Assembly (NCBI GenBank): GCA_024434165.1
Contig: QMIW01000050.1
Coordinates: forward strand, 1-61,700
Direction: 5' to 3'
Length of the DNA: 61,700 bases
Source of the DNA: Chloroflexota bacterium
GTDB taxonomy: Bacteria > Chloroflexota > Anaerolineae > Anaerolineales > Villigracilaceae
This document shows positions 1 to 61,700 of this stretch, one piece after another. The first letter of the stretch is position 1, and each line of letters opens with the position of its first letter. A model generated the notes under the pieces. That model was not told the origin of the DNA, did not search any database, and was given only the letters and a program-made list of their open reading frames with translations. Position numbers and translations under genes: made by a program.

Positions 1-2
1 CA

Positions 3-1778
3 AAATTATCGCTCAATCAAATCGCCCACCTTCTCAAATCGCTCAGCGCCGGGCTCGATTACGCCCATGCGCAGGGCATCGTCCACCGCGACATCAAACC
101 CGCCAACATCATCCTGCACAACAAGAGCGGCGTTTTCTCCGCCGAAGACCTCCCCGCCGGCACGGAACCCATCATCACCGATTTCGGACTGGTGCGCATC
201 ACAAGCGCCTCCACCCAGACCGAGGCTGGCATCGTAAACGGGACGCCCGCCTATATGTCGCCGGAGCAGGCACACGGCATGGCGGTGGATCATCGCTCCG
301 ATATTTATTCGCTCGGCATCGTGCTGTATGAAATGCTGGCAGGGCGTCTGCCCTTCGACGGTTCATCCACGCTGGGCGTCATTCTCAAACACATCACCGA
401 ACCGCCGCCGCCCATCGAGGGCATTGGGCCCGAGATTCAAGCCGTCATCGAAAAGGCGCTGGCAAAAGACCCGGAGAAACGCTACCAGCGCGCGCGCGAC
501 CTGCTCGTGGATTTTTATCATGCCGTCGGGATGCACTCCGAAGCCGAGACGATCCATTCGCTTCGCATTCGGACCCCGTTCCCTGTTTCCGAATCAAAAA
601 AGCGGACTCAACGCCGCAGCAGTTTCCTGTGGATCGGCGCAGGCGCGCTTGCCTGCGCCTGTGTGGGGGTCTTCTTCACGAGCGTCATCGGTCTCTCCGC
701 GCTGACTTTGTTTCCGCGCTCCACGCCCACACAAGCGACGGACACCCCGGCACACACCGAAGCCCCGGCAGATTCCGTGAACCCGCTTGCACAGGATGTC
801 GCGCCGCCCGAATCATCCCTGGGGGTGCTGCGCTTCCAGGGCGCCATGGAGCAGGTGACCATCAGCGCCTCCATCCCGGACCCGGAAGCCGGATTCCAAT
901 ACGAAGCCTGGCTCATAGACGACAGCGGCGAGGTCCTGAAAAGCCTGGGCATCCTCGAAAGGAACGACTCCGGTCAATATACGCTGACGTACACCGACCC
1001 GCAGGGACGCAATTTGCTGGACGGTTTCAACCGCATGGAAATCACGCTGGAGCCCATCCCGGATTCCAGCCCCAACCCATCCGAGGATATCGCGTATTCG
1101 TCCGGCATTCCAGACGGCGCGCTGACCCACATCCGGCATGTGCTGGTCAGTTTTGGAGGCACGCCCGGGCAGATCGGTCTGGTCAATGGACTGGTGGATT
1201 CCGCCGCGCTCATCCAGGAATCAGCCGCGGCGCTGGAAGCGGCGTACGAAAGCGGCAATGATAACGCCATGCAAGCCAGCGCCGAAGCCATCATCAACGT
1301 CATTGCCGGGAGTCAAAGCCCGGACTTCAAGGATTGGGATGGAGACGGAAAAATCAACAACCCCGGCGACGGTTACGGCTTGCTGTTGAACGGCGACCAG
1401 GCTGGGTACATCGAAGGCACGATCACGCACGCCGAACTTTCCGCCGCCTCGGAAGACGCCACCGCCAACATCATCCTGCACGGCGGACACGTCGCTGTCA
1501 GCGCGAGAAATGTCGAGGAATGGGCAACCCAGCTCCGGGACGTCGCGATGCGGATCGTTCAATCCAACGCCGACCAGGCCGCGGAAGCGGATATCCGCCT
1601 GCTGGTCCTGCTGGCAAATCAAATCCACGACGGCATTGACATTGATGGGAGCGAAAGCATTGACCCGATCCCCGGCGAGGGCGGGGCGGTCACGGCGCTG
1701 GAACATGCGGAATACATGAGCGACATGCAGATCATGACCGGCGCAAACCAGATCCCCCCGCCGGATTCCAACCCATAA
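3..1778 (+). CDS. Ser/Thr protein kinase with RskA-like ectodomain, 5'-truncated
   Basis: The reading frame is open from base 3, so the N-terminal kinase lobe lies outside the window; the first in-frame ATG at 192 is internal. The visible part has the Hanks-type catalytic loop HRDIKPAN (84-107), the DFG motif (180-188) and GTPAYMSPEQ. A membrane segment follows at about 621-713. The extracytoplasmic part resembles the RskA anti-sigma-K domain (YEAWLIDDSGEVLKSLG, then a LEPIPDSS stretch) and ends with two acidic Ca-binding-like loops, DWDGDGKIN at 1329-1379 and DIDGSESID at 1638-1683. It is a paralogue of the complete kinase at 10123-12195, which shows the missing P-loop region. It probably phosphorylates cytoplasmic targets in response to an external signal; the ligand is unknown. 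Confidence 0.9.
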   Translation, partial: KLSLNQIAHLLKSLSAGLDYAHAQGIVHRDIKPANIILHNKSGVFSAEDLPAGTEPIITDFGLVRITSASTQTEAGIVNGTPAYMSPEQAHGMAVDHRSDIYSLGIVLYEMLAGRLPFDGSSTLGVILKHITEPPPPIEGIGPEIQAVIEKALAKDPEKRYQRARDLLVDFYHAVGMHSEAETIHSLRIRTPFPVSESKKRTQRRSSFLWIGAGALACACVGVFFTSVIGLSALTLFPRSTPTQATDTPAHTEAPADSVNPLAQDVAPPESSLGVLRFQGAMEQVTISASIPDPEAGFQYEAWLIDDSGEVLKSLGILERNDSGQYTLTYTDPQGRNLLDGFNRMEITLEPIPDSSPNPSEDIAYSSGIPDGALTHIRHVLVSFGGTPGQIGLVNGLVDSAALIQESAAALEAAYESGNDNAMQASAEAIINVIAGSQSPDFKDWDGDGKINNPGDGYGLLLNGDQAGYIEGTITHAELSAASEDATANIILHGGHVAVSARNVEEWATQLRDVAMRIVQSNADQAAEADIRLLVLLANQIHDGIDIDGSESIDPIPGEGGAVTALEHAEYMSDMQIMTGANQIPPPDSNP

Positions 1779-1811
1779 ACCGGCTGCACAGCGAGGGGGA
1801 GCGGCGTTCTC

Positions 1812-1825
1812 CCTACCCGGGTAGG
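1812..1825. promoter_or_regulatory. 14-bp perfect palindrome, possible operator
   Basis: CCTACCCGGGTAGG lies between the kinase stop and the AHSA1-PDZ-DinB gene, about 58 bp before its ATG. A TATAAA-like sequence near 1849 could be a -10 box. The regulator is unknown and operator function is inferred only from symmetry and position. Confidence 0.3.
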
Positions 1826-1883
1826 ATGTAAATTTCGAGGATGTCTTGTATAAACGAATGAGACAAATCAAAAGGAGAATGTC

Positions 1884-3077
1884 ATGACCACCGTAACCGT
1901 TGAAACGTTTGTGCAAGCTCCAATGAAATTCGCCTACCGCGCCTTCACCAACGCCACTTCCCTGCGCGAATGGCTGTGCGATGTCGCCACCGTCGCCCCG
2001 CACCCGCGCGGGCGGATGTACCTGTGGTGGGCGGGCGATTTCTATTCGAGCGGGCATTATCTCGAAGTCGAGGAAAACAAACGCGTCAAGTTCCGCTGGT
2101 ATTCGAGCATAGACCCCGCCCCCACCGAGGTGACCGTCACCTTTATGGAAAAGGACGGCGGCGTGAACGTGCGCATGGATCACGAAGTGCCTTCGGATGA
2201 TTCGTGGAAAAAGATGGCGGAAACGTTTCGCGCCAACTGGCAGGACAGCCTGCGGAATTTGAAATCGGTGCTCGAAACCGGCATTGACCTGCGCATTGCG
2301 GAACGCCCGATGCTGGGCATTGTGCCGGGCGACTTCACCGAAGAACAGGCAAAGGCGCTTGGGGTGCCCGTCCGCGAAGGGATGCGGCTGGACGCCACCG
2401 TGGAAGGCATGGGCGCAAAACGCGCGGGGCTGGAGCGGGACGACGTGCTGGTGGGCATGGCAGGCAAACCCATCACCAACGATTTCACCAGCCTGCAGGT
2501 TGCCATTGCGGGCAAAAAAGGCGGGGACGTGATCGAAGTGGAGTACTATCGCGGGGCGCAGAAGAAAAAAGTCACCATGGAACTGACCAGGCGCCCCATG
2601 GTGGATGTGCCGTTCGACCCCGCAGCGCTGGCAAAGCAAGCCCGCGCCTTGTTCGAGCCTGCGCTCGCGGAGATCGAGAAATGCTTCGAAGGGTTCAGCG
2701 ACGAACAAGCCATGAAGCGCCCCGCCCCCGGCGAATGGAGCGCGCTCGAAGTGGTGGCGCACCTGATTCATACCGAACGCTTCAACTTCAATTATCTCTC
2801 CAACCTGATTGACGGCTACGAACCGGTGGCGGATAATTTCGGCGGCAACATCACCCCCTCGGTCGAAGCGACGGTGAAAGCCAACCCATCCATCAAACAG
2901 ATGACGCAAGCCCTGCGCTGCATGGTCGAGGAACTCCTTTTGTATGTCGAGAACATCCCGGAGGAATTCACGGCAAACAAGGGCAGTTATTACCGCTTCG
3001 GGAGCGGCTTGCTCCAGCCCGGCTTCCATTTGAATGCGCATACCGAGCAAATTCAAAAAGCGCTGGCGGCGGCATAG
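1884..3077 (+). CDS. AHSA1/SRPBCC - PDZ - DinB three-domain fusion protein
   Basis: The 397-aa protein starts at an ATG preceded by AAAGGAG. Residues 1-130 look like an AHSA1 (SRPBCC) domain: TVTVETFVQAPMKFAYRAF, LREWLCD, and a C-terminal helix with NWQDSLRNLKSVLE. Residues about 140-235 form a PDZ domain (LGIVPGDF, GAKRAGLERDDVLVGMAGKPI). Residues about 245-397 resemble DinB/YfiT four-helix proteins (PAPGEWSALEVVAHLIHTERF, then HLNAHTEQIQ). AHSA1 domains bind hydrophobic ligands and DinB domains often bind a metal through histidines; PDZ domains normally bind C-terminal peptides. There is no signal peptide, so it is cytoplasmic. The combined function is unknown. Confidence 0.85.
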   Translation: MTTVTVETFVQAPMKFAYRAFTNATSLREWLCDVATVAPHPRGRMYLWWAGDFYSSGHYLEVEENKRVKFRWYSSIDPAPTEVTVTFMEKDGGVNVRMDHEVPSDDSWKKMAETFRANWQDSLRNLKSVLETGIDLRIAERPMLGIVPGDFTEEQAKALGVPVREGMRLDATVEGMGAKRAGLERDDVLVGMAGKPITNDFTSLQVAIAGKKGGDVIEVEYYRGAQKKKVTMELTRRPMVDVPFDPAALAKQARALFEPALAEIEKCFEGFSDEQAMKRPAPGEWSALEVVAHLIHTERFNFNYLSNLIDGYEPVADNFGGNITPSVEATVKANPSIKQMTQALRCMVEELLLYVENIPEEFTANKGSYYRFGSGLLQPGFHLNAHTEQIQKALAAA

Positions 3078-3097
3078 GCGGCGCCTGAATTGCAGGA

Positions 3098-3142
3098 AAC
3101 GAACTCACCTCGAAATCAGGTTTCGCGGTGAGTTCGTTTTTT
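3098..3142 (+). terminator. Rho-independent terminator
   Basis: The arms AACGAACTCACC and GGTGAGTTCGTT flank a 17-nt or so loop and are followed by a T run. It lies 20 bp after the AHSA1-PDZ-DinB stop codon. Confidence 0.75.
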
Positions 3143-3155
3143 AATGGTCTCCTGT

Positions 3156-3316
3156 TAAGTAGTCGGTCATAAGTTTTTAGAAAACAAATTCCTGCTCATG
3201 CCGCCGTCCTCGGCGGCGGGGACGCCGCCGGGAGCGTATTTTTGTAAAATTGTCCTCGGCGGCGGGGACGCCGCCGGGAGCGTATTTTTGTAAAATTTAT
3301 TTCGACCGACTACTTA
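3156..3316. mobile_element. MITE-like repeat, family A copy 1
   Basis: A 161-bp non-coding element begins TAAGTAGTCGGTC and ends GACCGACTACTTA, which are inverted repeats of each other. If the outer TA on each side is a target duplication, the termini are AGTAGTCGGTC. Inside, a 46-bp unit rich in CGGCGGCGGGGACGCCGCC occurs twice in tandem (3206-3251 and 3252-3297). Related copies lie at 9485-9663 and 32771-33069. It has no ORF, so mobility would need a transposase elsewhere; TA flanks suggest an IS630/Tc1-like source. Confidence 0.7.
3206..3297. repeat. Tandem 46-bp GC-rich duplication inside family A copy 1
   Basis: Two identical 46-bp units each contain an almost perfect hairpin, CGGCGGCG/CGCCGCCG, followed by GGGAGCGTATTTTTGTAAAA. 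Copy 2 of the element has a single, degenerate unit. Confidence 0.85.
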
Positions 3317-3378
3317 TAACCGGAAAACCAAGACCTTGACAGGCGCGGCGGTCTGCGCCTTTGTGAAAAGGAGAAATC

Positions 3379-4647
3379 ATGAATACGTTCAAACGCACAG
3401 TCCTTTTATTGGCGCTTGCTTCGCTCCTGCTTTCCGCCTGCGGCAGGGGCGCGGCAGGCAGGGCTGAGTCGAGCCTGGCGCGGGAGAAGAACCCGGACGT
3501 GAGCGGGGCGGATTTGCAGCCGCTGGTGGATGGGAACAACGCCTTCGCAGTGGATTTGTACCAATCGCTTCGGACTCAGGACGGGAATTTGATCCTTTCC
3601 CCATTCAGCATTTCCCTCGCCCTTGCCATGACGTACGCCGGCGCGCGCGGCGAGACCGAAACCCAAACGGCGCAGACTCTGCGCTTCTCTCCACAGGAAC
3701 GGCTTCACCCCGCCTTCAATGCGCTCGACCTGGCGCTGGAAGAGAGCGATGCCAGCCTCGACCAGGACCAGGAGCCCATGCAATTGAACATCGCCAACGC
3801 GCTGTGGGCGGAGCAGACTTTCTCGTTCCTGCCGGATTACCTCGACCTGATCGCGGTCAACTATGGCGCGGGCATCCATCTTTCGGATTTCAAGACCAAC
3901 TTTGAAGCGGCGCGCAAGGAGATCAACGACTGGGTCAACGACAGGACCGGGGAAAAAATCAAAGACCTGCTCCCCAGGGATTCCGTCGGACCCGATACAC
4001 GCATGGTGCTGGTCAATGCCATCTATTTCAAAGCCGACTGGCTCGATCAATTCGACTCAGCCGACACCTACGACAGTTCATTCACCCTGCTGGATGGCTC
4101 GCAAGTCACCGTGCCGATGATGGGGCAGGATACGACCATTCCCTACGCCAGCGGCGACGGCTACCAGGCGGTGGAACTGCCTTACGCCGGGAACAGCGCC
4201 GCCATGGACATCATCGTGCCGGATGCAGGCAGGTTCGAGGAGATCGAATCCGCTTTGACGTATGATTCTCTCAAGGAACTGCTCGGAAGCATGAATCAAA
4301 CCTCGCTGGTATTGAGAATGCCGAAGTTCGAGTTCGAGAGTTCATTCTCCCTGCCCGGCACGCTGGGCGAAATGGGCATGCCTGCCGCCTTCGACCCTGG
4401 CGCGGCTGATTTCTCCGGCATGACCGGGAAGAAAGACCTGTTCATCGGGGATGTCATCCACAAGGCGTTTGTGGCGGTGGACGAAGAAGGCACGGAAGCC
4501 GCCGCCGCCACTGCCGTCATCATGGAAGTCGCAAGCGCGCCGTCCTCTGACCTGGTTCTGGTGATTGACCGCCCGTTCATCTTCCTGATCCGCGATCTGG
4601 AGAGCGGACAGATCCTGTTCATGGGACGGGTATTGAACCCACAGTAA
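3379..4647 (+). CDS. Serpin family protease inhibitor, predicted lipoprotein
   Basis: The 422-aa protein has a lipoprotein signal peptide (lipobox LLSAC, Cys near residue 21), so it is probably tethered outside the cytoplasmic membrane. The serpin fold is clear: NAFAVDLYQSLRTQ, NLILSPFSISLALAMTYAGA, VLVNAIYFKADW, and the C-terminal signature RPFIFLIRD. The hinge EEGTEAAAATA is small-residue-rich, as in inhibitory serpins. Counting from P17 Glu puts P1 at about the Ala of EVAS, which would favour elastase- or subtilisin-like proteases, although the loop after it is about three residues longer than in antitrypsin. ATG follows AAAAGGAGAAATC. No cognate protease gene is adjacent. Confidence 0.93.
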   Translation: MNTFKRTVLLLALASLLLSACGRGAAGRAESSLAREKNPDVSGADLQPLVDGNNAFAVDLYQSLRTQDGNLILSPFSISLALAMTYAGARGETETQTAQTLRFSPQERLHPAFNALDLALEESDASLDQDQEPMQLNIANALWAEQTFSFLPDYLDLIAVNYGAGIHLSDFKTNFEAARKEINDWVNDRTGEKIKDLLPRDSVGPDTRMVLVNAIYFKADWLDQFDSADTYDSSFTLLDGSQVTVPMMGQDTTIPYASGDGYQAVELPYAGNSAAMDIIVPDAGRFEEIESALTYDSLKELLGSMNQTSLVLRMPKFEFESSFSLPGTLGEMGMPAAFDPGAADFSGMTGKKDLFIGDVIHKAFVAVDEEGTEAAAATAVIMEVASAPSSDLVLVIDRPFIFLIRDLESGQILFMGRVLNPQ

Positions 4648-4687
4648 AAGCAGCATGTTGCAGCGCAGGATCATCTCCTGCGCTGCG

Positions 4688-4726
4688 GGTATCTTGCGCC
4701 GGGGACGGCGCAAGGAGCAATTTAGG
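4688..4726. repeat. Family D dispersed repeat
   Basis: This repeat has the form GGTATCTTGCGCCGGGGACG followed by GCGCAAGGAGCAATTTAGG. A similar sequence is at 46331-46370. Its hairpin core recurs at 61432-61456, and the tail ATAAGGAGCAATTTAGGATT is repeated at 4761-4780. Confidence 0.6.
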
Positions 4727-4786
4727 ATTTTTCAATCTAGCCACCATTGAGTATATTGGCATAAGGAGCAATTTAGGATTTTGCTC

Positions 4787-5470
4787 TTATTGGTTCGGTA
4801 GAGAAACCCCATCCAGCCAATCGGGCAATTGTTCGAAGAGCATGCGCATGATTTCCCTTGTGCGGTCTTCGAACAGGGAGAAATTGTCGTATGCCTCCCC
4901 TCCCTTTTCGTTGACCAGGTCGCTGACGCCGCGCAGGACGAGCAGGCGCGCTCCGTTTTTATTCGCCACCCATGCCAGCGCGCCCGATTCCCAATCCCCG
5001 GCGATGGCGCCCAGGGATTTGAGGTGGGCGATCTTCTCCGGCGGCAGGTCGCTGTCGGCGGAGGCGAGGATTCCGCGCCGGGTGGGATGAGGCTGGGGGT
5101 CTGGCAGCCAGCTCAAGTCGAGGGAAGAGGCGTAGTATTCCATGATGTCGGGGTCCCCCATCAATTCCACGATGTCATAGATGAAAGCGCCTTCCACGAG
5201 GACGATATCCCGGCGGTTGACCAGCCCTTCAAATCCGCCGCACGTGCCGAGGTTGACGACCAGTTCCGGCTTTTCATGGTCGAGCACATATTGCATCATG
5301 CCCGCCGAAGCGATCTTGCCCCAGCCGCTGTGGTAGAGTTTGAGGTTCCAGCCCCTGAGGTTCAGGCTGGCTGTTTCACCGTACGGCGAGTTCGTAAGCG
5401 CAAGTTGGGGATAGAGTTCCTTTACCGCCTTCCATTCGGCAATGGCGGAAACGATGACGACGACATTCAT
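4787..5470 (-). CDS. 5'-methylthioadenosine/S-adenosylhomocysteine nucleosidase-like protein
   Basis: The 227-aa protein belongs to the nucleoside phosphorylase (PNP/UDP) superfamily. MNVVVIVSAIAEWKAV is the usual first strand with its substrate loop, VVNLGTCGGFEG the central Gly motif, and DWESGALAWVANKNGA plus VLRGVSDL match the MTAN ribose- and base-binding region. Such enzymes hydrolyse methylthioadenosine or S-adenosylhomocysteine to adenine; other members are nucleoside phosphorylases, so the substrate is not certain. The start is set at 5470 because the protein fold starts there and ATGA overlaps the stop of the pncC-like gene, a sign of translational coupling. Confidence 0.8.
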   Translation of the reverse strand: MNVVVIVSAIAEWKAVKELYPQLALTNSPYGETASLNLRGWNLKLYHSGWGKIASAGMMQYVLDHEKPELVVNLGTCGGFEGLVNRRDIVLVEGAFIYDIVELMGDPDIMEYYASSLDLSWLPDPQPHPTRRGILASADSDLPPEKIAHLKSLGAIAGDWESGALAWVANKNGARLLVLRGVSDLVNEKGGEAYDNFSLFEDRTREIMRMLFEQLPDWLDGVSLPNQ

Positions 5471-5952
5471 TTGAGTTTCCCTTCGAGATAATCGAGGATG
5501 AATTGCAGGGCGGCTTCGCTGGAGTAACGCTTGTTCTGCCGGCGGCCGCCGTTCCAGACGAAGCGCCGCGTCCATTCGCCCTCGGGCGTGACCAGCCCCA
5601 GCCAGGTGGTGCCCACCGGTTTTTCTTCCGTGCCCCCGCCCGGACCCGCAATGCCGCTCACGCTGACGGCGATATGTGCGTTCAAGGCGCTGCGCGCGCC
5701 CCGCGCCATTTCGAGGACGGTTTCGTGCGAGACTGCGCCCCTGGCGTTGAGCGTATCCCAGGAGACGTTGAGCAGGGCGGCTTTGGCTTCATACGAATAG
5801 GCAATGATGCCGCCCAGAAAATACACGGACGATCCTGCGACATTGGTGATTTGATCCGAGATCAGCCCGCCGGTGCAGGATTCGGCTGTGGCGAGGGTCA
5901 AACGGCGTTGAGTTAGTATACTGCCTATACGCATTTCAAGACTGGTCTCCAT
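5467..5952 (-). CDS. pncC: CinA C-terminal domain protein, nicotinamide-nucleotide amidase
   Basis: The 161-aa protein is a stand-alone CinA C-terminal domain. It has the signature LATAESCTGGLISDQIT, the GIIAYS segment and VSGIAGPGGGTEEKPVGT. PncC deamidates nicotinamide mononucleotide to nicotinic acid mononucleotide in pyridine nucleotide salvage. It is first in a two-gene unit with the nucleosidase-like gene, whose ATG overlaps its TGA by 4 bp. The N-terminal MoCF-like domain of full CinA is absent, as is usual for PncC. Confidence 0.9.
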   Translation of the reverse strand: METSLEMRIGSILTQRRLTLATAESCTGGLISDQITNVAGSSVYFLGGIIAYSYEAKAALLNVSWDTLNARGAVSHETVLEMARGARSALNAHIAVSVSGIAGPGGGTEEKPVGTTWLGLVTPEGEWTRRFVWNGGRRQNKRYSSEAALQFILDYLEGKLK

Positions 5953-6075
5953 TTTGCCTCCGATTGGGTGCGGGCATCGCCCGGATACGTTCGAAGCGCT
6001 ATTTTATCGTACGGACAGAATCTGCAAGGAAACAATGCTTGACTTTTTGCCAATTATCATTAAAATATCATTAAT

Positions 6076-6120
6076 ACCTTTCAAAATTGAAAGGTCGCCG
6101 TAAAGGCGTAATTTTTTTCG
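6076..6120. other. AT-rich intergenic DNA with palindrome and hairpin
   Basis: The 268-bp gap 5953-6220 is unusually AT-rich. ACCTTTCAA-AA-TTGAAAGGT (6076-6095) is a perfect interrupted palindrome. It is followed at once by CGCCGTAAAGGCG and a T-rich tract, which together look like a weak intrinsic terminator or an attenuator before the small HTH gene at 6221. Confidence 0.35.
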
Positions 6121-6220
6121 GCGCTGTCAAAAATTTATTTTTATTTTCGTTTCAATTCTATTTTTGCAGCAGGTTTCGGGCCGGGTTTTCCAGCGGATTT
6201 TTCATCCAAGGAGGAAGGCT

Positions 6221-6445
6221 ATGAAAAGCAGGGTGCAGGAAATTGCCGAACGCATCAACATGTCGTACGATGAGTTCATGGGGGAAATGCGCAAACTCGG
6301 ATGCAGCATGCCGACTTCGCTGAAGATCTGGAGGGGCGATTATGAGCGTTTCAAGAATTTTTCCGACAACAATCTCCAACTGAGCAGTCTTCGCAAAGCC
6401 GCGGTGGTGTTAAAGGTCGTCACCGGAACGCTGCTGCCGCAGTGA
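6221..6445 (+). CDS. Small XRE/Cro-like helix-turn-helix protein (copy 1)
   Basis: The 74-aa protein starts at the ATG after AAGGAGGAAGGCT, so the longer upstream extension is rejected. The pattern RVQEIAERINMSYDEFMGEM, PTSLKIWRGDYERF, then LRKAAVVLKVVTGTLLP matches the spacing of Cro/C1-type HTH domains, where the WRG and LxKAAxVL positions are typical. It is about 80% identical to the protein at 9755-9979. It lies 105 bp before the Ig-sortase gene. A DNA-binding role is inferred; the target is unknown. Confidence 0.7.
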   Translation: MKSRVQEIAERINMSYDEFMGEMRKLGCSMPTSLKIWRGDYERFKNFSDNNLQLSSLRKAAVVLKVVTGTLLPQ

Positions 6446-6550
6446 AGCGGACCATGCAGCTCCCCCATTTTTTTCAGGCATCACTCGTCGAAACCGGACG
6501 AACGCTAAAACATATTCCAATCCAAACCATTTGAAAGCAAGGAGGTCGAA

Positions 6551-9380
6551 ATGAATCACAGGCGGATTTCAAAAGTTTTATCTGCAATTACGATTGCAAT
6601 GCTGGTGATGACCATCGTTCCCATCACACCGGCAAGGGCGGATACAACGGCGGAACTGATTCCATTGGCGCCGAGCGCATTATATACAGCATGGACGGGT
6701 GGGGTTATGGAGATCAACGAAGGCATTGGGGCTGCCAGCTGCGGTGACGCAGACCGCATCGTTACCAACACCGTCAATGCGCGCGAATCCTACACAGTCT
6801 CATTGGCATCCATTCCAAACGGAAGCACTATTACCAGCATCGAGATCCGTACCGCCGACCGGGGGGGAAACCAATCCGAATGGAACGTATGCAACCTTCA
6901 TCCGTTTCAATGGGGTGGACAGCGCCAATTCCGCCACGCACACCGCTACCGGTACGACGGGCGAATGCACAAGTTTCCCGGTTGATACCTTCGACGTCAC
7001 CGACACAGTAAAAGACGGCACCACAACGCTTGAAATCGGCGTCATCAAAATCAACAACATCGCCTTGCGGGTCGGCGCCATTTCGGCGTTCGTCACTTAT
7101 ACGCCCTTCACCCCCGCCAATGATGCTCCCGTCATTACCGCGCCCGCTTCGATCTCAGTGACAGAAGACACCGCTTCTCCGCTGACGGGCATCTCATTCA
7201 GCGACGTGGATGCGGGTTCTGCAAGCGTCACAGTCATGCTCAGCGTGCCGTCGGGTACGCTTTCCGCAACGAGCGGCGGGGGCGTAACCGCCACAGGGGG
7301 CGGAACGGGCGCCGTCACATTGAGCGGTTCGATCGCGGACATCAACACCTTCATTGCCGGCAGCAACGTCAGTTTTACGACGGCTTTGAATTCGACCACA
7401 ACCGTGACGATGAGCGTGGATATCAACGACGAAGGCAACACGGGGACGGGTGGTCCGCAAAGCGCAAATACCACCGTGGACCTAATCGTCACCGCAGTGG
7501 ACGACCCGCCGGTTGCATTCGACGACAACGCCACAGTGAATGAGAACGACCCCGCCACCGCCATTGATGTGCTCAACAACGACACCGACGTGGACGGCGG
7601 AACCATGCAGGTCGCCTCGGTCGGCGCTGCCTCCAACGGAACCACCGCCAACAACACCACCGACGTCTCCTACCAGCCCGATGCCGGCTACTGCGGACCT
7701 GACTCTTTCACGTACACCCTCAACGGCGGCTCGACGGCGACCGTCAACGTTACCGTCAACTGTACGGATGATCCCCCGGTCGCTGTGGACGACACCTTCA
7801 CCGTCCCCGGCAACACCACCTCCACGCTCGATGTCCTCGCCAATGACACCGACACCGACGGCGGTCCTATGCAGGTCGCCTCGGTGGGCGCCGCCTCCAA
7901 CGGAACCGCCGTCAACAACACCACTGACATCTCCTACACCCCCAACACCGATTACTGCGGTCCCGACTCCTTCACCTACGCCCTCAACGGCGGCTCGACC
8001 GCGACCGTCTCCCTGACCGTTGCCTGCTCGCCCATCTTCACCAGCGCCGATAACACCGCCTTCGATTTCGGTTTCCCAGGCACCTTCAACGTCACCGCCA
8101 TTGGCAATCCGTCCACCATGACCATCACGCTCACCGGCGCTCCCGCCGGCATCTCCCTGACCGATAACGGCGACGGCACCGCCACCCTCGATGGCGACGG
8201 CACCACTCCCGCCGGCGTCTATCCTCTCATCCTCACGGCGAACAACGGCGTTCCCCCCAACGGCATTCAGAACTTCACCCTCACCATCCGCGGCGGTCCC
8301 ACCGTTCCCAACATCAACTCCCACCCCAACACCGGGGACGGCTCCATCAGCGAGAACGAGAGCATTTCCAACACCCTCGGTCTCGACAAGTTCATCATTG
8401 ATTTCAGCGTGGATGTCTACAACCCCGCAGGCAACAACGACCCCGATGATGTGACCAATCCCGCCAACTACATGCTCGTCCGCAGCGTCACCGGCGCCTT
8501 CGCCACCGTCAGTTGTGCGGGCGGAGTGACCGCGCCCGATGTGGCGGTCTCGATAGACTCGGTCACTTATTCCAACAATGGCGGTTCGGGTCCGTTCGTT
8601 GCCCGCGTATCCATCAACAGCGGACTGCCCCTCAACGTGGACGGCTTCTACCGGCTGTACATCTGCGGCACGACCTCCATCGTGGATGCCTCCAACCCGG
8701 CGCTCGCCCTTGCCGGAGACGGCGCCAACGCAGGCACCGACTTTGTCCGCAACTTCCGCATCTCGCCTCCCGGCGGCGGAGGCGGCGGTGGAGGCGGCGA
8801 TGACGACGATGACGAAGGCAGCGCTTCCAACGCGGCGATTGCCGCTTCCGTCACCCAGGGCGGCTCGCCGATCCCCTCTACCGGCTTCGCTCCCGACCGG
8901 GTCACCCGCCTGCCTGCGCAAACCTCCACCTACAAAGCCAGCGGCTTGACACTCGAAATTCCCTCGCTCAGTCTCAACATGCCCATCGTGGGTGTCGAGT
9001 TCAACGGTTCCACATGGGATGTCACCTGGCTGGGCAGGAACGCCGGTTATCTGGCAGGCTCCGCCTACCCCACCTGGAAAGGCAACACCGTGCTGACCGG
9101 TCACGTCACCGATGCGAACGGCAAGCCCGGACCCTTTGCCTACCTCAACGAGATGCAGCCCGGACAGAAAATCCACATCCACAACAACGGCTTCACCTAT
9201 ATCTATGAAGTACGTACGAGCGGTTTGATCCTGCCTTCGAGCATCCGCACCCTCTTCCGCCACGAAGAGGATTCCTGGCTCTCGCTGGTGACGTGCGAAA
9301 ACTTCAACGAAGAGACGGGCTCTTTCGCCAACCGCCGCCTCATCCGCGCCGTGCTTATCAGCATCATTCCCGCCAAATAG
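6551..9380 (+). CDS. Secreted Ig-repeat protein with C-terminal sortase domain, frameshifted at G7
   Basis: Two overlapping frames encode one protein. Frame 1 starts at ATG 6551 after AAGGAGGTCGAA and encodes a signal peptide ending VPITPARA. It continues as good coding sequence to the G run at 6861-6867, after which the next frame carries on (ETNPNGTYATFIRFNG). Six Gs would join them into about 943 aa. Then come cadherin/Ig-like segments, including two near-identical Big_9-type repeats (7497-8030), a Gly9-Asp5 linker, and a sortase domain: catalytic His in TGH (codon 9102), Cys in LVTC (9294) and Arg 13 residues later (9333), the same spacing as SrtA. It is either a sequencing error, a phase-variable tract or a recent mutation. 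A sortase fused to a long stalk is odd. Confidence 0.8.
7497..8030 (+). repeat. Two near-identical Ig-like repeats in the sortase-fusion gene
   Basis: Two copies of about 265 bp share long exact runs, for example GGCGGCTCGACGGCGACCGT against GGCGGCTCGACCGCGACCGT. They encode DDPPVAxDDxxTV...DSFTYxLNGGSTATV. Such direct repeats allow copy-number change by recombination. Confidence 0.8.
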
Positions 9381-9396
9381 CCTTTTCCACAACGCG

Positions 9397-9424
9397 ACAG
9401 GCGGTCAGACTGGACCGCCTGTCG
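9397..9424. terminator. Hairpin after the sortase-fusion gene
   Basis: The arms GACAGGCGGTC and GACCGCCTGTC are perfect, but no T run follows. A very similar hairpin occurs at 10051-10077. Confidence 0.5.
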
Positions 9425-9484
9425 AATTCGGGACGGGCAATTGATACCGCCGGCACAAGAAATTGACTTCACGCCAAATCGCAT

Positions 9485-9663
9485 TAAGTAGTCGGTCGTA
9501 AGTTTTTAGAAAACAAATTTGGTAGTGGCATTGAGTAAATGATGTGGCAGCGAGATACTATCTCGTTCAACGGTCACCGTCATTTATTTCGACCCAACAC
9601 CACAAATTTCTGCTCAAGCCGCCGCTGGGAGCGTATTTTTATAAAATTTCGACCGACTGCTTA
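9485..9663. mobile_element. MITE-like repeat, family A copy 2
   Basis: A 179-bp element begins TAAGTAGTCGGTCGTAAG and ends CGACCGACTGCTTA. Its left 35 bp match copy 1 almost exactly, including TTTTTAGAAAACAAATT. Its centre differs: it carries a GCGAGATACTATCTCG palindrome at about 9549-9565 and one degenerate GCCGCCGCTGGGAGCGTATT unit. It ends 91 bp before the HTH copy 2 start codon. Confidence 0.7.
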
Positions 9664-9754
9664 GAATGTCTCCCATGCCTTTCAAAATGCGGGGACGGTC
9701 AATCCGCGTTTGAAGTCAAAATTCCGGTCAACTTTACGACAAGGATGGCAAACA

Positions 9755-9979
9755 ATGAAAAGCAGAGTACAGGAACTGGCTGAACGCATCAATATGTCGT
9801 GCGATGAGTTTGTCGGTGAAATGCGCAAATTGGGATGCAGCGAACCGACCGCCTTGAAGATATGGCGGGGTGAATACGAAAACTTCGAAGACTTTTCCGA
9901 TAACAACCTCCAGCTAAGCAACCTTCGCAAGGCGGCGGTGGTTCTCAAGGTGGTGACCGGCACCCTGCTGCCCAAATGA
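9755..9979 (+). CDS. Small XRE/Cro-like helix-turn-helix protein (copy 2)
   Basis: The 74-aa protein is a close paralogue of the one at 6221-6445: RVQELAERINMSCDEFVGEM, PTALKIWRGEYENF and LRKAAVVLKVVTGTLLPK align without gaps. The ATG at 9755 has AAGGA 8-13 bases upstream; a TTG at 9710 in the same frame would add 15 residues that the paralogue lacks, so it is rejected. It sits between a family A repeat and the kinase at 10123. A transcription-factor role is inferred from the HTH pattern only. Confidence 0.7.
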   Translation: MKSRVQELAERINMSCDEFVGEMRKLGCSEPTALKIWRGEYENFEDFSDNNLQLSNLRKAAVVLKVVTGTLLPK

Positions 9980-10050
9980 AAAACCTGCAGGGCTCGATCA
10001 TCATCGGATCGGCGTCATCCCGACGATGACGCATGCACGTCCGTTGATTT

Positions 10051-10080
10051 GACAGGCGGTCCTCGAAACCGCCTGTTTCT
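10051..10080 (+). terminator. Terminator after HTH copy 2
   Basis: GACAGGCGGT pairs with ACCGCCTGT and is followed by TTCTCCCTT. It would insulate the kinase promoter at 10110. Confidence 0.6.
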
Positions 10081-10109
10081 CCCTTAAAGGTCGCCCGGAA
10101 TGAATCGGT

Positions 10110-10115
10110 TATAAT
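10110..10115 (+). promoter_or_regulatory. -10 box for the kinase gene
   Basis: TATAAT ends 7 bases before ATG 10123, giving a predicted leader of about 1 nt with no Shine-Dalgarno sequence. Confidence 0.6.
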
Positions 10116-10122
10116 CCGAGCC

Positions 10123-12195
10123 ATGTCTATATGGAACGGCAAAACACTCGGCAAGGTTCAAATCGGGGAACTGATCGCACGCGGCGGAATGGCGGAAGTC
10201 TATCGCGGCACACACACCCTTTTGGACCGCAAAGTTGCCGTCAAGATCATGCGCGACCATGTGGATGAAGACCCGGAGACACGCGCGCGCTTCGAACGCG
10301 AAGCGCGGGTCATGGCGAACCTCAACCACCCAAACATCATCCAGATATTCGACTACGACCTCGTGGACGGGCGTCCGTGCATCGTCATGGAACTGGTGAA
10401 CGGCGCATCGCTGGGTACGTTCATGAAATCCCTGCAAAAACGAGGCGGGAAACTTTCCAACGAGGAAATCTCGCGCCTGCTCGTCCCCATCGCATCCGCT
10501 ATTGATTACGCCCACAGCCAGAACATCGTCCATCGGGATATCAAGCCCGCCAACATCCTCCTGCGCGCAAAGAGCGGCACGGCGCAAACCGTGGAATCCC
10601 TTTCAGAAGACGTAGAACCGGTGCTGACCGACTTTGGGCTGGTACGCCTGCTCGATTCGACCGTCCAGACCTCGACCGGAACCGTCTCCGGTACGCCCGC
10701 TTACATGAGCCCGGAACAAGCCCGGGGCGACAAGGTGGATCGAAAAACCGACATCTATTCCCTGGGCGTGGTTTTATACGAAATGGTGGCAGGGGAAGTG
10801 CCTTTCGAGGCGGAATCCTCCTTTGGCGTGTTGATGAAGCATCTGAACGACCCGCCGCCGCCCATCGCGGGCATTCCACTGAACCTGCAAGCCGTGATCA
10901 ACCGCGCGCTGGCAAAGGACCCCGCACACCGGTACGACAGCGCCGGCGACCTGGTTCAGGATTTCATCGCCGTGTGCAGCGGGCAGACGGTCTCTGCGGA
11001 TACCAAAGCGCACCTTGAAGAAATGACACAGGCGGGGCAGAAGGAACAAAAACCCGAAAAACGGAGGACCTTCCCCACGGCGCTCGCAGCAGCCGGGGCA
11101 TTGCTTCTCACCATCACGGCTGGCATTCTCATTTTCGGTTTTCTTCGCCCGGCTCCCGCCTTGAACCCAAACAAACCGATCGGGCTTGTCAGCCACCAGG
11201 ATTTCAACGGGTACCTGGATAAAGTCCTGGTTTCCGTCGGCGGCTTGCCCGCCCCCAAACCGGGCGAGCATTACGAGGTGTGGTACCTGGCGCAGGGCGG
11301 CGAGATTCGACGGAACATCGGCAGGATCGCCGCGGGTGAAGCCAGCGAACAACTCTCGTTCATCAGCCCCGATGCGAAGAATCTGCTTGGGTCGTTCGAC
11401 CAGGTCGAGGTCACGATCGAGCCGGATAACGATCCGCATCCCGATGAACCCTCAGGGCAGGTCGCCGCTTCCTCGGTCTTTCCGCCATTTGCGCTTGTCC
11501 ATGTGCGCCACCTGCTGGTCGCTTCCGAGAACGCGCCCGAAGGTGCGCCGCTTGCCCAGGGATTGTGGACAACCATAGACAACATTGACACGTCTGTTTA
11601 CGAACTCAACGAAGCCTACAAGGACGGCGATGAGGAGACGTTTCGGCTTAAGATCGAAGAGATCATCAACCAGATTGTTGGAAATGGAAATGCCGAACTC
11701 TACCAAGACTGGAACGGGGATTCAACGATCAGCGATCCGGGCGATGGGTATGGCTTCCTGACGAGCAGCGGCGGGACCGACACCGGTTACGCAGACCAGG
11801 GCGGCGAACAGGGGTACGCCGTCCAGACCATCAGCCATGCCGAGTTTGCGGCAGGCGCGCCCGACGCCACCGAAAACATCAAGATACACAGCGGGCATGT
11901 CATCGTCTGCGTCAGGAACATCGAAGGCTGGTCGAAGCAGATGCTCGAACTTGCCATCCGGCTGATGGATATGCCGTTCGGTCCTGAGATGGAGCCCGCG
12001 CTGGCGGAAATACAGACACTCTCCTACAACATGCTTTACGGCGTGGATACGAACAACAATGGAGTAATCGAACCCGTCACGGGCGAAGGCGGCGCGGACA
12101 CCGTCTACGAACACGCGTATTATCTGGCGGAAATGCCGCTCCTGCCGGGCGCGCAGCGCACCCCGCCGTCCGCGCCAATGAACGCCGCTCCATAA
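10123..12195 (+). CDS. PrkC-like Ser/Thr protein kinase with RskA-like, EF-hand-bearing ectodomain
   Basis: The 690-aa protein is a complete version of the truncated gene at the window start. Residues about 10-275 form a Hanks kinase: P-loop ARGGMAEVYRG, VAVKIMRDH with the ATP Lys, HRDIKPANILL, DFGLVRLL and GTPAYMSPEQARG. A basic linker leads to one membrane helix (about 322-346). The outside part starts with an RskA-like module (GEHYEVWYLAQGGEIRRNIG, then VTIEPDNDPHPDEPSGQV) and continues with two conserved acidic loops, DWNGDSTIS (11704-11754) and DTNNNGVIE (12044-12093), that look like EF-hand or dockerin calcium sites. PASTA repeats are absent. It probably couples an extracellular, perhaps calcium-dependent, signal to phosphorylation inside. 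Confidence 0.93.
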   Translation: MSIWNGKTLGKVQIGELIARGGMAEVYRGTHTLLDRKVAVKIMRDHVDEDPETRARFEREARVMANLNHPNIIQIFDYDLVDGRPCIVMELVNGASLGTFMKSLQKRGGKLSNEEISRLLVPIASAIDYAHSQNIVHRDIKPANILLRAKSGTAQTVESLSEDVEPVLTDFGLVRLLDSTVQTSTGTVSGTPAYMSPEQARGDKVDRKTDIYSLGVVLYEMVAGEVPFEAESSFGVLMKHLNDPPPPIAGIPLNLQAVINRALAKDPAHRYDSAGDLVQDFIAVCSGQTVSADTKAHLEEMTQAGQKEQKPEKRRTFPTALAAAGALLLTITAGILIFGFLRPAPALNPNKPIGLVSHQDFNGYLDKVLVSVGGLPAPKPGEHYEVWYLAQGGEIRRNIGRIAAGEASEQLSFISPDAKNLLGSFDQVEVTIEPDNDPHPDEPSGQVAASSVFPPFALVHVRHLLVASENAPEGAPLAQGLWTTIDNIDTSVYELNEAYKDGDEETFRLKIEEIINQIVGNGNAELYQDWNGDSTISDPGDGYGFLTSSGGTDTGYADQGGEQGYAVQTISHAEFAAGAPDATENIKIHSGHVIVCVRNIEGWSKQMLELAIRLMDMPFGPEMEPALAEIQTLSYNMLYGVDTNNNGVIEPVTGEGGADTVYEHAYYLAEMPLLPGAQRTPPSAPMNAAP

Positions 12196-12224
12196 CAACA
12201 CATCATTTACTAAACTTTATGGCA

Positions 12225-12276
12225 GTCCCGAAGGCTGGCTTTTTCCATTTGATTCTCGTGAAAAAGCCTTCGGGAC
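12225..12276. terminator. Bidirectional-type hairpin after the kinase
   Basis: GTCCCGAAGGCT with a T run pairs with AAAAAGCCTTCGGGAC. It has T or A tracts on both sides and lies between two convergent genes. Confidence 0.65.
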
Positions 12277-12314
12277 GGTTATTTCCGATAAAGTCCACTG
12301 CACAGGATTCAAAA

Positions 12315-12344
12315 CCGGGCGGCTCATGTGCTTGAGCCGCCCGG
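12315..12344 (-). terminator. Terminator of the Yip1 gene
   Basis: CCGGGCGGCTCA pairs with TGAGCCGCCCGG around a 6-nt loop, and the minus strand continues TTTTGAATCC. Confidence 0.65.
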
Positions 12345-12375
12345 AATTTTAGGGCATCGTATGCGGCTGAGCAAA

Positions 12376-13125
12376 CTACGGGGCGAACTGCATCCCGCTG
12401 AAAACTTCGCCAATGATGGGACCCATCAGCGCCATCCCCGCAAACACCACGCAGAAACAGACCAGGAACAGGACGAAGATGGGAATCAACAGCGAGCCGA
12501 CCGCCGGTCCCCAGCCGAAGCGGTTGACGCCTTTGACCGCCATGACCTCCAACACGAGTGCGTAAATTACCAGCCCAAAAGAAATCAGGTTGACGCAAAA
12601 CCCCACAAAGGGAATCGCGGTGAAGAGGGCAAGCACGGAGGAGATCAGCGTGAAGGGAAAGGAAATCGCGGCAAAGGCGTACGCAAGTTTTTCGAAGGTC
12701 CCAACGCCGCCAAACAGTTTCGCGATCCACTGCACGATGGCAATGAGAATCGCAAAGAAAAGAACGGCAAACAACCCGGCAACCGGCGAAACACAAAGCC
12801 CGGTGAGCAGGGAGGCGCCAATCGAACCCGCATCGCCGCCGGCGGGTTGGAACTGGCTGAACTGCTCCATTCCCGGAATCGAGAGTTGGGACGTAATCCC
12901 CATGGCGGAGTAGATCGCCCGCAAGACCGCCTGAAAGAGCGCGGAGATCGTGCCGGCAATGAAAACCCAAAGGAAGGCGGTCTTTGAGTTTGCATTGGGC
13001 TGTTCGGTAAGGTCAATGAAGGTCCGTTCGTTGGGTTTGGTGATCGCCATGACCCAGGCTTGCACCCACCCTGCAGGACCGGGTTTCGATTCCATTACGG
13101 GCATATTCGAGGGCATTTGGTCCAT
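12376..13125 (-). CDS. Yip1-domain integral membrane protein
   Basis: The 249-aa protein has a short soluble N-terminus (WVQAWVMAITKPNERTF, the usual Yip1 entry motif) and five or so hydrophobic segments from residue 50 on, with the conserved GGVGTFEKLAYAFAAISFP in the middle. Bacterial Yip1 proteins are of unknown role in the membrane. The ATG follows AAAGGAGAATGCGAA on the minus strand. It is monocistronic, between its terminator and the aminotransferase. Confidence 0.8.
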   Translation of the reverse strand: MDQMPSNMPVMESKPGPAGWVQAWVMAITKPNERTFIDLTEQPNANSKTAFLWVFIAGTISALFQAVLRAIYSAMGITSQLSIPGMEQFSQFQPAGGDAGSIGASLLTGLCVSPVAGLFAVLFFAILIAIVQWIAKLFGGVGTFEKLAYAFAAISFPFTLISSVLALFTAIPFVGFCVNLISFGLVIYALVLEVMAVKGVNRFGWGPAVGSLLIPIFVLFLVCFCVVFAGMALMGPIIGEVFSGMQFAP

Positions 13126-13187
13126 TTCGCATTCTCCTTTTCAAAAACGGTTTATTAACTCTACCTCATTTATAACACCGGATAAAG

Positions 13188-14540
13188 TTATCGTTCCGCT
13201 GCTTTATCGGTGATCTCCAGCGCCTTGTCCAACACATCCATGCCTTCCTGCAACTGTTCTTCGGTGATGATCAGCGGCGGGATGATCAGGACCGTGTGCC
13301 AGTGCGTGTACAGGAACAAGCCGTGATCGAGGCAGTGTTTTCGCAGTGCAGCCATTTCCGGCGATGACCCGTTCCATGGAGCCATTGGTTCTTTGGTTTT
13401 CCTGTCACGGACCAGTTCGATGATGCCAAACAAGCCAATATTGCGGACTTCGCCGACGGATGGATGCGCCTCGCCGAGATCCGTCAACATGCGCCTCAGG
13501 ACTCCGCCCATGCCTGCCGCATGCTCGACGACCTGATCCTCCCTCATGGCTTGGATGTTCGCCACCGCCGCCGCCAGCGAGACGGGATGCGAGGTGTACG
13601 TCAGCCCGCTTTCAAAGACATGCTCATTGAATGCCGCCGCGATCTCCGGTTTCATCGCCACCGCGCCCAGCGGCGCATACGCAGACGTGAGTCCCTTCGC
13701 CATGGTCATGATGTCCGGCGTCACGTCCCAGTGTTCGACGGCAAACCATTTGCCCGTGCGCCCGAAACCGCTCATCACTTCGTCGGCGATCATCACGATG
13801 CCGTATTTATCGCACAACCGGCGCACGCCCTGCATGTATCCATCCGGCGGGATGATGATGCCGTTCGTCCCCGTGACCGATTCCATCAGGATGGCGGCGA
13901 TGGACTCCGGTCCCTCGTACAGGATGATCTCCTCCAGATGATTGACATAATCCTGCGCGAATTCCTCCTCGGAAATATCCGGGTTGGTGCGGTGGAACGT
14001 GGAGCGGTAGCGGTACGGGTCGAGGAAATGCACTACACCCGTCATCAGGTTCGGCTCCCAAGCCGCGCGGCGCGGATCGCCTGTCGCCGCCATCGCCCCG
14101 GCGGATGCGCCGTGATACGAACGGTAGCGCGCGAGGATCTTGTGCCTTTTGGTGTAACCGCGCGCCAGTTTGATGGCGTTCTCGTTGGCATCCGCGCCGC
14201 CGAGCGTGAACAGCACCTTGCTCAACGTGCCTTTGGGGGTGATCTCCGCCACCGTTTTGCCCGCCAGCGCGCGGATCTTCGTCGTCATGCCGGGGGCGGC
14301 ATAAGGCAGTTCCGCCGCCTGTTCCTGCATGGCGCGAATCACGCGCTCGTCGCCGTGACCGAGGTTGACACACATGGTCATCGAGTTGAAATCGAGGTAG
14401 CGTTTGTCGTCCACGTCCCAGAAGTACACGCCCTTCGCGCGTTTCACCGCGATGGGGCTGACTTTGGCTTGCGCGGACCACGTCCAGAAAATGTGTTCTT
14501 TCGAGAGGGGGAGGATTTCGTTATCAGGAAGATCGAACAT
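13188..14540 (-). CDS. Class III pyridoxal-phosphate aminotransferase
   Basis: The 450-aa enzyme has the full class III fold: the GGADANENAIKLARGYT phosphate loop, YHGASAGAMAATGD, the metal/cofactor segment IADEVMSGFGRTGKW and the Schiff-base Lys in TMAKGLTSAYAPLGAV. The HWDVTPDIMTMAKG context and the length resemble the taurine/beta-alanine:pyruvate aminotransferase branch, but substrates in this family cannot be read from motifs alone. It transfers an omega-amino group to pyruvate or another 2-oxoacid. A palindromic GGATTATAATCC at 14604-14615 may give it and the divergent kinase-like gene a shared promoter. Confidence 0.85.
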   Translation of the reverse strand: MFDLPDNEILPLSKEHIFWTWSAQAKVSPIAVKRAKGVYFWDVDDKRYLDFNSMTMCVNLGHGDERVIRAMQEQAAELPYAAPGMTTKIRALAGKTVAEITPKGTLSKVLFTLGGADANENAIKLARGYTKRHKILARYRSYHGASAGAMAATGDPRRAAWEPNLMTGVVHFLDPYRYRSTFHRTNPDISEEEFAQDYVNHLEEIILYEGPESIAAILMESVTGTNGIIIPPDGYMQGVRRLCDKYGIVMIADEVMSGFGRTGKWFAVEHWDVTPDIMTMAKGLTSAYAPLGAVAMKPEIAAAFNEHVFESGLTYTSHPVSLAAAVANIQAMREDQVVEHAAGMGGVLRRMLTDLGEAHPSVGEVRNIGLFGIIELVRDRKTKEPMAPWNGSSPEMAALRKHCLDHGLFLYTHWHTVLIIPPLIITEEQLQEGMDVLDKALEITDKAAER

Positions 14541-14603
14541 GGACAGTCCTTCGTGAGGAATAATTCGCGCTGCGGAACTTACAAGATACGCATCGCGTAT
14601 GAC

Positions 14604-14615
14604 GGATTATAATCC
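14604..14615. promoter_or_regulatory. Palindromic -10 element, possibly bidirectional
   Basis: GGATTATAATCC contains TATAAT on both strands. On the plus strand the predicted leader to ATG 14624 is 4 nt; on the minus strand it would be about 59 nt to the aminotransferase at 14540. Confidence 0.5.
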
Positions 14616-14623
14616 CCCGTCTC

Positions 14624-15202
14624 ATGAAACCGTTTCCATACAAACGCATCGTTGTCGTCGGCGCCACGTCGTCGGGCAAATCCACGCTGGCAAAGGGGAT
14701 TGCAGGCAAACTCGGTCTGGATTTCATCGAGTTGGACGAACTGCACTGGGAGCCGAACTGGCGCGAGGCGCCGCTCGAAGTGTTCCGCGAACGCGTCCGC
14801 CTGGCAACCCGCTCGAACGTCTGGGTTGCGGCGGGGAACTATCATGTGGTGCGCGACCTGGTCTGGCCGCAGGCGCAAGCCGTCATCTGGCTGGATTATC
14901 CCTTCCCCATCGTCTTCTGGCGGCTGTTGAAACGCACCGTGTACCGGTCGGTTACGAAGGAGAAACTCTTCGCGGGCAACGTGGAGAGCTTCGGCACACA
15001 TTTGAAACTGTGGTCGGAGGATTCGCTCTTTCACTGGCTGTTCAAAACCTACTGGCGGAGAAAGCGCGAAACGCCGCTCCTGCTTGCGCGCCCCGAACAC
15101 TCGCACCTCGCGTTGATTCACTTCCACTATCCGTGCGAAGCGGAGGCGTGGATGAACGAACTACCTGCGCATCCAGGCGGCGATTTGAAGCGACCCCAAT
15201 AG
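14624..15202 (+). CDS. P-loop nucleoside/nucleotide kinase-like protein
   Basis: The 192-aa protein opens with Walker A GATSSGKST, then the acceptor-like segment FIELDELHWEPNW and WVAAGNYHVVRDLVW. This is the FlaR/adenylate-kinase-related (topology modulation protein) branch of P-loop NTPases, which also contains many genes of unknown substrate. There is no lid domain of true adenylate kinases. The 3' end overlaps the convergent membrane protein gene by 42 bp. Confidence 0.75.
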   Translation: MKPFPYKRIVVVGATSSGKSTLAKGIAGKLGLDFIELDELHWEPNWREAPLEVFRERVRLATRSNVWVAAGNYHVVRDLVWPQAQAVIWLDYPFPIVFWRLLKRTVYRSVTKEKLFAGNVESFGTHLKLWSEDSLFHWLFKTYWRRKRETPLLLARPEHSHLALIHFHYPCEAEAWMNELPAHPGGDLKRPQ

Positions 15203-15649
15203 GGACACGCCCAAAACGTACATCCTCCACTCCCAAGTAAACTCCCCGCGCATGAACATGAACAGGGAGGCGATCAGCAAGCCCGCCAGCGCCAGAAGAC
15301 TGATGCGTACCAGGTGACGGCGTTCCATGCCCCTGATATCCTCCCGCGCGGGCAGGGACTTAATCCTCTGCTGGAATTCGGTCAGGTCCCAGGCGAAGAG
15401 AGCGAAGATCATGCCGCCGAACATCCATCCGCCGGCAAAGTTGAACCACAAACCAAAGATGGACAGCGGCAGCGCCAGAAAAATACCGGCGCTGGAAGTC
15501 CACCTCCACCTGCGCCAGATGGCGGCCAGCCAGAAGAAACCGGCGGCTGCGACCCAGCGCGCAACGCCTTCGTATCCCGCCTGGCTGTATCCCCAGGCAA
15601 ACGACCCGGCGCTGAGAACGATGCTGAAAAAAAGCGCGGCGGCAATCAT
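15161..15649 (-). CDS. Integral membrane protein of unknown function
   Basis: The 162-aa protein has four to five hydrophobic helices with a soluble loop (EFQQRIKSLPAREDIRGMERRH) between two helical groups. I recognise no family. It ends inside the convergent P-loop gene. Coding in this frame is supported by membrane-type composition and by the lack of a longer alternative. Confidence 0.6.
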   Translation of the reverse strand: MIAAALFFSIVLSAGSFAWGYSQAGYEGVARWVAAAGFFWLAAIWRRWRWTSSAGIFLALPLSIFGLWFNFAGGWMFGGMIFALFAWDLTEFQQRIKSLPAREDIRGMERRHLVRISLLALAGLLIASLFMFMRGEFTWEWRMYVLGVSLLGSLQIAAWMRR

Positions 15650-15712
15650 GCACTGTTCCTCCTCCGGGAAAATTTTATCATCCGCCAGACCGGCATGTTA
15701 TACTTTCACAAT

Positions 15713-15755
15713 TCAGTAGACAATAATCAGTGATCAGTAATCGGTAATCAGTGGA
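15713..15755. repeat. Short tandem ATCAGT-type repeat
   Basis: Imperfect heptamer-like units ATCAGTG, ATCAGTA and ATCGGTA fill the gap before the DUF309 gene. Similar units occur in frame inside priA (28367-28413). Confidence 0.6.
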
Positions 15756-15763
15756 AAGCGAGA

Positions 15764-16273
15764 ATGAGAAGCACCGAGAGTTGCAGTGGAGCCTTGCACC
15801 CAAAGGCAGTGGAAGGGCTGCGGTTATTCAACGAAGGGAAATTCTTCGAAGCGCACGAGGAACTGGAACTGGCATGGCGCGAGGAGGCGGGCGAAATCCG
15901 CGATCTGTACCGCGGCATTTTACAGGTGGCGGTGACGTATTTGCACATCGCGCGCGGGAACTACGACGGCGCGGTCAAGGTCCATGGGCGAAGTTTGAAG
16001 TGGACACAAGGCTGGAACGACGTGTGCCGCGGCATCAACGTGAAGAAGTTGCGCGAGGATGCGGAAACGGCGATGCGGGCGGTGAAACAATTGGGAAAAG
16101 AGAGAATTGGGGAATTCGATGCGGCGCTGTTTCAGCCGATTCAGTGGAATGAAAAACGCCTGTGGATCTGCGACCGCTGCGGCAGCGAGATGTACGAGAA
16201 GAATTGCAAGGTGATCTGTCCCAACTGCGGGAACCGCTTCGACTGCTCGGATTTGAATTTGTACTTCGACTAA
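15764..16273 (+). CDS. DUF309 protein with C-terminal zinc ribbon
   Basis: The 169-aa protein has a DUF309 helical domain (residues about 12-100: GLRLFNEGKFFEAHEELELAW, then DLYRGILQVAVTYLHIARGN). It is followed by a treble-clef-like CxxC pair, CDRCGSEM and CPNCGNRF. DUF309 proteins are small helical proteins of unknown role. The added zinc ribbon suggests nucleic-acid or protein binding. No Shine-Dalgarno sequence is obvious before the ATG. Confidence 0.8.
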   Translation: MRSTESCSGALHPKAVEGLRLFNEGKFFEAHEELELAWREEAGEIRDLYRGILQVAVTYLHIARGNYDGAVKVHGRSLKWTQGWNDVCRGINVKKLREDAETAMRAVKQLGKERIGEFDAALFQPIQWNEKRLWICDRCGSEMYEKNCKVICPNCGNRFDCSDLNLYFD

Positions 16274-16280
16274 ACCCCGC

Positions 16281-16392
16281 CACTATTCACCATTCACCAT
16301 TCACCATTCACTATTCACTATTCACCATTCACCATTCACTATTCACTATCCACTATTCACTCTCTACTATTCACTATCCACCATTCACTATC
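16281..16392. repeat. Heptamer tandem repeat (YATTCAC)n
   Basis: About sixteen 7-bp units alternate between CATTCAC and TATTCAC with a few slips. The spacing is too short and the units too degenerate for CRISPR. It fills most of the gap before the M50 protease gene. Confidence 0.85.
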
Positions 16393-16440
16393 TTCTTCCC
16401 TCCCCACATCTGTTATACTCGCCCAAAATACATCCAGCCC

Positions 16441-17196
16441 ATGTTTCTCTTCCAAGTCCCTCCCCCCACCCGTTTCGACCTGCGCTTTTCGGTTGCAGGC
16501 ATTCCGGTGCGCGTTCATCCGTTGTTTTGGTTGATCGCCCTGCTTTTCGGCTCCGGCTCCAACAGCCTTTTGGGAATCCTGACCTGGGTCGCTGCCATCT
16601 TCGTTTCGATCCTCGTCCATGAACTGGGTCATGCCTTCGCTTTTCGCCGCTTCGGTCAGGACTCGCAGATCATCCTGCACTTTGCAGGCGGTTTGACCGT
16701 CCCCGAAGCCGTTTCGTGGGGTGCGAGTTATGCACGGGTCGCGTTGACTTCCAACCAGCAAATCGCGGTCTCGCTGGCGGGTCCGTTTGCGGGCTTTCTG
16801 CTCGCCGCGCTGGTTCTCGCAATCTCGGCTACGCTTGGCGGAACGGTCGTTCCCACTTTTCTGCTTGGTTTCATCCCCATTCCGTTTGTGCTCCTGCCGC
16901 CAGCCTGGGGAATCCTCGGTGCGCTTTTCATCGCCCTCATTTGGGTCAACATCTTCTGGGGCATCATCAACCTGATGCCGGTTTACCCGCTCGACGGCGG
17001 AAACGTGACGCGCTACGCGCTGATTCAACGCGATCCCTGGGGCGGCTTGCGAACCTCGTTGTGGATCTCGGTCGCCGCCGGCGCGGCGCTGGCGGTCGCC
17101 GGTCTGCTCTTCCTGCAAAGCATCTACATGGCGCTCCTGTTCGGTCTGCTGGCGTTCCAGAGTTACCAGATGCTTCAAAGCGCCGGGAGATGGTAA
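16441..17196 (+). CDS. Site-2 protease family (M50) intramembrane metalloprotease
   Basis: The 251-aa membrane protein has zinc motif HELGHAFAF in the second helical region and the second ligand motif NLMPVYPLDGG near residue 185, the hallmark of SpoIVFB-type S2P. It would cleave membrane-bound substrates, such as anti-sigma factors, within the bilayer. Start 16441 is chosen because the SpoIVFB-like N-terminus starts there and the upstream extension is made of the heptamer repeat. A TATACT at 16414 gives a leader of about 15 nt. There is no CBS or PDZ domain. Confidence 0.88.
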   Translation: MFLFQVPPPTRFDLRFSVAGIPVRVHPLFWLIALLFGSGSNSLLGILTWVAAIFVSILVHELGHAFAFRRFGQDSQIILHFAGGLTVPEAVSWGASYARVALTSNQQIAVSLAGPFAGFLLAALVLAISATLGGTVVPTFLLGFIPIPFVLLPPAWGILGALFIALIWVNIFWGIINLMPVYPLDGGNVTRYALIQRDPWGGLRTSLWISVAAGAALAVAGLLFLQSIYMALLFGLLAFQSYQMLQSAGRW

Positions 17197-17236
17197 TCCC
17201 TGGGTTTCAGGGAGCGGTTATTCAGGTTAGCCGCCA

Positions 17237-17300
17237 TTAACTTACCTTACGCGGTACCGCGAGATTCATCTCGCCTTTGCAGAGCAGCATATTGCAGATT
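17237..17300. repeat. Family C palindromic repeat
   Basis: ACTTACCTTACGCGGTACCG followed by CGAGATTCATCTCGCC and TTGCAGAGCAGCA. Related sequences occur at 22318-22392 (inverted), 27051-27156, 36290-36470 and 57074-57178. It lies in the 414-bp gap 17197-17610, which also holds a long perfect hairpin. Confidence 0.65.
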
Positions 17301-17311
17301 AACAAATTAAA

Positions 17312-17369
17312 TTGACAATAAAAAAGGGTTTAACTGACGTTACGCAGTTAAACCCTTTTTTATTGTCAA
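17312..17369. terminator. Perfect 25-bp inverted repeat with A/T tracts
   Basis: Two 25-bp arms (17312-17336 and 17345-17369) pair without mismatch around the 8-nt loop ACGTTACG. Each contains six As next to GGGTTTAACTG or the complement. It could terminate transcription in both directions between the convergent M50 and GAF-SpoIIE genes, but the loop and inner arm (GTTACGCAGTT) match family C ends, so it may be a repeat element instead. Confidence 0.6.
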
Positions 17370-17610
17370 GGCGCCAAGAGAAGAGTAAAAGGCGTAAAAA
17401 AAACCTGGCGACATGGCGTCTTAGAAAGTGTTTTGAAATTCGTTTATAACACAGATGAACACAGATAAATTGGATTTAAAGCACTTAAAATCAACATTCC
17501 TCCGCGTTTACACTTGCACCGAACGCAAGTGCGGTGTCTGTGGTGAATTTTGATTTATAAAACACTCTCTTAGCGGTTTACTGCGTAAGGTGAGTGATTA
17601 ACTTGCAAAT

Positions 17611-20600
17611 TTATGCCCCCGCATGTTTCCGAATCGCCAGCATGGTCAGGTCGTCTGCCAGGGGGTGAGCGCCCACGAAATCGTTCAAACATTCCTCCAC
17701 AACTTGAAGCACCTCGTCCGCTGAATTTGCCTGCAGGGCATTCATCACGTTCATCAGGCGCGCTTCGCCGAACAGTTCGCCGTGAGGCGAAAACGCCTCC
17801 GTCAGACCGTCCGTGTAAAGCAGGAGCGTATCGCCGTGTTCAAAGCTGAGCGTCCGCTGCTGGACCTTCGGCTCCGCCAGCACACCCAGCGCAACGGCGG
17901 TGCGGGTTAACTTTTCGAGTTCCCCATTGGCTCTCATCCAAAACGGCGGGTTGTGTCCCGCATTGACGTACGTGAACGTGCCTTGCGCCAGGTCGAGTAC
18001 GCCATACACGGCGGTGATGAACATGCCCTGCTGGGTATCCGGCAGGAGCAGGTCGTTCACGCGGCGCACGGCTTCGGCGGGAGAGGCCGTCTCCAGCACG
18101 GCGGCGCGCACCAGCGTGCGGGTCAGCGCCATGAACAGCGCGGCAGGCATGCCCTTATCCGCCACATCGGCGATGAAGACTCCCAGTTGGCTGTTTGGCA
18201 GTTCGATGAGATCGTAAAAATCGCCGCCCACCTGTCTTGCCGTGCGCCAGCGCGCCGCAATCTGCCAGTTGGGATGGGTTGGCAAAACGCTGGGGATGAA
18301 GGTCTGCTGGATTTGCCGCGCCAGCTGCACTTCCGTTTCGAGGCGTTCGCGCACCACCATCTCCTGCTGTAACAGGTCGTTCTGAATCGCCAATGCCGCC
18401 TGTTGGGCAATCCCGTTGATGATCTCCAGGCGGCGGGTGCGGAAGCGGCGGGCGTTCTCGTCCTCTTCGATCAGCATGACGCCGAACAAATCGCTTTTGA
18501 TGGATAACGGGACGGCGATCAACAGCCGTTCAGCGGACATAATATCCGCCTCGTTCCAGACTTCGGGCTGAATCGCCAGCCAGGAGGGCGGCGCCGCTTC
18601 GGGCTCCAGCGGATGCGTGACCAGCGCGTTCCGTTCCGTGGCGAATTCGAGGAATGGAAACATACCCGGCAGGATCTCCCTCTCCGTCATGAGCGCTTCC
18701 TCTTCCTCCGAGAAACCGTATTCATGCGAAGCTGTGAAGGTCGCGCGCTCGGCATCCCAGCGGTAAAGCGCCGCACGCTTCACGCCAACCAGAATCGGCA
18801 TGATGCGGATGATGGAGCCGAGGATTTCATCGAGGTCGCTCAGGCTGACCACCGCCTGCGCCACCTGCAACAACGCAGCAGAAGCGTATGCCTGCTCCTG
18901 TGCGGCGTCGAACAGGCGCGCATTTTCGATGGCGACCGCGGCGTAATTGGCAAAGGTGGCGGTGATGGCTTGCGCTTCGTGACCGTACCTTCCCGATGTA
19001 TGATGCGCGAGCGTCAGCAAGCCCAACGGACGGTCGCCCACCCTCAGCGGCGCGACGATGCTCGAATATCCCTGGTCGTAGCCGGCGGTAATGCCGCCGG
19101 GCCACATCGGGTCTTCGGGTTTGCGGATGACCGGCTCATCGGACATCAGGGCTTCCGCCATCGAGTAGATCGATTCGGGGTTGGCAATGCACGTATTTTC
19201 GAGCTGGGTGGCGTCAATGCCGTGCACGGCGGAAAGGCAGAGTTCGTTGTCTTGCAGCAGCCAGATGGCGGAAATATCCACCGGCAGGTTGCGGTCCAGT
19301 TCCGAGAGGATCGTTTGCAGCACTTCCTCCACGCCGACATTGCTGGAAACCAGGCCCGCCACTTCGCGCAGGCTGTCTGCAATCTGGCGGCGCCACTGCT
19401 CGGAGCGGTACAGGTCAGCATTGCGAATCGCCGCCGCCATGGTATCCGCCACCGCTTCGAACATGATGCGGTCCTCCTCGGTGAAGGCATTGGGCTTGTC
19501 CGATTGAATATCCAGCAAGCCCACGACCCGTCCATTGAAAATCAACGGGACACACAACTCGGATTTCGTGTTTCTGGGAGGCAGGGGCGAATGGACGTAA
19601 CGTTTATCCTTCGTCACGTCATTGGCGAGTACGGTCTCCCCGTGCCGCGCCACCCAGGGCATGATGCCTTTCGGCACATCCAGCGGGATCGTGAAGCCTT
19701 CCAGTTTTTTGCTGCGCCTGCCGCTCCCCGCTTCATAGGAAATGATGCGCCGGTTGGGGTGCACCGTGAACAGGGCAACGTAGGGATACCCGAACTTTTC
19801 GTGGATGAGCGCAGCCGCGTCGCGCATGATCCTGGAAAGTTCGAGGGTGGAAGTGACGCTCTTGCTCACTTCAGAGACCAGGGTGAGCTGGTCGGCGCGG
19901 CGGCGCAAACCGCTGTATAAGCGGGCGCTCTCCACGGCGCGGGCGACGTTATCCGCCAGGGCGTGCAGAATCAGCAGGTCGTTCGGGTGGAAGGCGCGCA
20001 TCCGGTTGCTCTGCACATCCAGCACGCCCAGCACGCGGTCTTCGATCTTCAACGGGATGACGACCTCCGATTTGGTTTCGGGCAGGCTGTCTATGAAGCG
20101 GAAGCGCGAGTCGGTCTGCACGTTATCGCAGACGATCTCCTGTCCCGAGGCGGCGGCTTCGCCGATCAACCCCTGCCCCATTTCCACTTCCAGCGCAATG
20201 GACGCCTTCTTTCTTCCCTTGCGCGGCGCAACCGCGCTGGAACGGAACCGCAGGGCGTTGGAATGCGGTTCCAGCGTGAAGATTGCCACGTAATAAAAAT
20301 TGAAGGTATTTTGGATCAGTTGGGTGACGCGCGCGGCGAGTTCGTCCAGGTCGAGCACGTTGGCGATCTGCGCGCTGACCTCGCGCACGAGATTCAACTG
20401 CCGCAGACGGAACTGCTCCACCTCGGCGCGGTGCGAAGCGAACAGGCTGACGGATACGATTTGCGCCAGCCCTTGCAGCAGGTTCAATTCATCGGCGGAG
20501 AATTTCGGTCCGCGCGGGCGGGTGACCTGGAGCGCTCCCAGCGTGACCCCCTGGTCTTCGAGCGGGACCGCGGCAAAGGTCCGGCGGGAGGCGGTGTTTT

Positions 20601-20874
20601 TCGTCCTGCCGTTGGAAGCGACCAGTTTCCCCGTCTTGACCGCTTGTTTCATCCCATCGAGCGTGGGGTGCGGCGGGAAGATGCGCCCGTCTTCCCAATC
20701 GGGCAGGCGGAAGATGTTTTCGTGCAGCCATACCTCCACCGAGCCTTCGATCAGCCGGCTCGTCATGGCTACGATGCGGTCGCGCTGGGCGCCGAGGGAT
20801 TCCTCGCTTCGCAGCTGCTCCCCAAGGCTGGCAAGTTGAAGCCAGTCCCATGAAGTGCGGGTGGCGGCAGCCAT
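17611..20874 (-). CDS. Multi-GAF SpoIIE-type protein phosphatase (RsbU-like)
   Basis: The 1087-aa cytoplasmic protein has about five consecutive GAF domains (roughly 30-160, 185-325, 350-490, 510-655 and 680-830) and a C-terminal PP2C/SpoIIE domain: QIQQTFIPSVLP helix, GGDFYDLIEL with metal-binding Asp, FIADVADKGMPAALFMA, YVNAGHNPP and LLLYTDGLTEAF, HPLADDLTML. Such phosphatases dephosphorylate STAS antagonist proteins after sensing ligands by GAF. The two genes downstream of its promoter side, RsbW-like kinase and STAS protein, make it the third part of a partner-switching module. There is no membrane segment. It starts 4 bp after the kinase stop. Confidence 0.95.
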   Translation of the reverse strand: MAAATRTSWDWLQLASLGEQLRSEESLGAQRDRIVAMTSRLIEGSVEVWLHENIFRLPDWEDGRIFPPHPTLDGMKQAVKTGKLVASNGRTKNTASRRTFAAVPLEDQGVTLGALQVTRPRGPKFSADELNLLQGLAQIVSVSLFASHRAEVEQFRLRQLNLVREVSAQIANVLDLDELAARVTQLIQNTFNFYYVAIFTLEPHSNALRFRSSAVAPRKGRKKASIALEVEMGQGLIGEAAASGQEIVCDNVQTDSRFRFIDSLPETKSEVVIPLKIEDRVLGVLDVQSNRMRAFHPNDLLILHALADNVARAVESARLYSGLRRRADQLTLVSEVSKSVTSTLELSRIMRDAAALIHEKFGYPYVALFTVHPNRRIISYEAGSGRRSKKLEGFTIPLDVPKGIMPWVARHGETVLANDVTKDKRYVHSPLPPRNTKSELCVPLIFNGRVVGLLDIQSDKPNAFTEEDRIMFEAVADTMAAAIRNADLYRSEQWRRQIADSLREVAGLVSSNVGVEEVLQTILSELDRNLPVDISAIWLLQDNELCLSAVHGIDATQLENTCIANPESIYSMAEALMSDEPVIRKPEDPMWPGGITAGYDQGYSSIVAPLRVGDRPLGLLTLAHHTSGRYGHEAQAITATFANYAAVAIENARLFDAAQEQAYASAALLQVAQAVVSLSDLDEILGSIIRIMPILVGVKRAALYRWDAERATFTASHEYGFSEEEEALMTEREILPGMFPFLEFATERNALVTHPLEPEAAPPSWLAIQPEVWNEADIMSAERLLIAVPLSIKSDLFGVMLIEEDENARRFRTRRLEIINGIAQQAALAIQNDLLQQEMVVRERLETEVQLARQIQQTFIPSVLPTHPNWQIAARWRTARQVGGDFYDLIELPNSQLGVFIADVADKGMPAALFMALTRTLVRAAVLETASPAEAVRRVNDLLLPDTQQGMFITAVYGVLDLAQGTFTYVNAGHNPPFWMRANGELEKLTRTAVALGVLAEPKVQQRTLSFEHGDTLLLYTDGLTEAFSPHGELFGEARLMNVMNALQANSADEVLQVVEECLNDFVGAHPLADDLTMLAIRKHAGA

Positions 20875-20878
20875 GCGT

Positions 20879-21289
20879 TTATTCCCTCCGCTTGGTCATG
20901 ATCAGCAGGTTGCCGGTACGCGCGTTCGATTCGTAACGCACGGTGTCCATGAGCTTTCGCATCAGATACATGCCCAGCCCGCCCACCTGCCGGCTGGATA
21001 GATCGGCGGAGAGGTTGGGGTCTTTGACGCCGGAAGGGTCGAACGACTTCCCCCAATCGCGCAGGATGATGACAATTTCATTTCCCCTCATCTCGCAGAC
21101 AAGGTCGAGCGACGCATCCGATTCGCCCTCGTAGGCGTGTTCGATGATATTGGAGGATGCTTCATCGGCGGCGAGCTGCAGGGAGTAGATCGTCTTCTCG
21201 GAAAACCCGCCCGCGCGGGCGACCTGCGCCACCACTTCTCGAATCTCATCCAGAAATTCGAACCTGGCTGGGAATGTGTAACTTGGCAT
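20879..21289 (-). CDS. Anti-sigma regulatory factor, RsbW-like serine kinase
   Basis: The 136-aa GHKL ATPase domain has the N box ADEASSNIIEHAY and the G box GGLGMYLMRKLMD, with RDWGKSFDP between them (G1-like). Such kinases bind a sigma factor or another target and phosphorylate the STAS antagonist. It sits between the STAS gene (72 bp upstream) and the SpoIIE phosphatase (4 bp downstream), in one transcription direction. No sigma factor gene is in the window, so the controlled target is unknown. Confidence 0.92.
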   Translation of the reverse strand: MPSYTFPARFEFLDEIREVVAQVARAGGFSEKTIYSLQLAADEASSNIIEHAYEGESDASLDLVCEMRGNEIVIILRDWGKSFDPSGVKDPNLSADLSSRQVGGLGMYLMRKLMDTVRYESNARTGNLLIMTKRRE

Positions 21290-21361
21290 AAAGAAAAATG
21301 ATATGCCGCCTCTTTACTGGATGAGACGGCATGTCCTGTCTACGAATGTAATTTGCGCAAC

Positions 21362-21697
21362 CTAGAAACTGCCGACCGCTTCCACGGGGTCGTCGAAGGT
21401 TTTGAAGAGTTCGGTGAACCCGGCAAGTTCGAGAGCCTCGCGGATGCGCTCCGGCACCCGCACCAGCACCACTTCGCCGCGGTTGTAGCGCTTGCAATTT
21501 CTCTGGGCGGCAAGCAGGGCGCGGAAACCGGCGCTGGACATATACTCCAATTCAGCCATGTCAATTGCAATCTTGAAGCGTCCGTGTTCGTTGGCTTTTT
21601 CCAGGGCTTTTGCAAACTGCGGGGCCGTCGAGCTGTCAACCCGTCCTTTCACCTTGATCAAGTCGCAATGCTTGAATTCCTGGGTTGTAATTTCCAT
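21362..21697 (-). CDS. STAS-domain anti-sigma factor antagonist
   Basis: The 111-aa STAS domain has the phosphorylation segment DMAELEYMSSAGFRALLAAQ, where the second Ser of SSAG is the usual target. MEITTQEFKHCDLIKVKGRVD is the first strand pair. It would be phosphorylated by the RsbW-like kinase and dephosphorylated by the GAF-SpoIIE protein next to it. It is the first gene of the three-gene unit; ATG follows GGAGAGAATATG-like Shine-Dalgarno on the minus strand. Confidence 0.92.
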   Translation of the reverse strand: MEITTQEFKHCDLIKVKGRVDSSTAPQFAKALEKANEHGRFKIAIDMAELEYMSSAGFRALLAAQRNCKRYNRGEVVLVRVPERIREALELAGFTELFKTFDDPVEAVGSF

Positions 21698-21864
21698 ATT
21701 CTCTCCTTCGCCAACATGTGGATTTGGGGTATCGGCTGGCGCGATTATAACACGTTCTCCCGACCGCCCTTCTCCGCGCTCCTGTCAGACAACCGCCAAT
21801 CAAAACTGTTATGCCCGTTTCAGTCAAATCGTTTACAATAAGTCACCTTAACCTGGAGAGAAAG

Positions 21865-22308
21865 ATGATGGGAGAACCCGTGCTAGTGATGCTTGTTGAG
21901 GACAACGCCGACCACGCCGAGCTTGTCATCAGGACAATGGAAGACCATCGTATTGCCAACCAGATCATTCACTTTTCGGACGGGCAGACCGCATTGGATT
22001 ATCTCCTCCGCCGGGACAAATACGCCAAACCGGAGACAAGCCCCCGCCCGCACGTCATCCTCCTGGACCTGCGCCTGCCGCGCGTGGACGGGCTGGAAGT
22101 GTTGAGCATCATCAAGCAGCATACCGAGATCAGAAGCATTCCCGTCATCATCCTGACCACTTCCGAAGCCGAACGGGACGTGGCGCGCGCCTACAACAAT
22201 TATGTGAACAGTTACCTCGTGAAGCCGGTCGGGTTTGAAGAATTCAGCAGGATGATGAACGACCTCGGCTTTTACTGGCTGGGCTGGAACACACACCCGC
22301 GTCCGTGA
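21865..22308 (+). CDS. Single-domain response regulator, Rcp1-like
   Basis: The 147-aa receiver domain has the acidic pocket LVEDNADH, phospho-acceptor Asp in ILLDLRLPRVDG, the conserved Thr in ILTTS and the Lys in YLVKPVGFEEF. The extended loop before the Asp (RRDKYAKPETSPRP) is typical of the Rcp1 class that pairs with phytochrome-like kinases. There is no output domain. The ATG at 21865 has CTGGAGAG upstream and a TACAAT at 21834; the longer start at 21811 lies before that promoter and is rejected. No histidine kinase is nearby. Confidence 0.9.
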   Translation: MMGEPVLVMLVEDNADHAELVIRTMEDHRIANQIIHFSDGQTALDYLLRRDKYAKPETSPRPHVILLDLRLPRVDGLEVLSIIKQHTEIRSIPVIILTTSEAERDVARAYNNYVNSYLVKPVGFEEFSRMMNDLGFYWLGWNTHPRP

Positions 22309-22317
22309 CCGTTTTAT

Positions 22318-22392
22318 TAGATGTTACGCAGTTTCCTCGCACCGCAAAGGCGAGAGAAACCTCGCGGTACTCCGTAAGGTGAGTTCTTAACA
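22318..22392. repeat. Family C palindromic repeat, inverted copy
   Basis: GATGTTACGCAGTTTCCTCG, then AGGCGAGAGAAACCTCGCGG and TACTCCGTAAGGTGAGTTC. Its reverse complement matches the copies at 17237 and 27051. It fills the whole gap between the two response regulator genes. Confidence 0.7.
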
Positions 22393-22396
22393 TTCT

Positions 22397-23782
22397 ATGT
22401 CCCAGGAAAAAATCAATATCCTATTGATCGAAGACGAAGACCCCCATGCAGAACTTATCCAACGCGCATTCGAGGAAAACAACCGCTTCCATATCCAGCG
22501 TGCAAAGTCCCTGAGCGAAGCCCGCGCCTGCCTCCGCCGGCAGGAACCGGCTCTGATCATCGCCGACTGGCGCCTGCCGGACGGCGAAAGCATGGAACTC
22601 CTCCCAAACCACCACGACCCCCTCTCCACGCCGGTGATTTTGATGACCAGTTACGGCAACGAACGCATTGCCGTCGAAGCGCTTAAATCCGGCGCGCTGG
22701 ATTATGTGGTCAAATCCCCCGAATCCATGCTGGATATGCCCCACCTCGCCGAACGCGCCATCGAGCAATGGGCGGCGCGCGCGGAACGCGCCCGCATGCA
22801 AAAAGCCCTGCGGGAAAGCGAAGCGCAATTCCGCCTGCTCGCTGAAAACGCCAGCGACATGATCGCCCGCCTCACCACCGACGGGCACATGGTCTATGTT
22901 TCTCCAGCCTGCAAAACCATCCTCGGCTACACCCCCGAAGAATTGACCGGCGCGCTCAGTTTCGACCTGATCCACGAGGAAGACCGCCCCAGGGTGACGG
23001 GCATCTTCGATCACAGTTCCGACCATACGGATAAAACCTACACGGTTGCCTACCGCGCCCTGCACAGGAACGGACATTACGTCTGGCTCGAAACGTCTGC
23101 CCGCGCGATCTTCGACCGCGCCACCGGCAAGATCGTCGAGATTCAATCCGCATCCCGCGACATCACCGAACGGAAACGGGCGGAGGAAGAATTGCAGCTC
23201 ACGCACCGCCGCCTGCAGGAAGCGTACGAAATGACCATCGAAGGCTGGGTGCGCGCGCTCGACCTGCGCGACCGCGAAACCGAAGGTCACACCCAGCGCG
23301 TCACCGAACTTGCCCTGGTCGTAGCCGCAAAACTCGGCTTCACCGAAGAAGAAATGGCTCACATCCGGCGCGGCGCGCTCCTGCATGACATGGGTAAGAT
23401 CGCCATCTCCGATGAGATCCTGCAAAAACCGGGTCCGTTGAGCGAAGCGGAATGGGAAAAAATGCGGCGGCATCCCATCTATGCCTACGAAATGCTCTCT
23501 CCCATCGCCTACCTGCATCCTGCGCTCGAGATTCCCTTTTACCACCATGAACGCTGGGACGGCAGCGGATATCCGCACGGCTTGAAAGGCGACCAAATTC
23601 CGCTTTCCGCGCGCCTCTTCGCCATCGTGGACGTCTGGGATGCGTTATGCAGCGACCGGCCCTACCGCAAAAAACTACCACGCGAGCAGGTCATTGAATA
23701 CCTGCGGGACAACGCAGGCATCCTCTTCGACCCCAAACTGGTCGAGGTGTTCCTCTCCGTCATCGAATCCGAACAACTGTAA
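22397..23782 (+). CDS. Response regulator with PAS and HD-GYP domains
   Basis: The 461-aa protein starts with a receiver domain (LLIEDEDPHAELI, acceptor Asp in IIADWRLPDG, ALDYVVKSPE), then a PAS domain with PAC (residues about 135-260: MVYVSPACKTILGYTPEEL, ASRDITERKRAEEEL), a coiled linker and an HD-GYP domain: GALLHDMGKIAI, HPIYAYEMLSPI and HHERWDGSGYPHGLKGDQIP. HD-GYP domains hydrolyse cyclic di-GMP; all the metal residues are in place. Signals could come through phosphorylation or the PAS pocket. Confidence 0.93.
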   Translation: MSQEKINILLIEDEDPHAELIQRAFEENNRFHIQRAKSLSEARACLRRQEPALIIADWRLPDGESMELLPNHHDPLSTPVILMTSYGNERIAVEALKSGALDYVVKSPESMLDMPHLAERAIEQWAARAERARMQKALRESEAQFRLLAENASDMIARLTTDGHMVYVSPACKTILGYTPEELTGALSFDLIHEEDRPRVTGIFDHSSDHTDKTYTVAYRALHRNGHYVWLETSARAIFDRATGKIVEIQSASRDITERKRAEEELQLTHRRLQEAYEMTIEGWVRALDLRDRETEGHTQRVTELALVVAAKLGFTEEEMAHIRRGALLHDMGKIAISDEILQKPGPLSEAEWEKMRRHPIYAYEMLSPIAYLHPALEIPFYHHERWDGSGYPHGLKGDQIPLSARLFAIVDVWDALCSDRPYRKKLPREQVIEYLRDNAGILFDPKLVEVFLSVIESEQL

Positions 23783-23783
23783 T

Positions 23784-23812
23784 TTGACATGCCCCCAACC
23801 TTCGGGTATGCT
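23784..23812 (+). promoter_or_regulatory. Consensus sigma-70 promoter of the SRP RNA gene
   Basis: TTGACA at 23784-23789 and TATGCT at 23807-23812 are separated by exactly 17 bp, predicting transcription from about 23819. Confidence 0.8.
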
Positions 23813-23818
23813 TGCGTC

Positions 23819-23926
23819 TTGTCCGGGCAGGTCCGGCGCGGCGAAGCCTTTCGAACCCCGCCAGGATCGAAAGATAGCAACGGTAAGGAAGTGCCTTCGG
23901 GTGCCGCCGGTCGCCTGTCCGGGCAT
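23819..23926 (+). ncRNA. ffs: Bacterial signal recognition particle RNA (4.5S type)
   Basis: The hallmark of SRP RNA helix 8 is present: GAACCCCGCCAGGATCGAAA followed by GATAGCAACGGTAAG. The outer strands (TCCGGGCAGG...CCGGCG and CGCCGG...CCTGTCCGGG) pair to close the long hairpin. The gene is preceded by a consensus promoter and followed by TTTTTTG, which serves as a terminator with the closing stem. Length about 105 nt, the short form without an Alu domain. The canonical GGTCCGG motif reads GGATCGA here, with a compensating loop context that still has the GNAR-like GAAAG tetraloop region. Confidence 0.88.
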
Positions 23927-24004
23927 TTTTTGTTTATAGCATGCCTGTGATCGCAAATTGCGCCTTCCCCTTCTTAAAAAAGCGCATTTTGCGACCGCGC
24001 TGGG

Positions 24005-24010
24005 TATAAT
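24005..24010 (+). promoter_or_regulatory. -10 box giving a leaderless start
   Basis: TATAAT ends 6 bases before ATG 24017, so a start 7 bases after the box would fall on the A of the ATG. No Shine-Dalgarno sequence is present. Confidence 0.65.
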
Positions 24011-24016
24011 CTCCGC

Positions 24017-24376
24017 ATGTCTTCATCGAATCTGATCAAGGTAGCCGCCGCGCTCGTCCTGGGTGCGGCGCTTGGGCTTGTATATGGTTGGGTGATTGAT
24101 CCCGTTGAATACACCGATGTGCCGCCGAACATTCTCAGGGAGGACTATCGGGTTGACTACGTCCTTATGGTGGCTGAAGCCTATCGGCGCGATTTCGATG
24201 CGGAAACCGCCGCGCGCCGTCTCGCCGTGCTGGGCAGCGAATCCCCAGCGGTCATCACCGCCGCCGCATTGGACTACGCAAACCGCAATGCGTTCACGCC
24301 GGGCGAAATCCAGACCCTCCAGGGTTTGCTGACCGCCATGCAGACCTACCACCCGCAGGGGAACAGCAGCCCATGA
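24017..24376 (+). CDS. Membrane-anchored protein of unknown function (pair member 1)
   Basis: The 119-aa protein has one N-terminal membrane helix (IKVAAALVLGAALGLVYGWV) and a soluble outer part: DPVEYTDVPPNILREDYRVDYVLMVAEAY, then ARRLAVLGSESP. The next gene starts with the same plan, SPVTYVDAHPALLRADFKDQYRIVIAASYE and ARARLNLLGDADP, so they are diverged paralogues. The stop overlaps the next ATG by 4 bp. I recognise no named family. Confidence 0.7.
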   Translation: MSSSNLIKVAAALVLGAALGLVYGWVIDPVEYTDVPPNILREDYRVDYVLMVAEAYRRDFDAETAARRLAVLGSESPAVITAAALDYANRNAFTPGEIQTLQGLLTAMQTYHPQGNSSP

Positions 24377-25260
24377 GCCGGATTTTCCACAGCACAACCC
24401 TCCACATCATCCTCGCGCTTCTCGCCGGACTGGGAGTTGGTCTGTTTTACTCATGGCGAATCTCCCCCGTCACCTACGTGGATGCGCATCCCGCCCTGCT
24501 GCGCGCGGATTTCAAAGATCAATACCGCATCGTCATCGCCGCTTCCTATGAATCCACGCAAGACCTCGCCCGCGCCCGCGCGCGCCTCAACCTGCTTGGC
24601 GATGCCGACCCCATCGGCGAACTCAGCGCGCAGGCGCAGCGTATGCTCGCGGCGGGCGAACCGTTTGAAAAGGTTCGTCCACTCGCCCAACTCGCCACAG
24701 ACTTGAAACAGGGGTTCGCCAGCAACCCCATTACCCCCACGCCGTTCCCAACCTTTAGCACGCCCGCCGCCGAATGGACGCCGACCTCCATCGAAACGCA
24801 GGAAGCGGCTGCCGAACCCGAAGCGACGTTCACCCCGCCGCCCACCGTCTTCTTCGAGCAGACACCCCTCGCTCCAGTCACGGCGGAGACCAGCGCCCCC
24901 CGCCCCACCTTCACGCCCACCCCCGGACCCGGCGCGCCATTTACCCTGGTCGGTCAGGAGGCGATATGCGAACCCGGGAAGAAACCCCTCATGCAGTTCA
25001 TCCTCCAGGATTCCCGCCGGAACCAGGTGGCGGGCGTCGAGATCATCGTCACGTGGAATCAGGGCGAAGACCGCTTCTTCACCGGTTTCAAGCCCGAACT
25101 GGGAGACGGATACGCGGATTTCGTCATGCAGGCGGGGACGGTTTACAACATCCGCATCGTCAACGGCGGGTCGTTCGTTCCAGACATTGCCGCGCCGAAC
25201 TGCACAGACCCAAACGGCGCGCAGTACCCCGGCGGATTGTTATTGACCTTCCAGCAGTAG
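24373..25260 (+). CDS. Membrane-anchored protein with Pro/Thr-rich stalk (pair member 2)
   Basis: The 295-aa protein shares the N-terminal helix and the following 75 residues with its upstream neighbour. Residues about 125-195 are a Pro/Thr-rich stalk (TPTPFPTFSTP, PRPTFTPTPGPG). A C-terminal domain of about 95 aa (EAICEPGKKPLMQFILQDSR, VAGVEIIVTWNQGEDRFFTG) looks like a beta-sandwich with a Cys near each end. It is translationally coupled to the first gene (ATGA). The function is unknown; it is likely displayed on the outer face of the membrane. Confidence 0.7.
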   Translation: MSRIFHSTTLHIILALLAGLGVGLFYSWRISPVTYVDAHPALLRADFKDQYRIVIAASYESTQDLARARARLNLLGDADPIGELSAQAQRMLAAGEPFEKVRPLAQLATDLKQGFASNPITPTPFPTFSTPAAEWTPTSIETQEAAAEPEATFTPPPTVFFEQTPLAPVTAETSAPRPTFTPTPGPGAPFTLVGQEAICEPGKKPLMQFILQDSRRNQVAGVEIIVTWNQGEDRFFTGFKPELGDGYADFVMQAGTVYNIRIVNGGSFVPDIAAPNCTDPNGAQYPGGLLLTFQQ

Positions 25261-25508
25261 CCCGCAGGATTCATCTTGCGATAGGCTCCCATAATTAACA
25301 GGCAAGAGCCTTAACACGAAGGGCGCCAATTACACAAAGGGGAAAAGAGGGCTGTTTTTTTCGGGCTTTCTCCTTCGAGACCGTCGTGTCCTTTGTGTTT
25401 ACAAAGAGTCGTCACGTTAAAACGGTAGAGCCTAAAATCTTCATTGCCCTGCAACCAACGCAGGGCTTCATTCGTTATATCTCCAAGAGAAAAATCAAGG
25501 AGTAACGA

Positions 25509-26015
25509 ATGAACGCATCCCAACCGTATGAAGAAAAACCCGGCCTGGTCACAGCCATCGCCCTGATGACCCTCGTCAGCGGCATCATCAACCTGTTTTG
25601 GGGCTTTGTCGCATCAGCCACCGTGCTTGGAACCATCGTGGGCGTGGTCTGCCTGCCCATCACCATCCTGCCGACCATCCTCGGCATATTCGAGATCATC
25701 TATGCCGCCAAACTGTTAAGCGCCCAGCCGCAGCCCGTGCAGCCTTCGCCGTCCATTGCCATCTTTGAGATTCTGACGGTTGTGTATGCAAACGTCTTCT
25801 CGCTGATCGTCGGCATCCTGACGCTGATCTTCTACAACGACCTGACGGTGAAGGATTACTTCGCCCGCCTCAACGGTAAGTCAGCCGCCGTGCCCCCGGC
25901 GGAGCCGGCTGCCTCCCTGCCGGAACCCCAGCCCGCGCCCCTGCCGGAGCCGGTCAGTCCCGAGCCGGAAGCGCCCCAAAAGCCCAAACGCACCCGAAAG
26001 GTTGCAGGCAGGTAA
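25509..26015 (+). CDS. Membrane protein with Pro-rich cytoplasmic tail
   Basis: The 168-aa protein has about three hydrophobic segments (AIALMTLVSGIINLFWGFVA, VVCLPITILPTILGIFEIIY and VYANVFSLIVGILTLIFYND) and a C-terminal tail of about 45 residues rich in Pro, Glu and Ala that ends in basic residues. ATG follows AAGGAGTAACG. It has its own terminator. No family is recognised. The 248 bp before it (25261-25508) show no clear element besides an ACACGAAGGGCGCCAATTAC stretch typical of decayed repeats. Confidence 0.65.
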   Translation: MNASQPYEEKPGLVTAIALMTLVSGIINLFWGFVASATVLGTIVGVVCLPITILPTILGIFEIIYAAKLLSAQPQPVQPSPSIAIFEILTVVYANVFSLIVGILTLIFYNDLTVKDYFARLNGKSAAVPPAEPAASLPEPQPAPLPEPVSPEPEAPQKPKRTRKVAGR

Positions 26016-26021
26016 GCAGGA

Positions 26022-26051
26022 ACAGCCACTCTAAAAAGTGGCTGTTTTTTT
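26022..26051 (+). terminator. Rho-independent terminator
   Basis: ACAGCCACT pairs with AGTGGCTGT around a CTAAAA loop and is followed by six Ts. Confidence 0.85.
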
Positions 26052-26196
26052 GGGGAACATAAAAGCCGCTTCTATCGTCTTCATCCGCGCCAGGTTTCAT
26101 GAGCGCCGGGCTTTATCTCAACATGACCAATGTACCTTCCACTTTGCCCGGTTCTGATGTATCCTTGCACGGTATTAAATCAAAAGGAGAGACACC

Positions 26197-26988
26197 ATGA
26201 AATTTCACCATCGTTCGTTATTTGCTTTTGTTGCCTTCATTCTTGTAGTTGGCATGGCGTGCAGCGCGCTCGGCGGGAACGAACCCACTGCCGTCCCCAC
26301 CGCCCAACCTCTGCCGACCAATCCGCCATTGCCTACCAGCGCCCCCGCTCAGCCACTACCCACCCAGGAACAACAGCAACCGCCTCAACCCGTACAGAAC
26401 CAGACGTTTTTCACTGAAGAATTTGATGCGCCTTTGAGCAGCAGCTGGTCAATTCTCACCGTCACCGGATCGAATGATGCAAATCCCGATAAAGTGACTG
26501 TCGAGCCGAAAAACGGAAAACTTCGCTGGGATTTCGACAGCGAATACGTGTATTACTATCTGTTCTATGAAGGCGCCTCCTACTCCGATGTGACCATCGA
26601 AGTCAGCGCAGACAACCTCGGGCGCAACAACAACTCCATCAGCCTCATTTGCCGGTACGACCCGAATGTGGGTTGGTACGAATTCAACATCGCCAACAAC
26701 GGTCTATACGATATTTTGTACGGCGAAGTGACTTCAAGCGGCAGCATCGGCTACAGCCGCATCACCAACGGCGGTTCCAATGCCATCAAGCAGGGTAAGG
26801 ATGTCAATGTCTACAAAATTTCCTGCGTCGGCGACAAGCTCTCCCTCACCATCAACGGGCAGGATGTGACCACAATTGACGAGAAGAAATTCGGCTTGGG
26901 TGAAGGCGGCGTGGGCGTTTCGGTTTCGTCTTTCAACGTCCTCCCGATTACCGTCGAAATGGAATATTTCAAGATCAGCGAACCGTAA
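26197..26988 (+). CDS. Lipoprotein with a jelly-roll (LamG/DUF1080-like) domain
   Basis: The 263-aa protein has a lipoprotein signal peptide (lipobox VGMAC), a Pro/Gln-rich stalk (residues about 28-68) and a C-terminal beta-rich domain of about 190 aa. The latter begins FFTEEFDAPLSSSWSI and ends VEMEYFKISEP, with ISLICRYDPNVGWYEFNIAN and YKISCVGDKLSLTINGQDV in between. This pattern is that of concanavalin-like folds that bind or act on sugars. ATG follows AAAAGGAGAGACACC. The ligand is not known. Confidence 0.75.
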   Translation: MKFHHRSLFAFVAFILVVGMACSALGGNEPTAVPTAQPLPTNPPLPTSAPAQPLPTQEQQQPPQPVQNQTFFTEEFDAPLSSSWSILTVTGSNDANPDKVTVEPKNGKLRWDFDSEYVYYYLFYEGASYSDVTIEVSADNLGRNNNSISLICRYDPNVGWYEFNIANNGLYDILYGEVTSSGSIGYSRITNGGSNAIKQGKDVNVYKISCVGDKLSLTINGQDVTTIDEKKFGLGEGGVGVSVSSFNVLPITVEMEYFKISEP

Positions 26989-27017
26989 TACCCGGCAAAA
27001 TTTTTGTTCGTCCCGAA

Positions 27018-27047
27018 TCCCCGCAGAGTCTTTGCGGGGATTTTTTA
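27018..27047 (+). terminator. Rho-independent terminator of the lipoprotein gene
   Basis: ATCCCCGCA pairs with TGCGGGGAT and is followed by TTTTT. Confidence 0.85.
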
Positions 27048-27050
27048 TGG

Positions 27051-27156
27051 ACTCACCTTATGCAGTACCGCGAGATTCATCTCGCCGCCGCGGAGCAGCA
27101 AGAATCCTCTGCGAGGACAAGTTATTGCGGTATGAGTAAACTGCGTAACATCAGTT
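27051..27156. repeat. Family C palindromic repeat, long copy
   Basis: ACTCACCTTATGCAGTACCG opens and AACTGCGTAACATC closes the copy; TTATGCAGT and the complement of AACTGCGTAA form the terminal inverted repeat. Inner CGAGATTCATCTCG is a palindrome. Confidence 0.7.
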
Positions 27157-27179
27157 ATTGTATTCATAGGGAGTGGTGC

Positions 27180-27185
27180 TACAAT
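27180..27185 (+). promoter_or_regulatory. -10 box giving a leaderless start
   Basis: TACAAT ends 6 bases before ATG 27192; the predicted start is the A of the ATG. No Shine-Dalgarno sequence is seen. Confidence 0.5.
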
Positions 27186-27191
27186 GAATCT

Positions 27192-28025
27192 ATGGCAGCG
27201 CTCGATCTCCGTCCCTCCCCCATTGCCGGCACGTGGTACGACGATAACCCCAAAATCCTCGCCCGCCAGGTGGATTCATATCTTGCCGGGGCAAACCTGC
27301 CCGAGCTCAACGGGGAGGTCGTCGCAGTCATCGCGCCGCACGCGGGGCATCGTTACTCTGGCGCGGTCGCCGCTCACGCCTTCGCTACCCTGCGCGGACG
27401 GGAACCCGACCTCGTCGCCATCGTCTCCCCGTTTCACAACTTCGCCCCTTATCCGCTCATCACCACCAGCCACCAGGCGTACGCCACCCCGCTCGGCAGC
27501 ATTCTCGTAGATCAGAAGGCGCTGGCGGAACTGCAAAATCACTTACCCATCCCCATCACGTCCGTCCGAAACGACAAGGAACACGCGCTCGAAATCGAAC
27601 TGCCTTTCCTTCAACGCGCGCTCAAACATGAATTCAAACTCCTGCCCATCATGGTCCGCGCGCAGGAGCGGGAAACGGCACAAAAACTGGGAGAGGCGCT
27701 CGCACGCACGCTCGAAAACAAAAACGCCGTCTTCGTCGCTTCCACCGACCTCTCGCATTTTTACAACCAGCAGACCGCCAACCGGCTCGACCATGAAATG
27801 CTCAGGCGCATCGAATCCCTCGACCCTGAATCCGTTTTCGACGCCGAAGAGACCGGCAAAGGCTTTGCCTGCGGTCACGCCGCCGTCGCCGCGGTGATGT
27901 GGGCGGCAAAAGGGCTCGGCGCGAACAAGGTCCAAACCCTGCACTACGCCACATCCGGCGATGTCACCGGCGACCGCTCGTCGGTGGTCGGCTACGGGGC
28001 GGCTGCCATTTCGAAAACGATATAA
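27192..28025 (+). CDS. amrB: MEMO1 family protein (AmmeMemoRadiSam system protein B)
   Basis: The 277-aa protein has the MEMO fold: RPSPIAGTWYDDNPKILARQV at the N-terminus, IAPHAGHRYSGAVAAHAF, HFTDLSH-like ASTDLSHFYNQQTA and CGHAAVAAVMWAAKGLGA near the C-terminus. In bacteria such genes often accompany an AMMECR1 and a radical-SAM gene, but neither is here; priA follows instead. Start 27192 is chosen because homology starts there; longer frames run through the family C repeat. The metal-binding histidines of the dioxygenase-like core (PHAGH, HF, DLSH) are present. Confidence 0.88.
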   Translation: MAALDLRPSPIAGTWYDDNPKILARQVDSYLAGANLPELNGEVVAVIAPHAGHRYSGAVAAHAFATLRGREPDLVAIVSPFHNFAPYPLITTSHQAYATPLGSILVDQKALAELQNHLPIPITSVRNDKEHALEIELPFLQRALKHEFKLLPIMVRAQERETAQKLGEALARTLENKNAVFVASTDLSHFYNQQTANRLDHEMLRRIESLDPESVFDAEETGKGFACGHAAVAAVMWAAKGLGANKVQTLHYATSGDVTGDRSSVVGYGAAAISKTI

Positions 28026-28026
28026 T
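28021..28026 (+). promoter_or_regulatory. -10 box overlapping the amrB stop codon
   Basis: TATAAT contains the stop of the preceding gene and ends 6 bases before priA ATG 28033, predicting a leaderless priA transcript. Confidence 0.6.
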
Positions 28027-28032
28027 CAAGGC

Positions 28033-30510
28033 ATGTTTGCGCGCCTTGCCGTCAATATCCCCGCTGTCTCAGGCGTCTTCGATTATTCCATACCGACCGA
28101 ACTCATCCCGCATCTCCAAACGGGCTGCCTGGTTGTGGCTCCCTTTGGCAATCAGACTGTGCAGGGTGTGGTCGTCGAACTGAGCGATTCCTCCCTCATA
28201 GCGAATCCAAAACCGATCCTTGACCTGCTCGACCCTGCACCGGTTCTGACTCCGGCGCAGATTGCCCTTGCCATGCGGATGGCGGAGACTACGCTGAATC
28301 CTCCCGCCGCCATCGTGGGCATGATGATTCCCGCCGGGTTGAGCCAGCAGGCGGATGTTTTGTATTCAGTGAGCAGTGATCAGCCGTCAGTGAGCAGTGA
28401 TCAGTTATCAGTGACGCCGGTTCAAAAGCGGTTGTTGAATTTATTGAGGGAACGCGGTCCCCTGCGCGGCAGACAGATTGACAGCCACTTCGCCAAAGTG
28501 GACTGGCGCAAGACCGCCAACTTCCTCGTCAAAAAAGGTGTGCTCGCGGCGAGGAACGTTCTGCCCCCGCCCCGGGTGAGACCAAAGCACATTCGCGTTG
28601 CCCAGCTCGCAGTCACGCCGGAAGCGGCGGAAGCGGAGATGGACTCGCTCGGCTCCACAAAGCAGACTCTGGCGCGCCGTCGAGCCGCACTGCGATTCCT
28701 CATCCAACAGCCGGAACCGGTCAACCTCTCTTGGATCTACGCCCAGACCGGGTGTAACCTTGCCGATTTACAGGAACTGGAAGAACGCGGTTTGATTCGC
28801 CTGTTCGAAAACGAAATCTTCCGCGATCCGTTGGAGAGGATAGAGAATAGGGAATTAGAAAATGGGGGGCAGTTTGTCCTTTCTGCGGAGCAGAATTTTG
28901 CGCTGGAGCAAATTGTCAATTCGATTAAGAATCATCCAATCTCTAATCTCGAATATCTGCTTTACGGCGTGACCGGCTCGGGCAAGACGGAGATTTATCT
29001 GCGCGCGGCGGAGGAGGTCATCCGGCAGAGCAGGCAGGCGATCATCCTCGTGCCCGAGATCGCGCTCACACCGCAGGCGGTGCGCCGGTTTTTGGCGCGC
29101 TTCCCCGGACAGGTGGGGCTGGTGCATTCAAAACTCTCCGAGGGCGAACGGTATGATACCTGGCGGCGCGCGCGGAATGGGAAATTGAACGTCATCATCG
29201 GGGCGCGTTCGGCTTTGTTTTCGCCCCTGCCAAACGTCGGCTTGATCGTGGTGGACGAGTGCCACGACGGTTCGTATTATCAATCCGAACCGCCCTGTTA
29301 CAACGCCGTGACTGCCGCGCAGGAATACGCCCGGCTGTGCGGCGCGGTGTGTGTGCTCGGTTCGGCGACTCCAACGGTGGAACAACGCTACCATGCCGAG
29401 CAAAAGCGCATCCGAAAGCTGGAACTCCCCAGCCGCGTAACGGATTCGCTCCTGCCGCCCGTTCATACAGTGGATATGCGCGAGGAGTTGAAGAGCGGAA
29501 ACCGCGGCATGTTCTCGCGCATTCTGGCGGAATCGCTGGCGGAGGTGATTTCGCGCGGCGAGCAGGCAATCTTGTTCCTGAACCGGCGCGGCACAGCCAC
29601 ATACATCTTCTGCCGCGATTGCGGCTCGACGCTGAAATGCCCGAATTGCGAAACGCCGTTGACTTTGCATGTCGCAAGTCAAAAGTCAAAGGTCAGCGAC
29701 TTGAGCCCTGAGACCTTTGAGTTGTTATGTCATCGCTGTGGATACACGCGGCACAAGCCAAAGACCTGCCCCAGCTGCGGGAGCAATCAAATTCGGGAAT
29801 ACGGACTGGGGAGCGAGCGGGTGGAGGCGGAGGTGAGAGCCATGTTCCCCCAGGCGCGGACCTTGCGCTGGGATTGGGACACGACCCGCCAGAAGGACGC
29901 GCACGAGATCATCCTCGCCCATTTTGCAAATCACCAGGCGGATGTTTTGGTCGGCACGCAAATGCTGGCGAAGGGGCTCGATCTGCCCCTGGTCACATTG
30001 GTCGGTATTGTGCTGGCGGATGTAGGGCTGAACCTGCCCGATCCGTTTGCAAACGAAAAAGTCTTTCAAACGCTGACACAGGTGGCAGGGCGGGCGGGGC
30101 GCTCGGCGCGCGGCGGCAGGGTCGTCATGCAGACGTTCACTCCCGATCATTACGCCCTTCAATTTGCGGCGAAGCACGATGTGGATGGGTTTTACGAACG
30201 CGAACTGGAATACCGCCGCCGTTTGGGGTATCCGCCGTTTGCAAGGCTGGCGCGGCTGGAATACCGGAACCAGGACCCGCTCAAGGCGGAGGCGGAAGCC
30301 CAAAAAATGGCGGAGGGGCTCAAGGTCCGGTTGGAGGCGGAGGTCCGCCGCCAGACCGAGTTGATCGGTCCCGTTCCCTGTTTCTTCGCAAAGGAGAACG
30401 GCGAGTATCGCTGGCAGGTCATCCTGCGCGGACCCGACCCCGCATCCATTTTGAACGGCATGCGGCTTAGCGATTGGCGGCTCGAAGTTGACCCGATAAG
30501 TTTGCTATAA
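28033..30510 (+). CDS. priA: Primosomal protein N', replication restart helicase PriA
   Basis: The 825-aa superfamily 2 helicase restarts stalled forks. It has the N-terminal DNA-binding domain (ARLAVNIPAVSGVFDYSIP), Walker A GVTGSGKTEIYL, DEAH-like VVDECHD, GSATPTVEQ and the helicase C-terminal part LVGTQMLAKGLDLP and QVAGRAGR. The zinc-binding region has CRDCGSTLKCPNCETPLTLH and LLCHRCGY, CPSCGS. Three places carry low-complexity repeat DNA in frame: 28367-28413, 28834-28866 and 29675-29722; the last splits the zinc region. The start is ATG 28033, not the longer frame that begins inside amrB. Confidence 0.95.
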   Translation: MFARLAVNIPAVSGVFDYSIPTELIPHLQTGCLVVAPFGNQTVQGVVVELSDSSLIANPKPILDLLDPAPVLTPAQIALAMRMAETTLNPPAAIVGMMIPAGLSQQADVLYSVSSDQPSVSSDQLSVTPVQKRLLNLLRERGPLRGRQIDSHFAKVDWRKTANFLVKKGVLAARNVLPPPRVRPKHIRVAQLAVTPEAAEAEMDSLGSTKQTLARRRAALRFLIQQPEPVNLSWIYAQTGCNLADLQELEERGLIRLFENEIFRDPLERIENRELENGGQFVLSAEQNFALEQIVNSIKNHPISNLEYLLYGVTGSGKTEIYLRAAEEVIRQSRQAIILVPEIALTPQAVRRFLARFPGQVGLVHSKLSEGERYDTWRRARNGKLNVIIGARSALFSPLPNVGLIVVDECHDGSYYQSEPPCYNAVTAAQEYARLCGAVCVLGSATPTVEQRYHAEQKRIRKLELPSRVTDSLLPPVHTVDMREELKSGNRGMFSRILAESLAEVISRGEQAILFLNRRGTATYIFCRDCGSTLKCPNCETPLTLHVASQKSKVSDLSPETFELLCHRCGYTRHKPKTCPSCGSNQIREYGLGSERVEAEVRAMFPQARTLRWDWDTTRQKDAHEIILAHFANHQADVLVGTQMLAKGLDLPLVTLVGIVLADVGLNLPDPFANEKVFQTLTQVAGRAGRSARGGRVVMQTFTPDHYALQFAAKHDVDGFYERELEYRRRLGYPPFARLARLEYRNQDPLKAEAEAQKMAEGLKVRLEAEVRRQTELIGPVPCFFAKENGEYRWQVILRGPDPASILNGMRLSDWRLEVDPISLL
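28367..28413. repeat. Repeat in frame inside priA (CAGTGAGCAGTGATCAG units)
   Basis: Two 17-bp units and a partial third encode SVSSDQPSVSSDQLSV between the DNA-binding and helicase domains. Confidence 0.8.
29675..29722. repeat. Repeat in frame inside the priA zinc region
   Basis: AAGTCAAAAGTCAAAGGTC followed by its partial inverse GACCTTTGAG. It encodes ASQKSKVSDLSPETFE, about 16 residues that normal PriA zinc regions lack. Similar AAAGTCGCAGGTC units occur at 39046-39109. Confidence 0.75.
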
Positions 30511-30537
30511 TCGAACTACAAAAAAGGAGAGTGCAAT

Positions 30538-31440
30538 ATGCAAAGTTTTTCACGCGGTTGGACCTTTCTGAAACAAGCCTGGAGCATGGCGTTCAAGGAT
30601 AAGGACCTGCTCAAGCCGTCTTTGTACGCGCTGGTGGTGGGGATGGTCGTCTCGGTGGCTGGGATCATTCCCATCATTGGGGCGGCTTTTCTTTTTGGCG
30701 ATTCGCAATTTGGAAATATTATTCTTTTCATTCTGGGCGCGGTCCTGGTTTTCGTCCAATTCGTGGTGACATACGTCTTTTCCGCGATGACGGTTTACCT
30801 GATCTTTGGCTATCTCTCCGAAGGCGATGGGCGCATGGATAAAGCCTGGGCAATCGTGCGCCGCGACTTCTTCGACATTCTGACTCTGGCGGCGGCTTCG
30901 ACGGTTGTAAATTTGATTCGCAATGCGGCGCAGCGCAACCGCCGGGGCGGCATGGCGGCGGGTCTCGCCCGGCAGGCGGCGGGATTGCTGGAGACGTTGT
31001 GGACGGAGGCTTCGTATCTCGTCCTGCCTGCGATGGTGATTGACGATTTGAACCTCAAGGATGGTTTGCAGCGCATCTGGAAGATTACGAAGGAGAACCT
31101 GCTCCTGATCGGAATCAGCACCGTGGGCGTACGCTTCGTCACCGGACTGATCGGCTTTGTCTTCGGGCTGACGGGTTTTATCATCGCCTTTGCCATTGGT
31201 GGCGGGCTGGCGTATCTCTCCGGCGGTCAGGCGGCGATCTCCATCATCGGCATTGCCATCGGCGCTTTGATCTTCTTCACGTTCGTGATGGTGGCGAGCG
31301 TGTTCAGTTCGTACACCAGTACGGCGTATCACACCTGCCTGTACATTTGGGCGCGCGACGCCGAGAAAGCCGTTGTGGAAGGCAGGGAAGTTTCGCAGGT
31401 GCGCGCTCCCGCTCCGCTGGCGGCGGTTCTGGCTCAGTAA
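30538..31440 (+). CDS. DUF6159-like integral membrane protein
   Basis: The 300-aa protein begins with a soluble amphipathic start (SFSRGWTFLKQAWSMAFKDKDLL), the usual DUF6159 opening, followed by six or so membrane helices, a conserved middle segment (YLVLPAMVIDDLNLKDGLQRIWKI) and a final cytoplasmic tail. ATG follows AAAAAGGAGAGTGCAAT. A TATAAT at 30506 overlaps the priA end and may drive it. The family has no known function. Confidence 0.8.
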   Translation: MQSFSRGWTFLKQAWSMAFKDKDLLKPSLYALVVGMVVSVAGIIPIIGAAFLFGDSQFGNIILFILGAVLVFVQFVVTYVFSAMTVYLIFGYLSEGDGRMDKAWAIVRRDFFDILTLAAASTVVNLIRNAAQRNRRGGMAAGLARQAAGLLETLWTEASYLVLPAMVIDDLNLKDGLQRIWKITKENLLLIGISTVGVRFVTGLIGFVFGLTGFIIAFAIGGGLAYLSGGQAAISIIGIAIGALIFFTFVMVASVFSSYTSTAYHTCLYIWARDAEKAVVEGREVSQVRAPAPLAAVLAQ

Positions 31441-31556
31441 CATTCCAGACCCTGGGTTTTGCTGCTCGTGTGGGCTTTCGCCGCCGGGCGCACAGAGCCC
31501 GCAGAGCATTCTGACTGACATCTCTGCGCCTGTGCCGCTGCCCTGGGTCTTTTTGA

Positions 31557-31562
31557 TACAAT
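31557..31562 (+). promoter_or_regulatory. -10 box giving a leaderless start
   Basis: TACAAT ends 6 bases before ATG 31569, placing the predicted start at the A of the ATG. Confidence 0.5.
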
Positions 31563-31568
31563 AGACGC

Positions 31569-32084
31569 ATGAAACCCGAACCGCGCCGCCGCGAATTAGT
31601 CTCCTGGGAGGAATTGGACAAACTGATTGACCACCTGATTCCCCAGTTCCGCCGCGAGTTTACCGCGATGGTCATGATTACGCGCGGGGGCATCATCCCC
31701 GGCGGGATGCTGGCGGAAGCGATGAACATCACGCACATCCTCACCGCCGCTGTGGATTTTCCGGCGCAGATGCAGCATGAAAAAACCGCCGCCTTCATGG
31801 CCTGGCCCGAATTCATCCAATTCCCCGCCGACGATAAACTGCGCGGACGCCCGACCCTGATCGTAGACGATGTGTGGGGATCGGGACGAACCATCACGGC
31901 TGTCAAGAACCGCGTTTCGGCGGCGGGCGGCTTTCCCGAAACCTGTGTCCTGCATTTCAACCCGTACCGCAATCTGTTTGGGAGCGTCCGCCCGGATTAT
32001 TATTCGGCGATCACCGACGCTTTTATCGTCTACCCCTGGGAGATTGACCGGGGCGCCGACCGGGTGATTCTGGGTCAGATCTAA
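31569..32084 (+). CDS. Phosphoribosyltransferase family protein
   Basis: The 171-aa type I PRTase has the PRPP loop LIVDDVWGSGRTITAVKNRV and the upstream TRGGIIPGGMLAEAM pyrophosphate loop. The hood region is not that of hypoxanthine or orotate enzymes I can name. The substrate is therefore open; similar short genes are annotated as xanthine/guanine or generic phosphoribosyltransferases. The CRP-family gene begins 9 bp after its stop, so they are likely cotranscribed. Confidence 0.85.
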   Translation: MKPEPRRRELVSWEELDKLIDHLIPQFRREFTAMVMITRGGIIPGGMLAEAMNITHILTAAVDFPAQMQHEKTAAFMAWPEFIQFPADDKLRGRPTLIVDDVWGSGRTITAVKNRVSAAGGFPETCVLHFNPYRNLFGSVRPDYYSAITDAFIVYPWEIDRGADRVILGQI

Positions 32085-32092
32085 AACCGCCA

Positions 32093-32773
32093 ATGAAATT
32101 AATCGAAACCACGTTCAAACAAAAGATTGCGGCGCTGAAGGAAAATGAATACTTCGACGACCTTTCCGATTCACTGTTGAAGGAAATTGCCGGGCATACC
32201 CACCTGCGGGAATACCAGCGCGGGGATGTCATGTTTTGGGAGGGCGACGCCTGCGACGGGCTGTTCATCGTCGAACGCGGCAGCGCCAAGATCTTCCGCC
32301 TCTCGCCGCACGGACGGCAGTACATCGTGCGCATTTTGCAGGAGAAGGATACGTTCGCCGAAGTGCCCGCCTTCGATGAAGGCACGAACCCGGTCAACGT
32401 GGAGGCGCTGGAAACCTGCCGCGTGTGGGTCATCAGCAAGGACAAACTGCACGAACTGGTGATGGCGCATCCCATGTTTGCCCAAAAGGTGCTGGCGAAT
32501 TTCGGCAGGATGCTGCGCGGCATGGTGCGGATGGTGAGCGAGATGGCGTTCTACCAGGTGACCCACCGCCTGGCGCGCTTGATTGCGGAACTGCCCCAGG
32601 ATAAATCTGCGCCGCATTGGACGCAGGAACAACTGGCGGCGCGGCTGGGAACCGTGCGGGAGGTGGTGGCGCGCTCCATGAAGGAATTGGAACGCAGCGG
32701 GGCAATCAAAGTCGAAGACCGCCGCATCCTGATCGCGGACAAGGACGTTTTCAACCAGTGGGCGCAGAATTAA
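32093..32773 (+). CDS. CRP/FNR family transcription regulator
   Basis: The 226-aa protein has an N-terminal cyclic-nucleotide-binding-type beta roll (HLREYQRGDVMFWEGDACDG, GLFIVERGSAKIFRLSPHGR), a dimer helix and a winged HTH (WTQEQLAARLGTVREVVARSMKELERSGAIKV). Its recognition helix reads R-E-V-V-A-R, the same R-E-xxx-R pattern that E. coli CRP uses to read TGTGA. The four Cys of FNR are missing, so it is not an oxygen-sensing FeS protein. Its stop codon TAA is the first triplet of a family A element, so the original C-terminus may have been changed. It could act on the site before nrfH. Confidence 0.9.
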   Translation: MKLIETTFKQKIAALKENEYFDDLSDSLLKEIAGHTHLREYQRGDVMFWEGDACDGLFIVERGSAKIFRLSPHGRQYIVRILQEKDTFAEVPAFDEGTNPVNVEALETCRVWVISKDKLHELVMAHPMFAQKVLANFGRMLRGMVRMVSEMAFYQVTHRLARLIAELPQDKSAPHWTQEQLAARLGTVREVVARSMKELERSGAIKVEDRRILIADKDVFNQWAQN

Positions 32774-33069
32774 GTAGTCGGTCGAAATAAATTTTACAAA
32801 AACATGCTCTCGGCGGCGGGGCTTGAGCGGGAATTTGTTATCCAAACTCAAGTTGCCACCTTCCAATAGATTTTCTAGGTTCCCCGCCCAAAGCCCTCAC
32901 CCTGCCCTCTCCCATCGGGAGAGGGGGAAGTCATCCCAGAAGACCTGCCCTCTCCCATCGGGAGAGGGGGAAGTCATCCCAGAAGATATAACCTTGTTTG
33001 GGGTGAGGGAAGCCGCTTGAAACCAAGGCAGCAACTCGGGTTATCTAATGACTTACGACCGACCACTTA
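32771..33069. mobile_element. MITE-like repeat, family A copy 3 with nested family B repeat
   Basis: The 299-bp element begins TAAGTAGTCGGTCGAAATAA and ends TTACGACCGACCACTTA. It is inverted relative to copy 1. Between about 32837 and 33043 it holds a family B repeat, with only short family A ends on both sides, so family B appears to have inserted into family A. Its first TAA is the stop codon of the CRP-family gene. Confidence 0.7.
32837..33043. repeat. Family B repeat, copy 1, with internal duplication
   Basis: AACTCAAGTTGCCACCTTCC opens and GCAGCAACTCGGGTT closes it. CTGCCCTCTCCCATCGGGAG and the next 25 bases occur twice in tandem. The reverse complement matches 37652-37806 except for this duplication. 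Confidence 0.75.
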
Positions 33070-33087
33070 GCGCAGCTCCTATTCACG

Positions 33088-33121
33088 AAAAAGCCGGCCC
33101 TTTGAACAGGGTCGGCTTTTT
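33088..33121. terminator. Bidirectional terminator
   Basis: AAAAAGCCGGCCCT pairs with AGGGTCGGCTTTTT around TTGAAC, with A and T tracts on either side, between convergent genes. Confidence 0.85.
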
Positions 33122-33186
33122 CGTTTGGCAGCCGGTCAAAATCCATCCGCCGGCGGTCGTTCTTTAAGTCTGATGCGGGGCTTGTT

Positions 33187-33636
33187 TTATTCAAGCATCT
33201 CGAAGTTCGAAACCTGCAGGGATAACTCATCGTCAACGGCTTCCTTGATGCGGTCAATGGCAATGCTGACGGGGAAACCAAACAGGGGGTCATACGTCAC
33301 GAGCACCTCGTCCGCCTCGCCGTTCAACTCCGCTTCCAGTTCAAGAAAGAGGCGGTCCATCGTCGAATACAACCGATACGTTTCGTAAGCCGGGTCCGCC
33401 GGGTCAATGGGGGTCCCGTCGAAGCGCGTCATGGATACGACTTCGCCATCCTTAACCTCGATGGTCAGGGGCATATCTTCGGCAAACGGGCAGAAACAAC
33501 CGATGAACAATTGATACCGATAATGGGAAATGGACGCGTCCCGCCATTTGGCGATATTCTCGTCGAATTCCGATTGCGGCACAGCCGAACAAGCCGCAAG
33601 GGTCAATGCAAGTATGAGATAAAGAAATTTTTTCAT
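33187..33636 (-). CDS. DUF6174 lipoprotein
   Basis: The 149-aa protein has a lipoprotein signal peptide (LTLAAC). The DUF6174 pattern follows: WRDASISHYRYQLFIGCFCPF, a TIEVKDGEVVSM strand pair, TMDRLFLELEAEL and VTYDPLFGFPVSIAIDRIKEAVDDELS. The family is common in secreted proteins of many bacteria and has no known activity. The start at 33636 follows AAGGAGA and gives the signal peptide; the longer frame does not. It lies downstream of nrfA in the same direction with 98 bp between them. Confidence 0.82.
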   Translation of the reverse strand: MKKFLYLILALTLAACSAVPQSEFDENIAKWRDASISHYRYQLFIGCFCPFAEDMPLTIEVKDGEVVSMTRFDGTPIDPADPAYETYRLYSTMDRLFLELEAELNGEADEVLVTYDPLFGFPVSIAIDRIKEAVDDELSLQVSNFEMLE

Positions 33637-33734
33637 GTCTTCTCCTTGCGGGGAAGGACGACGCGCGCCTCGTGAATGTTCCCTGAAAACAAAATTCCCC
33701 GCCCTGCAAGGCGGGGAATTGGGCTGCAATTCGG

Positions 33735-35072
33735 TTACTGGTTTGTCTCAGCGTAATAGGTGTCTGTGATCAACAGGGATGGGTCGTTGACGGACTGCGC
33801 CGCCAGCATCTGGGCTTCGCGCGCCAGGTTCGCAGACTTGGCGAGCACGGCGAGCGCATACTCAGGGTTGTGGAAACCGGTGGAGTTCTCGGCGGAGATG
33901 AAGTCCCACATGAACTGCGCTTCGCGGTGCAGTTTGCGCGCCTGATCGAGCAGTTCCGCATCCGCATCCGGGTTTGCCGCCGCCAGTTTGATGGCATGGA
34001 TGGCATCGAGGATGGCGTCTTCGGTGGCGATCTTGGTCTCGGCAACCTGCTCCTGGATGGTGGCGACACGTCCCACCACATACTCGGTATCGGTGTGACA
34101 TTGTCCGCAGGCTTCCTCGGGGTTCAACAGCGGACTGTGGACATCGTGCGAAGAATACTTGCTCGCGCCATCGCGCACGTAAGGCATGTGGCAGTCGGCG
34201 CAGGCAACGCCCGCTTCGGAGTGTGTGCTGCCGGCGGTAAAGAACTCATATTCGGGGTGCTGGGCTTTGAGCATGGGACTGTCGGTTTCGGGATATGCCC
34301 AGTCTTTGAACCCGGCTTCTTCGTAGTAGGCGATGATCTCTTCCACCTTCGTGCCGTTATCCCAGGGGAAGGTCAGGTATTTGCCGTCGCCTTTGAAGTA
34401 ATATTCCACATGGCAGTTCGCGCAAACGACCGTCCGCATCTCCTGGCGCGAGAAGGTCGTCCAATCCTTGCCCTGGCGTTCGAGCGCTTCTTCCAGCGCA
34501 GGGTTGGTGACGATCAGGCGCATCGTGCCGGCTTCGTGGCAGTTGGCGCAGCCGATGGGGTTTTCGATGTTGGGCGTCATTTCGTTGAACGACATCGCAT
34601 CGTAGGCTTCCATGCCCAGTTCCTTCCACAAACCCGGGTTGTCGGAGGATTTGCAGGAATAGCAGGTGGCGGGCGTGCGCTTGGGATCGGAATCATCCAG
34701 GTTCAGGCGCTTGGTGGCGCGCACATCCTCCAGCGCGTTGGCGTGACCGCGGTCATCGTTGTAATCCTTGCTGAAGGGATACCCCGCAAACAGAATGACC
34801 TGGCGCGGGTCGCGCTCGAGCCACGAGAACGCGGACGAACCGCCGTACGTGGTATCCACGTTGTTGGTCTTTGTTTTCATGAACGTATCGTACTGGTTGG
34901 GGAAATTCACCGCCCACCTGGATGAGTCGGGTTCCATTTCCGCAATTTCCACCAGCGGCTGGACGGTACGTTGTTCCACCGGCTGGTTTTGCATGTACAC
35001 CAGCACACCCACCAGCACGGCGGCAAGCACGATCACCAATCCAGCAAGAATGAGGGTTGTATAGTTTTTCAT
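33735..35072 (-). CDS. nrfA: Ammonia-forming cytochrome c nitrite reductase, catalytic subunit
   Basis: The 445-aa protein has one N-terminal membrane anchor and five haem sites: CYSCK for the catalytic haem (Lys-ligated, typical of NrfA), then CANCH, CANCH, CADCH and CGQCH. It reduces nitrite to ammonium with six electrons in the extracytoplasmic space. The length and order match NrfA rather than octahaem relatives. The start is the second ATG of ATGTTCATG, because AAGGAG is at the right distance for it. It follows nrfH by 11 bp and is cotranscribed. Formation of the haem bonds needs a cytochrome c maturation system; a CcdA protein is encoded at 55152-55874. Confidence 0.97.
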   Translation of the reverse strand: MKNYTTLILAGLVIVLAAVLVGVLVYMQNQPVEQRTVQPLVEIAEMEPDSSRWAVNFPNQYDTFMKTKTNNVDTTYGGSSAFSWLERDPRQVILFAGYPFSKDYNDDRGHANALEDVRATKRLNLDDSDPKRTPATCYSCKSSDNPGLWKELGMEAYDAMSFNEMTPNIENPIGCANCHEAGTMRLIVTNPALEEALERQGKDWTTFSRQEMRTVVCANCHVEYYFKGDGKYLTFPWDNGTKVEEIIAYYEEAGFKDWAYPETDSPMLKAQHPEYEFFTAGSTHSEAGVACADCHMPYVRDGASKYSSHDVHSPLLNPEEACGQCHTDTEYVVGRVATIQEQVAETKIATEDAILDAIHAIKLAAANPDADAELLDQARKLHREAQFMWDFISAENSTGFHNPEYALAVLAKSANLAREAQMLAAQSVNDPSLLITDTYYAETNQ

Positions 35073-35083
35073 GAACATTCTCC

Positions 35084-35569
35084 TTACTTGGTCGGATAAA
35101 GATACGAATCCTGATACGGGGAGCCGGAACCGCCGCGCTGCCCATGCGCCGTATCGCGGTGACATTCCCAGCAGTATCGGTCGAACGGCTGCTCCCCCAT
35201 CATGACGGTTTCCACGGTATCTTCGTGGCAGTGGATGCAGTTCTTCTGCACGATGTCCCTGGTCTGCTTGTTGGCGCGGATCATAACCGGGATGTTCCCC
35301 GTCACGAAAGCATAGGTATCCTTTGCGCCCTGCCGCCCCTTCTCAAGGTAATACACGACAAAATTATCGTGAGGCAGGTGGCAGTCGGTGCATTTCGCAA
35401 ACTTGGAATGTCCTCCGTGATACCAGTTTTCATATTGCGAATCCATCGCGTGGCAGTTGGCGCACGTCTCCGGCGCATCCCCGCCGTACGCGGCGGCATC
35501 AGACACCAGCGCGAAGTATCCCAAGGCAATGACCGCAGCCGCAATGGCAATGATAGGAAGTTTAGACAT
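35084..35569 (-). CDS. nrfH: Cytochrome c nitrite reductase, quinol-oxidising membrane subunit
   Basis: The 161-aa NapC/NirT family protein has a single N-terminal helix and four haem motifs: CANCH, CTDCH, CIHCH and CWECH. It takes electrons from menaquinol and passes them to NrfA. GHSKFAKCTDCHLPHDN is the segment near haem 2 that is typical of NrfH. It is the first gene of the nrfHA unit. The upstream region carries a CRP-type site (35628-35643) and a TATATT -10 box at 35606-35601. Confidence 0.95.
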   Translation of the reverse strand: MSKLPIIAIAAAVIALGYFALVSDAAAYGGDAPETCANCHAMDSQYENWYHGGHSKFAKCTDCHLPHDNFVVYYLEKGRQGAKDTYAFVTGNIPVMIRANKQTRDIVQKNCIHCHEDTVETVMMGEQPFDRYCWECHRDTAHGQRGGSGSPYQDSYLYPTK

Positions 35570-35600
35570 GGATTAACCTCGCATTAATTTACCTGCCTCG

Positions 35601-35643
35601 AATATAGCAAAAGATTTGGAATTTGCTTGTAACTTTTATCACA
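35601..35643 (-). promoter_or_regulatory. nrfHA promoter with CRP/FNR-type activator site
   Basis: On the plus strand TGTAACTTTTATCACA (35628-35643) is TGTAA-N6-TCACA, one mismatch from the CRP consensus. On the minus strand the -10 box TATATT lies at 35606-35601, predicting a start at about 35594. The site centre is then at -41.5, the usual class II activator position, and the leader is 25 nt. Confidence 0.65.
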
Positions 35644-35841
35644 AAAAGAACGGAATATCAACACTTCGTTTATGGATAAATTTACTATAAGTTATCCGAT
35701 TTCGGAACTGACTTTCATCACATCTTGGGGAAAATTCCGCCTCCTCCCAACGGGACAGCTGCTCTGCCCCATCGAGTTTATCCTCCCGACTTTCAAAATG
35801 CGGCTTTATAATCGAAAAAACTTATCCCGGAGGAAAATCCC

Positions 35842-36267
35842 TTGATGACTTTGGAAAATTACCTGGCGGAGGCGGGCGCCCTCGCCAGCCTGGCGGGCAT
35901 CCTGGCAGGCTTTTCGCTGACAGCAGTCGTTCAATTCCTGACGGCAGGCGGCAACAAAGGCAGGCTCGAAACTGCCGAAATTATCATCTTTTCCGCCGCA
36001 TCGGTGATGTTTTTATATTCGCTGATCGTCGCCGTCCTGACCTTTGCCGCCGCCGCGGAGTTGAACCGCATCCCAATCGAATTGGAGAACCTGAACATCG
36101 TCGCGTTTCTGATTCTGTGCGCCGCAATCTACGTTTTTCTGGCGGGCATCGGCGTGGCGGGATGGCTGCGGTCCAAAATTGCGGGGGCGCTGACCACGGT
36201 CTTTGCAATCATCTCCATGTGCATGGTCTCATACGCGCTGTTTGCGGTCCTGGCGGTTTTCGGATAA
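35842..36267 (+). CDS. Small integral membrane protein of unknown function
   Basis: The 141-aa protein has four predicted helices (LASLAGILAGFSLTAVVQFL, EIIIFSAASVMFLYSLIVAV, IVAFLILCAAIYVFLAGIGV and TTVFAIISMCMVSYALFAVL) and short loops. ATG follows CCGGAGGAAAATCCCTTG. No family is recognised. It is divergent from nrfH, sharing the 272-bp regulatory gap. Confidence 0.65.
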   Translation: MMTLENYLAEAGALASLAGILAGFSLTAVVQFLTAGGNKGRLETAEIIIFSAASVMFLYSLIVAVLTFAAAAELNRIPIELENLNIVAFLILCAAIYVFLAGIGVAGWLRSKIAGALTTVFAIISMCMVSYALFAVLAVFG

Positions 36268-36289
36268 ATCACGAATGTCGGGCAGTTTA

Positions 36290-36470
36290 TCGTACTGCAA
36301 CACTATGAAGTTTAAAAATTTATTTGGGCAGCCAGTATCGCAAAATAAATTTTGCGCGCGGGCATTTCGCCAAAAATGCGAGGGCAACATGAATGTTGCG
36401 GTATTGCCCATCGCAAGATGAATCTCCCCGGCGCTGCCCGCCAGAGCAAGTGTGCGGTACTCCATTGTCA
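36290..36470. repeat. Family C-related repeat cluster
   Basis: The 291-bp gap 36268-36558 holds CGTACTGCAACACTATGAAG, GCGGTATTGCCCATCGCAAG, ATGAATCTCCCCGGCG and AAGTGTGCGGTAC. These are diverged pieces of the GCGGTAC...GAATCTCGC family found at 57074 and 17237. Confidence 0.45.
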
Positions 36471-36494
36471 GAATAATTTGGAAATGTACAAAAT

Positions 36495-36523
36495 ATCCCG
36501 CCGGTTTTTCCGCCCGGCGGGAT
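36495..36523 (-). terminator. Terminator of the copper operon
   Basis: ATCCCGCCGG pairs with CCGGCGGGAT, and the minus strand continues ATTTTG. It is 36 bp after the PCu(A)C stop codon. Confidence 0.7.
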
Positions 36524-36558
36524 CAAAAAAGGAGAATGCGCCGGCAAAGCGCGGATTC

Positions 36559-37038
36559 CTACGGCATCGTATTGTGACCGTCCATGCCGGAGCCGCCCAT
36601 GTCGGCGGCGTCCTGTACGGGGATCGTCAACGTAACATCCTCATGGGTTTGGAAATGCAGCGTGAGGGTGATTTCGCCGCCCGCTTTCAGTTCCCTTTTC
36701 AAGCCGATCAGCATCACATGATAACTGCCGGGTTTGAGTTCGAGTTCCGTCCCGGCGGGCAGGTCAATTTTCTCCTGCTTCATCATCTGCATGGTGCCGT
36801 CCGCGCCCGTCTGGCTCAGGTGGATTTCCACCGCGTTCGCCGCATCCGATGAGGCGCCTACAAGGGCGTCGTCGGCGCCGGTGTAATTGCCGATCAGCAT
36901 GTAGGCGGCGCTGTTACCGTCCATCATCCCAGCCCGCGCCCAGTATTCCGTAACCTGCATTCCCTCCCCGCCAGCCGCCGAGCCGCAGGCGGCTAACAAA
37001 AACATCCCCACCAATCCAATCATCAACGCTTTCTTCAT
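36559..37038 (-). CDS. PCu(A)C family copper chaperone, lipoprotein
   Basis: The 159-aa protein has a lipoprotein signal (lipobox LLAAC) and the DUF461/PCu(A)C copper site: VEIHLSQTGADGTMQMM and PGSYHVMLIGL, an HxnMx21HxM-type pattern. These chaperones carry Cu(I) to cytochrome oxidase or other sites outside the cytoplasm. A Met/His-rich tail (MGGSGMDGHNTMP) could bind more copper. It is preceded by the DeoR-NosL regulator gene at 44 bp in one unit, which supports copper control. Confidence 0.88.
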   Translation of the reverse strand: MKKALMIGLVGMFLLAACGSAAGGEGMQVTEYWARAGMMDGNSAAYMLIGNYTGADDALVGASSDAANAVEIHLSQTGADGTMQMMKQEKIDLPAGTELELKPGSYHVMLIGLKRELKAGGEITLTLHFQTHEDVTLTIPVQDAADMGGSGMDGHNTMP

Positions 37039-37081
37039 ATCTCTGATTCCTTTGTGATTTGAAAATTCCTGAAACACGCGC

Positions 37082-37642
37082 TCACTTCGGCGCGTGCATC
37101 ATGCTTTTTAAGTGTGCAAGCGCTTCCTCCATGCCCGCCAGCGTTCCGCCAAACCCCATTTGAAACTTCCTGGCATCCTGGCGGGATGCGAAACTCAGGA
37201 CGCTCGGCACACAGCACACCCTGATTTCGCTCCCCAGCAGGTAGAACGCCTGGTTCGCGCTGACCATGTGTCCGTGCAAAAAATCCGCGGTCAGCGATTG
37301 CCAGGCTGTTTCCGCCCGGCTTTGAATCATCAGCCCGCAGTGGGCGCAGCAGGCGCGTTTCTCTTCTCCGTTCTCAAACTTCACAAGGAAGATAGTCCGC
37401 TCCGCCGATGGTTTGCCGCACATGGCGCACGCATACCCGCCCAAAGGATGCGGTGGTTCTGCCAGCACCGCGCCGCCATGCCGTTTTTGGATATGCCCCG
37501 CCTCTTCGAGTTTCTTCAAATCCCGATGGATGGTCATGTTCGAGACGCCAAACGCCTCCACCAGTTCTTGAATGGTGGCTCTGCCGTGCGCTTGCAGGTA
37601 TTCGAGGAGTTTCTTTTCGCGGTCGAGTGAAGAAGCGGTCAT
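37082..37642 (-). CDS. DeoR-type HTH regulator fused to a NosL-like metal-binding domain
   Basis: The 186-aa protein starts with a DeoR-like winged HTH (LLEYLQAHGRATIQELVEAF, VSNMTIHRDLKKLEEAGHI). From residue about 68 it has CAMCGKPSAERT, ACCAHCGL, then ANQAFYLLGSEIRVCCVPSV and FASRQDARKFQMGFGGTLAG. The second half follows the pattern of NosL, the copper chaperone of nitrous-oxide reductase (CPxCGM at the start, xxAxYVxGS and the AFxxxxxAxxFxxxxGG end). I infer a copper- or other metal-responsive repressor of the PCu(A)C gene. Several Cys pairs give candidate ligands. I know of no described regulator of this design. Confidence 0.7.
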   Translation of the reverse strand: MTASSLDREKKLLEYLQAHGRATIQELVEAFGVSNMTIHRDLKKLEEAGHIQKRHGGAVLAEPPHPLGGYACAMCGKPSAERTIFLVKFENGEEKRACCAHCGLMIQSRAETAWQSLTADFLHGHMVSANQAFYLLGSEIRVCCVPSVLSFASRQDARKFQMGFGGTLAGMEEALAHLKSMMHAPK

Positions 37643-37651
37643 TGTTATATT

Positions 37652-37806
37652 AACCCGAGTTGCTGCCTTGGTTTCAAGAGGCTTCCCTCACCCCAAACAA
37701 GGTTATATCTTCTGGGATGACCTCCCCCTCTCCCGATGGGAGAGGGCAGGGTGAGGGCTTTGGGCGGGGAACCTAGAAAATCTATTGGAAGGCGGCAACT
37801 TGAGTT
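37652..37806. mobile_element. Family B MITE-like repeat, copy 2, with 5-bp target duplication
   Basis: The 155-bp element has imperfect inverted ends, AACCCGAGTTGCTGCC and GGCGGCAACTTGAGTT. It is flanked by ATATT on both sides (37647-37651 and 37807-37811), a likely target duplication. It matches the reverse complement of 32837-33043. It has no ORF. Confidence 0.75.
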
Positions 37807-37876
37807 ATATTATGTTATCTTTCTCAGGAATTGCCCCAATATAACAAGTGAGGTTGGATGGAAGCAAGGACTTTTG

Positions 37877-39043
37877 TCACATTTTTGTGTGGTACATCCG
37901 CCCCCGCCAACTCACTCCCTGCCCCGAAATCACCTTCCACGCAGAAGTGAGCATCATGGCGGCAAACACGCCCGCGCCAAGAGGCGTGGTGAAGGCGTAC
38001 CAGCCTGAGATCTGCATTCCTCTCGCAACCGCCACACGGACGAGAACCAGGTACCCCCACACCACCAACGCCTCCAAAATGACCAGCCCAGCCATCCAGC
38101 CGCCGCCATCAAGAAGCCAACTCACGCCCAAGAGGGGCCAGACCGGCAGGAACAACGCCGCGATCAATGCCAGCGTTGCGCCGAATGCGCCCAGGAGCAG
38201 CAGCGATGGATGGTCGCGCAAGCCGAGGTAGATGTTTTTCGTCCAGCCTTCCCACATGGCAGCAAGCGACGTGTACATGCGCGTGCTGACCACCTGCATC
38301 CCATCTGCGACCACGAGACGGCGACCGCTCCACTTGACCCGCTCGGCAAGGGCTTTGTCCTCCACGATCCGGTCCTTGATGCTTTCATGCCCGCCGATTG
38401 CATCGTAGACTCTGCGCTTGATGAAGATGAACTGACCGTTGGCAACCGCATCGCGCCGCTTTGGGTCGTTGACCTTGCGCGGGGAAAAGCCGACGGAGAG
38501 CGCGGTCATCACGAGCGGCATGACCGTCCGCTCCCAGAATGAGCCGAGGATTTGGCGCGTCATGACCGTGAACAGGTCTGCTCCCGTTTCGACGGCTTTG
38601 GCATACACCGACGAGAGCGCGTTCGGCGCGAGGAAGGTGTCTGCATCCACGAAACACAGCCACTCGCCGCGGGCGGCGCTCACAGCCTGGTACAAGGCAT
38701 GGGGCTTTCCAGCCCAGCCTTCGGGCAGGTCTGATCCGCTGATTGGGAGGAGACGAGAGTCGCGGGACGCGATATCCCTCAATAGAGTCAGAGTCCCATC
38801 GGTGGAGCGGTCATCCAGAACAATGACTTCGAAATGCGGGTAATCCTGTTTCAATACCGCTTCGACGCATCTGCGGATGTTGGTCTCTTCATTTCGAGCC
38901 GGGATGCACACCGAAACCAGCGGCGCGGATGCGGGCGACGGCGCAGGCGCGGCGACGACATCGAGATGATATTGGCTGTGAATCCAGTGGATGATAACAA
39001 GACCGAGGAGGAATAGAATAGTGGAGAGGATGAGATATAACAT
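37877..39043 (-). CDS. Family 2 glycosyltransferase, membrane-bound
   Basis: The 388-aa protein has an N-terminal helix, a GT2 catalytic domain (LVSVCIPARNEETNIRRCVE, VIVLDDRSTDGT, the metal motif FVDADT and the acid segment VEDKALAERVKWSG), and three C-terminal helices. The order resembles HpnB/CrtQ-like enzymes that glycosylate lipids such as hopanoids or carotenoids, but no such pathway is next to it. The acceptor is unknown. The start codon is just after a short tandem repeat at 39046-39109. Confidence 0.85.
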   Translation of the reverse strand: MLYLILSTILFLLGLVIIHWIHSQYHLDVVAAPAPSPASAPLVSVCIPARNEETNIRRCVEAVLKQDYPHFEVIVLDDRSTDGTLTLLRDIASRDSRLLPISGSDLPEGWAGKPHALYQAVSAARGEWLCFVDADTFLAPNALSSVYAKAVETGADLFTVMTRQILGSFWERTVMPLVMTALSVGFSPRKVNDPKRRDAVANGQFIFIKRRVYDAIGGHESIKDRIVEDKALAERVKWSGRRLVVADGMQVVSTRMYTSLAAMWEGWTKNIYLGLRDHPSLLLLGAFGATLALIAALFLPVWPLLGVSWLLDGGGWMAGLVILEALVVWGYLVLVRVAVARGMQISGWYAFTTPLGAGVFAAMMLTSAWKVISGQGVSWRGRMYHTKM

Positions 39044-39045
39044 GT

Positions 39046-39109
39046 CAAAAGTCGCAGGTCAAAAGTTGCAGGTCAAAGGTCGCAAGCCCGACTTTTGACC
39101 TGCGACCAT
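39046..39109. repeat. Short AAAGTCGCAGGTC-type repeat
   Basis: Units GTCAAAAGTCGCAGGTC and GTCAAAAGTTGCAGGTC are followed by an inverted match, GACTTTTGACCTGCGACC, forming a hairpin between sbcC and the glycosyltransferase gene. Confidence 0.7.
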
Positions 39110-39110
39110 T

Positions 39111-41693
39111 TTAAATGACCCGCACTGAACTCCCCCGCTCGGTCTTCTCGATTTCGATTCGATTTGGGAAGGCATCCTTGAGTTCGTCGAGGTGGGTGAT
39201 GATGAAGATTTTTGCGAAATCGTTTTTGACGGCGTTGATGGCTTCGACCAGGCGCTGGCGTCCGAACGCATCCTGCGAGCCGAAACCTTCGTCAATGACG
39301 AGGGTTTGCAGGCGCGCGCCCTTGCGCTGGGCAAGGATTTCGGAGAGCGCGAGCCGGATGGCAAAGTTGACGCGGAAGGCTTCGCCGCCGGAATACATTT
39401 CGTAAGCGCGCATGCCGGAGGAATCGCTGATCTGAATATCGAGCGTCTCCTTGAGGTCTTCGCGTTTTTTGTCCTTGTATTCCGCCTGCGTGACGAAGCG
39501 AATGGACATCTGCCCGTCGCTCAGGCGTTCGAGCAAATCGTTGGCTTTCTGCTCGATCTGCGGCAGTGCCTGCTCGATGAGCAGCGCCGGGACGCCATCC
39601 CTGCCAAAGGCGCGCTCGAGGGTCTTGTGCCGCAGGATGTTCTGGTTGAGTTCCTCGCGCTGCGCCTGGTAGTTCGTTTTGCGGGCGCGCAGGGCGGCGA
39701 GCACTTCCACACGCTGGCGCGCTGCCCCCGCCTCATCGCGGGCTCGGTTCTCCTCCTCGCGCAGCGCAAACAATTGACGTTCGGCTTCTTCAAGGTTCGG
39801 CGCGCCGGATTCGGACTCGGCTAACTTTGCCGAGGCTTCGGCGAACAGTTTCTCACTCTCGCTGACCTCCTCCTGCTTCTTATCCCTTTCCGCTTCCAAT
39901 TCTTTGATTTCTTTCTCGATGCGCTTGCTCACCTCGCGCGCCGACTCCAACTTGCGGTGGTCTTCCTCGACCTCGCGCAGTTCGAATTCCTCCCTGCGTT
40001 TGGCTTCGTGCGCCGAAATATCGTAGCCGAGTTTGGAAAGTTCCTTATCCAGTTTTGCCAGTTCCCTCCTGGCTTCGCCTGCAAACTTTTCGCTTGCCAG
40101 GATCTTTTCGATCTCCTTCAACCGCTTTGCGCCGGTCTTCTCCCATTCCTTGTTTTGCGCCCGAATCGATTCCAACTGCAAGGTCAACTGTGATATGAAA
40201 TTGGAAAAGCGCAGGCGTTCATCCTCCGCGCCTGCCAGCTTCGCAGCCCGCAGTTCCCAGTCTGCAGCCCAGTCCTCGATTTCCTCGATCTCTTTTTTAT
40301 TCGCTCGAAACGCATCGCCCTTCTCTTTGCCTGCGGCTTCCAATTGCTTCAACGTGGACTTGCGATGGCTCTCGCTCAGGGGCTGTCCGCACAGGGGACA
40401 TTCCGCGCCCTCGGCGACCCTCAACGCATCAATGCGTCCCTTGAGTTCCTCCATCTCCCGGCGCAGCGACTCGTTCTCCGCCTTCAACGCCGCCTGGCGT
40501 TCGCGCACCTCATTGCGTTTGACTTCCAACTCAGCCCTTTCCCTGATTTTGGCTTCAGCCGCTTTCAAAGACTCCTGCGCCGAGCCCGCCTGCTTTTCCA
40601 AATCACCCACCGACGCCAACTGATCGCTGATCACTATCCACTGTTTCCTAAGTTCCTCCCCCTCCTGCTCCAGCCGCGCCCTCTCCACCTCGATCTCGCT
40701 CAACAACGGCTGGCGCTTTTCGTTCTGTGCATGGAAGCGAACCGCCGTCTTCTCCCATTCTTCCAATTCAGCCCGCGCCTTTTGCCATGCCTTGTATCCC
40801 GCCTCGATTTCCTTCGCGCGGCTCACCAGGTCGGCGTATTCCGCCCGTTCGGATTGTTTCTCCGCGATTTTCCTTTCGATGTTTGCCAGCGCATCCTGCG
40901 ACTTTTGCAGCTGCGCCTGATATGCGGAGACGACCTTGCGCTGTTCGTCGAGAAGCGCCGCGTTCCTGCGGATATTTTCCAGCGCGGATTCCTGCGCCTC
41001 TCTCGCCGCCGACAGCTGTTTCAACGTCCCCTCGCGTTCTTCCAGCCGGCGCCTGCGCTCGTCCTCCTCGGAGAGTTCCGCGTCAATCTCCGCGATGCGT
41101 CCGTCAATTTCGTCGGCGTCGCGTTCGAGCGCCTTGCGCCTCTCCGCCGTGCGCTCCTTGTACGCATCCCAAATCTCCAAACCCAGGATGGAACTCAGCA
41201 CGGCTTTGCGTTCGCCGGCTTTCTTCTGCGTGAACTGGTCTGCCTTGCCCTGCAAAAAGAAGGATGCGTTGACAAAGGTCTCGTAATCCAACTGCAGGGT
41301 CTGTTCGATGCGCGCCTGCGTCTCGCGCGTGGTCTTCTCCGTCAGCGGACGCCAGCGTCCAGCACCCAGCGTCTGCCGTCCACCATCCAAAACTTGAAAT
41401 TCCAGCACCGTGCTTTTGTTGCGCGGCAGCGTCCTTTGCACTCGATAGGTATTGCCTTCGTAGTCGAAGGTCAACGCCACCTCTGCGGCTCTGACATCCT
41501 GACTCAGGTTGATCACATCCGCGCCTTTGCCGCGCGCCTCACCGAACAACGCCCACGTAAACGCATCCAGCAGCGAAGATTTCCCCGCGCCGTTATGACC
41601 GGAAATGCAGGCGAGGTCGAGCGCAGCGAAATCCAACTCAACCGGGTCGCGGTACGAAAGAAAACCGGAGATGCGTAAGCGAAGTGGAATCAT
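39111..41693 (-). CDS. sbcC: SbcC/Rad50-type DNA repair ATPase
   Basis: The 860-aa SMC-like protein has Walker A GHNGAGKSSLLDAF, two long coiled coils around a zinc hook (CPLCGQPLSESH), the signature EMYSGGEAFRVNFAIRLALS and Walker B LQTLVIDEGFGSQD. It works with the SbcD/Mre11 nuclease on DNA hairpins and ends. No sbcD lies in the window, which is unusual because the two are usually adjacent. It starts near a palindromic -10 element shared with the divergent gene at 41733. Confidence 0.93.
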   Translation of the reverse strand: MIPLRLRISGFLSYRDPVELDFAALDLACISGHNGAGKSSLLDAFTWALFGEARGKGADVINLSQDVRAAEVALTFDYEGNTYRVQRTLPRNKSTVLEFQVLDGGRQTLGAGRWRPLTEKTTRETQARIEQTLQLDYETFVNASFFLQGKADQFTQKKAGERKAVLSSILGLEIWDAYKERTAERRKALERDADEIDGRIAEIDAELSEEDERRRRLEEREGTLKQLSAAREAQESALENIRRNAALLDEQRKVVSAYQAQLQKSQDALANIERKIAEKQSERAEYADLVSRAKEIEAGYKAWQKARAELEEWEKTAVRFHAQNEKRQPLLSEIEVERARLEQEGEELRKQWIVISDQLASVGDLEKQAGSAQESLKAAEAKIRERAELEVKRNEVRERQAALKAENESLRREMEELKGRIDALRVAEGAECPLCGQPLSESHRKSTLKQLEAAGKEKGDAFRANKKEIEEIEDWAADWELRAAKLAGAEDERLRFSNFISQLTLQLESIRAQNKEWEKTGAKRLKEIEKILASEKFAGEARRELAKLDKELSKLGYDISAHEAKRREEFELREVEEDHRKLESAREVSKRIEKEIKELEAERDKKQEEVSESEKLFAEASAKLAESESGAPNLEEAERQLFALREEENRARDEAGAARQRVEVLAALRARKTNYQAQREELNQNILRHKTLERAFGRDGVPALLIEQALPQIEQKANDLLERLSDGQMSIRFVTQAEYKDKKREDLKETLDIQISDSSGMRAYEMYSGGEAFRVNFAIRLALSEILAQRKGARLQTLVIDEGFGSQDAFGRQRLVEAINAVKNDFAKIFIITHLDELKDAFPNRIEIEKTERGSSVRVI

Positions 41694-41714
41694 CGAAGGC
41701 TGCCCAATCTCATG

Positions 41715-41724
41715 GATTATAATC
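41715..41724. promoter_or_regulatory. Palindromic -10 element between divergent genes
   Basis: GATTATAATC holds TATAAT on both strands. Predicted leaders are 3 nt to ATG 41733 on the plus strand and about 16 nt to sbcC ATG 41693 on the minus strand. RNA polymerase could bind only in one direction at a time. Confidence 0.55.
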
Positions 41725-41732
41725 GAACCATT

Positions 41733-42206
41733 ATGCTGGATGCCGACACCCCCCGCACACGACGCCGACTGAGATTGCTTGCGGTCATCGTCGCCACCAT
41801 CCCTTGTTATTGTATGGGGCTTATTTTTCTCTCCTTTGCTCCCGATTCACGCGCGACCCCCACCCCAACCCCCACGATCACCGGAACGGTCACGCCCGCC
41901 ACCCCCACCGTGAGCGGGACGCCGGTGGTATTGACCGGGACCATCACGCCAACGTTCACCTCAACCTCCACACCAACTTCAACGCCCACATCCACCATCA
42001 CATTGACGCCCTTCCAACCGAGCACAAACACGCCAACCTTTACGGTCACGCCGTCCGTCACGCCAAGCCCCACGCCGACCAGCACGTTTACCCCTTCGGT
42101 CACACCGTCCATCACGCCCACGAACACGCCGGTCACGCCAACGTCCACTCCCACCGATACCCCCACACCCATCACACCCTCTCCAACCGCGTTCGGCGGC
42201 GGATAA
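41733..42206 (+). CDS. Membrane-anchored Thr/Pro repeat protein
   Basis: The 157-aa protein has a basic N-terminus, one membrane helix (LLAVIVATIPCYCMGLIFLSF) and about 110 residues of TPTPT-like low complexity. The tail is nearly all Thr, Pro, Ser and Val. Such stalks are often O-glycosylated and hold domains away from the membrane, but here no domain follows. ATG 41733 is preferred over the in-frame ATG 41712, which precedes the predicted promoter. It ends 7 bp before the first M42 gene and probably shares its transcript. Confidence 0.65.
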   Translation: MLDADTPRTRRRLRLLAVIVATIPCYCMGLIFLSFAPDSRATPTPTPTITGTVTPATPTVSGTPVVLTGTITPTFTSTSTPTSTPTSTITLTPFQPSTNTPTFTVTPSVTPSPTPTSTFTPSVTPSITPTNTPVTPTSTPTDTPTPITPSPTAFGGG

Positions 42207-42213
42207 CGACTTT

Positions 42214-43281
42214 ATGAGCGACATCCTTCCCTTTCTCAAATCCCTGATTTCCGCTGCCGGGGTTTCCGGTCACGAAGCGCCCGCAGCGAATCTCATCAAA
42301 CAAAAATGGACGCCGCTGGTGGATGAAATCTCCGAGGGCAGGCTCGGTTCGATTCACGGACTGAAAAAGGGCTCCGCCAAAAAAGCCCCGCGCCCCTCGG
42401 TGCTGGTCGCCGCCCACATGGACGCCATCGGCTTGATGGTCTACCGCATCGTGGACGGCTTCCTCTACATCACCAATATCGGCGGGATTGATCCGCGCGT
42501 CCTGCCCGGGACGCCGGTCATCGTCCACGCCAGCGGAAGCGGGGAAGACCTTTACGGCGTGATCGCCATGCCGCCCGCCAACCTGCTGCCCGAGGGCGAG
42601 GGCGGAGGCGTCGTCGCCTTGAAATATCTCCTGGTGGATACGGGACTCGCTCCCGGCGAAGTCTCGAAGCGGGTCAGGGTCGGGGATCGAATCTCTTTCG
42701 GAACAGAACCAGCCGAAATGTCCGGCGGATGCGTAAGCGGGCACACACTGGATAACCGCGCCTCCGTCGCTGCGCTCACCATCTGCCTCGAAGCGCTGCA
42801 ATCCAAATCCCACGTGTGGGATGTATGGGCGCTGGCTTCGGCGCAGGAGGAAACCACGCTCGGCGGCGCGCAAACTTCCACGTTTCAAATCCGTCCCGCC
42901 ATCGCCATCGCCGTGGATATGACCTTCGGCAAGGGCGCAGGTGCGGACGGTTACCAGACCTTCCCGATCGGCAAAGGCGTGACGCTCGGCATCGGACCGA
43001 GCGTGCATCCGTTTTTGTACAAGCGTTTCAAGGAAGTCGCGGAGCGCGTCGAAATCCCCGTTGCAGACGACCTGATGCCCGAATATTCCTCCACCGACGC
43101 GGACGCAATGCAGCTCATTGCGGAGGGCATTCCCACGATGGTGGTGAGCATCCCGCAAAGATACATGCACACCGCGGTGGAACTGGTGGCGGTCAAGGAT
43201 ATTCAGCGCGCCGGACGTTTGCTGGCTGAGTTCATCGTTTCGCTCGAAGCGGACTTCATGGAAAAGATCGTTTGGGAATGA
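42214..43281 (+). CDS. M42 family metallo-aminopeptidase (paralogue 1)
   Basis: The 355-aa protein has the M42 metal and catalytic pattern: AAHMDAIGLMV, a shifted HTLDNRASVAAL where family members usually have DD, AQEETTLGG with the catalytic Glu pair, IAVDMTF and the last His in PQRYMHTAVE. M42 enzymes form tetrahedral dodecamers that trim peptides in the cytoplasm. Asp-Asn instead of Asp-Asp at the bridging position may alter metal use. It is first of three M42 genes in 4 kb. Confidence 0.88.
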   Translation: MSDILPFLKSLISAAGVSGHEAPAANLIKQKWTPLVDEISEGRLGSIHGLKKGSAKKAPRPSVLVAAHMDAIGLMVYRIVDGFLYITNIGGIDPRVLPGTPVIVHASGSGEDLYGVIAMPPANLLPEGEGGGVVALKYLLVDTGLAPGEVSKRVRVGDRISFGTEPAEMSGGCVSGHTLDNRASVAALTICLEALQSKSHVWDVWALASAQEETTLGGAQTSTFQIRPAIAIAVDMTFGKGAGADGYQTFPIGKGVTLGIGPSVHPFLYKRFKEVAERVEIPVADDLMPEYSSTDADAMQLIAEGIPTMVVSIPQRYMHTAVELVAVKDIQRAGRLLAEFIVSLEADFMEKIVWE

Positions 43282-43337
43282 CGTCACTGCTTCGCCGCCG
43301 GTTCACACCCCTCGTAATAACATAAATCGAGAATAAC

Positions 43338-44384
43338 ATGCTCTCCATCGGACAAGCGCAAATCAAACTGCTCGAAAAATTATGCAACGCCATGGCGGTC
43401 TCGGGCGACGAGGGCGAAGTGCGCCGCATCGTTCTGGAGGAGGTCAAGCCCTACGCCGATGAAGTGAAAGTGGATGCGCTCGGCAGCGTGCTGGCGCGCA
43501 GGCGCGGAACGGGCAAAAAGCCGCTGCGCGTCCTGCTGGACGCACACATGGACGAAGTCGGCTTCATGATCGTGCGCGACGACGGCGACGGCTTTTACCA
43601 GTTTGCCACCGTCGGCGGAATTGACGCGCGTCACCTCGTCGGCAAGCAAGTCATTGTGGGGAAAGACCACGCCATCGGCGTGATCGGCGCGAAACCCATC
43701 CACCTCACCACGCCCGATGAGCGCAAACACACCATAGCCGTGGAGGCGATGCGGATTGACCTGGGACCCGAGGGCAAAGCCAAAGCCGGCGACCGCGCCA
43801 CATTTGCCGCGAAGTTCAGGCGCGTCGGTCCGTCCGTCATGTCCAAAGCCATTGACGACCGCATCGGCGTTGCCATTCTGATCGAACTGCTCAAAAATGC
43901 GCCGGAAAACGTGGATTTGTGCCTGTCGTTCAGCGTGCAGGAGGAGATCGGTCTGCGCGGCGCGACGGTGGCGGGTCATTATTTCAATCCCGACCTCGCC
44001 ATCGCCGTTGACTCCACGCCCGCCCGCGACCTGCCCGATTACGAAGGCAGGGAAAATTACACCTACAACACCAAACTCGGTCTGGGTCCCGCCATTTACA
44101 CGGCGCACGCGCCCATCATCAGCGATATGCGGCTGGTGAAATTCCTCGAAGAGACGGCTGTCAAAAACAGAATCCCATACCAGTTCCGCCAGCCAGGCGG
44201 CGGGGGGACGGATGCAGGCGCGCTTCAACAGGCGCGCGCCGGTGTGCCGGTGGTCTCGGTCTCCGTGCCGCACCGCTACACCCATTCCCCCATCAGCGTT
44301 GCGCGGGTGGAGGATTGGAAGAATACGTTGAATTTGTTGCACGTTGCATTGCAGGAAATGACGCCTGCGCTGTTGAAGAGGTAG
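43338..44384 (+). CDS. M42 family metallo-aminopeptidase (paralogue 2)
   Basis: The 348-aa protein has all M42 residues: DAHMDEVGFMI, KAIDDRIGVAIL with the bridging Asp, VQEEIGLRGATVAG, IAVDST and PHRYTHSP. It is 56 bp after paralogue 1. The sequence between the metal motifs has diverged, so the three are likely to differ in peptide preference (for example glutamyl, leucyl or lysyl types); I cannot assign it. Confidence 0.93.
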   Translation: MLSIGQAQIKLLEKLCNAMAVSGDEGEVRRIVLEEVKPYADEVKVDALGSVLARRRGTGKKPLRVLLDAHMDEVGFMIVRDDGDGFYQFATVGGIDARHLVGKQVIVGKDHAIGVIGAKPIHLTTPDERKHTIAVEAMRIDLGPEGKAKAGDRATFAAKFRRVGPSVMSKAIDDRIGVAILIELLKNAPENVDLCLSFSVQEEIGLRGATVAGHYFNPDLAIAVDSTPARDLPDYEGRENYTYNTKLGLGPAIYTAHAPIISDMRLVKFLEETAVKNRIPYQFRQPGGGGTDAGALQQARAGVPVVSVSVPHRYTHSPISVARVEDWKNTLNLLHVALQEMTPALLKR

Positions 44385-44390
44385 AGAAGT

Positions 44391-44456
44391 AAAATAAGTA
44401 CACAGGTACACAAGTAAACAAGTGTTTACCTGTTTACGTGTCTAGTTGTGTACATA
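44391..44456. repeat. Short GTACACAAGTAAACA-type repeat with inverted copy
   Basis: AAGTACACAGGTACACAAG, then AAACAAGTGTTTACCTGTTT and AGTTGTGTAC. The two halves can pair, forming a hairpin between the M42 and S51-like genes. Confidence 0.55.
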
Positions 44457-44488
44457 TACACTTGATTCCTTTGAATAACACACACATT

Positions 44489-45208
44489 ATGAACGGTCTC
44501 ATTGCCCTGCTCGGTTCCGGCGAATACCTGCCCGTGATGGATGAGGTGGATTCATACCTGCTCGCCCATTGCGGCGCGGAAGGACGCAAGCCGCGCGTGG
44601 TCTGCCTGCCGACGGCGGCGGGACAGGAGGGCGATGCGAGCGTGAACCGTTGGATGAAGATGGGCGTGGAGCACTTCACCCGCCTCGGCGCCGACGTTCA
44701 GGCTGTTCCTGTCATAGACAGAGTTTCCGCCAACGATTTGAACCACGCCATGACGCTCGAAGAAGCGGATGTCATCTACTTCTCCGGCGGGAATCCGATG
44801 TATCTCTACCAAACGTTGAAGGACAGCCTGGTATGGCGGTCCGCGCAAAAGGTCTGGGAACGAGGCGGGGTGTATGCAGGCTGCTCCGCAGGCGCGATGA
44901 TCCTCGGGCGCGAAGTGCCGGATTTCCGCATGTTGGGGACGCGTTCCATCCCGGTCTTCGGCGTGATTCCCGCCGCCGCCATCATCCCGCATTTCGATGC
45001 AATCCCCATTTTCTGGAAGCCCCTCATCGGCACCACGCGCAAACGCCTGCGAAACGGCGAGACGATGCTCGGCATTGACGAGAATACCGCCGTCATCGGC
45101 AGGCTCGACGAAGCGTGGACGGTGATGGGGCAATCCAAAGCGCACGTGTTTACGAAGGAAGAAAGCCGCAGTTACGCCGCCGGTGAAAAATTTTCGCTAG
45201 GAAAATGA
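44489..45208 (+). CDS. S51-like peptidase (cyanophycinase / dipeptidase E family)
   Basis: The 239-aa protein has the type 1 glutamine-amidotransferase-like fold of the S51 family: LIALLGSGEYLPVMDEVDSY, VVCLPTAAGQEGD, VIYFSGGNPMYLYQTL and the nucleophile Ser in YAGCSAGAMILG. Such enzymes cleave Asp-X dipeptides or cyanophycin. The start at 44489 opens the first beta strand; the longer frame runs into the repeat upstream. Its stop overlaps the next M42 ATG by 4 bp, so the S51-like and M42 genes are coupled, which fits a shared role in peptide breakdown. Confidence 0.88.
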   Translation: MNGLIALLGSGEYLPVMDEVDSYLLAHCGAEGRKPRVVCLPTAAGQEGDASVNRWMKMGVEHFTRLGADVQAVPVIDRVSANDLNHAMTLEEADVIYFSGGNPMYLYQTLKDSLVWRSAQKVWERGGVYAGCSAGAMILGREVPDFRMLGTRSIPVFGVIPAAAIIPHFDAIPIFWKPLIGTTRKRLRNGETMLGIDENTAVIGRLDEAWTVMGQSKAHVFTKEESRSYAAGEKFSLGK

Positions 45209-46212
45209 ACATGAAACAATTGCTGAAGACGCTCACAGAGACATCCGCGCCCTCAGGCTATGAGGACGCAGTCCGCAAGGTGATTTTGAAGGAAGTCAAG
45301 CCGCTCGCCGATGAAGTAAAAGTGGATGCGCTGGGCAACCTGATCGTGCGCAGGAAACCCGCCGCAGGCGCGAAGAACCCCAAACGCATCATGCTCGCCG
45401 CACACATGGACGAGATCGGCGTGATCGCCAGCCACATTGACCGGAAAGGTTTCGTGCGGTTTACCAACATCGGCGGGACCTTCGGCAGGTACACGCTGGG
45501 GGCGCGCATCCGTTTCATGAACGGCGTGACCGGTGTGGTGGGATACGACCGGCTCGAACAGGTGGACCAGGCTCCCGCCATGAACAAGATGTATATTGAC
45601 GTGGGCGCAACCCGCAGGGAGAATTGCCCGGTCAGGGTGGGCGACGCGGGCGCATTCGAGCGTTCATACATCGAAATGGGAGACCGCATCGTCGCCAAGT
45701 CGCTGGATGACCGCGCAGGCGTGCTGGTACTGATCGAAACGCTGCGCGCGATGAAGTCCGCGCCCAACGACCTGTATTTTGTGTTCACCACACAGGAGGA
45801 GGTCGGCGTGCGCGGGGCAGGGACCGCCGCCTATGGCATTGATCCTGAAATCGGCATCGCTGTTGACGTGACCGGTACGGGCGATACCCCCGCTTCGTTG
45901 AAAATGACGATGGAACTGGGCAAGGGTCCGTGCATCAAAGTCCGCGACCCGGGCATGATTTCCGACCCGCGCGTGGTGGAGTGGATGGTCAACGCCGCAG
46001 AGAAGGCAAAACTCCCCTACCAGCGCGAAGTGCTTCTCATCGGAAGCACCGATGCGCGCGCTATTCAAATCAGCCGCGCCGGGGTGCTGGCAGGCGCGCT
46101 GTCCATTCCGTGCCGCTATATCCACTCCGCTTCGGAAATGGTGGATTACGGCGATTTGAAAAATTCGGTGAAACTGCTCACGGCGATGTTGAGCAAGCCG
46201 GTGGTTTTGTGA
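45205..46212 (+). CDS. M42 family metallo-aminopeptidase (paralogue 3)
   Basis: The 335-aa protein has the full M42 set: AAHMDEIGVIAS, KSLDDRAGVLVL, TQEEVGVRGAGTA, IAVDVTGTGD and PCRYIHSASEMV. It is coupled to the S51-like gene by ATGA. It lacks about 13 residues compared with paralogue 2. An intrinsic terminator follows at 46238. Confidence 0.93.
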   Translation: MNMKQLLKTLTETSAPSGYEDAVRKVILKEVKPLADEVKVDALGNLIVRRKPAAGAKNPKRIMLAAHMDEIGVIASHIDRKGFVRFTNIGGTFGRYTLGARIRFMNGVTGVVGYDRLEQVDQAPAMNKMYIDVGATRRENCPVRVGDAGAFERSYIEMGDRIVAKSLDDRAGVLVLIETLRAMKSAPNDLYFVFTTQEEVGVRGAGTAAYGIDPEIGIAVDVTGTGDTPASLKMTMELGKGPCIKVRDPGMISDPRVVEWMVNAAEKAKLPYQREVLLIGSTDARAIQISRAGVLAGALSIPCRYIHSASEMVDYGDLKNSVKLLTAMLSKPVVL

Positions 46213-46237
46213 TCATCGCCGGAAAGAAAAACCAAAC

Positions 46238-46275
46238 ATGACCGCCCTCGGAAACTCCGGGGGCGGTCATATTTT
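46238..46275 (+). terminator. Rho-independent terminator of the peptidase cluster
   Basis: ATGACCGCCC pairs with GGGCGGTCAT and is followed by ATTTTCC. Confidence 0.7.
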
Positions 46276-46330
46276 CCATTTCTCTATCCTACATGACAAC
46301 GCTCACGCCGTCCTCGGCGGCGATTTCCGA

Positions 46331-46370
46331 GGGTATCTTGCGCCGAGGACGGCATAAGAAGCAATTTAGG
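46331..46370. repeat. Family D dispersed repeat, second copy
   Basis: GGGTATCTTGCGCCGAGGAC, then GGCATAAGAAGCAATTTAGG. Upstream, GCCGTCCTCGGCGGCG (from 46310) is a related hairpin arm that can pair with CGCCGAGGACGGC. Confidence 0.6.
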
Positions 46371-46379
46371 TCGTATTTT

Positions 46380-46673
46380 CTATTTCTTCCCGGCTTCACC
46401 GGATGAGGAGTCTTCCTCCTTTTTCCTCATCGCGGACATCAGCATGGCTGCGCCTGCGCCGAGGGCAAACATGCCCATCGAACCGGGGCTGGAGTAATTC
46501 GTCAGCCCCACGAGCAGACCGAAGAAACCAACCGCAAGCGCGATCTGCACCTGCCAGGCGGCTTTGGCGTATGAGTCGAGCGTGAAGCGCCCAAGCGCGA
46601 AACCCAGCAGGGCGAATCCCAATGCGCGAATTACAAAGCCGATTACCGATAGAACTTCCGTAAATGTACTCAT
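46380..46673 (-). CDS. Small membrane protein of unknown function
   Basis: The 97-aa protein has three hydrophobic segments (VLSVIGFVIRALGFALLGF, VQIALAVGFFGLLVGL and GMFALGAGAAMLMSAM) and a charged tail. It lies 27 bp after the DUF456 gene and is probably cotranscribed. I recognise no family. Confidence 0.65.
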   Translation of the reverse strand: MSTFTEVLSVIGFVIRALGFALLGFALGRFTLDSYAKAAWQVQIALAVGFFGLLVGLTNYSSPGSMGMFALGAGAAMLMSAMRKKEEDSSSGEAGKK

Positions 46674-46700
46674 TTGTCTCTCCTTTTGATTTGGATTGAT

Positions 46701-47231
46701 TTATGTCACGACCCACGCCCACAGCCCCCAGAAGGCAATCATCGCGGCGCCAATGCCCATCCGTGCGGCGACGGACCAGCCCCAGCCGGTCATCCACGCT
46801 TTGGTGTTGGCGAACGCCGTCTGCTTGTCTTTGAGGCGCTGCAATTCCGCCAGATACAAGCCGACCGGCGAAGCGATCATGCCCGCGATGGGCGTGAAGA
46901 ACAGGCTGACCACGATTCCCATGATAAACGCCCAGATGATCGAACGCCACGGGACGTCCTTATCACGGACGTGTTTGGCGATGATGATGTTATCCACCAC
47001 GTTGCCGCCGAGCATCAGCAGGGTGATCACCGCAAACAAGACCCAGCCGCCCCAATTCATGTTGCCGAATGAGGCTTGAAGGATGGCGTAGACCAGCGTG
47101 GCGATCCACATCACGGTCAAACCGGGGAAGACGGGAATCAAAAGCCCCAGCAGACCGAAGACCAGCACGGCAAAGGTGGCAACCTCCAAAAAGACTTGCA
47201 CGAACGTTTCCCAAAAGAGTGGATCATTCAT
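46701..47231 (-). CDS. DUF456 family membrane protein
   Basis: The 176-aa protein has the DUF456 layout: two N-terminal helices ending in GLLIPVFPGLTVMWIATLVYA, GNVVDNIIIAKH with a conserved Gly/Asp/Asn segment, then GIVVSLFFTPIAGMIASPVGLYL and a last helix. The family's function is unknown. It is the first gene of a two-gene unit, insulated from serS by a hairpin at 47258-47287. Confidence 0.85.
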   Translation of the reverse strand: MNDPLFWETFVQVFLEVATFAVLVFGLLGLLIPVFPGLTVMWIATLVYAILQASFGNMNWGGWVLFAVITLLMLGGNVVDNIIIAKHVRDKDVPWRSIIWAFIMGIVVSLFFTPIAGMIASPVGLYLAELQRLKDKQTAFANTKAWMTGWGWSVAARMGIGAAMIAFWGLWAWVVT

Positions 47232-47257
47232 CCTTGACAGGTCTCCTCGTAAAATGC

Positions 47258-47287
47258 GACATCGGAAGCAAGTATACTTCCGATGTC
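47258..47287. terminator. Hairpin between serS and the DUF456 gene
   Basis: GACATCGGAAG pairs with CTTCCGATGTC. It has CATTTT on the minus strand and CATTTACG on the plus strand, so it most likely ends serS transcription. Confidence 0.6.
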
Positions 47288-47321
47288 ATTTACGGGTAAA
47301 AACACAAAAGCGTTTCGCGGG

Positions 47322-48593
47322 TTATGGCTTGACGACATCCACGCCGCCCATCCATGGACGCAGGACCTCCGGCACGACGATGGAACCGTCCGCCTGCTGG
47401 TAGTTTTCCATCACGGCGATCAGCGTGCGCGGCAGCCCCAGACCGGAGCCGTTCAACGTGTGCGGGAAGCGGACCCGGCTGCCGTCGGCGGGACGGTATT
47501 TGATATTCGCCCGGCGCGACTGGAAATCCGTATCGTTGGAGATGGACGAAACCTCCAGCCATTCGTTACAGCCGGGCGCCCACAGTTCGAGGTCGTAGGT
47601 CAACGCCGCGCCAAAGCCGATGTCGCCGGTGCATAACTGTTTGACGCGATATGGGATGCCCAACTGCGTGCAGGTCTCTTCGGCGTCCTTCAACATCTTC
47701 TGGTGCATTGCCTCCGAGTCCTCCGGCTTGCAGTAGATGTACATCTCCACCTTGTCGAACTGGTGTCCGCGCTTGATGCCGCGCACGTCGCGCCCGGCGC
47801 TCATTTTCTCGCGGCGGAAGCAGGGCGTGTATGCCGTGTATAACTTCGGCAGGGCGTTCTCTTCGAGGATCTCGTCCATGTGCAAGCCGGTGAGCGGAAT
47901 CTCCGCCGTCGGCACGAAGTAGTAATCTTCCTCGTGGTCTTTGTAGAGGTTATCCGCAAACTTCGGCAGTTGACCGGCTCCGTACACGGTGGCGGTCTTG
48001 ACCATGAACGGCAGGTATTCTTCCTGGTACCCCTGGCGGATGTGCAGGTCGAGCATCCACGCGATCAGGGCGCGCTGTAAACGAGCGCCCGCTTTTTGAA
48101 GCACGTAAAACCGGGAGCCGGTCAACTTCGAGCCGCGTTCAAAGTCAATGATTCCGAGGGCAGGTCCGAGGTCCCAGTGCGGAAGCGGGGTGAAATCGAA
48201 TTTACGCGGTTCACCCACCGTCTTCAGTACGACGTTCTCGCTGTCATCCCTGCCGTAGGGCGTGCGCGGATCGGGGATGTTCGGCAGGGTGGACATCAGG
48301 TAATTCAATTCGGATTCGACCTCCGTCACCTGCCTGTCCAGCTCCGCGATCTTATCGCCCACCACGCGCATCGCCTCGATCCTGGACTGGCGCTCTGCCG
48401 CATCCTTCATTTTGCCGATCTCTTTCGAGGCGGCGTTCCGCTCCGCCTTCAACTGCTCCACCTGGCTGAGCAGGGAGCGGCGCTTCTCATCCAACTGCAA
48501 AATGGAATTGACGGGCGCGGGATCATCCTGCCGATCCTTCAATGCCTTTCGGACAAGATCGGGTTTTTCACGAAGCAGATTGATATCGAGCAT
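47322..48593 (-). CDS. serS: Seryl-tRNA synthetase
   Basis: The 423-aa class II synthetase has an N-terminal antiparallel coiled-coil tRNA-binding arm (residues about 25-100, rich in [17 protein letters not shown]), motif 2 ([25 protein letters not shown]) and motif 3 ([19 protein letters not shown]), with TAEIPLTG at the serine pocket. It charges tRNA-Ser and also makes Ser-tRNA-Sec precursors. It is preceded on the minus strand by a T-box leader, so it is predicted to be induced when uncharged tRNA-Ser accumulates. Confidence 0.97.
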
Positions 48594-48599
48594 GCTGCA

Positions 48600-48885
48600 C
48601 CTCCACGTGCATTAAACAAAATACGCCCCGGTCCGTTTGCAGGACGAGGGGCGTCTCGTGGTGCCACCTGCTTTTATCACGCCGTGGGCGTGACCTTGAA
48701 TGCGCGATAACGGGCGTCTCCCGATTCTCTTATGGCATGTGCCTCTGCGAGAACAACCGGTCCCTTCGACAGTCCGGGCAGGCAAAGGGGATTTCATCCT
48801 CTGGCGGGCCGCCTCTCACCGACCGGCGGCTCTCTGAAACCGCTGCTGGATTACTTGTCTTTGCGCGGGTCTTTACAAATCAACT
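48600..48885 (-). ncRNA. T-box riboswitch upstream of serS
   Basis: Read on the minus strand, the leader has a stem I arm with CAGAGAGCCGCC and GGTGAGAGGCGG, a specifier region GATGAAATCCCC in which TCC (48791-48789) is a possible serine codon, the T-box bulge motif AGGTGGCACCACGAG (48670-48656), and a terminator hairpin (48653-48623). Uncharged tRNA-Ser pairing with the bulge would favour the antiterminator and let serS be transcribed. A -10 box TATAAT at 48897-48892 predicts a start near 48885. Confidence 0.88.
48623..48653 (-). terminator. T-box terminator hairpin
   Basis: ACGCCCCTCGTCC pairs with GGACCGGGGCGT around TGCAAAC and is followed on the minus strand by ATTTTG. The 5' arm overlaps the T-box side that would form the antiterminator. 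Confidence 0.75.
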
Positions 48886-48921
48886 GCCGCGATTATACCA
48901 ACGAAAAGGGGTTGTGGGTAG

Positions 48922-49091
48922 TTAAGGGTGAAACACCCACAATCCCAAATGCTCCTCATATCCGTCGAAATCGTTGTCGTTATGCAGGAGCTCATGATCT
49001 TTCTCATGCAATACGTTGCGATCAGGCTGTCAATCGTCTTGCGAACTGTAACTCCTTTTGTCTCAGAAGGCGGTAGTTTCTGGCGCTTTGC
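48922..49091 (-). pseudogene. Decayed VapC (PIN-domain) toxin gene, C-terminal remnant
   Basis: Three frames on the minus strand give parts of one VapC: ARNYRLLRQK, then GVTVRKTIDSLIATYC, then HEKDHELLHNDNDFDGYEEH and LGLWVFHP before TAA at 48922-48924. This order matches the second half of type II toxin VapC, with the conserved RKTID and HND-DF motifs. Two frame changes separate the parts, and no start codon or first catalytic Asp region is left. No vapB antitoxin gene is next to it. It is best seen as a relic. Confidence 0.75.
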
Positions 49092-49196
49092 AAAGCCAGC
49101 GCACAAAGGGAAAAAGCCCCAAAAATATCCTTTGTGTGCCTTTGTGATCGTTCGCGGTAAGGGTTTTTCCCGCCAGAAACGGAAGAGCCATAAATC

Positions 49197-49227
49197 AAAA
49201 AGACCTTGTTTTTCAACAAGGTCTTTT
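49197..49227 (-). terminator. Terminator after tRNA-Glu
   Basis: AAAAGACCTTGTT pairs with AACAAGGTCTTTT. It lies 43 bp downstream of the tRNA on the minus strand. Confidence 0.8.
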
Positions 49228-49269
49228 CTAAAACTTTATTGGGTGTCGGAAATGCTGCCTAAAGAGAGG

Positions 49270-49342
49270 TGCCCCCACGGGGATTCGAACCCCGGTCGTA
49301 GCCTTGAAAGGGCTGCGTCCTAGTCCACTAGACGATGGGGGC
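49270..49342 (-). tRNA. tRNA-Glu (anticodon UUC)
   Basis: The minus strand gives GCCCCCATCGTCTAGTGG at the 5' end, the anticodon arm CAGCCCTTTCAAGGCTG with anticodon TTC, the T-arm CCGGGGTTCGAATCCCCG and acceptor GGGGGC with discriminator A. The 3' CCA is not encoded. Coordinates include the discriminator base. Confidence 0.96.
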
Positions 49343-49401
49343 ATTTCGTGAGCGGGCGAATTCTATCATCCACTCCCATGCCAGTCAAGAAAATTTTGGG
49401 A

Positions 49402-49950
49402 TTAATTTTCCGGCTTGGCGCGCTGGTTGAGCAGCGCCATCATATCCACCACCCTGCGGTTGACCAGAATCCCCGCGCTTTCGACGCGCAGGTTTGGGAT
49501 CAAAATGGCGGTCAGGGTGGCGTTGAAGAGAGGCAGAAACTCGCGCGAGCCTTCGGTGATCAACGCCGTAAAATCGAAGCGTCCCGGCAGTTCCATAATT
49601 CCCTCCACCTCGAACATCTGGGTCGTCAACCGCACGGAATATTCGACGGTGCTGGTATATCCGCCGCGCACAATCGCATGCGGACCGAGGTCTTCGCGCC
49701 GCGCCATGCAAACCGCGTGCAGCTGCCGCTTCATCATGCGCACCAGTTCGAAATGATCCACCAGTTTGGTGGGCATGTGCACGCGCGCCATGCGCGCATC
49801 ATGGACTTCCAGCGACGACTTGGTCGTGTCGTTCAACATCCCCATCGCGCCGTGAGTTGTAACCGTCACCTTGCCCACCACCCGGTATCCCGACGTGAGA
49901 ATATCCACCGGAATAAAACGGTACGTGCGAGGAGAGGTATCGAGCGACAT
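49402..49950 (-). CDS. Protein of unknown function
   Basis: The 182-aa protein is soluble, without signal peptide or membrane helix. It is rich in beta-strand-like segments (YRFIPVDILTSGYRVVGKVT, FNATLTAILIPNLRVESAGI) with a conserved-looking HDARMARVHMPTKLVDH middle, and has a C-terminal helix NRRVVDMMALLNQRAK. I recognise no family. It is 18 bp before the zinc-finger gene on the opposite end of the same direction (that gene is upstream by transcription), so it may be cotranscribed with lepB. Confidence 0.6.
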   Translation of the reverse strand: MSLDTSPRTYRFIPVDILTSGYRVVGKVTVTTHGAMGMLNDTTKSSLEVHDARMARVHMPTKLVDHFELVRMMKRQLHAVCMARREDLGPHAIVRGGYTSTVEYSVRLTTQMFEVEGIMELPGRFDFTALITEGSREFLPLFNATLTAILIPNLRVESAGILVNRRVVDMMALLNQRAKPEN

Positions 49951-49968
49951 TGGAAGGTTGATTGTCCT

Positions 49969-50265
49969 TTAGGATTTGGAGGCGGGGGGTTGTATGCCGC
50001 TCTGCGGGCGCGGAGGCGGCGGCGTGCGCCGCCGGGCATGGGTGGGCTTTCCCGCGTTCGGGTCCAGGATCATATTCAGCCAGTGGATGGCTTTCTCGTC
50101 GTACTCACGCCTGCCGCACACGTCGCAGACCCAGGCGGGGAAATTCGGCACGGTGATCAATTCGCCGCCCAGCCACGTGAAATACGTGATGTGCCGCAAG
50201 GTGAGGACGCCGGCGCGGCATTCCACACAAGGGACCGATGGGTATTGATTCGCAGATTCGCTCAT
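49969..50265 (-). CDS. YgiT-type zinc-finger protein
   Basis: The 98-aa protein has two CxxC pairs about 45 residues apart (CVECRAG and CDVCGRREY) around a beta-rich middle TYFTWLGGELITVPNFPAWV. This is the YgiT/MqsA N-terminal zinc fold. The C-terminal HTH of the MqsA antitoxin is missing, and a Pro-rich basic tail replaces it. Start 50265 is taken because the longer frame runs antisense to lepB. It lies 8 bp after lepB. Confidence 0.75.
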   Translation of the reverse strand: MSESANQYPSVPCVECRAGVLTLRHITYFTWLGGELITVPNFPAWVCDVCGRREYDEKAIHWLNMILDPNAGKPTHARRRTPPPPRPQSGIQPPASKS

Positions 50266-50273
50266 AGTCAATC

Positions 50274-50873
50274 CTATTGTGCGGCAAGCACTTCGGGATG
50301 TTCGATCACATCCCACATGGGCGGGGGCCAATAGATCAGCACCGCTTTGCCCACCACATTCTCTCTGGGCAGCATGCCCCAATCCTTCGAGTCGTTCGAA
50401 TTATTGCGGTTATCGCCCAGCACGAACAGGTGTCCCTCCGTCACCACCCAATCGCCGTAATAAAGCGGCGCCTGCGCGATATACGGCTCGTCGAGCGGTT
50501 GACCGTTTATAAATACCCGGCTGTCCTTCACGACCACATGATCGCCCGGCAGCCCGATGACGCGCTTGATCAATTCCTCCTGCGGGTTGAGGGGAAAATG
50601 AAAAACGATGATATCGCCGCGTTCCACCTCGCCGAAAACATAACTCATTTTGTTCACAAGCAGGAATTCGCCGTCTTCCAATGTGGGCTGCATGCTGATG
50701 CCGTCCACCCGCACCCGCGCCGAGACCGCATTGATGCCGATAAAAAGGACCACCGCCAATACAACCGTTTCAACCACATCGAGCAGGAACCGTTTCCAAT
50801 TCGTCTTTTCTTCAACAGGCTTTACTTCCTCCGCCTGCGTTTCCTGATCCAAAGTTTCCAAACGTGCCTCCAT
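50274..50873 (-). CDS. lepB: Signal peptidase I
   Basis: The 199-aa protein has one N-terminal membrane helix (VVETVVLAVVLFIGINAV). The catalytic Ser is in VDGISMQPTL and the catalytic Lys in LIKRVIGLPGD; GDNRNNSNDSKDWG is the conserved box E. It cleaves signal peptides from exported proteins, many of which are encoded in this window. The start at 50873 gives the usual short cytoplasmic tail; a TATAAT on the minus strand at 50889-50884 predicts a leader of about 4 nt. Confidence 0.95.
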   Translation of the reverse strand: MEARLETLDQETQAEEVKPVEEKTNWKRFLLDVVETVVLAVVLFIGINAVSARVRVDGISMQPTLEDGEFLLVNKMSYVFGEVERGDIIVFHFPLNPQEELIKRVIGLPGDHVVVKDSRVFINGQPLDEPYIAQAPLYYGDWVVTEGHLFVLGDNRNNSNDSKDWGMLPRENVVGKAVLIYWPPPMWDVIEHPEVLAAQ

Positions 50874-50883
50874 ACTGCCCAAA

Positions 50884-50889
50884 ATTATA
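50884..50889 (-). promoter_or_regulatory. -10 box of lepB
   Basis: TATAAT on the minus strand predicts a transcript start at about 50877, 4 nt before the lepB ATG. No Shine-Dalgarno sequence fits in that space. Confidence 0.5.
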
Positions 50890-50916
50890 CTTCCATTTTT
50901 GAACAACCAGCCACCC

Positions 50917-51636
50917 TCAGGTCTTACCCCACGCAAAATACGTGGGCACGCGCAAAACCCGCCTGCCGCGCCTGCGCGCCTGTTCGTCGAGCGTTTTCAT
51001 TTTTTGGATGTCTTCATCCGCGATCCAACCCGACAAATCGGATTCCATCACCGCCCATTCATTTTCCCACTCTTCGGCTGTGCGCTTCCCCCCGGACGTT
51101 TGGATGGGTCCTGTTTCCTCCAGCCTGATCCCCGCCTGATAAAAGGTCTCTGCGAGCCTTGCGCCGAAAAACGGATTCGCGCCTTTGCGCTTCAGGGCTT
51201 CGGTCTGCCATGCGCCTAACGGGCGGAGCGCGGGCGGTTCATCCACACGCTGGCTGTAATCGGGCTCGGCAAATGCTATCACAGCCCGCCCCACCCGCGC
51301 CATTTCGCGCACCGCCTGCAGCGGATTCTCAACCCACAGCAGGAGGAAGTGGCAATAGACGATGTCGAAACAGCGGTTTGGATACGGGAGGAAGTGCGCG
51401 TCGCCCTGCGTCAGCGAGGCGCTCACAGCGTGGATTCGGCATTGGGCAAGCGGCTCAGGCTCGAGGTCCAGACCGTGAAGCGCGGCGGGGGTGTGAATCT
51501 CACCCAATACCGCGCCGGTTCCGCATCCAACTTCAAGCACACGCTGCGCCTCTGCAAGCCCCGCCTTGTCGAAGAGATAGGTTCGCAGGCCGCGGGTCCA
51601 GGCGGCTTGCTGGAGGTAACGCGCGTGTCCGTTCAT
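50917..51636 (-). CDS. Class I SAM-dependent methyltransferase
   Basis: The 239-aa protein has motif I VLEVGCGTGAVLGEI, an acidic motif II region LHGLDLEPEPLAQC, GDAHFLPYPNRCFDIVYCHF and the post-motif VGRAVIAFAEPD. The fold is that of small-molecule methyltransferases (Methyltransf_11/25 type); the acceptor is unknown. The start is ATG 51636, which overlaps the TGA of the phosphatase gene by 4 bp (translational coupling). Confidence 0.88.
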   Translation of the reverse strand: MNGHARYLQQAAWTRGLRTYLFDKAGLAEAQRVLEVGCGTGAVLGEIHTPAALHGLDLEPEPLAQCRIHAVSASLTQGDAHFLPYPNRCFDIVYCHFLLLWVENPLQAVREMARVGRAVIAFAEPDYSQRVDEPPALRPLGAWQTEALKRKGANPFFGARLAETFYQAGIRLEETGPIQTSGGKRTAEEWENEWAVMESDLSGWIADEDIQKMKTLDEQARRRGRRVLRVPTYFAWGKT

Positions 51637-52196
51637 CCTTCGCAATACCGGGGGCGGCGGTGCGAGGGCGCATCCTCCCACCAGTTGCGGACGAAATCGA
51701 ACTGTTCGGGAGTCTCGGGCGAGGTCGGTAAAAAATATGCCTGGGTTTTTACGCGGGTCTGGTACAAACTGGCTACACGCTGCAAGGCATCCTCCGGCTC
51801 AAAGCCTTTGCGGACGAGATAACAACCGACCACCGTGCCTGTACGCCCCACCCCGCCCCAGCAATGGACGTAAACGGGATTGCCGTTTTGAAGCGATTCA
51901 TCAATCGCGTCGAGGATTTCCGTCATGGTTTGCGACGAAGGGATGCCATGATCCCGGATGGCGAAGCGCCGGTGGGCAAGTTCCACGTCGTAAATGTGTG
52001 CGAGGTCTTTGAGGATGCCTTCGTAGGCGGGCAGTTCGTGCGGCTGGGTGAGGTTGATGAAGGTGCGGATGCCCGCTTCCAGGAAGGCTTCGAGGCGGCG
52101 GCGCGAGGTTTCGGCGTCGTAGGCGGCGGGGTATTCGCCCGCGAGCAATTGATCCTCTTCCACCCAATACGACTCGGCGATAGGCAGTTGTTTCAT
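51633..52196 (-). CDS. Dual-specificity / protein-tyrosine phosphatase
   Basis: The 187-aa protein has the Cys-based signature VHCWGGVGRTGTVVGCYLVRKG and the general acid region AIRDHGIPS. TFINLTQPHELPAYE is typical of the plant- and archaeal-like phosphatase branch. It would hydrolyse phospho-Tyr or phospho-Ser/Thr, possibly opposing kinases, or small phosphorylated molecules. It overlaps the methyltransferase gene by 4 bp. The last residues contain several HRRPRY basic positions. Confidence 0.9.
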   Translation of the reverse strand: MKQLPIAESYWVEEDQLLAGEYPAAYDAETSRRRLEAFLEAGIRTFINLTQPHELPAYEGILKDLAHIYDVELAHRRFAIRDHGIPSSQTMTEILDAIDESLQNGNPVYVHCWGGVGRTGTVVGCYLVRKGFEPEDALQRVASLYQTRVKTQAYFLPTSPETPEQFDFVRNWWEDAPSHRRPRYCEG

Positions 52197-52202
52197 CTCG
52201 TT

Positions 52203-53231
52203 TTATTGCCCAGGGAAGCGGGAACAGACATTGTTGAGGATGACCTCGCGCAGTTCGACCAGTTCGGGATATTTGTAGAAGAAGAGTATCTTTTTATCGG
52301 AGATGGCATTCCCGGTGGGTTTGGGACTGAAGATGAAGAAACTGAAGGATTCGGCAATGTCCTCCTCCGGGTTGGTGACCGAATACTTGGTGACAAAACG
52401 GTCTTCATACTTTTCGTAGAATGCCTCAAGCTGCTCGATATAGGAGTCTTTGGTTTCCGCAAAGTTGATCTTGATCCATTCGGCGTACAGTTCGTCCCAG
52501 AAGCGGTCGTAGAAATCGTCAATGTAGGAATCAGCCCTTGCGCATCCCTCGCCGGGAAAATAATTCTGGCAGGCGGCGGCTTCGCGGAAGTAAACTTCCT
52601 CGTTGTAGGGGTCGTTGAAAACGGCGAGGCTGGGCGAGACCTGGTCGGGTCCGAGGGTAAGCAGGTGACCAAATTCGTGCAGGAGGATGTAGGTCAGTTC
52701 GTAGTTGTCGTCGGCATCCGCAATATCCACCTGGAGCGCCCATGATTCCGGGTCTGAATCGGTTTGTCCCACCGCCGCCAGCAAACCGTCCGTGCCGTCT
52801 GTGCTGATGACGTATTCCGCGAGCATGGTACGCTGGTCTGCGGGAATGAGTGCGCGGAAATACTCCCAAATACGCATGTGGGTTCCCCAGTCATCCCGCA
52901 GGGGCTGAAATTGGTCGGAGAAGTTTTCGTAATTCGGCTCCTTGATTTCCTCCCCATCCACCTGGTATGTGACGAGATAGACGTCGTCGTTCAAAATCAG
53001 ATCGCCGTAGGACTTGCCTCCCTCTTTGGCGGCGGTGAGTATCTCATCGGTAACGATTGGGCAGGATGCGGGCGCGGGGGTGGGTGTGGGAGTGGGCGAC
53101 GCCACGAAGAATACCAGCGGCTTCGATGACGTAACGCTTTGGGGTTCCCCCGCGCCGATGGGCGCAGAGCACGCCATGCTGAAGGCAAACAGGACCAAGC
53201 CGGCAAAGGCAATCTTTATTCGATGATACAT
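52203..53231 (-). CDS. Lipoprotein with a putative zinc metallopeptidase domain
   Basis: The 342-aa protein has a lipoprotein signal (lipobox FSMAC), a short PTPTPTPAP stalk and a domain with the zinc motif LLHEFGHLLTL (near residue 190) and a downstream NPEEDIAESFSFFIF that could give the third ligand Glu. This fits gluzincin-like putative zinc peptidases seen in Chloroflexota lipoproteins. The substrate is unknown. ATG follows AGGAGGATATTTC on the minus strand. Confidence 0.8.
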   Translation of the reverse strand: MYHRIKIAFAGLVLFAFSMACSAPIGAGEPQSVTSSKPLVFFVASPTPTPTPAPASCPIVTDEILTAAKEGGKSYGDLILNDDVYLVTYQVDGEEIKEPNYENFSDQFQPLRDDWGTHMRIWEYFRALIPADQRTMLAEYVISTDGTDGLLAAVGQTDSDPESWALQVDIADADDNYELTYILLHEFGHLLTLGPDQVSPSLAVFNDPYNEEVYFREAAACQNYFPGEGCARADSYIDDFYDRFWDELYAEWIKINFAETKDSYIEQLEAFYEKYEDRFVTKYSVTNPEEDIAESFSFFIFSPKPTGNAISDKKILFFYKYPELVELREVILNNVCSRFPGQ

Positions 53232-53270
53232 GAAATATCCTCCTGAAAACGAAATGGGTTATGACATTTA

Positions 53271-54050
53271 TTACGCCAGCGCCATCAACGCGCCGAAACG
53301 CCCGGTCTTGCCTTTCTCGGCGCGATGGGAAAACCAATCGTCCAAATTACAGGCGGTGCACAAACCGGAGACCTGAATATGCTCCACGCCCATGTTCTGC
53401 AATTGAAGGACGTTTGCCGTCCACAAATCGAGATAGGCGCTGCCGTTCCGGGTTTGAAGCACGCGCTCCGAGTCGCGCCCGTATTTTGCGCGGAACTGCG
53501 AGACGACGTCCTCGCCCACTTCATAATGGTCCACGCCGATGGATGGACCGATGCCGGCGAACACATCCGCCGGATTCGAGCCGTAGCGCTCCTGCATTCC
53601 CTGGATGGACGCCTCCGCCACCCCTTTCACGGTTCCCATCCATCCGGCATGGGCAATGCCGATGACGCCTTTTTTCGGGTCGTGGAAGAGGAGCGGGACA
53701 CAGTCGGCATAACGCATGAAGAGCGTGACTTCGGGGTTGTCGGTGAAGATAATATCCGCTTTTTGGGGGTGCGCATCGAGCGGGCGCGGGCTGTCGGCGT
53801 AGATAATGTCTGTGCCGTGTACCAGCCATGCGTCGTGGATGGAGGCGGGGTCCCGTCCAAGCGCTTCAAAGGCTCGAGCTCGATTCGCCGCCACACGGCT
53901 GGGATCATCCCCCACGGAGATGCTGAGATTCAACGACCGCCAGGGCGCGGGGCTTATGCCGCCATGCCGTGTGAACACCGCGTTGAGGACGTTCTTTGGG
54001 AAAATATCGAACTGATAGAAACGCAGTTCGTCCTGTTCGACAAAAAGCAT
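53271..54050 (-). CDS. pgeF: Peptidoglycan editing factor PgeF (YfiH/laccase-domain family)
   Basis: The 259-aa protein has the YfiH pattern: FTRHGGISPAPWRSLNLS, AWLVHGTDIIYA, DCVPLLFHDPKKG with metal Cys, AHAGWMGTVKG with His, and AGIGPSIGVDHYEV. Such enzymes hydrolyse UDP-MurNAc linked to a wrong first amino acid or act on nucleosides. The start is ATG 54050, whose last base overlaps the stop of the Grx-DUF2085 gene. The much longer frame upstream is antisense noise. Confidence 0.9.
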   Translation of the reverse strand: MLFVEQDELRFYQFDIFPKNVLNAVFTRHGGISPAPWRSLNLSISVGDDPSRVAANRARAFEALGRDPASIHDAWLVHGTDIIYADSPRPLDAHPQKADIIFTDNPEVTLFMRYADCVPLLFHDPKKGVIGIAHAGWMGTVKGVAEASIQGMQERYGSNPADVFAGIGPSIGVDHYEVGEDVVSQFRAKYGRDSERVLQTRNGSAYLDLWTANVLQLQNMGVEHIQVSGLCTACNLDDWFSHRAEKGKTGRFGALMALA

Positions 54051-55060
54051 TATTCCGAGACCTGGTTGACCGCAAATTTTTTGACGTAATACTGGCGCGT
54101 TTCGCTCATGGAGTCTTCGATGTTGGGGTAGGCGAACCATGCGGTTGCCAAGCCAAAGAGCGCGCCGGTAAGCACGCGCAGGAAGGGCGTGCTTTCGCGG
54201 TACGGAACGATGGAGGCGAGCCAGTCCCAATTGAATTGGCTGAAGAGCTGCGAGAAGCCGTCCAAGCCGATGGGACCGATGCCGATGACCAGCCACAACA
54301 TCCAGTGAAGCGATTTGAACCGCCGTCCCGTCAGACCGAAGACGACGCCGAATCCCAAAATGGCGAGATAGATGGCAACATCCCGTTCGCAGAGCGCAAC
54401 CTTGTAACCGACCATATCGTTTCCGATGTAGTTGCGCGCCTCGAAACGGGTGAAGCTGTAGGGGTCGTCGAGGTTGGGAATGCCGGAGACTTCCTCGAAG
54501 GTTTTGTAGCCGGTCAGCCCCGCCTCCGCCAGCGGATAGAAGGGCTGCTCGCCAAAGAGGAAGAACGAGCGGAAGCCGAACTGATGGCAGAGCGGTTTGT
54601 ACATGCGGTAGATGATATTCGCCGGCGTTTCCGCGCCGAGCTTCATCAGGGTCGGCGCGAGGAACGGCAAACCGGCATAGAGCAACATGAACAAATTCAA
54701 GACCAGCAAATAATTGCGGGCGATCCAAAGGGAAACCCGGTCTCCGGTGGTCACGGTTTGCGCCTTCTTGAGCCGCTGTTTGTAGACGGGGTCTTCGAGT
54801 TGTTCGAGCTGGCTCTTGCGGTCGGATGCCGCGCCGAGGGTCATTTGCAATTTCTGGCGCGTGATGGGCGCCTTCAGGCTGTAAGGACCGACCTCCACAA
54901 CCGGGATGATGTGCCTGTATTTTTCGGTCAGCGAGGCGTCGGAGTCAATATCCACCTCCGCGAGGCGGTGCGGATATTGGGATTGCAGTTCCGTCAGTTC
55001 CGCCTTGACGTCGTCGCAGAGTTTACAGTCTTTTCGGGTGTAGAGCGTTACGGTAAGCAT
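54050..55060 (-). CDS. Glutaredoxin-like domain fused to DUF2085 membrane protein
   Basis: The 336-aa protein has an N-terminal glutaredoxin-like domain (LTVTLYTRKDCKLCDDVKAEL with CxxC motif, HIIPVVEVG with cis-Pro), then five or so membrane helices of DUF2085 type (PLCHQFGFRSFFLFGEQ, CERDVAIYLAILGFG and GIGPIGLDGFSQLF). A CxxC redox domain on the cytoplasmic side and Cys/His residues near the membrane surface suggest a redox function. It lies in one direction with pgeF and near CcdA. The fusion is unusual. The start 55060 is chosen over 55075 by Shine-Dalgarno spacing. Confidence 0.75.
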   Translation of the reverse strand: MLTVTLYTRKDCKLCDDVKAELTELQSQYPHRLAEVDIDSDASLTEKYRHIIPVVEVGPYSLKAPITRQKLQMTLGAASDRKSQLEQLEDPVYKQRLKKAQTVTTGDRVSLWIARNYLLVLNLFMLLYAGLPFLAPTLMKLGAETPANIIYRMYKPLCHQFGFRSFFLFGEQPFYPLAEAGLTGYKTFEEVSGIPNLDDPYSFTRFEARNYIGNDMVGYKVALCERDVAIYLAILGFGVVFGLTGRRFKSLHWMLWLVIGIGPIGLDGFSQLFSQFNWDWLASIVPYRESTPFLRVLTGALFGLATAWFAYPNIEDSMSETRQYYVKKFAVNQVSE

Positions 55061-55151
55061 GGATTGTCCTGTCATGATAAATCACAGACGGCAGCCGCCC
55101 CGAACCCTTTGCGAGTCGGCTGCCGCCTCGAATTGCGGGAGTTGGAAACGA

Positions 55152-55874
55152 TTACAAACCGAAATCCACCCAGAAAAACTGGCTCTTTTGGGCGATGAGT
55201 TCGAACACTCCAAAAAACAGCATCACGCCCACGATGACCAGGATAACGCCCATTGCAATCTCGACATAGCGCATCACCTTGTTGTATTTGCGCAGGGTGG
55301 TTGTCACCCAGCCGATGCCAAGCGCGGCGAGCAGGAAGGGAATCCCCAGTCCCGCCGAGTAAAAGGAAAGCAAAGCCGCGCCTTGTGAGATCGAGCCGCC
55401 ATTGGCGGCAAGGGTCAGAATGGCGCCGAGGACGGGTCCCACGCACGGAGACCAGCCCGCCGAGAAGAAGACGCCCATCAGGGCGGAAGATAAATAGCCA
55501 AGTTTGGGATCGGGCGCTTGCTGAACCCGGGTATCATACGCCAGGAAGGGGATATGGAACACGCCGATCATGTGCAGCCCGAAAATTACCACCACCGCCC
55601 CGCCGATCTTCGCCAGCCAGTAACGCAGGTCATAGAGCAAGCCGCCCGCAAAGGAAGCCGCCACGCCCAGTGTAATGAAGACCACGCTGAAACCCAGCAC
55701 GAACGCCAGTCCGTGCGAGAAGGTAAGCCAGCGGTTGGGCGCTTCGCTCCCGCCCGCTGCGCGCCCGCCAAGATACCCCACATACGCAGGGACGAGCGAA
55801 AAGACACACGGCGAAAGAAAGGAAGCCAGCCCGGCAAGAAACGCCAGCCAGACGGTGATTTGGGAAATATCCAT
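55152..55874 (-). CDS. ccdA: CcdA/DsbD-type thiol-disulfide transporter
   Basis: The 240-aa protein has six membrane helices and the two key Cys: FLSPCVFSLVP in helix 1 and GWSPCVGPVLG in helix 4. CcdA moves reducing power across the membrane for cytochrome c haem attachment, which fits the NrfHA genes. The start at 55874 opens the first helix. It is 11 bp after the L,D-transpeptidase gene in the direction of transcription. Confidence 0.92.
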   Translation of the reverse strand: MDISQITVWLAFLAGLASFLSPCVFSLVPAYVGYLGGRAAGGSEAPNRWLTFSHGLAFVLGFSVVFITLGVAASFAGGLLYDLRYWLAKIGGAVVVIFGLHMIGVFHIPFLAYDTRVQQAPDPKLGYLSSALMGVFFSAGWSPCVGPVLGAILTLAANGGSISQGAALLSFYSAGLGIPFLLAALGIGWVTTTLRKYNKVMRYVEIAMGVILVIVGVMLFFGVFELIAQKSQFFWVDFGL

Positions 55875-55885
55875 GTTTATCCTTT

Positions 55886-57052
55886 TTAGAACTTTGTCTC
55901 TTCCGAGTTCACAATGGTTCCATGATCGGGCAGGTTGCGGCGTTCCTCGCCAGCCGCCAGCGACACATACGGCGTCGTCCAGCGGAAGATCCATTTCGCG
56001 TCTTCCGGCGAGACGTTGATACAACCGTGGGAGCGTCTTTCACCGAAGGTGTTATGCCAGAACGCGCCGTGGATCGCCACGCCGCCGGTGGCGACAAACG
56101 TACACCACGGAACCGCCGGGGTGGAATAGCCCGCCGACTCATTCCCGGCGGTCATGTTCTTGGAGATGATTTTCCAGTATGTGAACAGCGTGCCGGATGG
56201 AGTGGCGTAGGTATCCACGATTTCGCCGGTGACGGGGTCGTAACTCTTCCCGCTGGAGATGCGGCAGTAAAACACCTCGCGGCTGCCTTCCATACAGGAT
56301 AGGGATTGGTAATCCAAATCCACCGAGATCGTCTTCTCGTTCGGGTCCATATCCGGGCTGATGGGCGCGACATCGGTATCGGTGAGTGGTTTCAACCCGG
56401 CGCCGTCCGCCCAGAAGAACTCGCCGTATGAGCCGCCGTAACCGTAGCCGCGTCCGTTGGCATCTTCGTTCCAGCGGTATTCCGGGAAGCCGTTCGTGGT
56501 GCGGATCTGATCAATCCACACCACCTGCCCGTAGTACAAACGCGGCGGGAAGTTGTAAATGATGTGGTCGTTCAGCCAGGGCGAGGCAACCACGCCTTCG
56601 TGAGCCAGGTCCACATACGGCACGGTCACTTCCGCCCAGAAGCCCTGTCCGTTGGGCAGTTCGGTCAGCGGGGTGTTGGGGAGGTTTTTGGTGGGCTGCA
56701 CCACCGAGCCGTACACATAACCCTGCGGTGTTTGAACGTAACGCTGGTTGGTCAGACCGCCGACCACGTTACCGATCACTTCGCGCTCCCACTCCAGGAG
56801 CGTATCCGCGCCCAGCCTGCCGATGGATGTGTTCAAGGCGGGGTCGTTGGTCGGGCGGCTGCGGATGTCCACATCCGGGTCGGTGACGCGGCCGATGATC
56901 TCGCTCGCCGGGAATTGCGGCAGGCGTTTGGGAGCGGCAAGCGCCTCCAAAACGCGATCCAGGGTCTTCGTTTTGAAAGGGTTGAATGCCAGCGTGCCCA
57001 AGCCAAGCCCGGTCAGTTTGAGAAAATCGCGGCGTGAAAGGGGTCGTTTCAT
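55886..57052 (-). CDS. L,D-transpeptidase (YkuD) with a Tat-type signal peptide
   Basis: The 388-aa protein opens with a twin-arginine signal (PLSRRDFLKLTGLGLGTLAF), then an SH3-like segment (DVDIRSRPTNDPALNTSIG) and a C-terminal YkuD domain with the active-site pattern AIHGAFWHNTFG and RRSHGCINVSPEDAKW. It would make 3-3 cross-links in peptidoglycan or attach proteins to it. Transport of a folded enzyme by Tat is uncommon for this family. Start 57052 follows AAAGGTGAC. Confidence 0.9.
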   Translation of the reverse strand: MKRPLSRRDFLKLTGLGLGTLAFNPFKTKTLDRVLEALAAPKRLPQFPASEIIGRVTDPDVDIRSRPTNDPALNTSIGRLGADTLLEWEREVIGNVVGGLTNQRYVQTPQGYVYGSVVQPTKNLPNTPLTELPNGQGFWAEVTVPYVDLAHEGVVASPWLNDHIIYNFPPRLYYGQVVWIDQIRTTNGFPEYRWNEDANGRGYGYGGSYGEFFWADGAGLKPLTDTDVAPISPDMDPNEKTISVDLDYQSLSCMEGSREVFYCRISSGKSYDPVTGEIVDTYATPSGTLFTYWKIISKNMTAGNESAGYSTPAVPWCTFVATGGVAIHGAFWHNTFGERRSHGCINVSPEDAKWIFRWTTPYVSLAAGEERRNLPDHGTIVNSEETKF

Positions 57053-57073
57053 AAAGTCACCTTTATTAAGTAC

Positions 57074-57178
57074 CGCGAGATTTATCTCGCGCACATGGGC
57101 AGCATCAATGCTGCGGTACTTTGAGAGTTACCTCGCACACATGTGCAACATCAATGTTGCGGTACGGTGAGATTCTTA
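57074..57178. repeat. Family C palindromic repeat, tandem pair
   Basis: GTACCGCGAGATTTATCTCG, then GCGCACATGGGCAGCATCAA and ATGCTGCGGTAC form one unit; a second begins CTCGCACACATGTGCAACAT and ends GCGGTACGGTGAG. Both can fold into hairpins. They lie in the 243-bp gap 57053-57295, where nothing else was seen. Confidence 0.6.
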
Positions 57179-57295
57179 CCCTGAGTTTATCGAAGGGTAT
57201 TTGTCGGGGTAAGCATACCTGCAAACAAAGGGAGCGTCAACCGCGCCGTGAGAAAAAGATTAATCCCGGCATCCCATTTTTGAAAAGCGGATGAA

Positions 57296-57952
57296 TCAGC
57301 CCAGATAGGCTTCCAGCGCGCGCAGGCAGTTCGAACTCAACTTGTGCCCCACCTCGTCTTCGCAGTAGGTGATTGCCGCGCCAGCCTGTTCGAGCAGACT
57401 CATCGAAGCGCGGGCGCGGTCAACCGGCACCATTTCATCCTGCGTGCCGTGCGCCACGAAGACGTTCTTCCCAGCCAGCGGCTTCTTCGCAATGTATTCC
57501 TCCAAGCCGGAGGGGACGAACCCCGCCAGCACGCCCATCTTGCGGACTTGCTGCGGATACAGCAGACCGAGCACGTTCGTCATTGCCGCGCCCTGGCTGA
57601 ATCCAATCACATCGAAGCGGGACGCATCCACCTTAACCGAGGCTGCGTACTCGTCCATGAGGCGGATCAAACCCTCAGCCGAGGGCAAAAGCATCTCGAG
57701 GCTGGGACGACCAAAAGTCGAGGGTTGAGGCGGGCGCCAGGAAAAGCCCTGCGGTTCGGCGGGGTGCGGCGCGCGCGGAGCGGCGATCCAATAATCTTCG
57801 GGCAGGCGGCGCGTGAAGACCCACATGGAATTTTCGTCGCCCGTCCAGCCGTGAAGCATGAGCAGGAGACGCGGGTTTTCGGAAGTTGACGGGCGGACGC
57901 GCATCGTCCAGCCGTTGAATTCGATGAGTTCGGTGTTAATCGCGGTTTGCAC
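57296..57952 (-). CDS. Carboxylesterase / phospholipase family alpha/beta hydrolase
   Basis: The 218-aa protein has the oxyanion loop LLMLHGWTGDENSMW, the nucleophile elbow IGFSQGAAMTN, the acid region VAHGTQDEMVPV and the last His near GHKLS. This is the YpfH/phospholipase-carboxylesterase group. The substrate could be acyl esters. It overlaps the preceding 75-aa gene by 17 bp, forming one transcript with the patatin gene. Confidence 0.88.
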   Translation of the reverse strand: MQTAINTELIEFNGWTMRVRPSTSENPRLLLMLHGWTGDENSMWVFTRRLPEDYWIAAPRAPHPAEPQGFSWRPPQPSTFGRPSLEMLLPSAEGLIRLMDEYAASVKVDASRFDVIGFSQGAAMTNVLGLLYPQQVRKMGVLAGFVPSGLEEYIAKKPLAGKNVFVAHGTQDEMVPVDRARASMSLLEQAGAAITYCEDEVGHKLSSNCLRALEAYLG

Positions 57953-58163
57953 GTTTTACGATCCAGTCCAGTCCGTATAAGAAAAATAGAATCAAGCCAA
58001 TCGGCACGAACGCGCCGAGCAGGCAGAGAAACCCGCTGACCGCCGCGCCGAAGCCGTAGATCGCCCAGATCAGCCCAAGCCCAACGATGAACAGCAGCAG
58101 CACCCCGCCGATGGCGAGGCGGATATTGGTGTCTTTCACATACTTGCGCAGGTCGCGGCTCAT
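57936..58163 (-). CDS. Small two-helix membrane protein
   Basis: The 75-aa protein has two membrane helices (LAIGGVLLLFIVGLGLIWAI and GFLCLLGAFVPIGLILFFLY) and basic ends. It overlaps both neighbours: its ATGA joins the patatin stop, and its end runs 17 bp into the esterase gene. Such packing supports translation. I recognise no family. Confidence 0.65.
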   Translation of the reverse strand: MSRDLRKYVKDTNIRLAIGGVLLLFIVGLGLIWAIYGFGAAVSGFLCLLGAFVPIGLILFFLYGLDWIVKRANRD

Positions 58164-59041
58164 CCGCCGGCTCCGAAGAGTCTCCGGCTCAGGCGCGCGC
58201 TCCACGAGACGGCGCGTTTCAATTCCGGCAATATTTCCTCCACCGCCTGTTCGCCCAGGTTCGCCACATCGGCGATGACGACTTTATCGAGCAGGCTGAT
58301 GTGATGGACGTTCGGGCGGACGATGATATCCGGTTTGTCCAACTGGAGGCGGAAGTGCGAGATCGCCCGGCTGCTGACATCCACCGAGCGCAGGAAGATA
58401 TCGAGCGACTGTGCGAGGGAGATTCGCGCGATGCGTTCGGCAATGGAACGCGGGAAGATGCCCGGCACAGGCAGCGTGTAACTGCGGACGGGTTTTTCCA
58501 TCGGGTCGTTGAGGACCACGGCGACCACCGGCAGCCGCGGCGACAAGGCGCGCGCCACCGAAACGGGCACGGGATTCAAAACGCCGCCGTCCACCAGTTC
58601 CCAGCCGTTGATGCGGTGGACGGGGAAAATCCCTGGCAGGGCGATGGTGGCAAGCACGGCATCCTGAAGCCTGCCTTCGGAGAGAGTGACCTCCCCGCCG
58701 GTGTTGATGTCAACCGCCGTCACCGCGCAGGGAATGCGCAGGTCGTCGAAGGTCTTTTCGCCCAAAACGCGGTTGAGCAGCTGCCGCACGCCGCCCATGC
58801 CAAGCAGGGAGGGTCCATCCAGCGGGGTGCGCGCGTACAAGTGGGTTTGGTCCACCGATTCGAAGATGGATTGAATCTCGTTTGGGGAGCATCCCAGCGC
58901 ATAGAAAACAGCGACGACCCCGCCGTAACTGGTTCCCGCTACGGAACGGATTTTGAAACCTTCCTTTTCGAGGCGGCGAAGCACGCCGATGTGAGCATTG
59001 CCTTTGGCGCCGCCCCCGCCCAATGCCAGTGTGATGTCCAT
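58160..59041 (-). CDS. Patatin-like phospholipase (RssA type)
   Basis: The 293-aa protein has the patatin motifs GGGGAKGNAHIGVL (oxyanion hole), VAGTSYGGVVAVF with the nucleophile Ser, and LVDGGVLNPVPV with the catalytic Asp. It would hydrolyse lipids at the membrane. ATG 59041 is chosen; an in-frame TTG two codons upstream is possible. It heads a three-gene unit with the 75-aa protein and the esterase, so a lipid-processing set is likely. Confidence 0.9.
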   Translation of the reverse strand: MDITLALGGGGAKGNAHIGVLRRLEKEGFKIRSVAGTSYGGVVAVFYALGCSPNEIQSIFESVDQTHLYARTPLDGPSLLGMGGVRQLLNRVLGEKTFDDLRIPCAVTAVDINTGGEVTLSEGRLQDAVLATIALPGIFPVHRINGWELVDGGVLNPVPVSVARALSPRLPVVAVVLNDPMEKPVRSYTLPVPGIFPRSIAERIARISLAQSLDIFLRSVDVSSRAISHFRLQLDKPDIIVRPNVHHISLLDKVVIADVANLGEQAVEEILPELKRAVSWSARLSRRLFGAGG

Positions 59042-59080
59042 GTACAACAGCCTTTCCAGTTGATAGATGATTCGTCCGAT

Positions 59081-60112
59081 TTATTGCCCGCCCGGGTCGC
59101 GGATGAGCCAGACCGCCATGCCCGCGCCGACGAACGCTGCGACGATCAGCACCACAACGAGGATCTGCGAAGAGATCGGTCTCGATGATTCGCGCCCGGC
59201 TTCTTCGGTTGCCGTCGGTGATGCAGGCAGCGAAGACGTCGAAGTTGGGGCGGCGGTCAGCGTGGGCGGGATGGTTACGGTGACATCCAGTGTGGGCGTG
59301 GCTTGGGGTGTGTTGGTAACAGCCGGGGTTGCGCCGGTTTGCACCAACAACTCCTGCCCTTGATATACGGTCAGGTCCTCGCCGAGGTTGTTCAACGCCT
59401 GGATGTTTTTGATGGTCGTCCCGTAGGCAATGGCAATGCTCCACAGCGACTGCCCGTACTGCACCTCGTGATAGACGTTCCCATCGGGTCCCGCCGTGCT
59501 GACCGTGACCGGGACCATGTACTGACTTACTCCCGATGCCCCGCCCGAGGAGCCGCCCGGAACGCTGGTAAGCACGGTGGAGGCGCTGTCCTGCATCTGA
59601 CCGCTGCTGGTCGCCGCAGCGGTATCCAGGGCATAGTAATACGAGCCGCCGGATTGCGAAATGCCCGCGCCGATGTGCGTGAAATTCTGCGAAAGCATGG
59701 TGTTCATATGGTCGGCATCCTGCCAGCCGCCCGGCACACCGCTCCAATCGAGCGGTCCATTCGTGCTGATGATGTTTTCGGCGCGAAAGCCGCCGCGCGA
59801 TAGATCGCCCGCGAGCGGGAAACCGAGCGAAAGCAGCTGCTGGGTGTACGTGATTCCGCCGGGGCGCGCGTGCGTCACCTGACCGGTCGCCGCCATGTAA
59901 TCCGCCTGCGATTGCGCCGACTGCATGAGGATGGGATGCACCGTCAGCGGGGGCAAGCCGTAGGAAATGCGCAGGTTGTTCACCGCTTCGATCAACTGCG
60001 ACGGCGATGTGATTTGATATTGCAGGGGGCGCGCTAAAACACCGCCCGGCTGGGAAAAAAGCACAGCCAGCGCAACAACCAGGGGGAAAAGAAATAGAAA
60101 CGACTTTCTCAT
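59081..60112 (-). CDS. CAP-domain protein with LysM domain and C-terminal anchor
   Basis: The 343-aa protein has a signal peptide, an SCP/CAP domain (LIEAVNNLRISYGLPPLTVH, HARPGGITYTQQLLSLGF, HMNTMLSQNFTHIGAGIS), a LysM motif (YHEVQYGQSLWSIAIAYGTT), a Thr/Pro-rich stalk and a C-terminal membrane helix (SSQILVVVLIVAAFVGAGMA). LysM would bind peptidoglycan, and the helix would hold the protein on the outer face. A TAAAAT -10 box on the minus strand at 60124-60119 predicts a leaderless start at its ATG. Confidence 0.9.
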   Translation of the reverse strand: MRKSFLFLFPLVVALAVLFSQPGGVLARPLQYQITSPSQLIEAVNNLRISYGLPPLTVHPILMQSAQSQADYMAATGQVTHARPGGITYTQQLLSLGFPLAGDLSRGGFRAENIISTNGPLDWSGVPGGWQDADHMNTMLSQNFTHIGAGISQSGGSYYYALDTAAATSSGQMQDSASTVLTSVPGGSSGGASGVSQYMVPVTVSTAGPDGNVYHEVQYGQSLWSIAIAYGTTIKNIQALNNLGEDLTVYQGQELLVQTGATPAVTNTPQATPTLDVTVTIPPTLTAAPTSTSSLPASPTATEEAGRESSRPISSQILVVVLIVAAFVGAGMAVWLIRDPGGQ

Positions 60113-60118
60113 ACATCC

Positions 60119-60124
60119 ATTTTA
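60119..60124 (-). promoter_or_regulatory. -10 box giving a leaderless start
   Basis: TAAAAT on the minus strand overlaps the stop region of the aminotransferase gene and places the predicted start on the A of ATG 60112. Confidence 0.4.
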
Positions 60125-61264
60125 CGCCATCAACTTGCCGAGGGCGGCGGTCAACCTGTCCACATCGCGGCGGGAATTATATCCCTGGACGGAGAGGCGG
60201 ATGAGTTTGTTCCCATGCCACTCGATCAGCGGGATTTCGATTTTGTATTCATCGTAAAGCCGCGCCTTGAGCGCGGCGATGTCGGTATCCGCCGGCAGAG
60301 AGGCAACGGTCATTTGGGCGAACCAATTTTCGGTCAAAGGATGAAGCGGATTCGTCCTCGTCAGTTGGTGGATTCGTTCGCGCGTCTCCATTGCCAATTG
60401 ATGACATGCGCCTCTCACCCTGACCCAATCATGGTCCTGCTGAAATTGAATCGCCATCGGGACGGCTAAGAACGCGGCAATGTCGCGCGTGCCCCACCAT
60501 TCGTGATGGTCAATGAACGGCGAGCCGCTCGAAACCTCGGCTTCATAGCCCCATGAAACGACCAACGGCTTGAGCAAATGCCGGGCTTCGGAGCGCGCAT
60601 ACAAAAAGCCCGCACCCTTCGGAGCGCACAGCCATTTGTGCAGGTTGCCGCCGTAGAAATCCGCGCCGAGCGCATCGAGATGCAGCGGCAATTGACCGGG
60701 CGCATGTGCGCCGTCTATGACCGTGAGAATGCCGTTTGCGCGCGCGCGCTGGATGATCCTTTCGACGGGAAGGATGGAAGCCGTGGGGGATGTGAGATGG
60801 CTGAGAAAGATCACACGCGTGCGCGGCGTAACCCCGCGCCAGAATGATTCGACCAGGGCGTCCTGCGAAGTCAGGTCAACCGGCTGGTTGATGTACGTGA
60901 AGCCGCGCTCCTTCGAGAGGAACCGCCATGTGCGGTCCATCGCGCCATATTCGTGATTCGTGGAAAGCACCTCATCGCCCGCGCCCAATTCGAGCGAACG
61001 CGCCACGATGTTGAGGGCAATGGTCACGTTTTGGGTATAGACGACGTTCTCCGCGCGCGCGCCGAGATACTCTGCCAGCGCTTCACGCGCCGCCTGCATC
61101 AGGTCGTTGTGACGCCTGCCCAGAAATTCCACCGGCTGGCGCTCCAGCTCGCGCTGCCAGCGCTGGTATTCCCGAAAGACGGGTTTCGGCGTGGCGCCGT
61201 AGGAACCGTGATTGAGAAAGGTGACGGAGGGATCGAGGAGGAAATACTTTTTGAGACCGAACAC
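60122..61264 (-). CDS. Class V aminotransferase (isopenicillin-N epimerase-like)
   Basis: The 380-aa PLP enzyme has FLNHGSYGATPKPVF at the start, TQNVTIALNIVARSL, the cofactor Asp/His region VIDGAHAPGQLPLHLD and the Schiff-base Lys in YGGNLHKWLCAPKGAGFL. It matches the CefD/egtE-like branch of class V. Substrates range from isopenicillin N to cysteine-type compounds; none can be assigned. The first codon is GTG at 61264, and TATAAT on the minus strand (61276-61271) predicts a leaderless message. Confidence 0.88.
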   Translation of the reverse strand: MFGLKKYFLLDPSVTFLNHGSYGATPKPVFREYQRWQRELERQPVEFLGRRHNDLMQAAREALAEYLGARAENVVYTQNVTIALNIVARSLELGAGDEVLSTNHEYGAMDRTWRFLSKERGFTYINQPVDLTSQDALVESFWRGVTPRTRVIFLSHLTSPTASILPVERIIQRARANGILTVIDGAHAPGQLPLHLDALGADFYGGNLHKWLCAPKGAGFLYARSEARHLLKPLVVSWGYEAEVSSGSPFIDHHEWWGTRDIAAFLAVPMAIQFQQDHDWVRVRGACHQLAMETRERIHQLTRTNPLHPLTENWFAQMTVASLPADTDIAALKARLYDEYKIEIPLIEWHGNKLIRLSVQGYNSRRDVDRLTAALGKLMA

Positions 61265-61270
61265 CCGGTA

Positions 61271-61276
61271 ATTATA
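61271..61276 (-). promoter_or_regulatory. -10 box giving a leaderless GTG start
   Basis: TATAAT on the minus strand ends 6 bases before GTG 61264, so the predicted start is the G of the start codon. Confidence 0.6.
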
Positions 61277-61700
61277 AGTGGGTTCGTAACTATGTTACGC
61301 AGATGAACCCCCGCTGTGCATGCAAAGGTTGTCAGCGGTTTACGCTCCCATTCGCCGTCCGCCGATGAGTGCAGGTGAGGCACAGTACCCATTCGGGTGT
61401 AAATCCCGGCGGCGTGTTGCGCGGGAAACGCTGCGCCGGGGACGGCGCAGGGAGCACTAGTTGGCAGCTTGCCCCGCACCAGCCATCCGGATCGGGGACA
61501 CACAAAGGCGCCATCTGGAGGGAGGACAAGTCTGTAGACTTGTCCTACCCCGTTCGCGCTCGATCAGCCGGTCGTCCCAGTCGCGGCACAGCCTTTCGCT
61601 ATCGCTTTTGCGGCAGTCAATTTCGGTCGTATAAACCGCCCCACTCGTTTGGGTACTGACATACTCTTCCCCCGAGGCGCAGCAGCCACAGTTATCCCGG
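61277..61700. other. Non-coding or decayed end of the window
   Basis: About 420 bp hold no gene that I can support. There is a family D-like hairpin (61432-61456), a perfect hairpin GGACAAGTCTGTAGACTTGTCC (61522-61543 approximately) and a family C-like TATGTTACGCAG (61294). Short open frames on both strands have no recognisable domains. It could be a decayed insertion element that continues beyond the window. Confidence 0.4.

Follow-up and report, generated by a model that had tools for sequence, protein, structure and literature searches.

A YcnK-type predicted copper repressor and its predicted operator upstream of a PCu(A)C chaperone gene in Chloroflexota

The closest described system is YcnK of Bacillus subtilis, reported as a Cu-dependent repressor of the ycnKJI operon, whose expression is reportedly raised under copper starvation (PMC8424229, PMC12154828, PMC13344008). 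These sources, as far as their accounts go, are split on the sign of the effect: one speaks of a 'Cu-dependent' repressor (PMC8424229), whereas in another Cu is 'proposed to antagonize' YcnK (PMC13344008). Two further systems offer partial parallels. Archaeal CopR/CopT, which serve copper homeostasis, are described as fusions of an HTH with a metal-sensing TRASH domain; going by that description they resemble the regulator reported here, but are linked to the exporter CopA (PMC7830388). NosL carries a conserved CXM motif (PMC6530538), and NosL and the organomercurial lyase MerB are described as sharing one fold, derived from duplicated TRASH treble clefs (PMC4999995).

The window analysed here, a 61,700-nucleotide stretch of Chloroflexota DNA, contains an open reading frame of 186 amino acids (37082..37642, minus strand) that an earlier note, made from the sequence alone, had read as a DeoR-type HTH fused to a NosL-like domain. 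Pfam, structure prediction and fold search all bear this out. The winged HTH (residues 8-62; 37457..37621, minus strand) matches Pfam HTH_DeoR at E 5.3e-19 and agrees with the secondary structure of the model, and the NosL-fold domain (residues 65-181; 37100..37450, minus strand) carries C72, C75, C98, C99, H101, C102, C143 and C144. Within it, the NosL profile matches residues 122-173 (E 3.4e-7), passing the curated cut-off. The structure model, built from an 81-sequence alignment, has a mean pLDDT of 93.1 with a weak linker at residues 66-68; its top Foldseek match is NosL (E 2e-6), and residues 65-181 superpose on NosL 7og7 with a VIA Z of 14.9 and an rmsd of 2.2 over 113 residues. The cysteine groups that the note had picked out are present in the translation as C72-A-M-C75-G, C98-C99-A-H-C102-G and V-C143-C144-V-P-S-V, as is the AxYxxGS-type end (AFYLLGS); the proposed FxxGG motif is also there, at F160-Q-M-G-F-G-G166, although its actual form is F-x-x-G-F-G-G.

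The likeness to NosL (7og7, 7osf) extends from the fold to the C-x-M motif, which appears in the window protein as C72-A-M; the differences are the HTH fusion and the extra cysteines. In addition, the Ala-Met of 7osf aligns with C143-C144 of the window protein, and the Met of C-x-M, although part of the conserved NosL motif, varies across the HTH-NosL family. By inspection the protein begins with its HTH and no lipobox or signal peptide was seen, unlike the exported NosL lipoprotein. The genes nearby do not form a nos cluster, and this gene gave the single NosL match in a profile search of the window's genome. The sugar-phosphate sensor domain of DeoR/GlpR type is absent, as NCBIfam DeoR-family models match residues 4-63 only. 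No full-length relative was found among the PDB sequence-search matches considered (all 28 in one set, the best 60 of 83 and the best 60 of 100 in the others); for the sensor half, NosL is the best match.

From sequence comparison, the regulator is very likely a relative of YcnK. One homologue, L161, aligns with the window protein at 30% identity over 175 amino acids (single-comparison E 4e-31), matches the same two Pfam families, HTH_DeoR and NosL, and shares with it all seven cysteines and H101. We take L161 to be YcnK itself, its sequence being 99.5% identical over 190 amino acids to the YcnK sequence; the long open reading frame that follows it reads by eye as CopC/CopD, presumably what the position of ycnJ would predict. 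Genome G345 is likewise assumed to be a Bacillus, its protein being 90% identical to YcnK, and in the genus of L161 and G345 one match each was found at E 1e-12 in 26 of 44 genomes. The two regulators are thus alike in domain order, in near-equal length, in their seven cysteines and histidine, and in preceding a copper-uptake or copper-delivery gene. They differ in that YcnJ stands next to YcnK and PCu(A)C next to the window regulator, at only 30% protein identity, and the conserved block upstream of Bacillus-type ycnK genes is other DNA than the operator described below, from which we conclude that DNA recognition has diverged. The suggestion in the earlier note that a NosL-type sensor domain in a copper regulator would be new does not hold, because YcnK is a published repressor with the same Pfam domains and cysteines, and a new architecture is thereby ruled out. 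The HTH-NosL design is already known; what is newly described is its Chloroflexota version with its likely DNA target, for which searches of open-access literature, a body that omits most subscription papers, produced no title.

The distribution of the family extends the Bacillus copper switch to Chloroflexota and other groups. A relatives search of 101 genomes gave matches in 75, mostly to the HTH alone; a close full-length orthologue is present in 23 of the 57 genomes of the window's genus, the window's own counted, the others being 60-68% identical to the window protein. From a scan of species genomes we named the best 80 of 572 confirmed loci, which by record title belong mainly to Chloroflexota, Geobacter- and Desulfo-type bacteria and Bacilli. 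Seven cysteines (C72, C75, C98, C99, C102, C143 and C144) do not vary across 81 aligned sequences, and H101 hardly does; the invariance of C143/C144 is partly selected for, because one of the two collecting patterns contains their CC. Judged from this alignment, the motifs are more than chance. All 81 members match HTH_DeoR and 68 match NosL, the remaining 13 lacking a NosL Pfam match at E 1e-3. A sample of 299 genomes from the class of G102, a member from the Bacilli, gave matches in 30 at E 1e-25. At an E limit of 1e-10, homologues were not found in phages, and plasmids yielded two Stenotrophomonas records at 33%. A paralogue at 33-35% identity occurs in six genus genomes; in five of these (G007, G016, G022, G042 and G051) it is convergent to an adjacent PCu(A)C gene, and in the sixth (G019) the contig ends about 240 bp on.

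The copper link of the regulator is strong as judged from its gene neighbourhood and its homology to YcnK, in good agreement with the note's proposal of a copper regulator. As the note had stated, the gene directly precedes that of a PCu(A)C copper chaperone, a lipoprotein (36559..37038, minus strand; Pfam PCuAC, E 4.3e-33). The two share a strand, and the chaperone ATG falls 43 bp past the regulator stop; the chaperone is the presumed target and the two genes are likely one transcription unit. Upstream of the regulator are open reading frames that look by eye glycosyltransferase-like and SbcC-like. The same-strand arrangement with PCu(A)C directly downstream recurs in 22 of the 23 close genus orthologues, and in the exception (G028) the contig stops 3 bp past the gene. 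PCuAC is also present in 27 of the 34 genus genomes without a close orthologue, and is therefore independent of the regulator. Around the best 80 loci, with genes called by a simple greedy ORF caller, a same-strand next gene was found in 60 (20 had none, some of them at contig ends): 24 of these encode PCuAC, 9 SCO1 and 8 YtkA, followed by rarer families seen one to four times each (PepSY_TM, CtaG, CopC, CopD, NosL and others; at most twice each for CtaG, CopC and CopD). Most of the SCO1 and YtkA cases come from the second batch of loci, largely from Bacilli, where they number 8 and 7 of 26. The genome of the window has three COX2-domain matches, and these proteins are possible clients.

These neighbours also bear on whether the signal is copper at all. 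With the same family and the same operator, the regulator could respond to another thiophilic metal or to redox stress (Zn, Ag, Hg or cysteine oxidation), PCu(A)C then being one of several envelope responses. Some next genes do match SCO1, AhpC-TSA, Redoxin (thioredoxin-type) or DsbD_2, the thioredoxin-type families overlapping with SCO1, and the NosL/MerB fold is described as serving mercury chemistry as well, in MerB (PMC4999995). We nevertheless consider a signal other than copper improbable, as the neighbours that recur are those of copper handling (PCuAC, SCO1 and YtkA, less often CtaG, CopC and CopD) and the characterised homologue YcnK is reported to respond to copper (PMC8424229, PMC12154828, PMC13344008).

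Upstream of the regulator we identified a conserved inverted repeat that is its predicted operator. In the window this takes the form GTTATATT-N26-AATATAAC (37804..37845, minus strand), with a -10-like TATATT in the left arm and, 18 nt from it, a -35-like TTGCTT (37862..37867, minus strand) assigned by eye as a consensus match only; the latter element is TTGACA-like in many orthologues. Most close orthologues share a near-constant upstream block, in which a TTGACA-like -35 is followed by TTGTTATATT at the -10 and by ATAACAAAATATAAC just 5' of the start codon, and across the genus the operator occurs as GTTATATT-N16/26/27-AATATAAC over the -10 box. Four genomes have a span of 32 bp, one of them, G030, with a 42-bp pair besides; elsewhere the span is 42-43 bp. 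Since these spans differ by about one helical turn, the two arms probably lie on one face of the helix.

A scan of the 57 genus genomes for the exact pair GTTATATT-N10-40-AATATAAC returned exactly one site in each of 20 of them, always immediately 5' of the regulator; the backward control of the paired pattern matched in 3 of the 57. The pair is present in 20 of the 23 genomes with a close orthologue versus 0 of the 34 without (Fisher p 1.5e-12, treating related genomes as independent), and the remaining three orthologue genomes (G033, G034 and G052) carry near variants. The exact pair alone was used because a single 14-base arm, allowing up to 2 mismatches, is hardly commoner than its backward control (741 versus 673 matches in 15 genomes). 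On the same counts, a regulon beyond the regulator's own operon was rejected, although weaker second sites are possible.

Taken together, it is highly probable on sequence grounds that the gene encodes a YcnK-type copper-responsive repressor that controls both itself and the PCu(A)C operon; we argue for repression and autoregulation because the operator overlaps the -10 element. With enough copper in the cytosol, Cu(I) would bind the cysteine cluster of the regulator, and the Cu(I)-loaded protein would sit on both operator arms and block RNA polymerase. When copper is scarce, the regulator would leave the operator, and both it and the PCu(A)C chaperone would be made, the latter presumably supplying copper to the CuA-type centres of oxidases. 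We infer the copper signal from YcnK together with the neighbour genes, and the direction of the copper effect would be that of the reports on YcnK, from which it is borrowed. A precise predicted operator and a PCu(A)C target would offer a ready test of copper rationing in mostly uncultivated bacteria.

The layout of the operator weighs on the alternative that its occupancy recruits polymerase under copper stress, making the protein an activator or a dual regulator. A model of allosteric transcriptional activation has been proposed for the archaeal HTH-TRASH protein CopR (PMC7830388), but in the orthologues the -10-like element falls within the left arm and the start codon is close to the right one, a repression-type layout, and YcnK is reported as a repressor; we therefore regard activation as very unlikely. 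That the protein is instead a local regulator of the nitrite reductase genes nrfHA, which lie beyond PCuAC (33735-35569; NrfH and NrfA by Pfam), copper being incidental, is hardly credible: a few related loci do have nrfH/nrfA-like genes between two and five genes downstream, but an opposite-strand open reading frame (35842-36267) separates nrfH from the PCuAC gene in the window, no more than 4 of the 36 loci scanned have a NapC/NrfH-type match at +2, and the exact operator pair occurs singly in each genome that has it, next to the regulator.

A MITE-like repeat of approximately 155 bp (37651..37807, edges approximate) intervenes in the window between the predicted operator and the start codon, placing the two about 160 bp apart. 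The repeat has inverted ends (TAACCCGAGT...ACTTGAGTTA) and repeated TTATAT flanks. Of 167 candidate places from a search of its own genome, 40 were scored, this one among them, and the remaining scored places are 93-99% alike; a further copy lies in the window at 32845-33043. The orthologues compared lack the repeat in the interval between operator and gene. Both operator arms are whole in the window, and the enlarged distance could disturb control of the regulator.

The shared fold raises the question of how HTH-NosL proteins relate to MerB, an enzyme where the window protein is a predicted regulator. MerB structures are the Foldseek matches directly after NosL, at E 2.6e-4 and weaker, with an rmsd of 13-15 Å and a TM of about 0.4. 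Aligned with MerB by hhalign, the HTH-NosL profile extends over 162 columns into both domains (E 3e-4, probability 38%), the middle of the alignment being out of register. MerB was not among the best 60 of 100 PDB sequence-search matches, nor among the 50 VIA matches listed, which are mostly HTH chains. A correspondence of the MerB residues that we take to be C96, D99 and C159 with C99, C102 and C144 looks good by eye; hhalign did not align these residues, and we therefore do not claim it. According to a published analysis, alignments with NosL and TRASH proteins are too poor for rooting MerB, and no other suitable paralogue is available in the databases (PMC8261052). It is conceivable, though we hold it doubtful, that no living proteins are closer kin to MerB than the cytosolic HTH-NosL copper sensors, in which case MerB would stem from a regulator of copper by conversion of its sensor cysteines into catalytic residues; if so, these sensors would supply the outgroup for MerB that the same analysis calls missing.

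In five Chloroflexota loci (L264, L270, L274, L275 and L278) that encode MerB-like proteins, the MerB domain has a single in-frame TGA; its context is similar in all five, and by eye it falls in the catalytic-Cys column. A MerB-like protein with an in-frame TGA was flagged also at G000:C121:20561-20959. These proteins are candidate selenocysteine forms, and a Sec-containing MerB-like protein, SaoL, has already been listed (PMC13188914).
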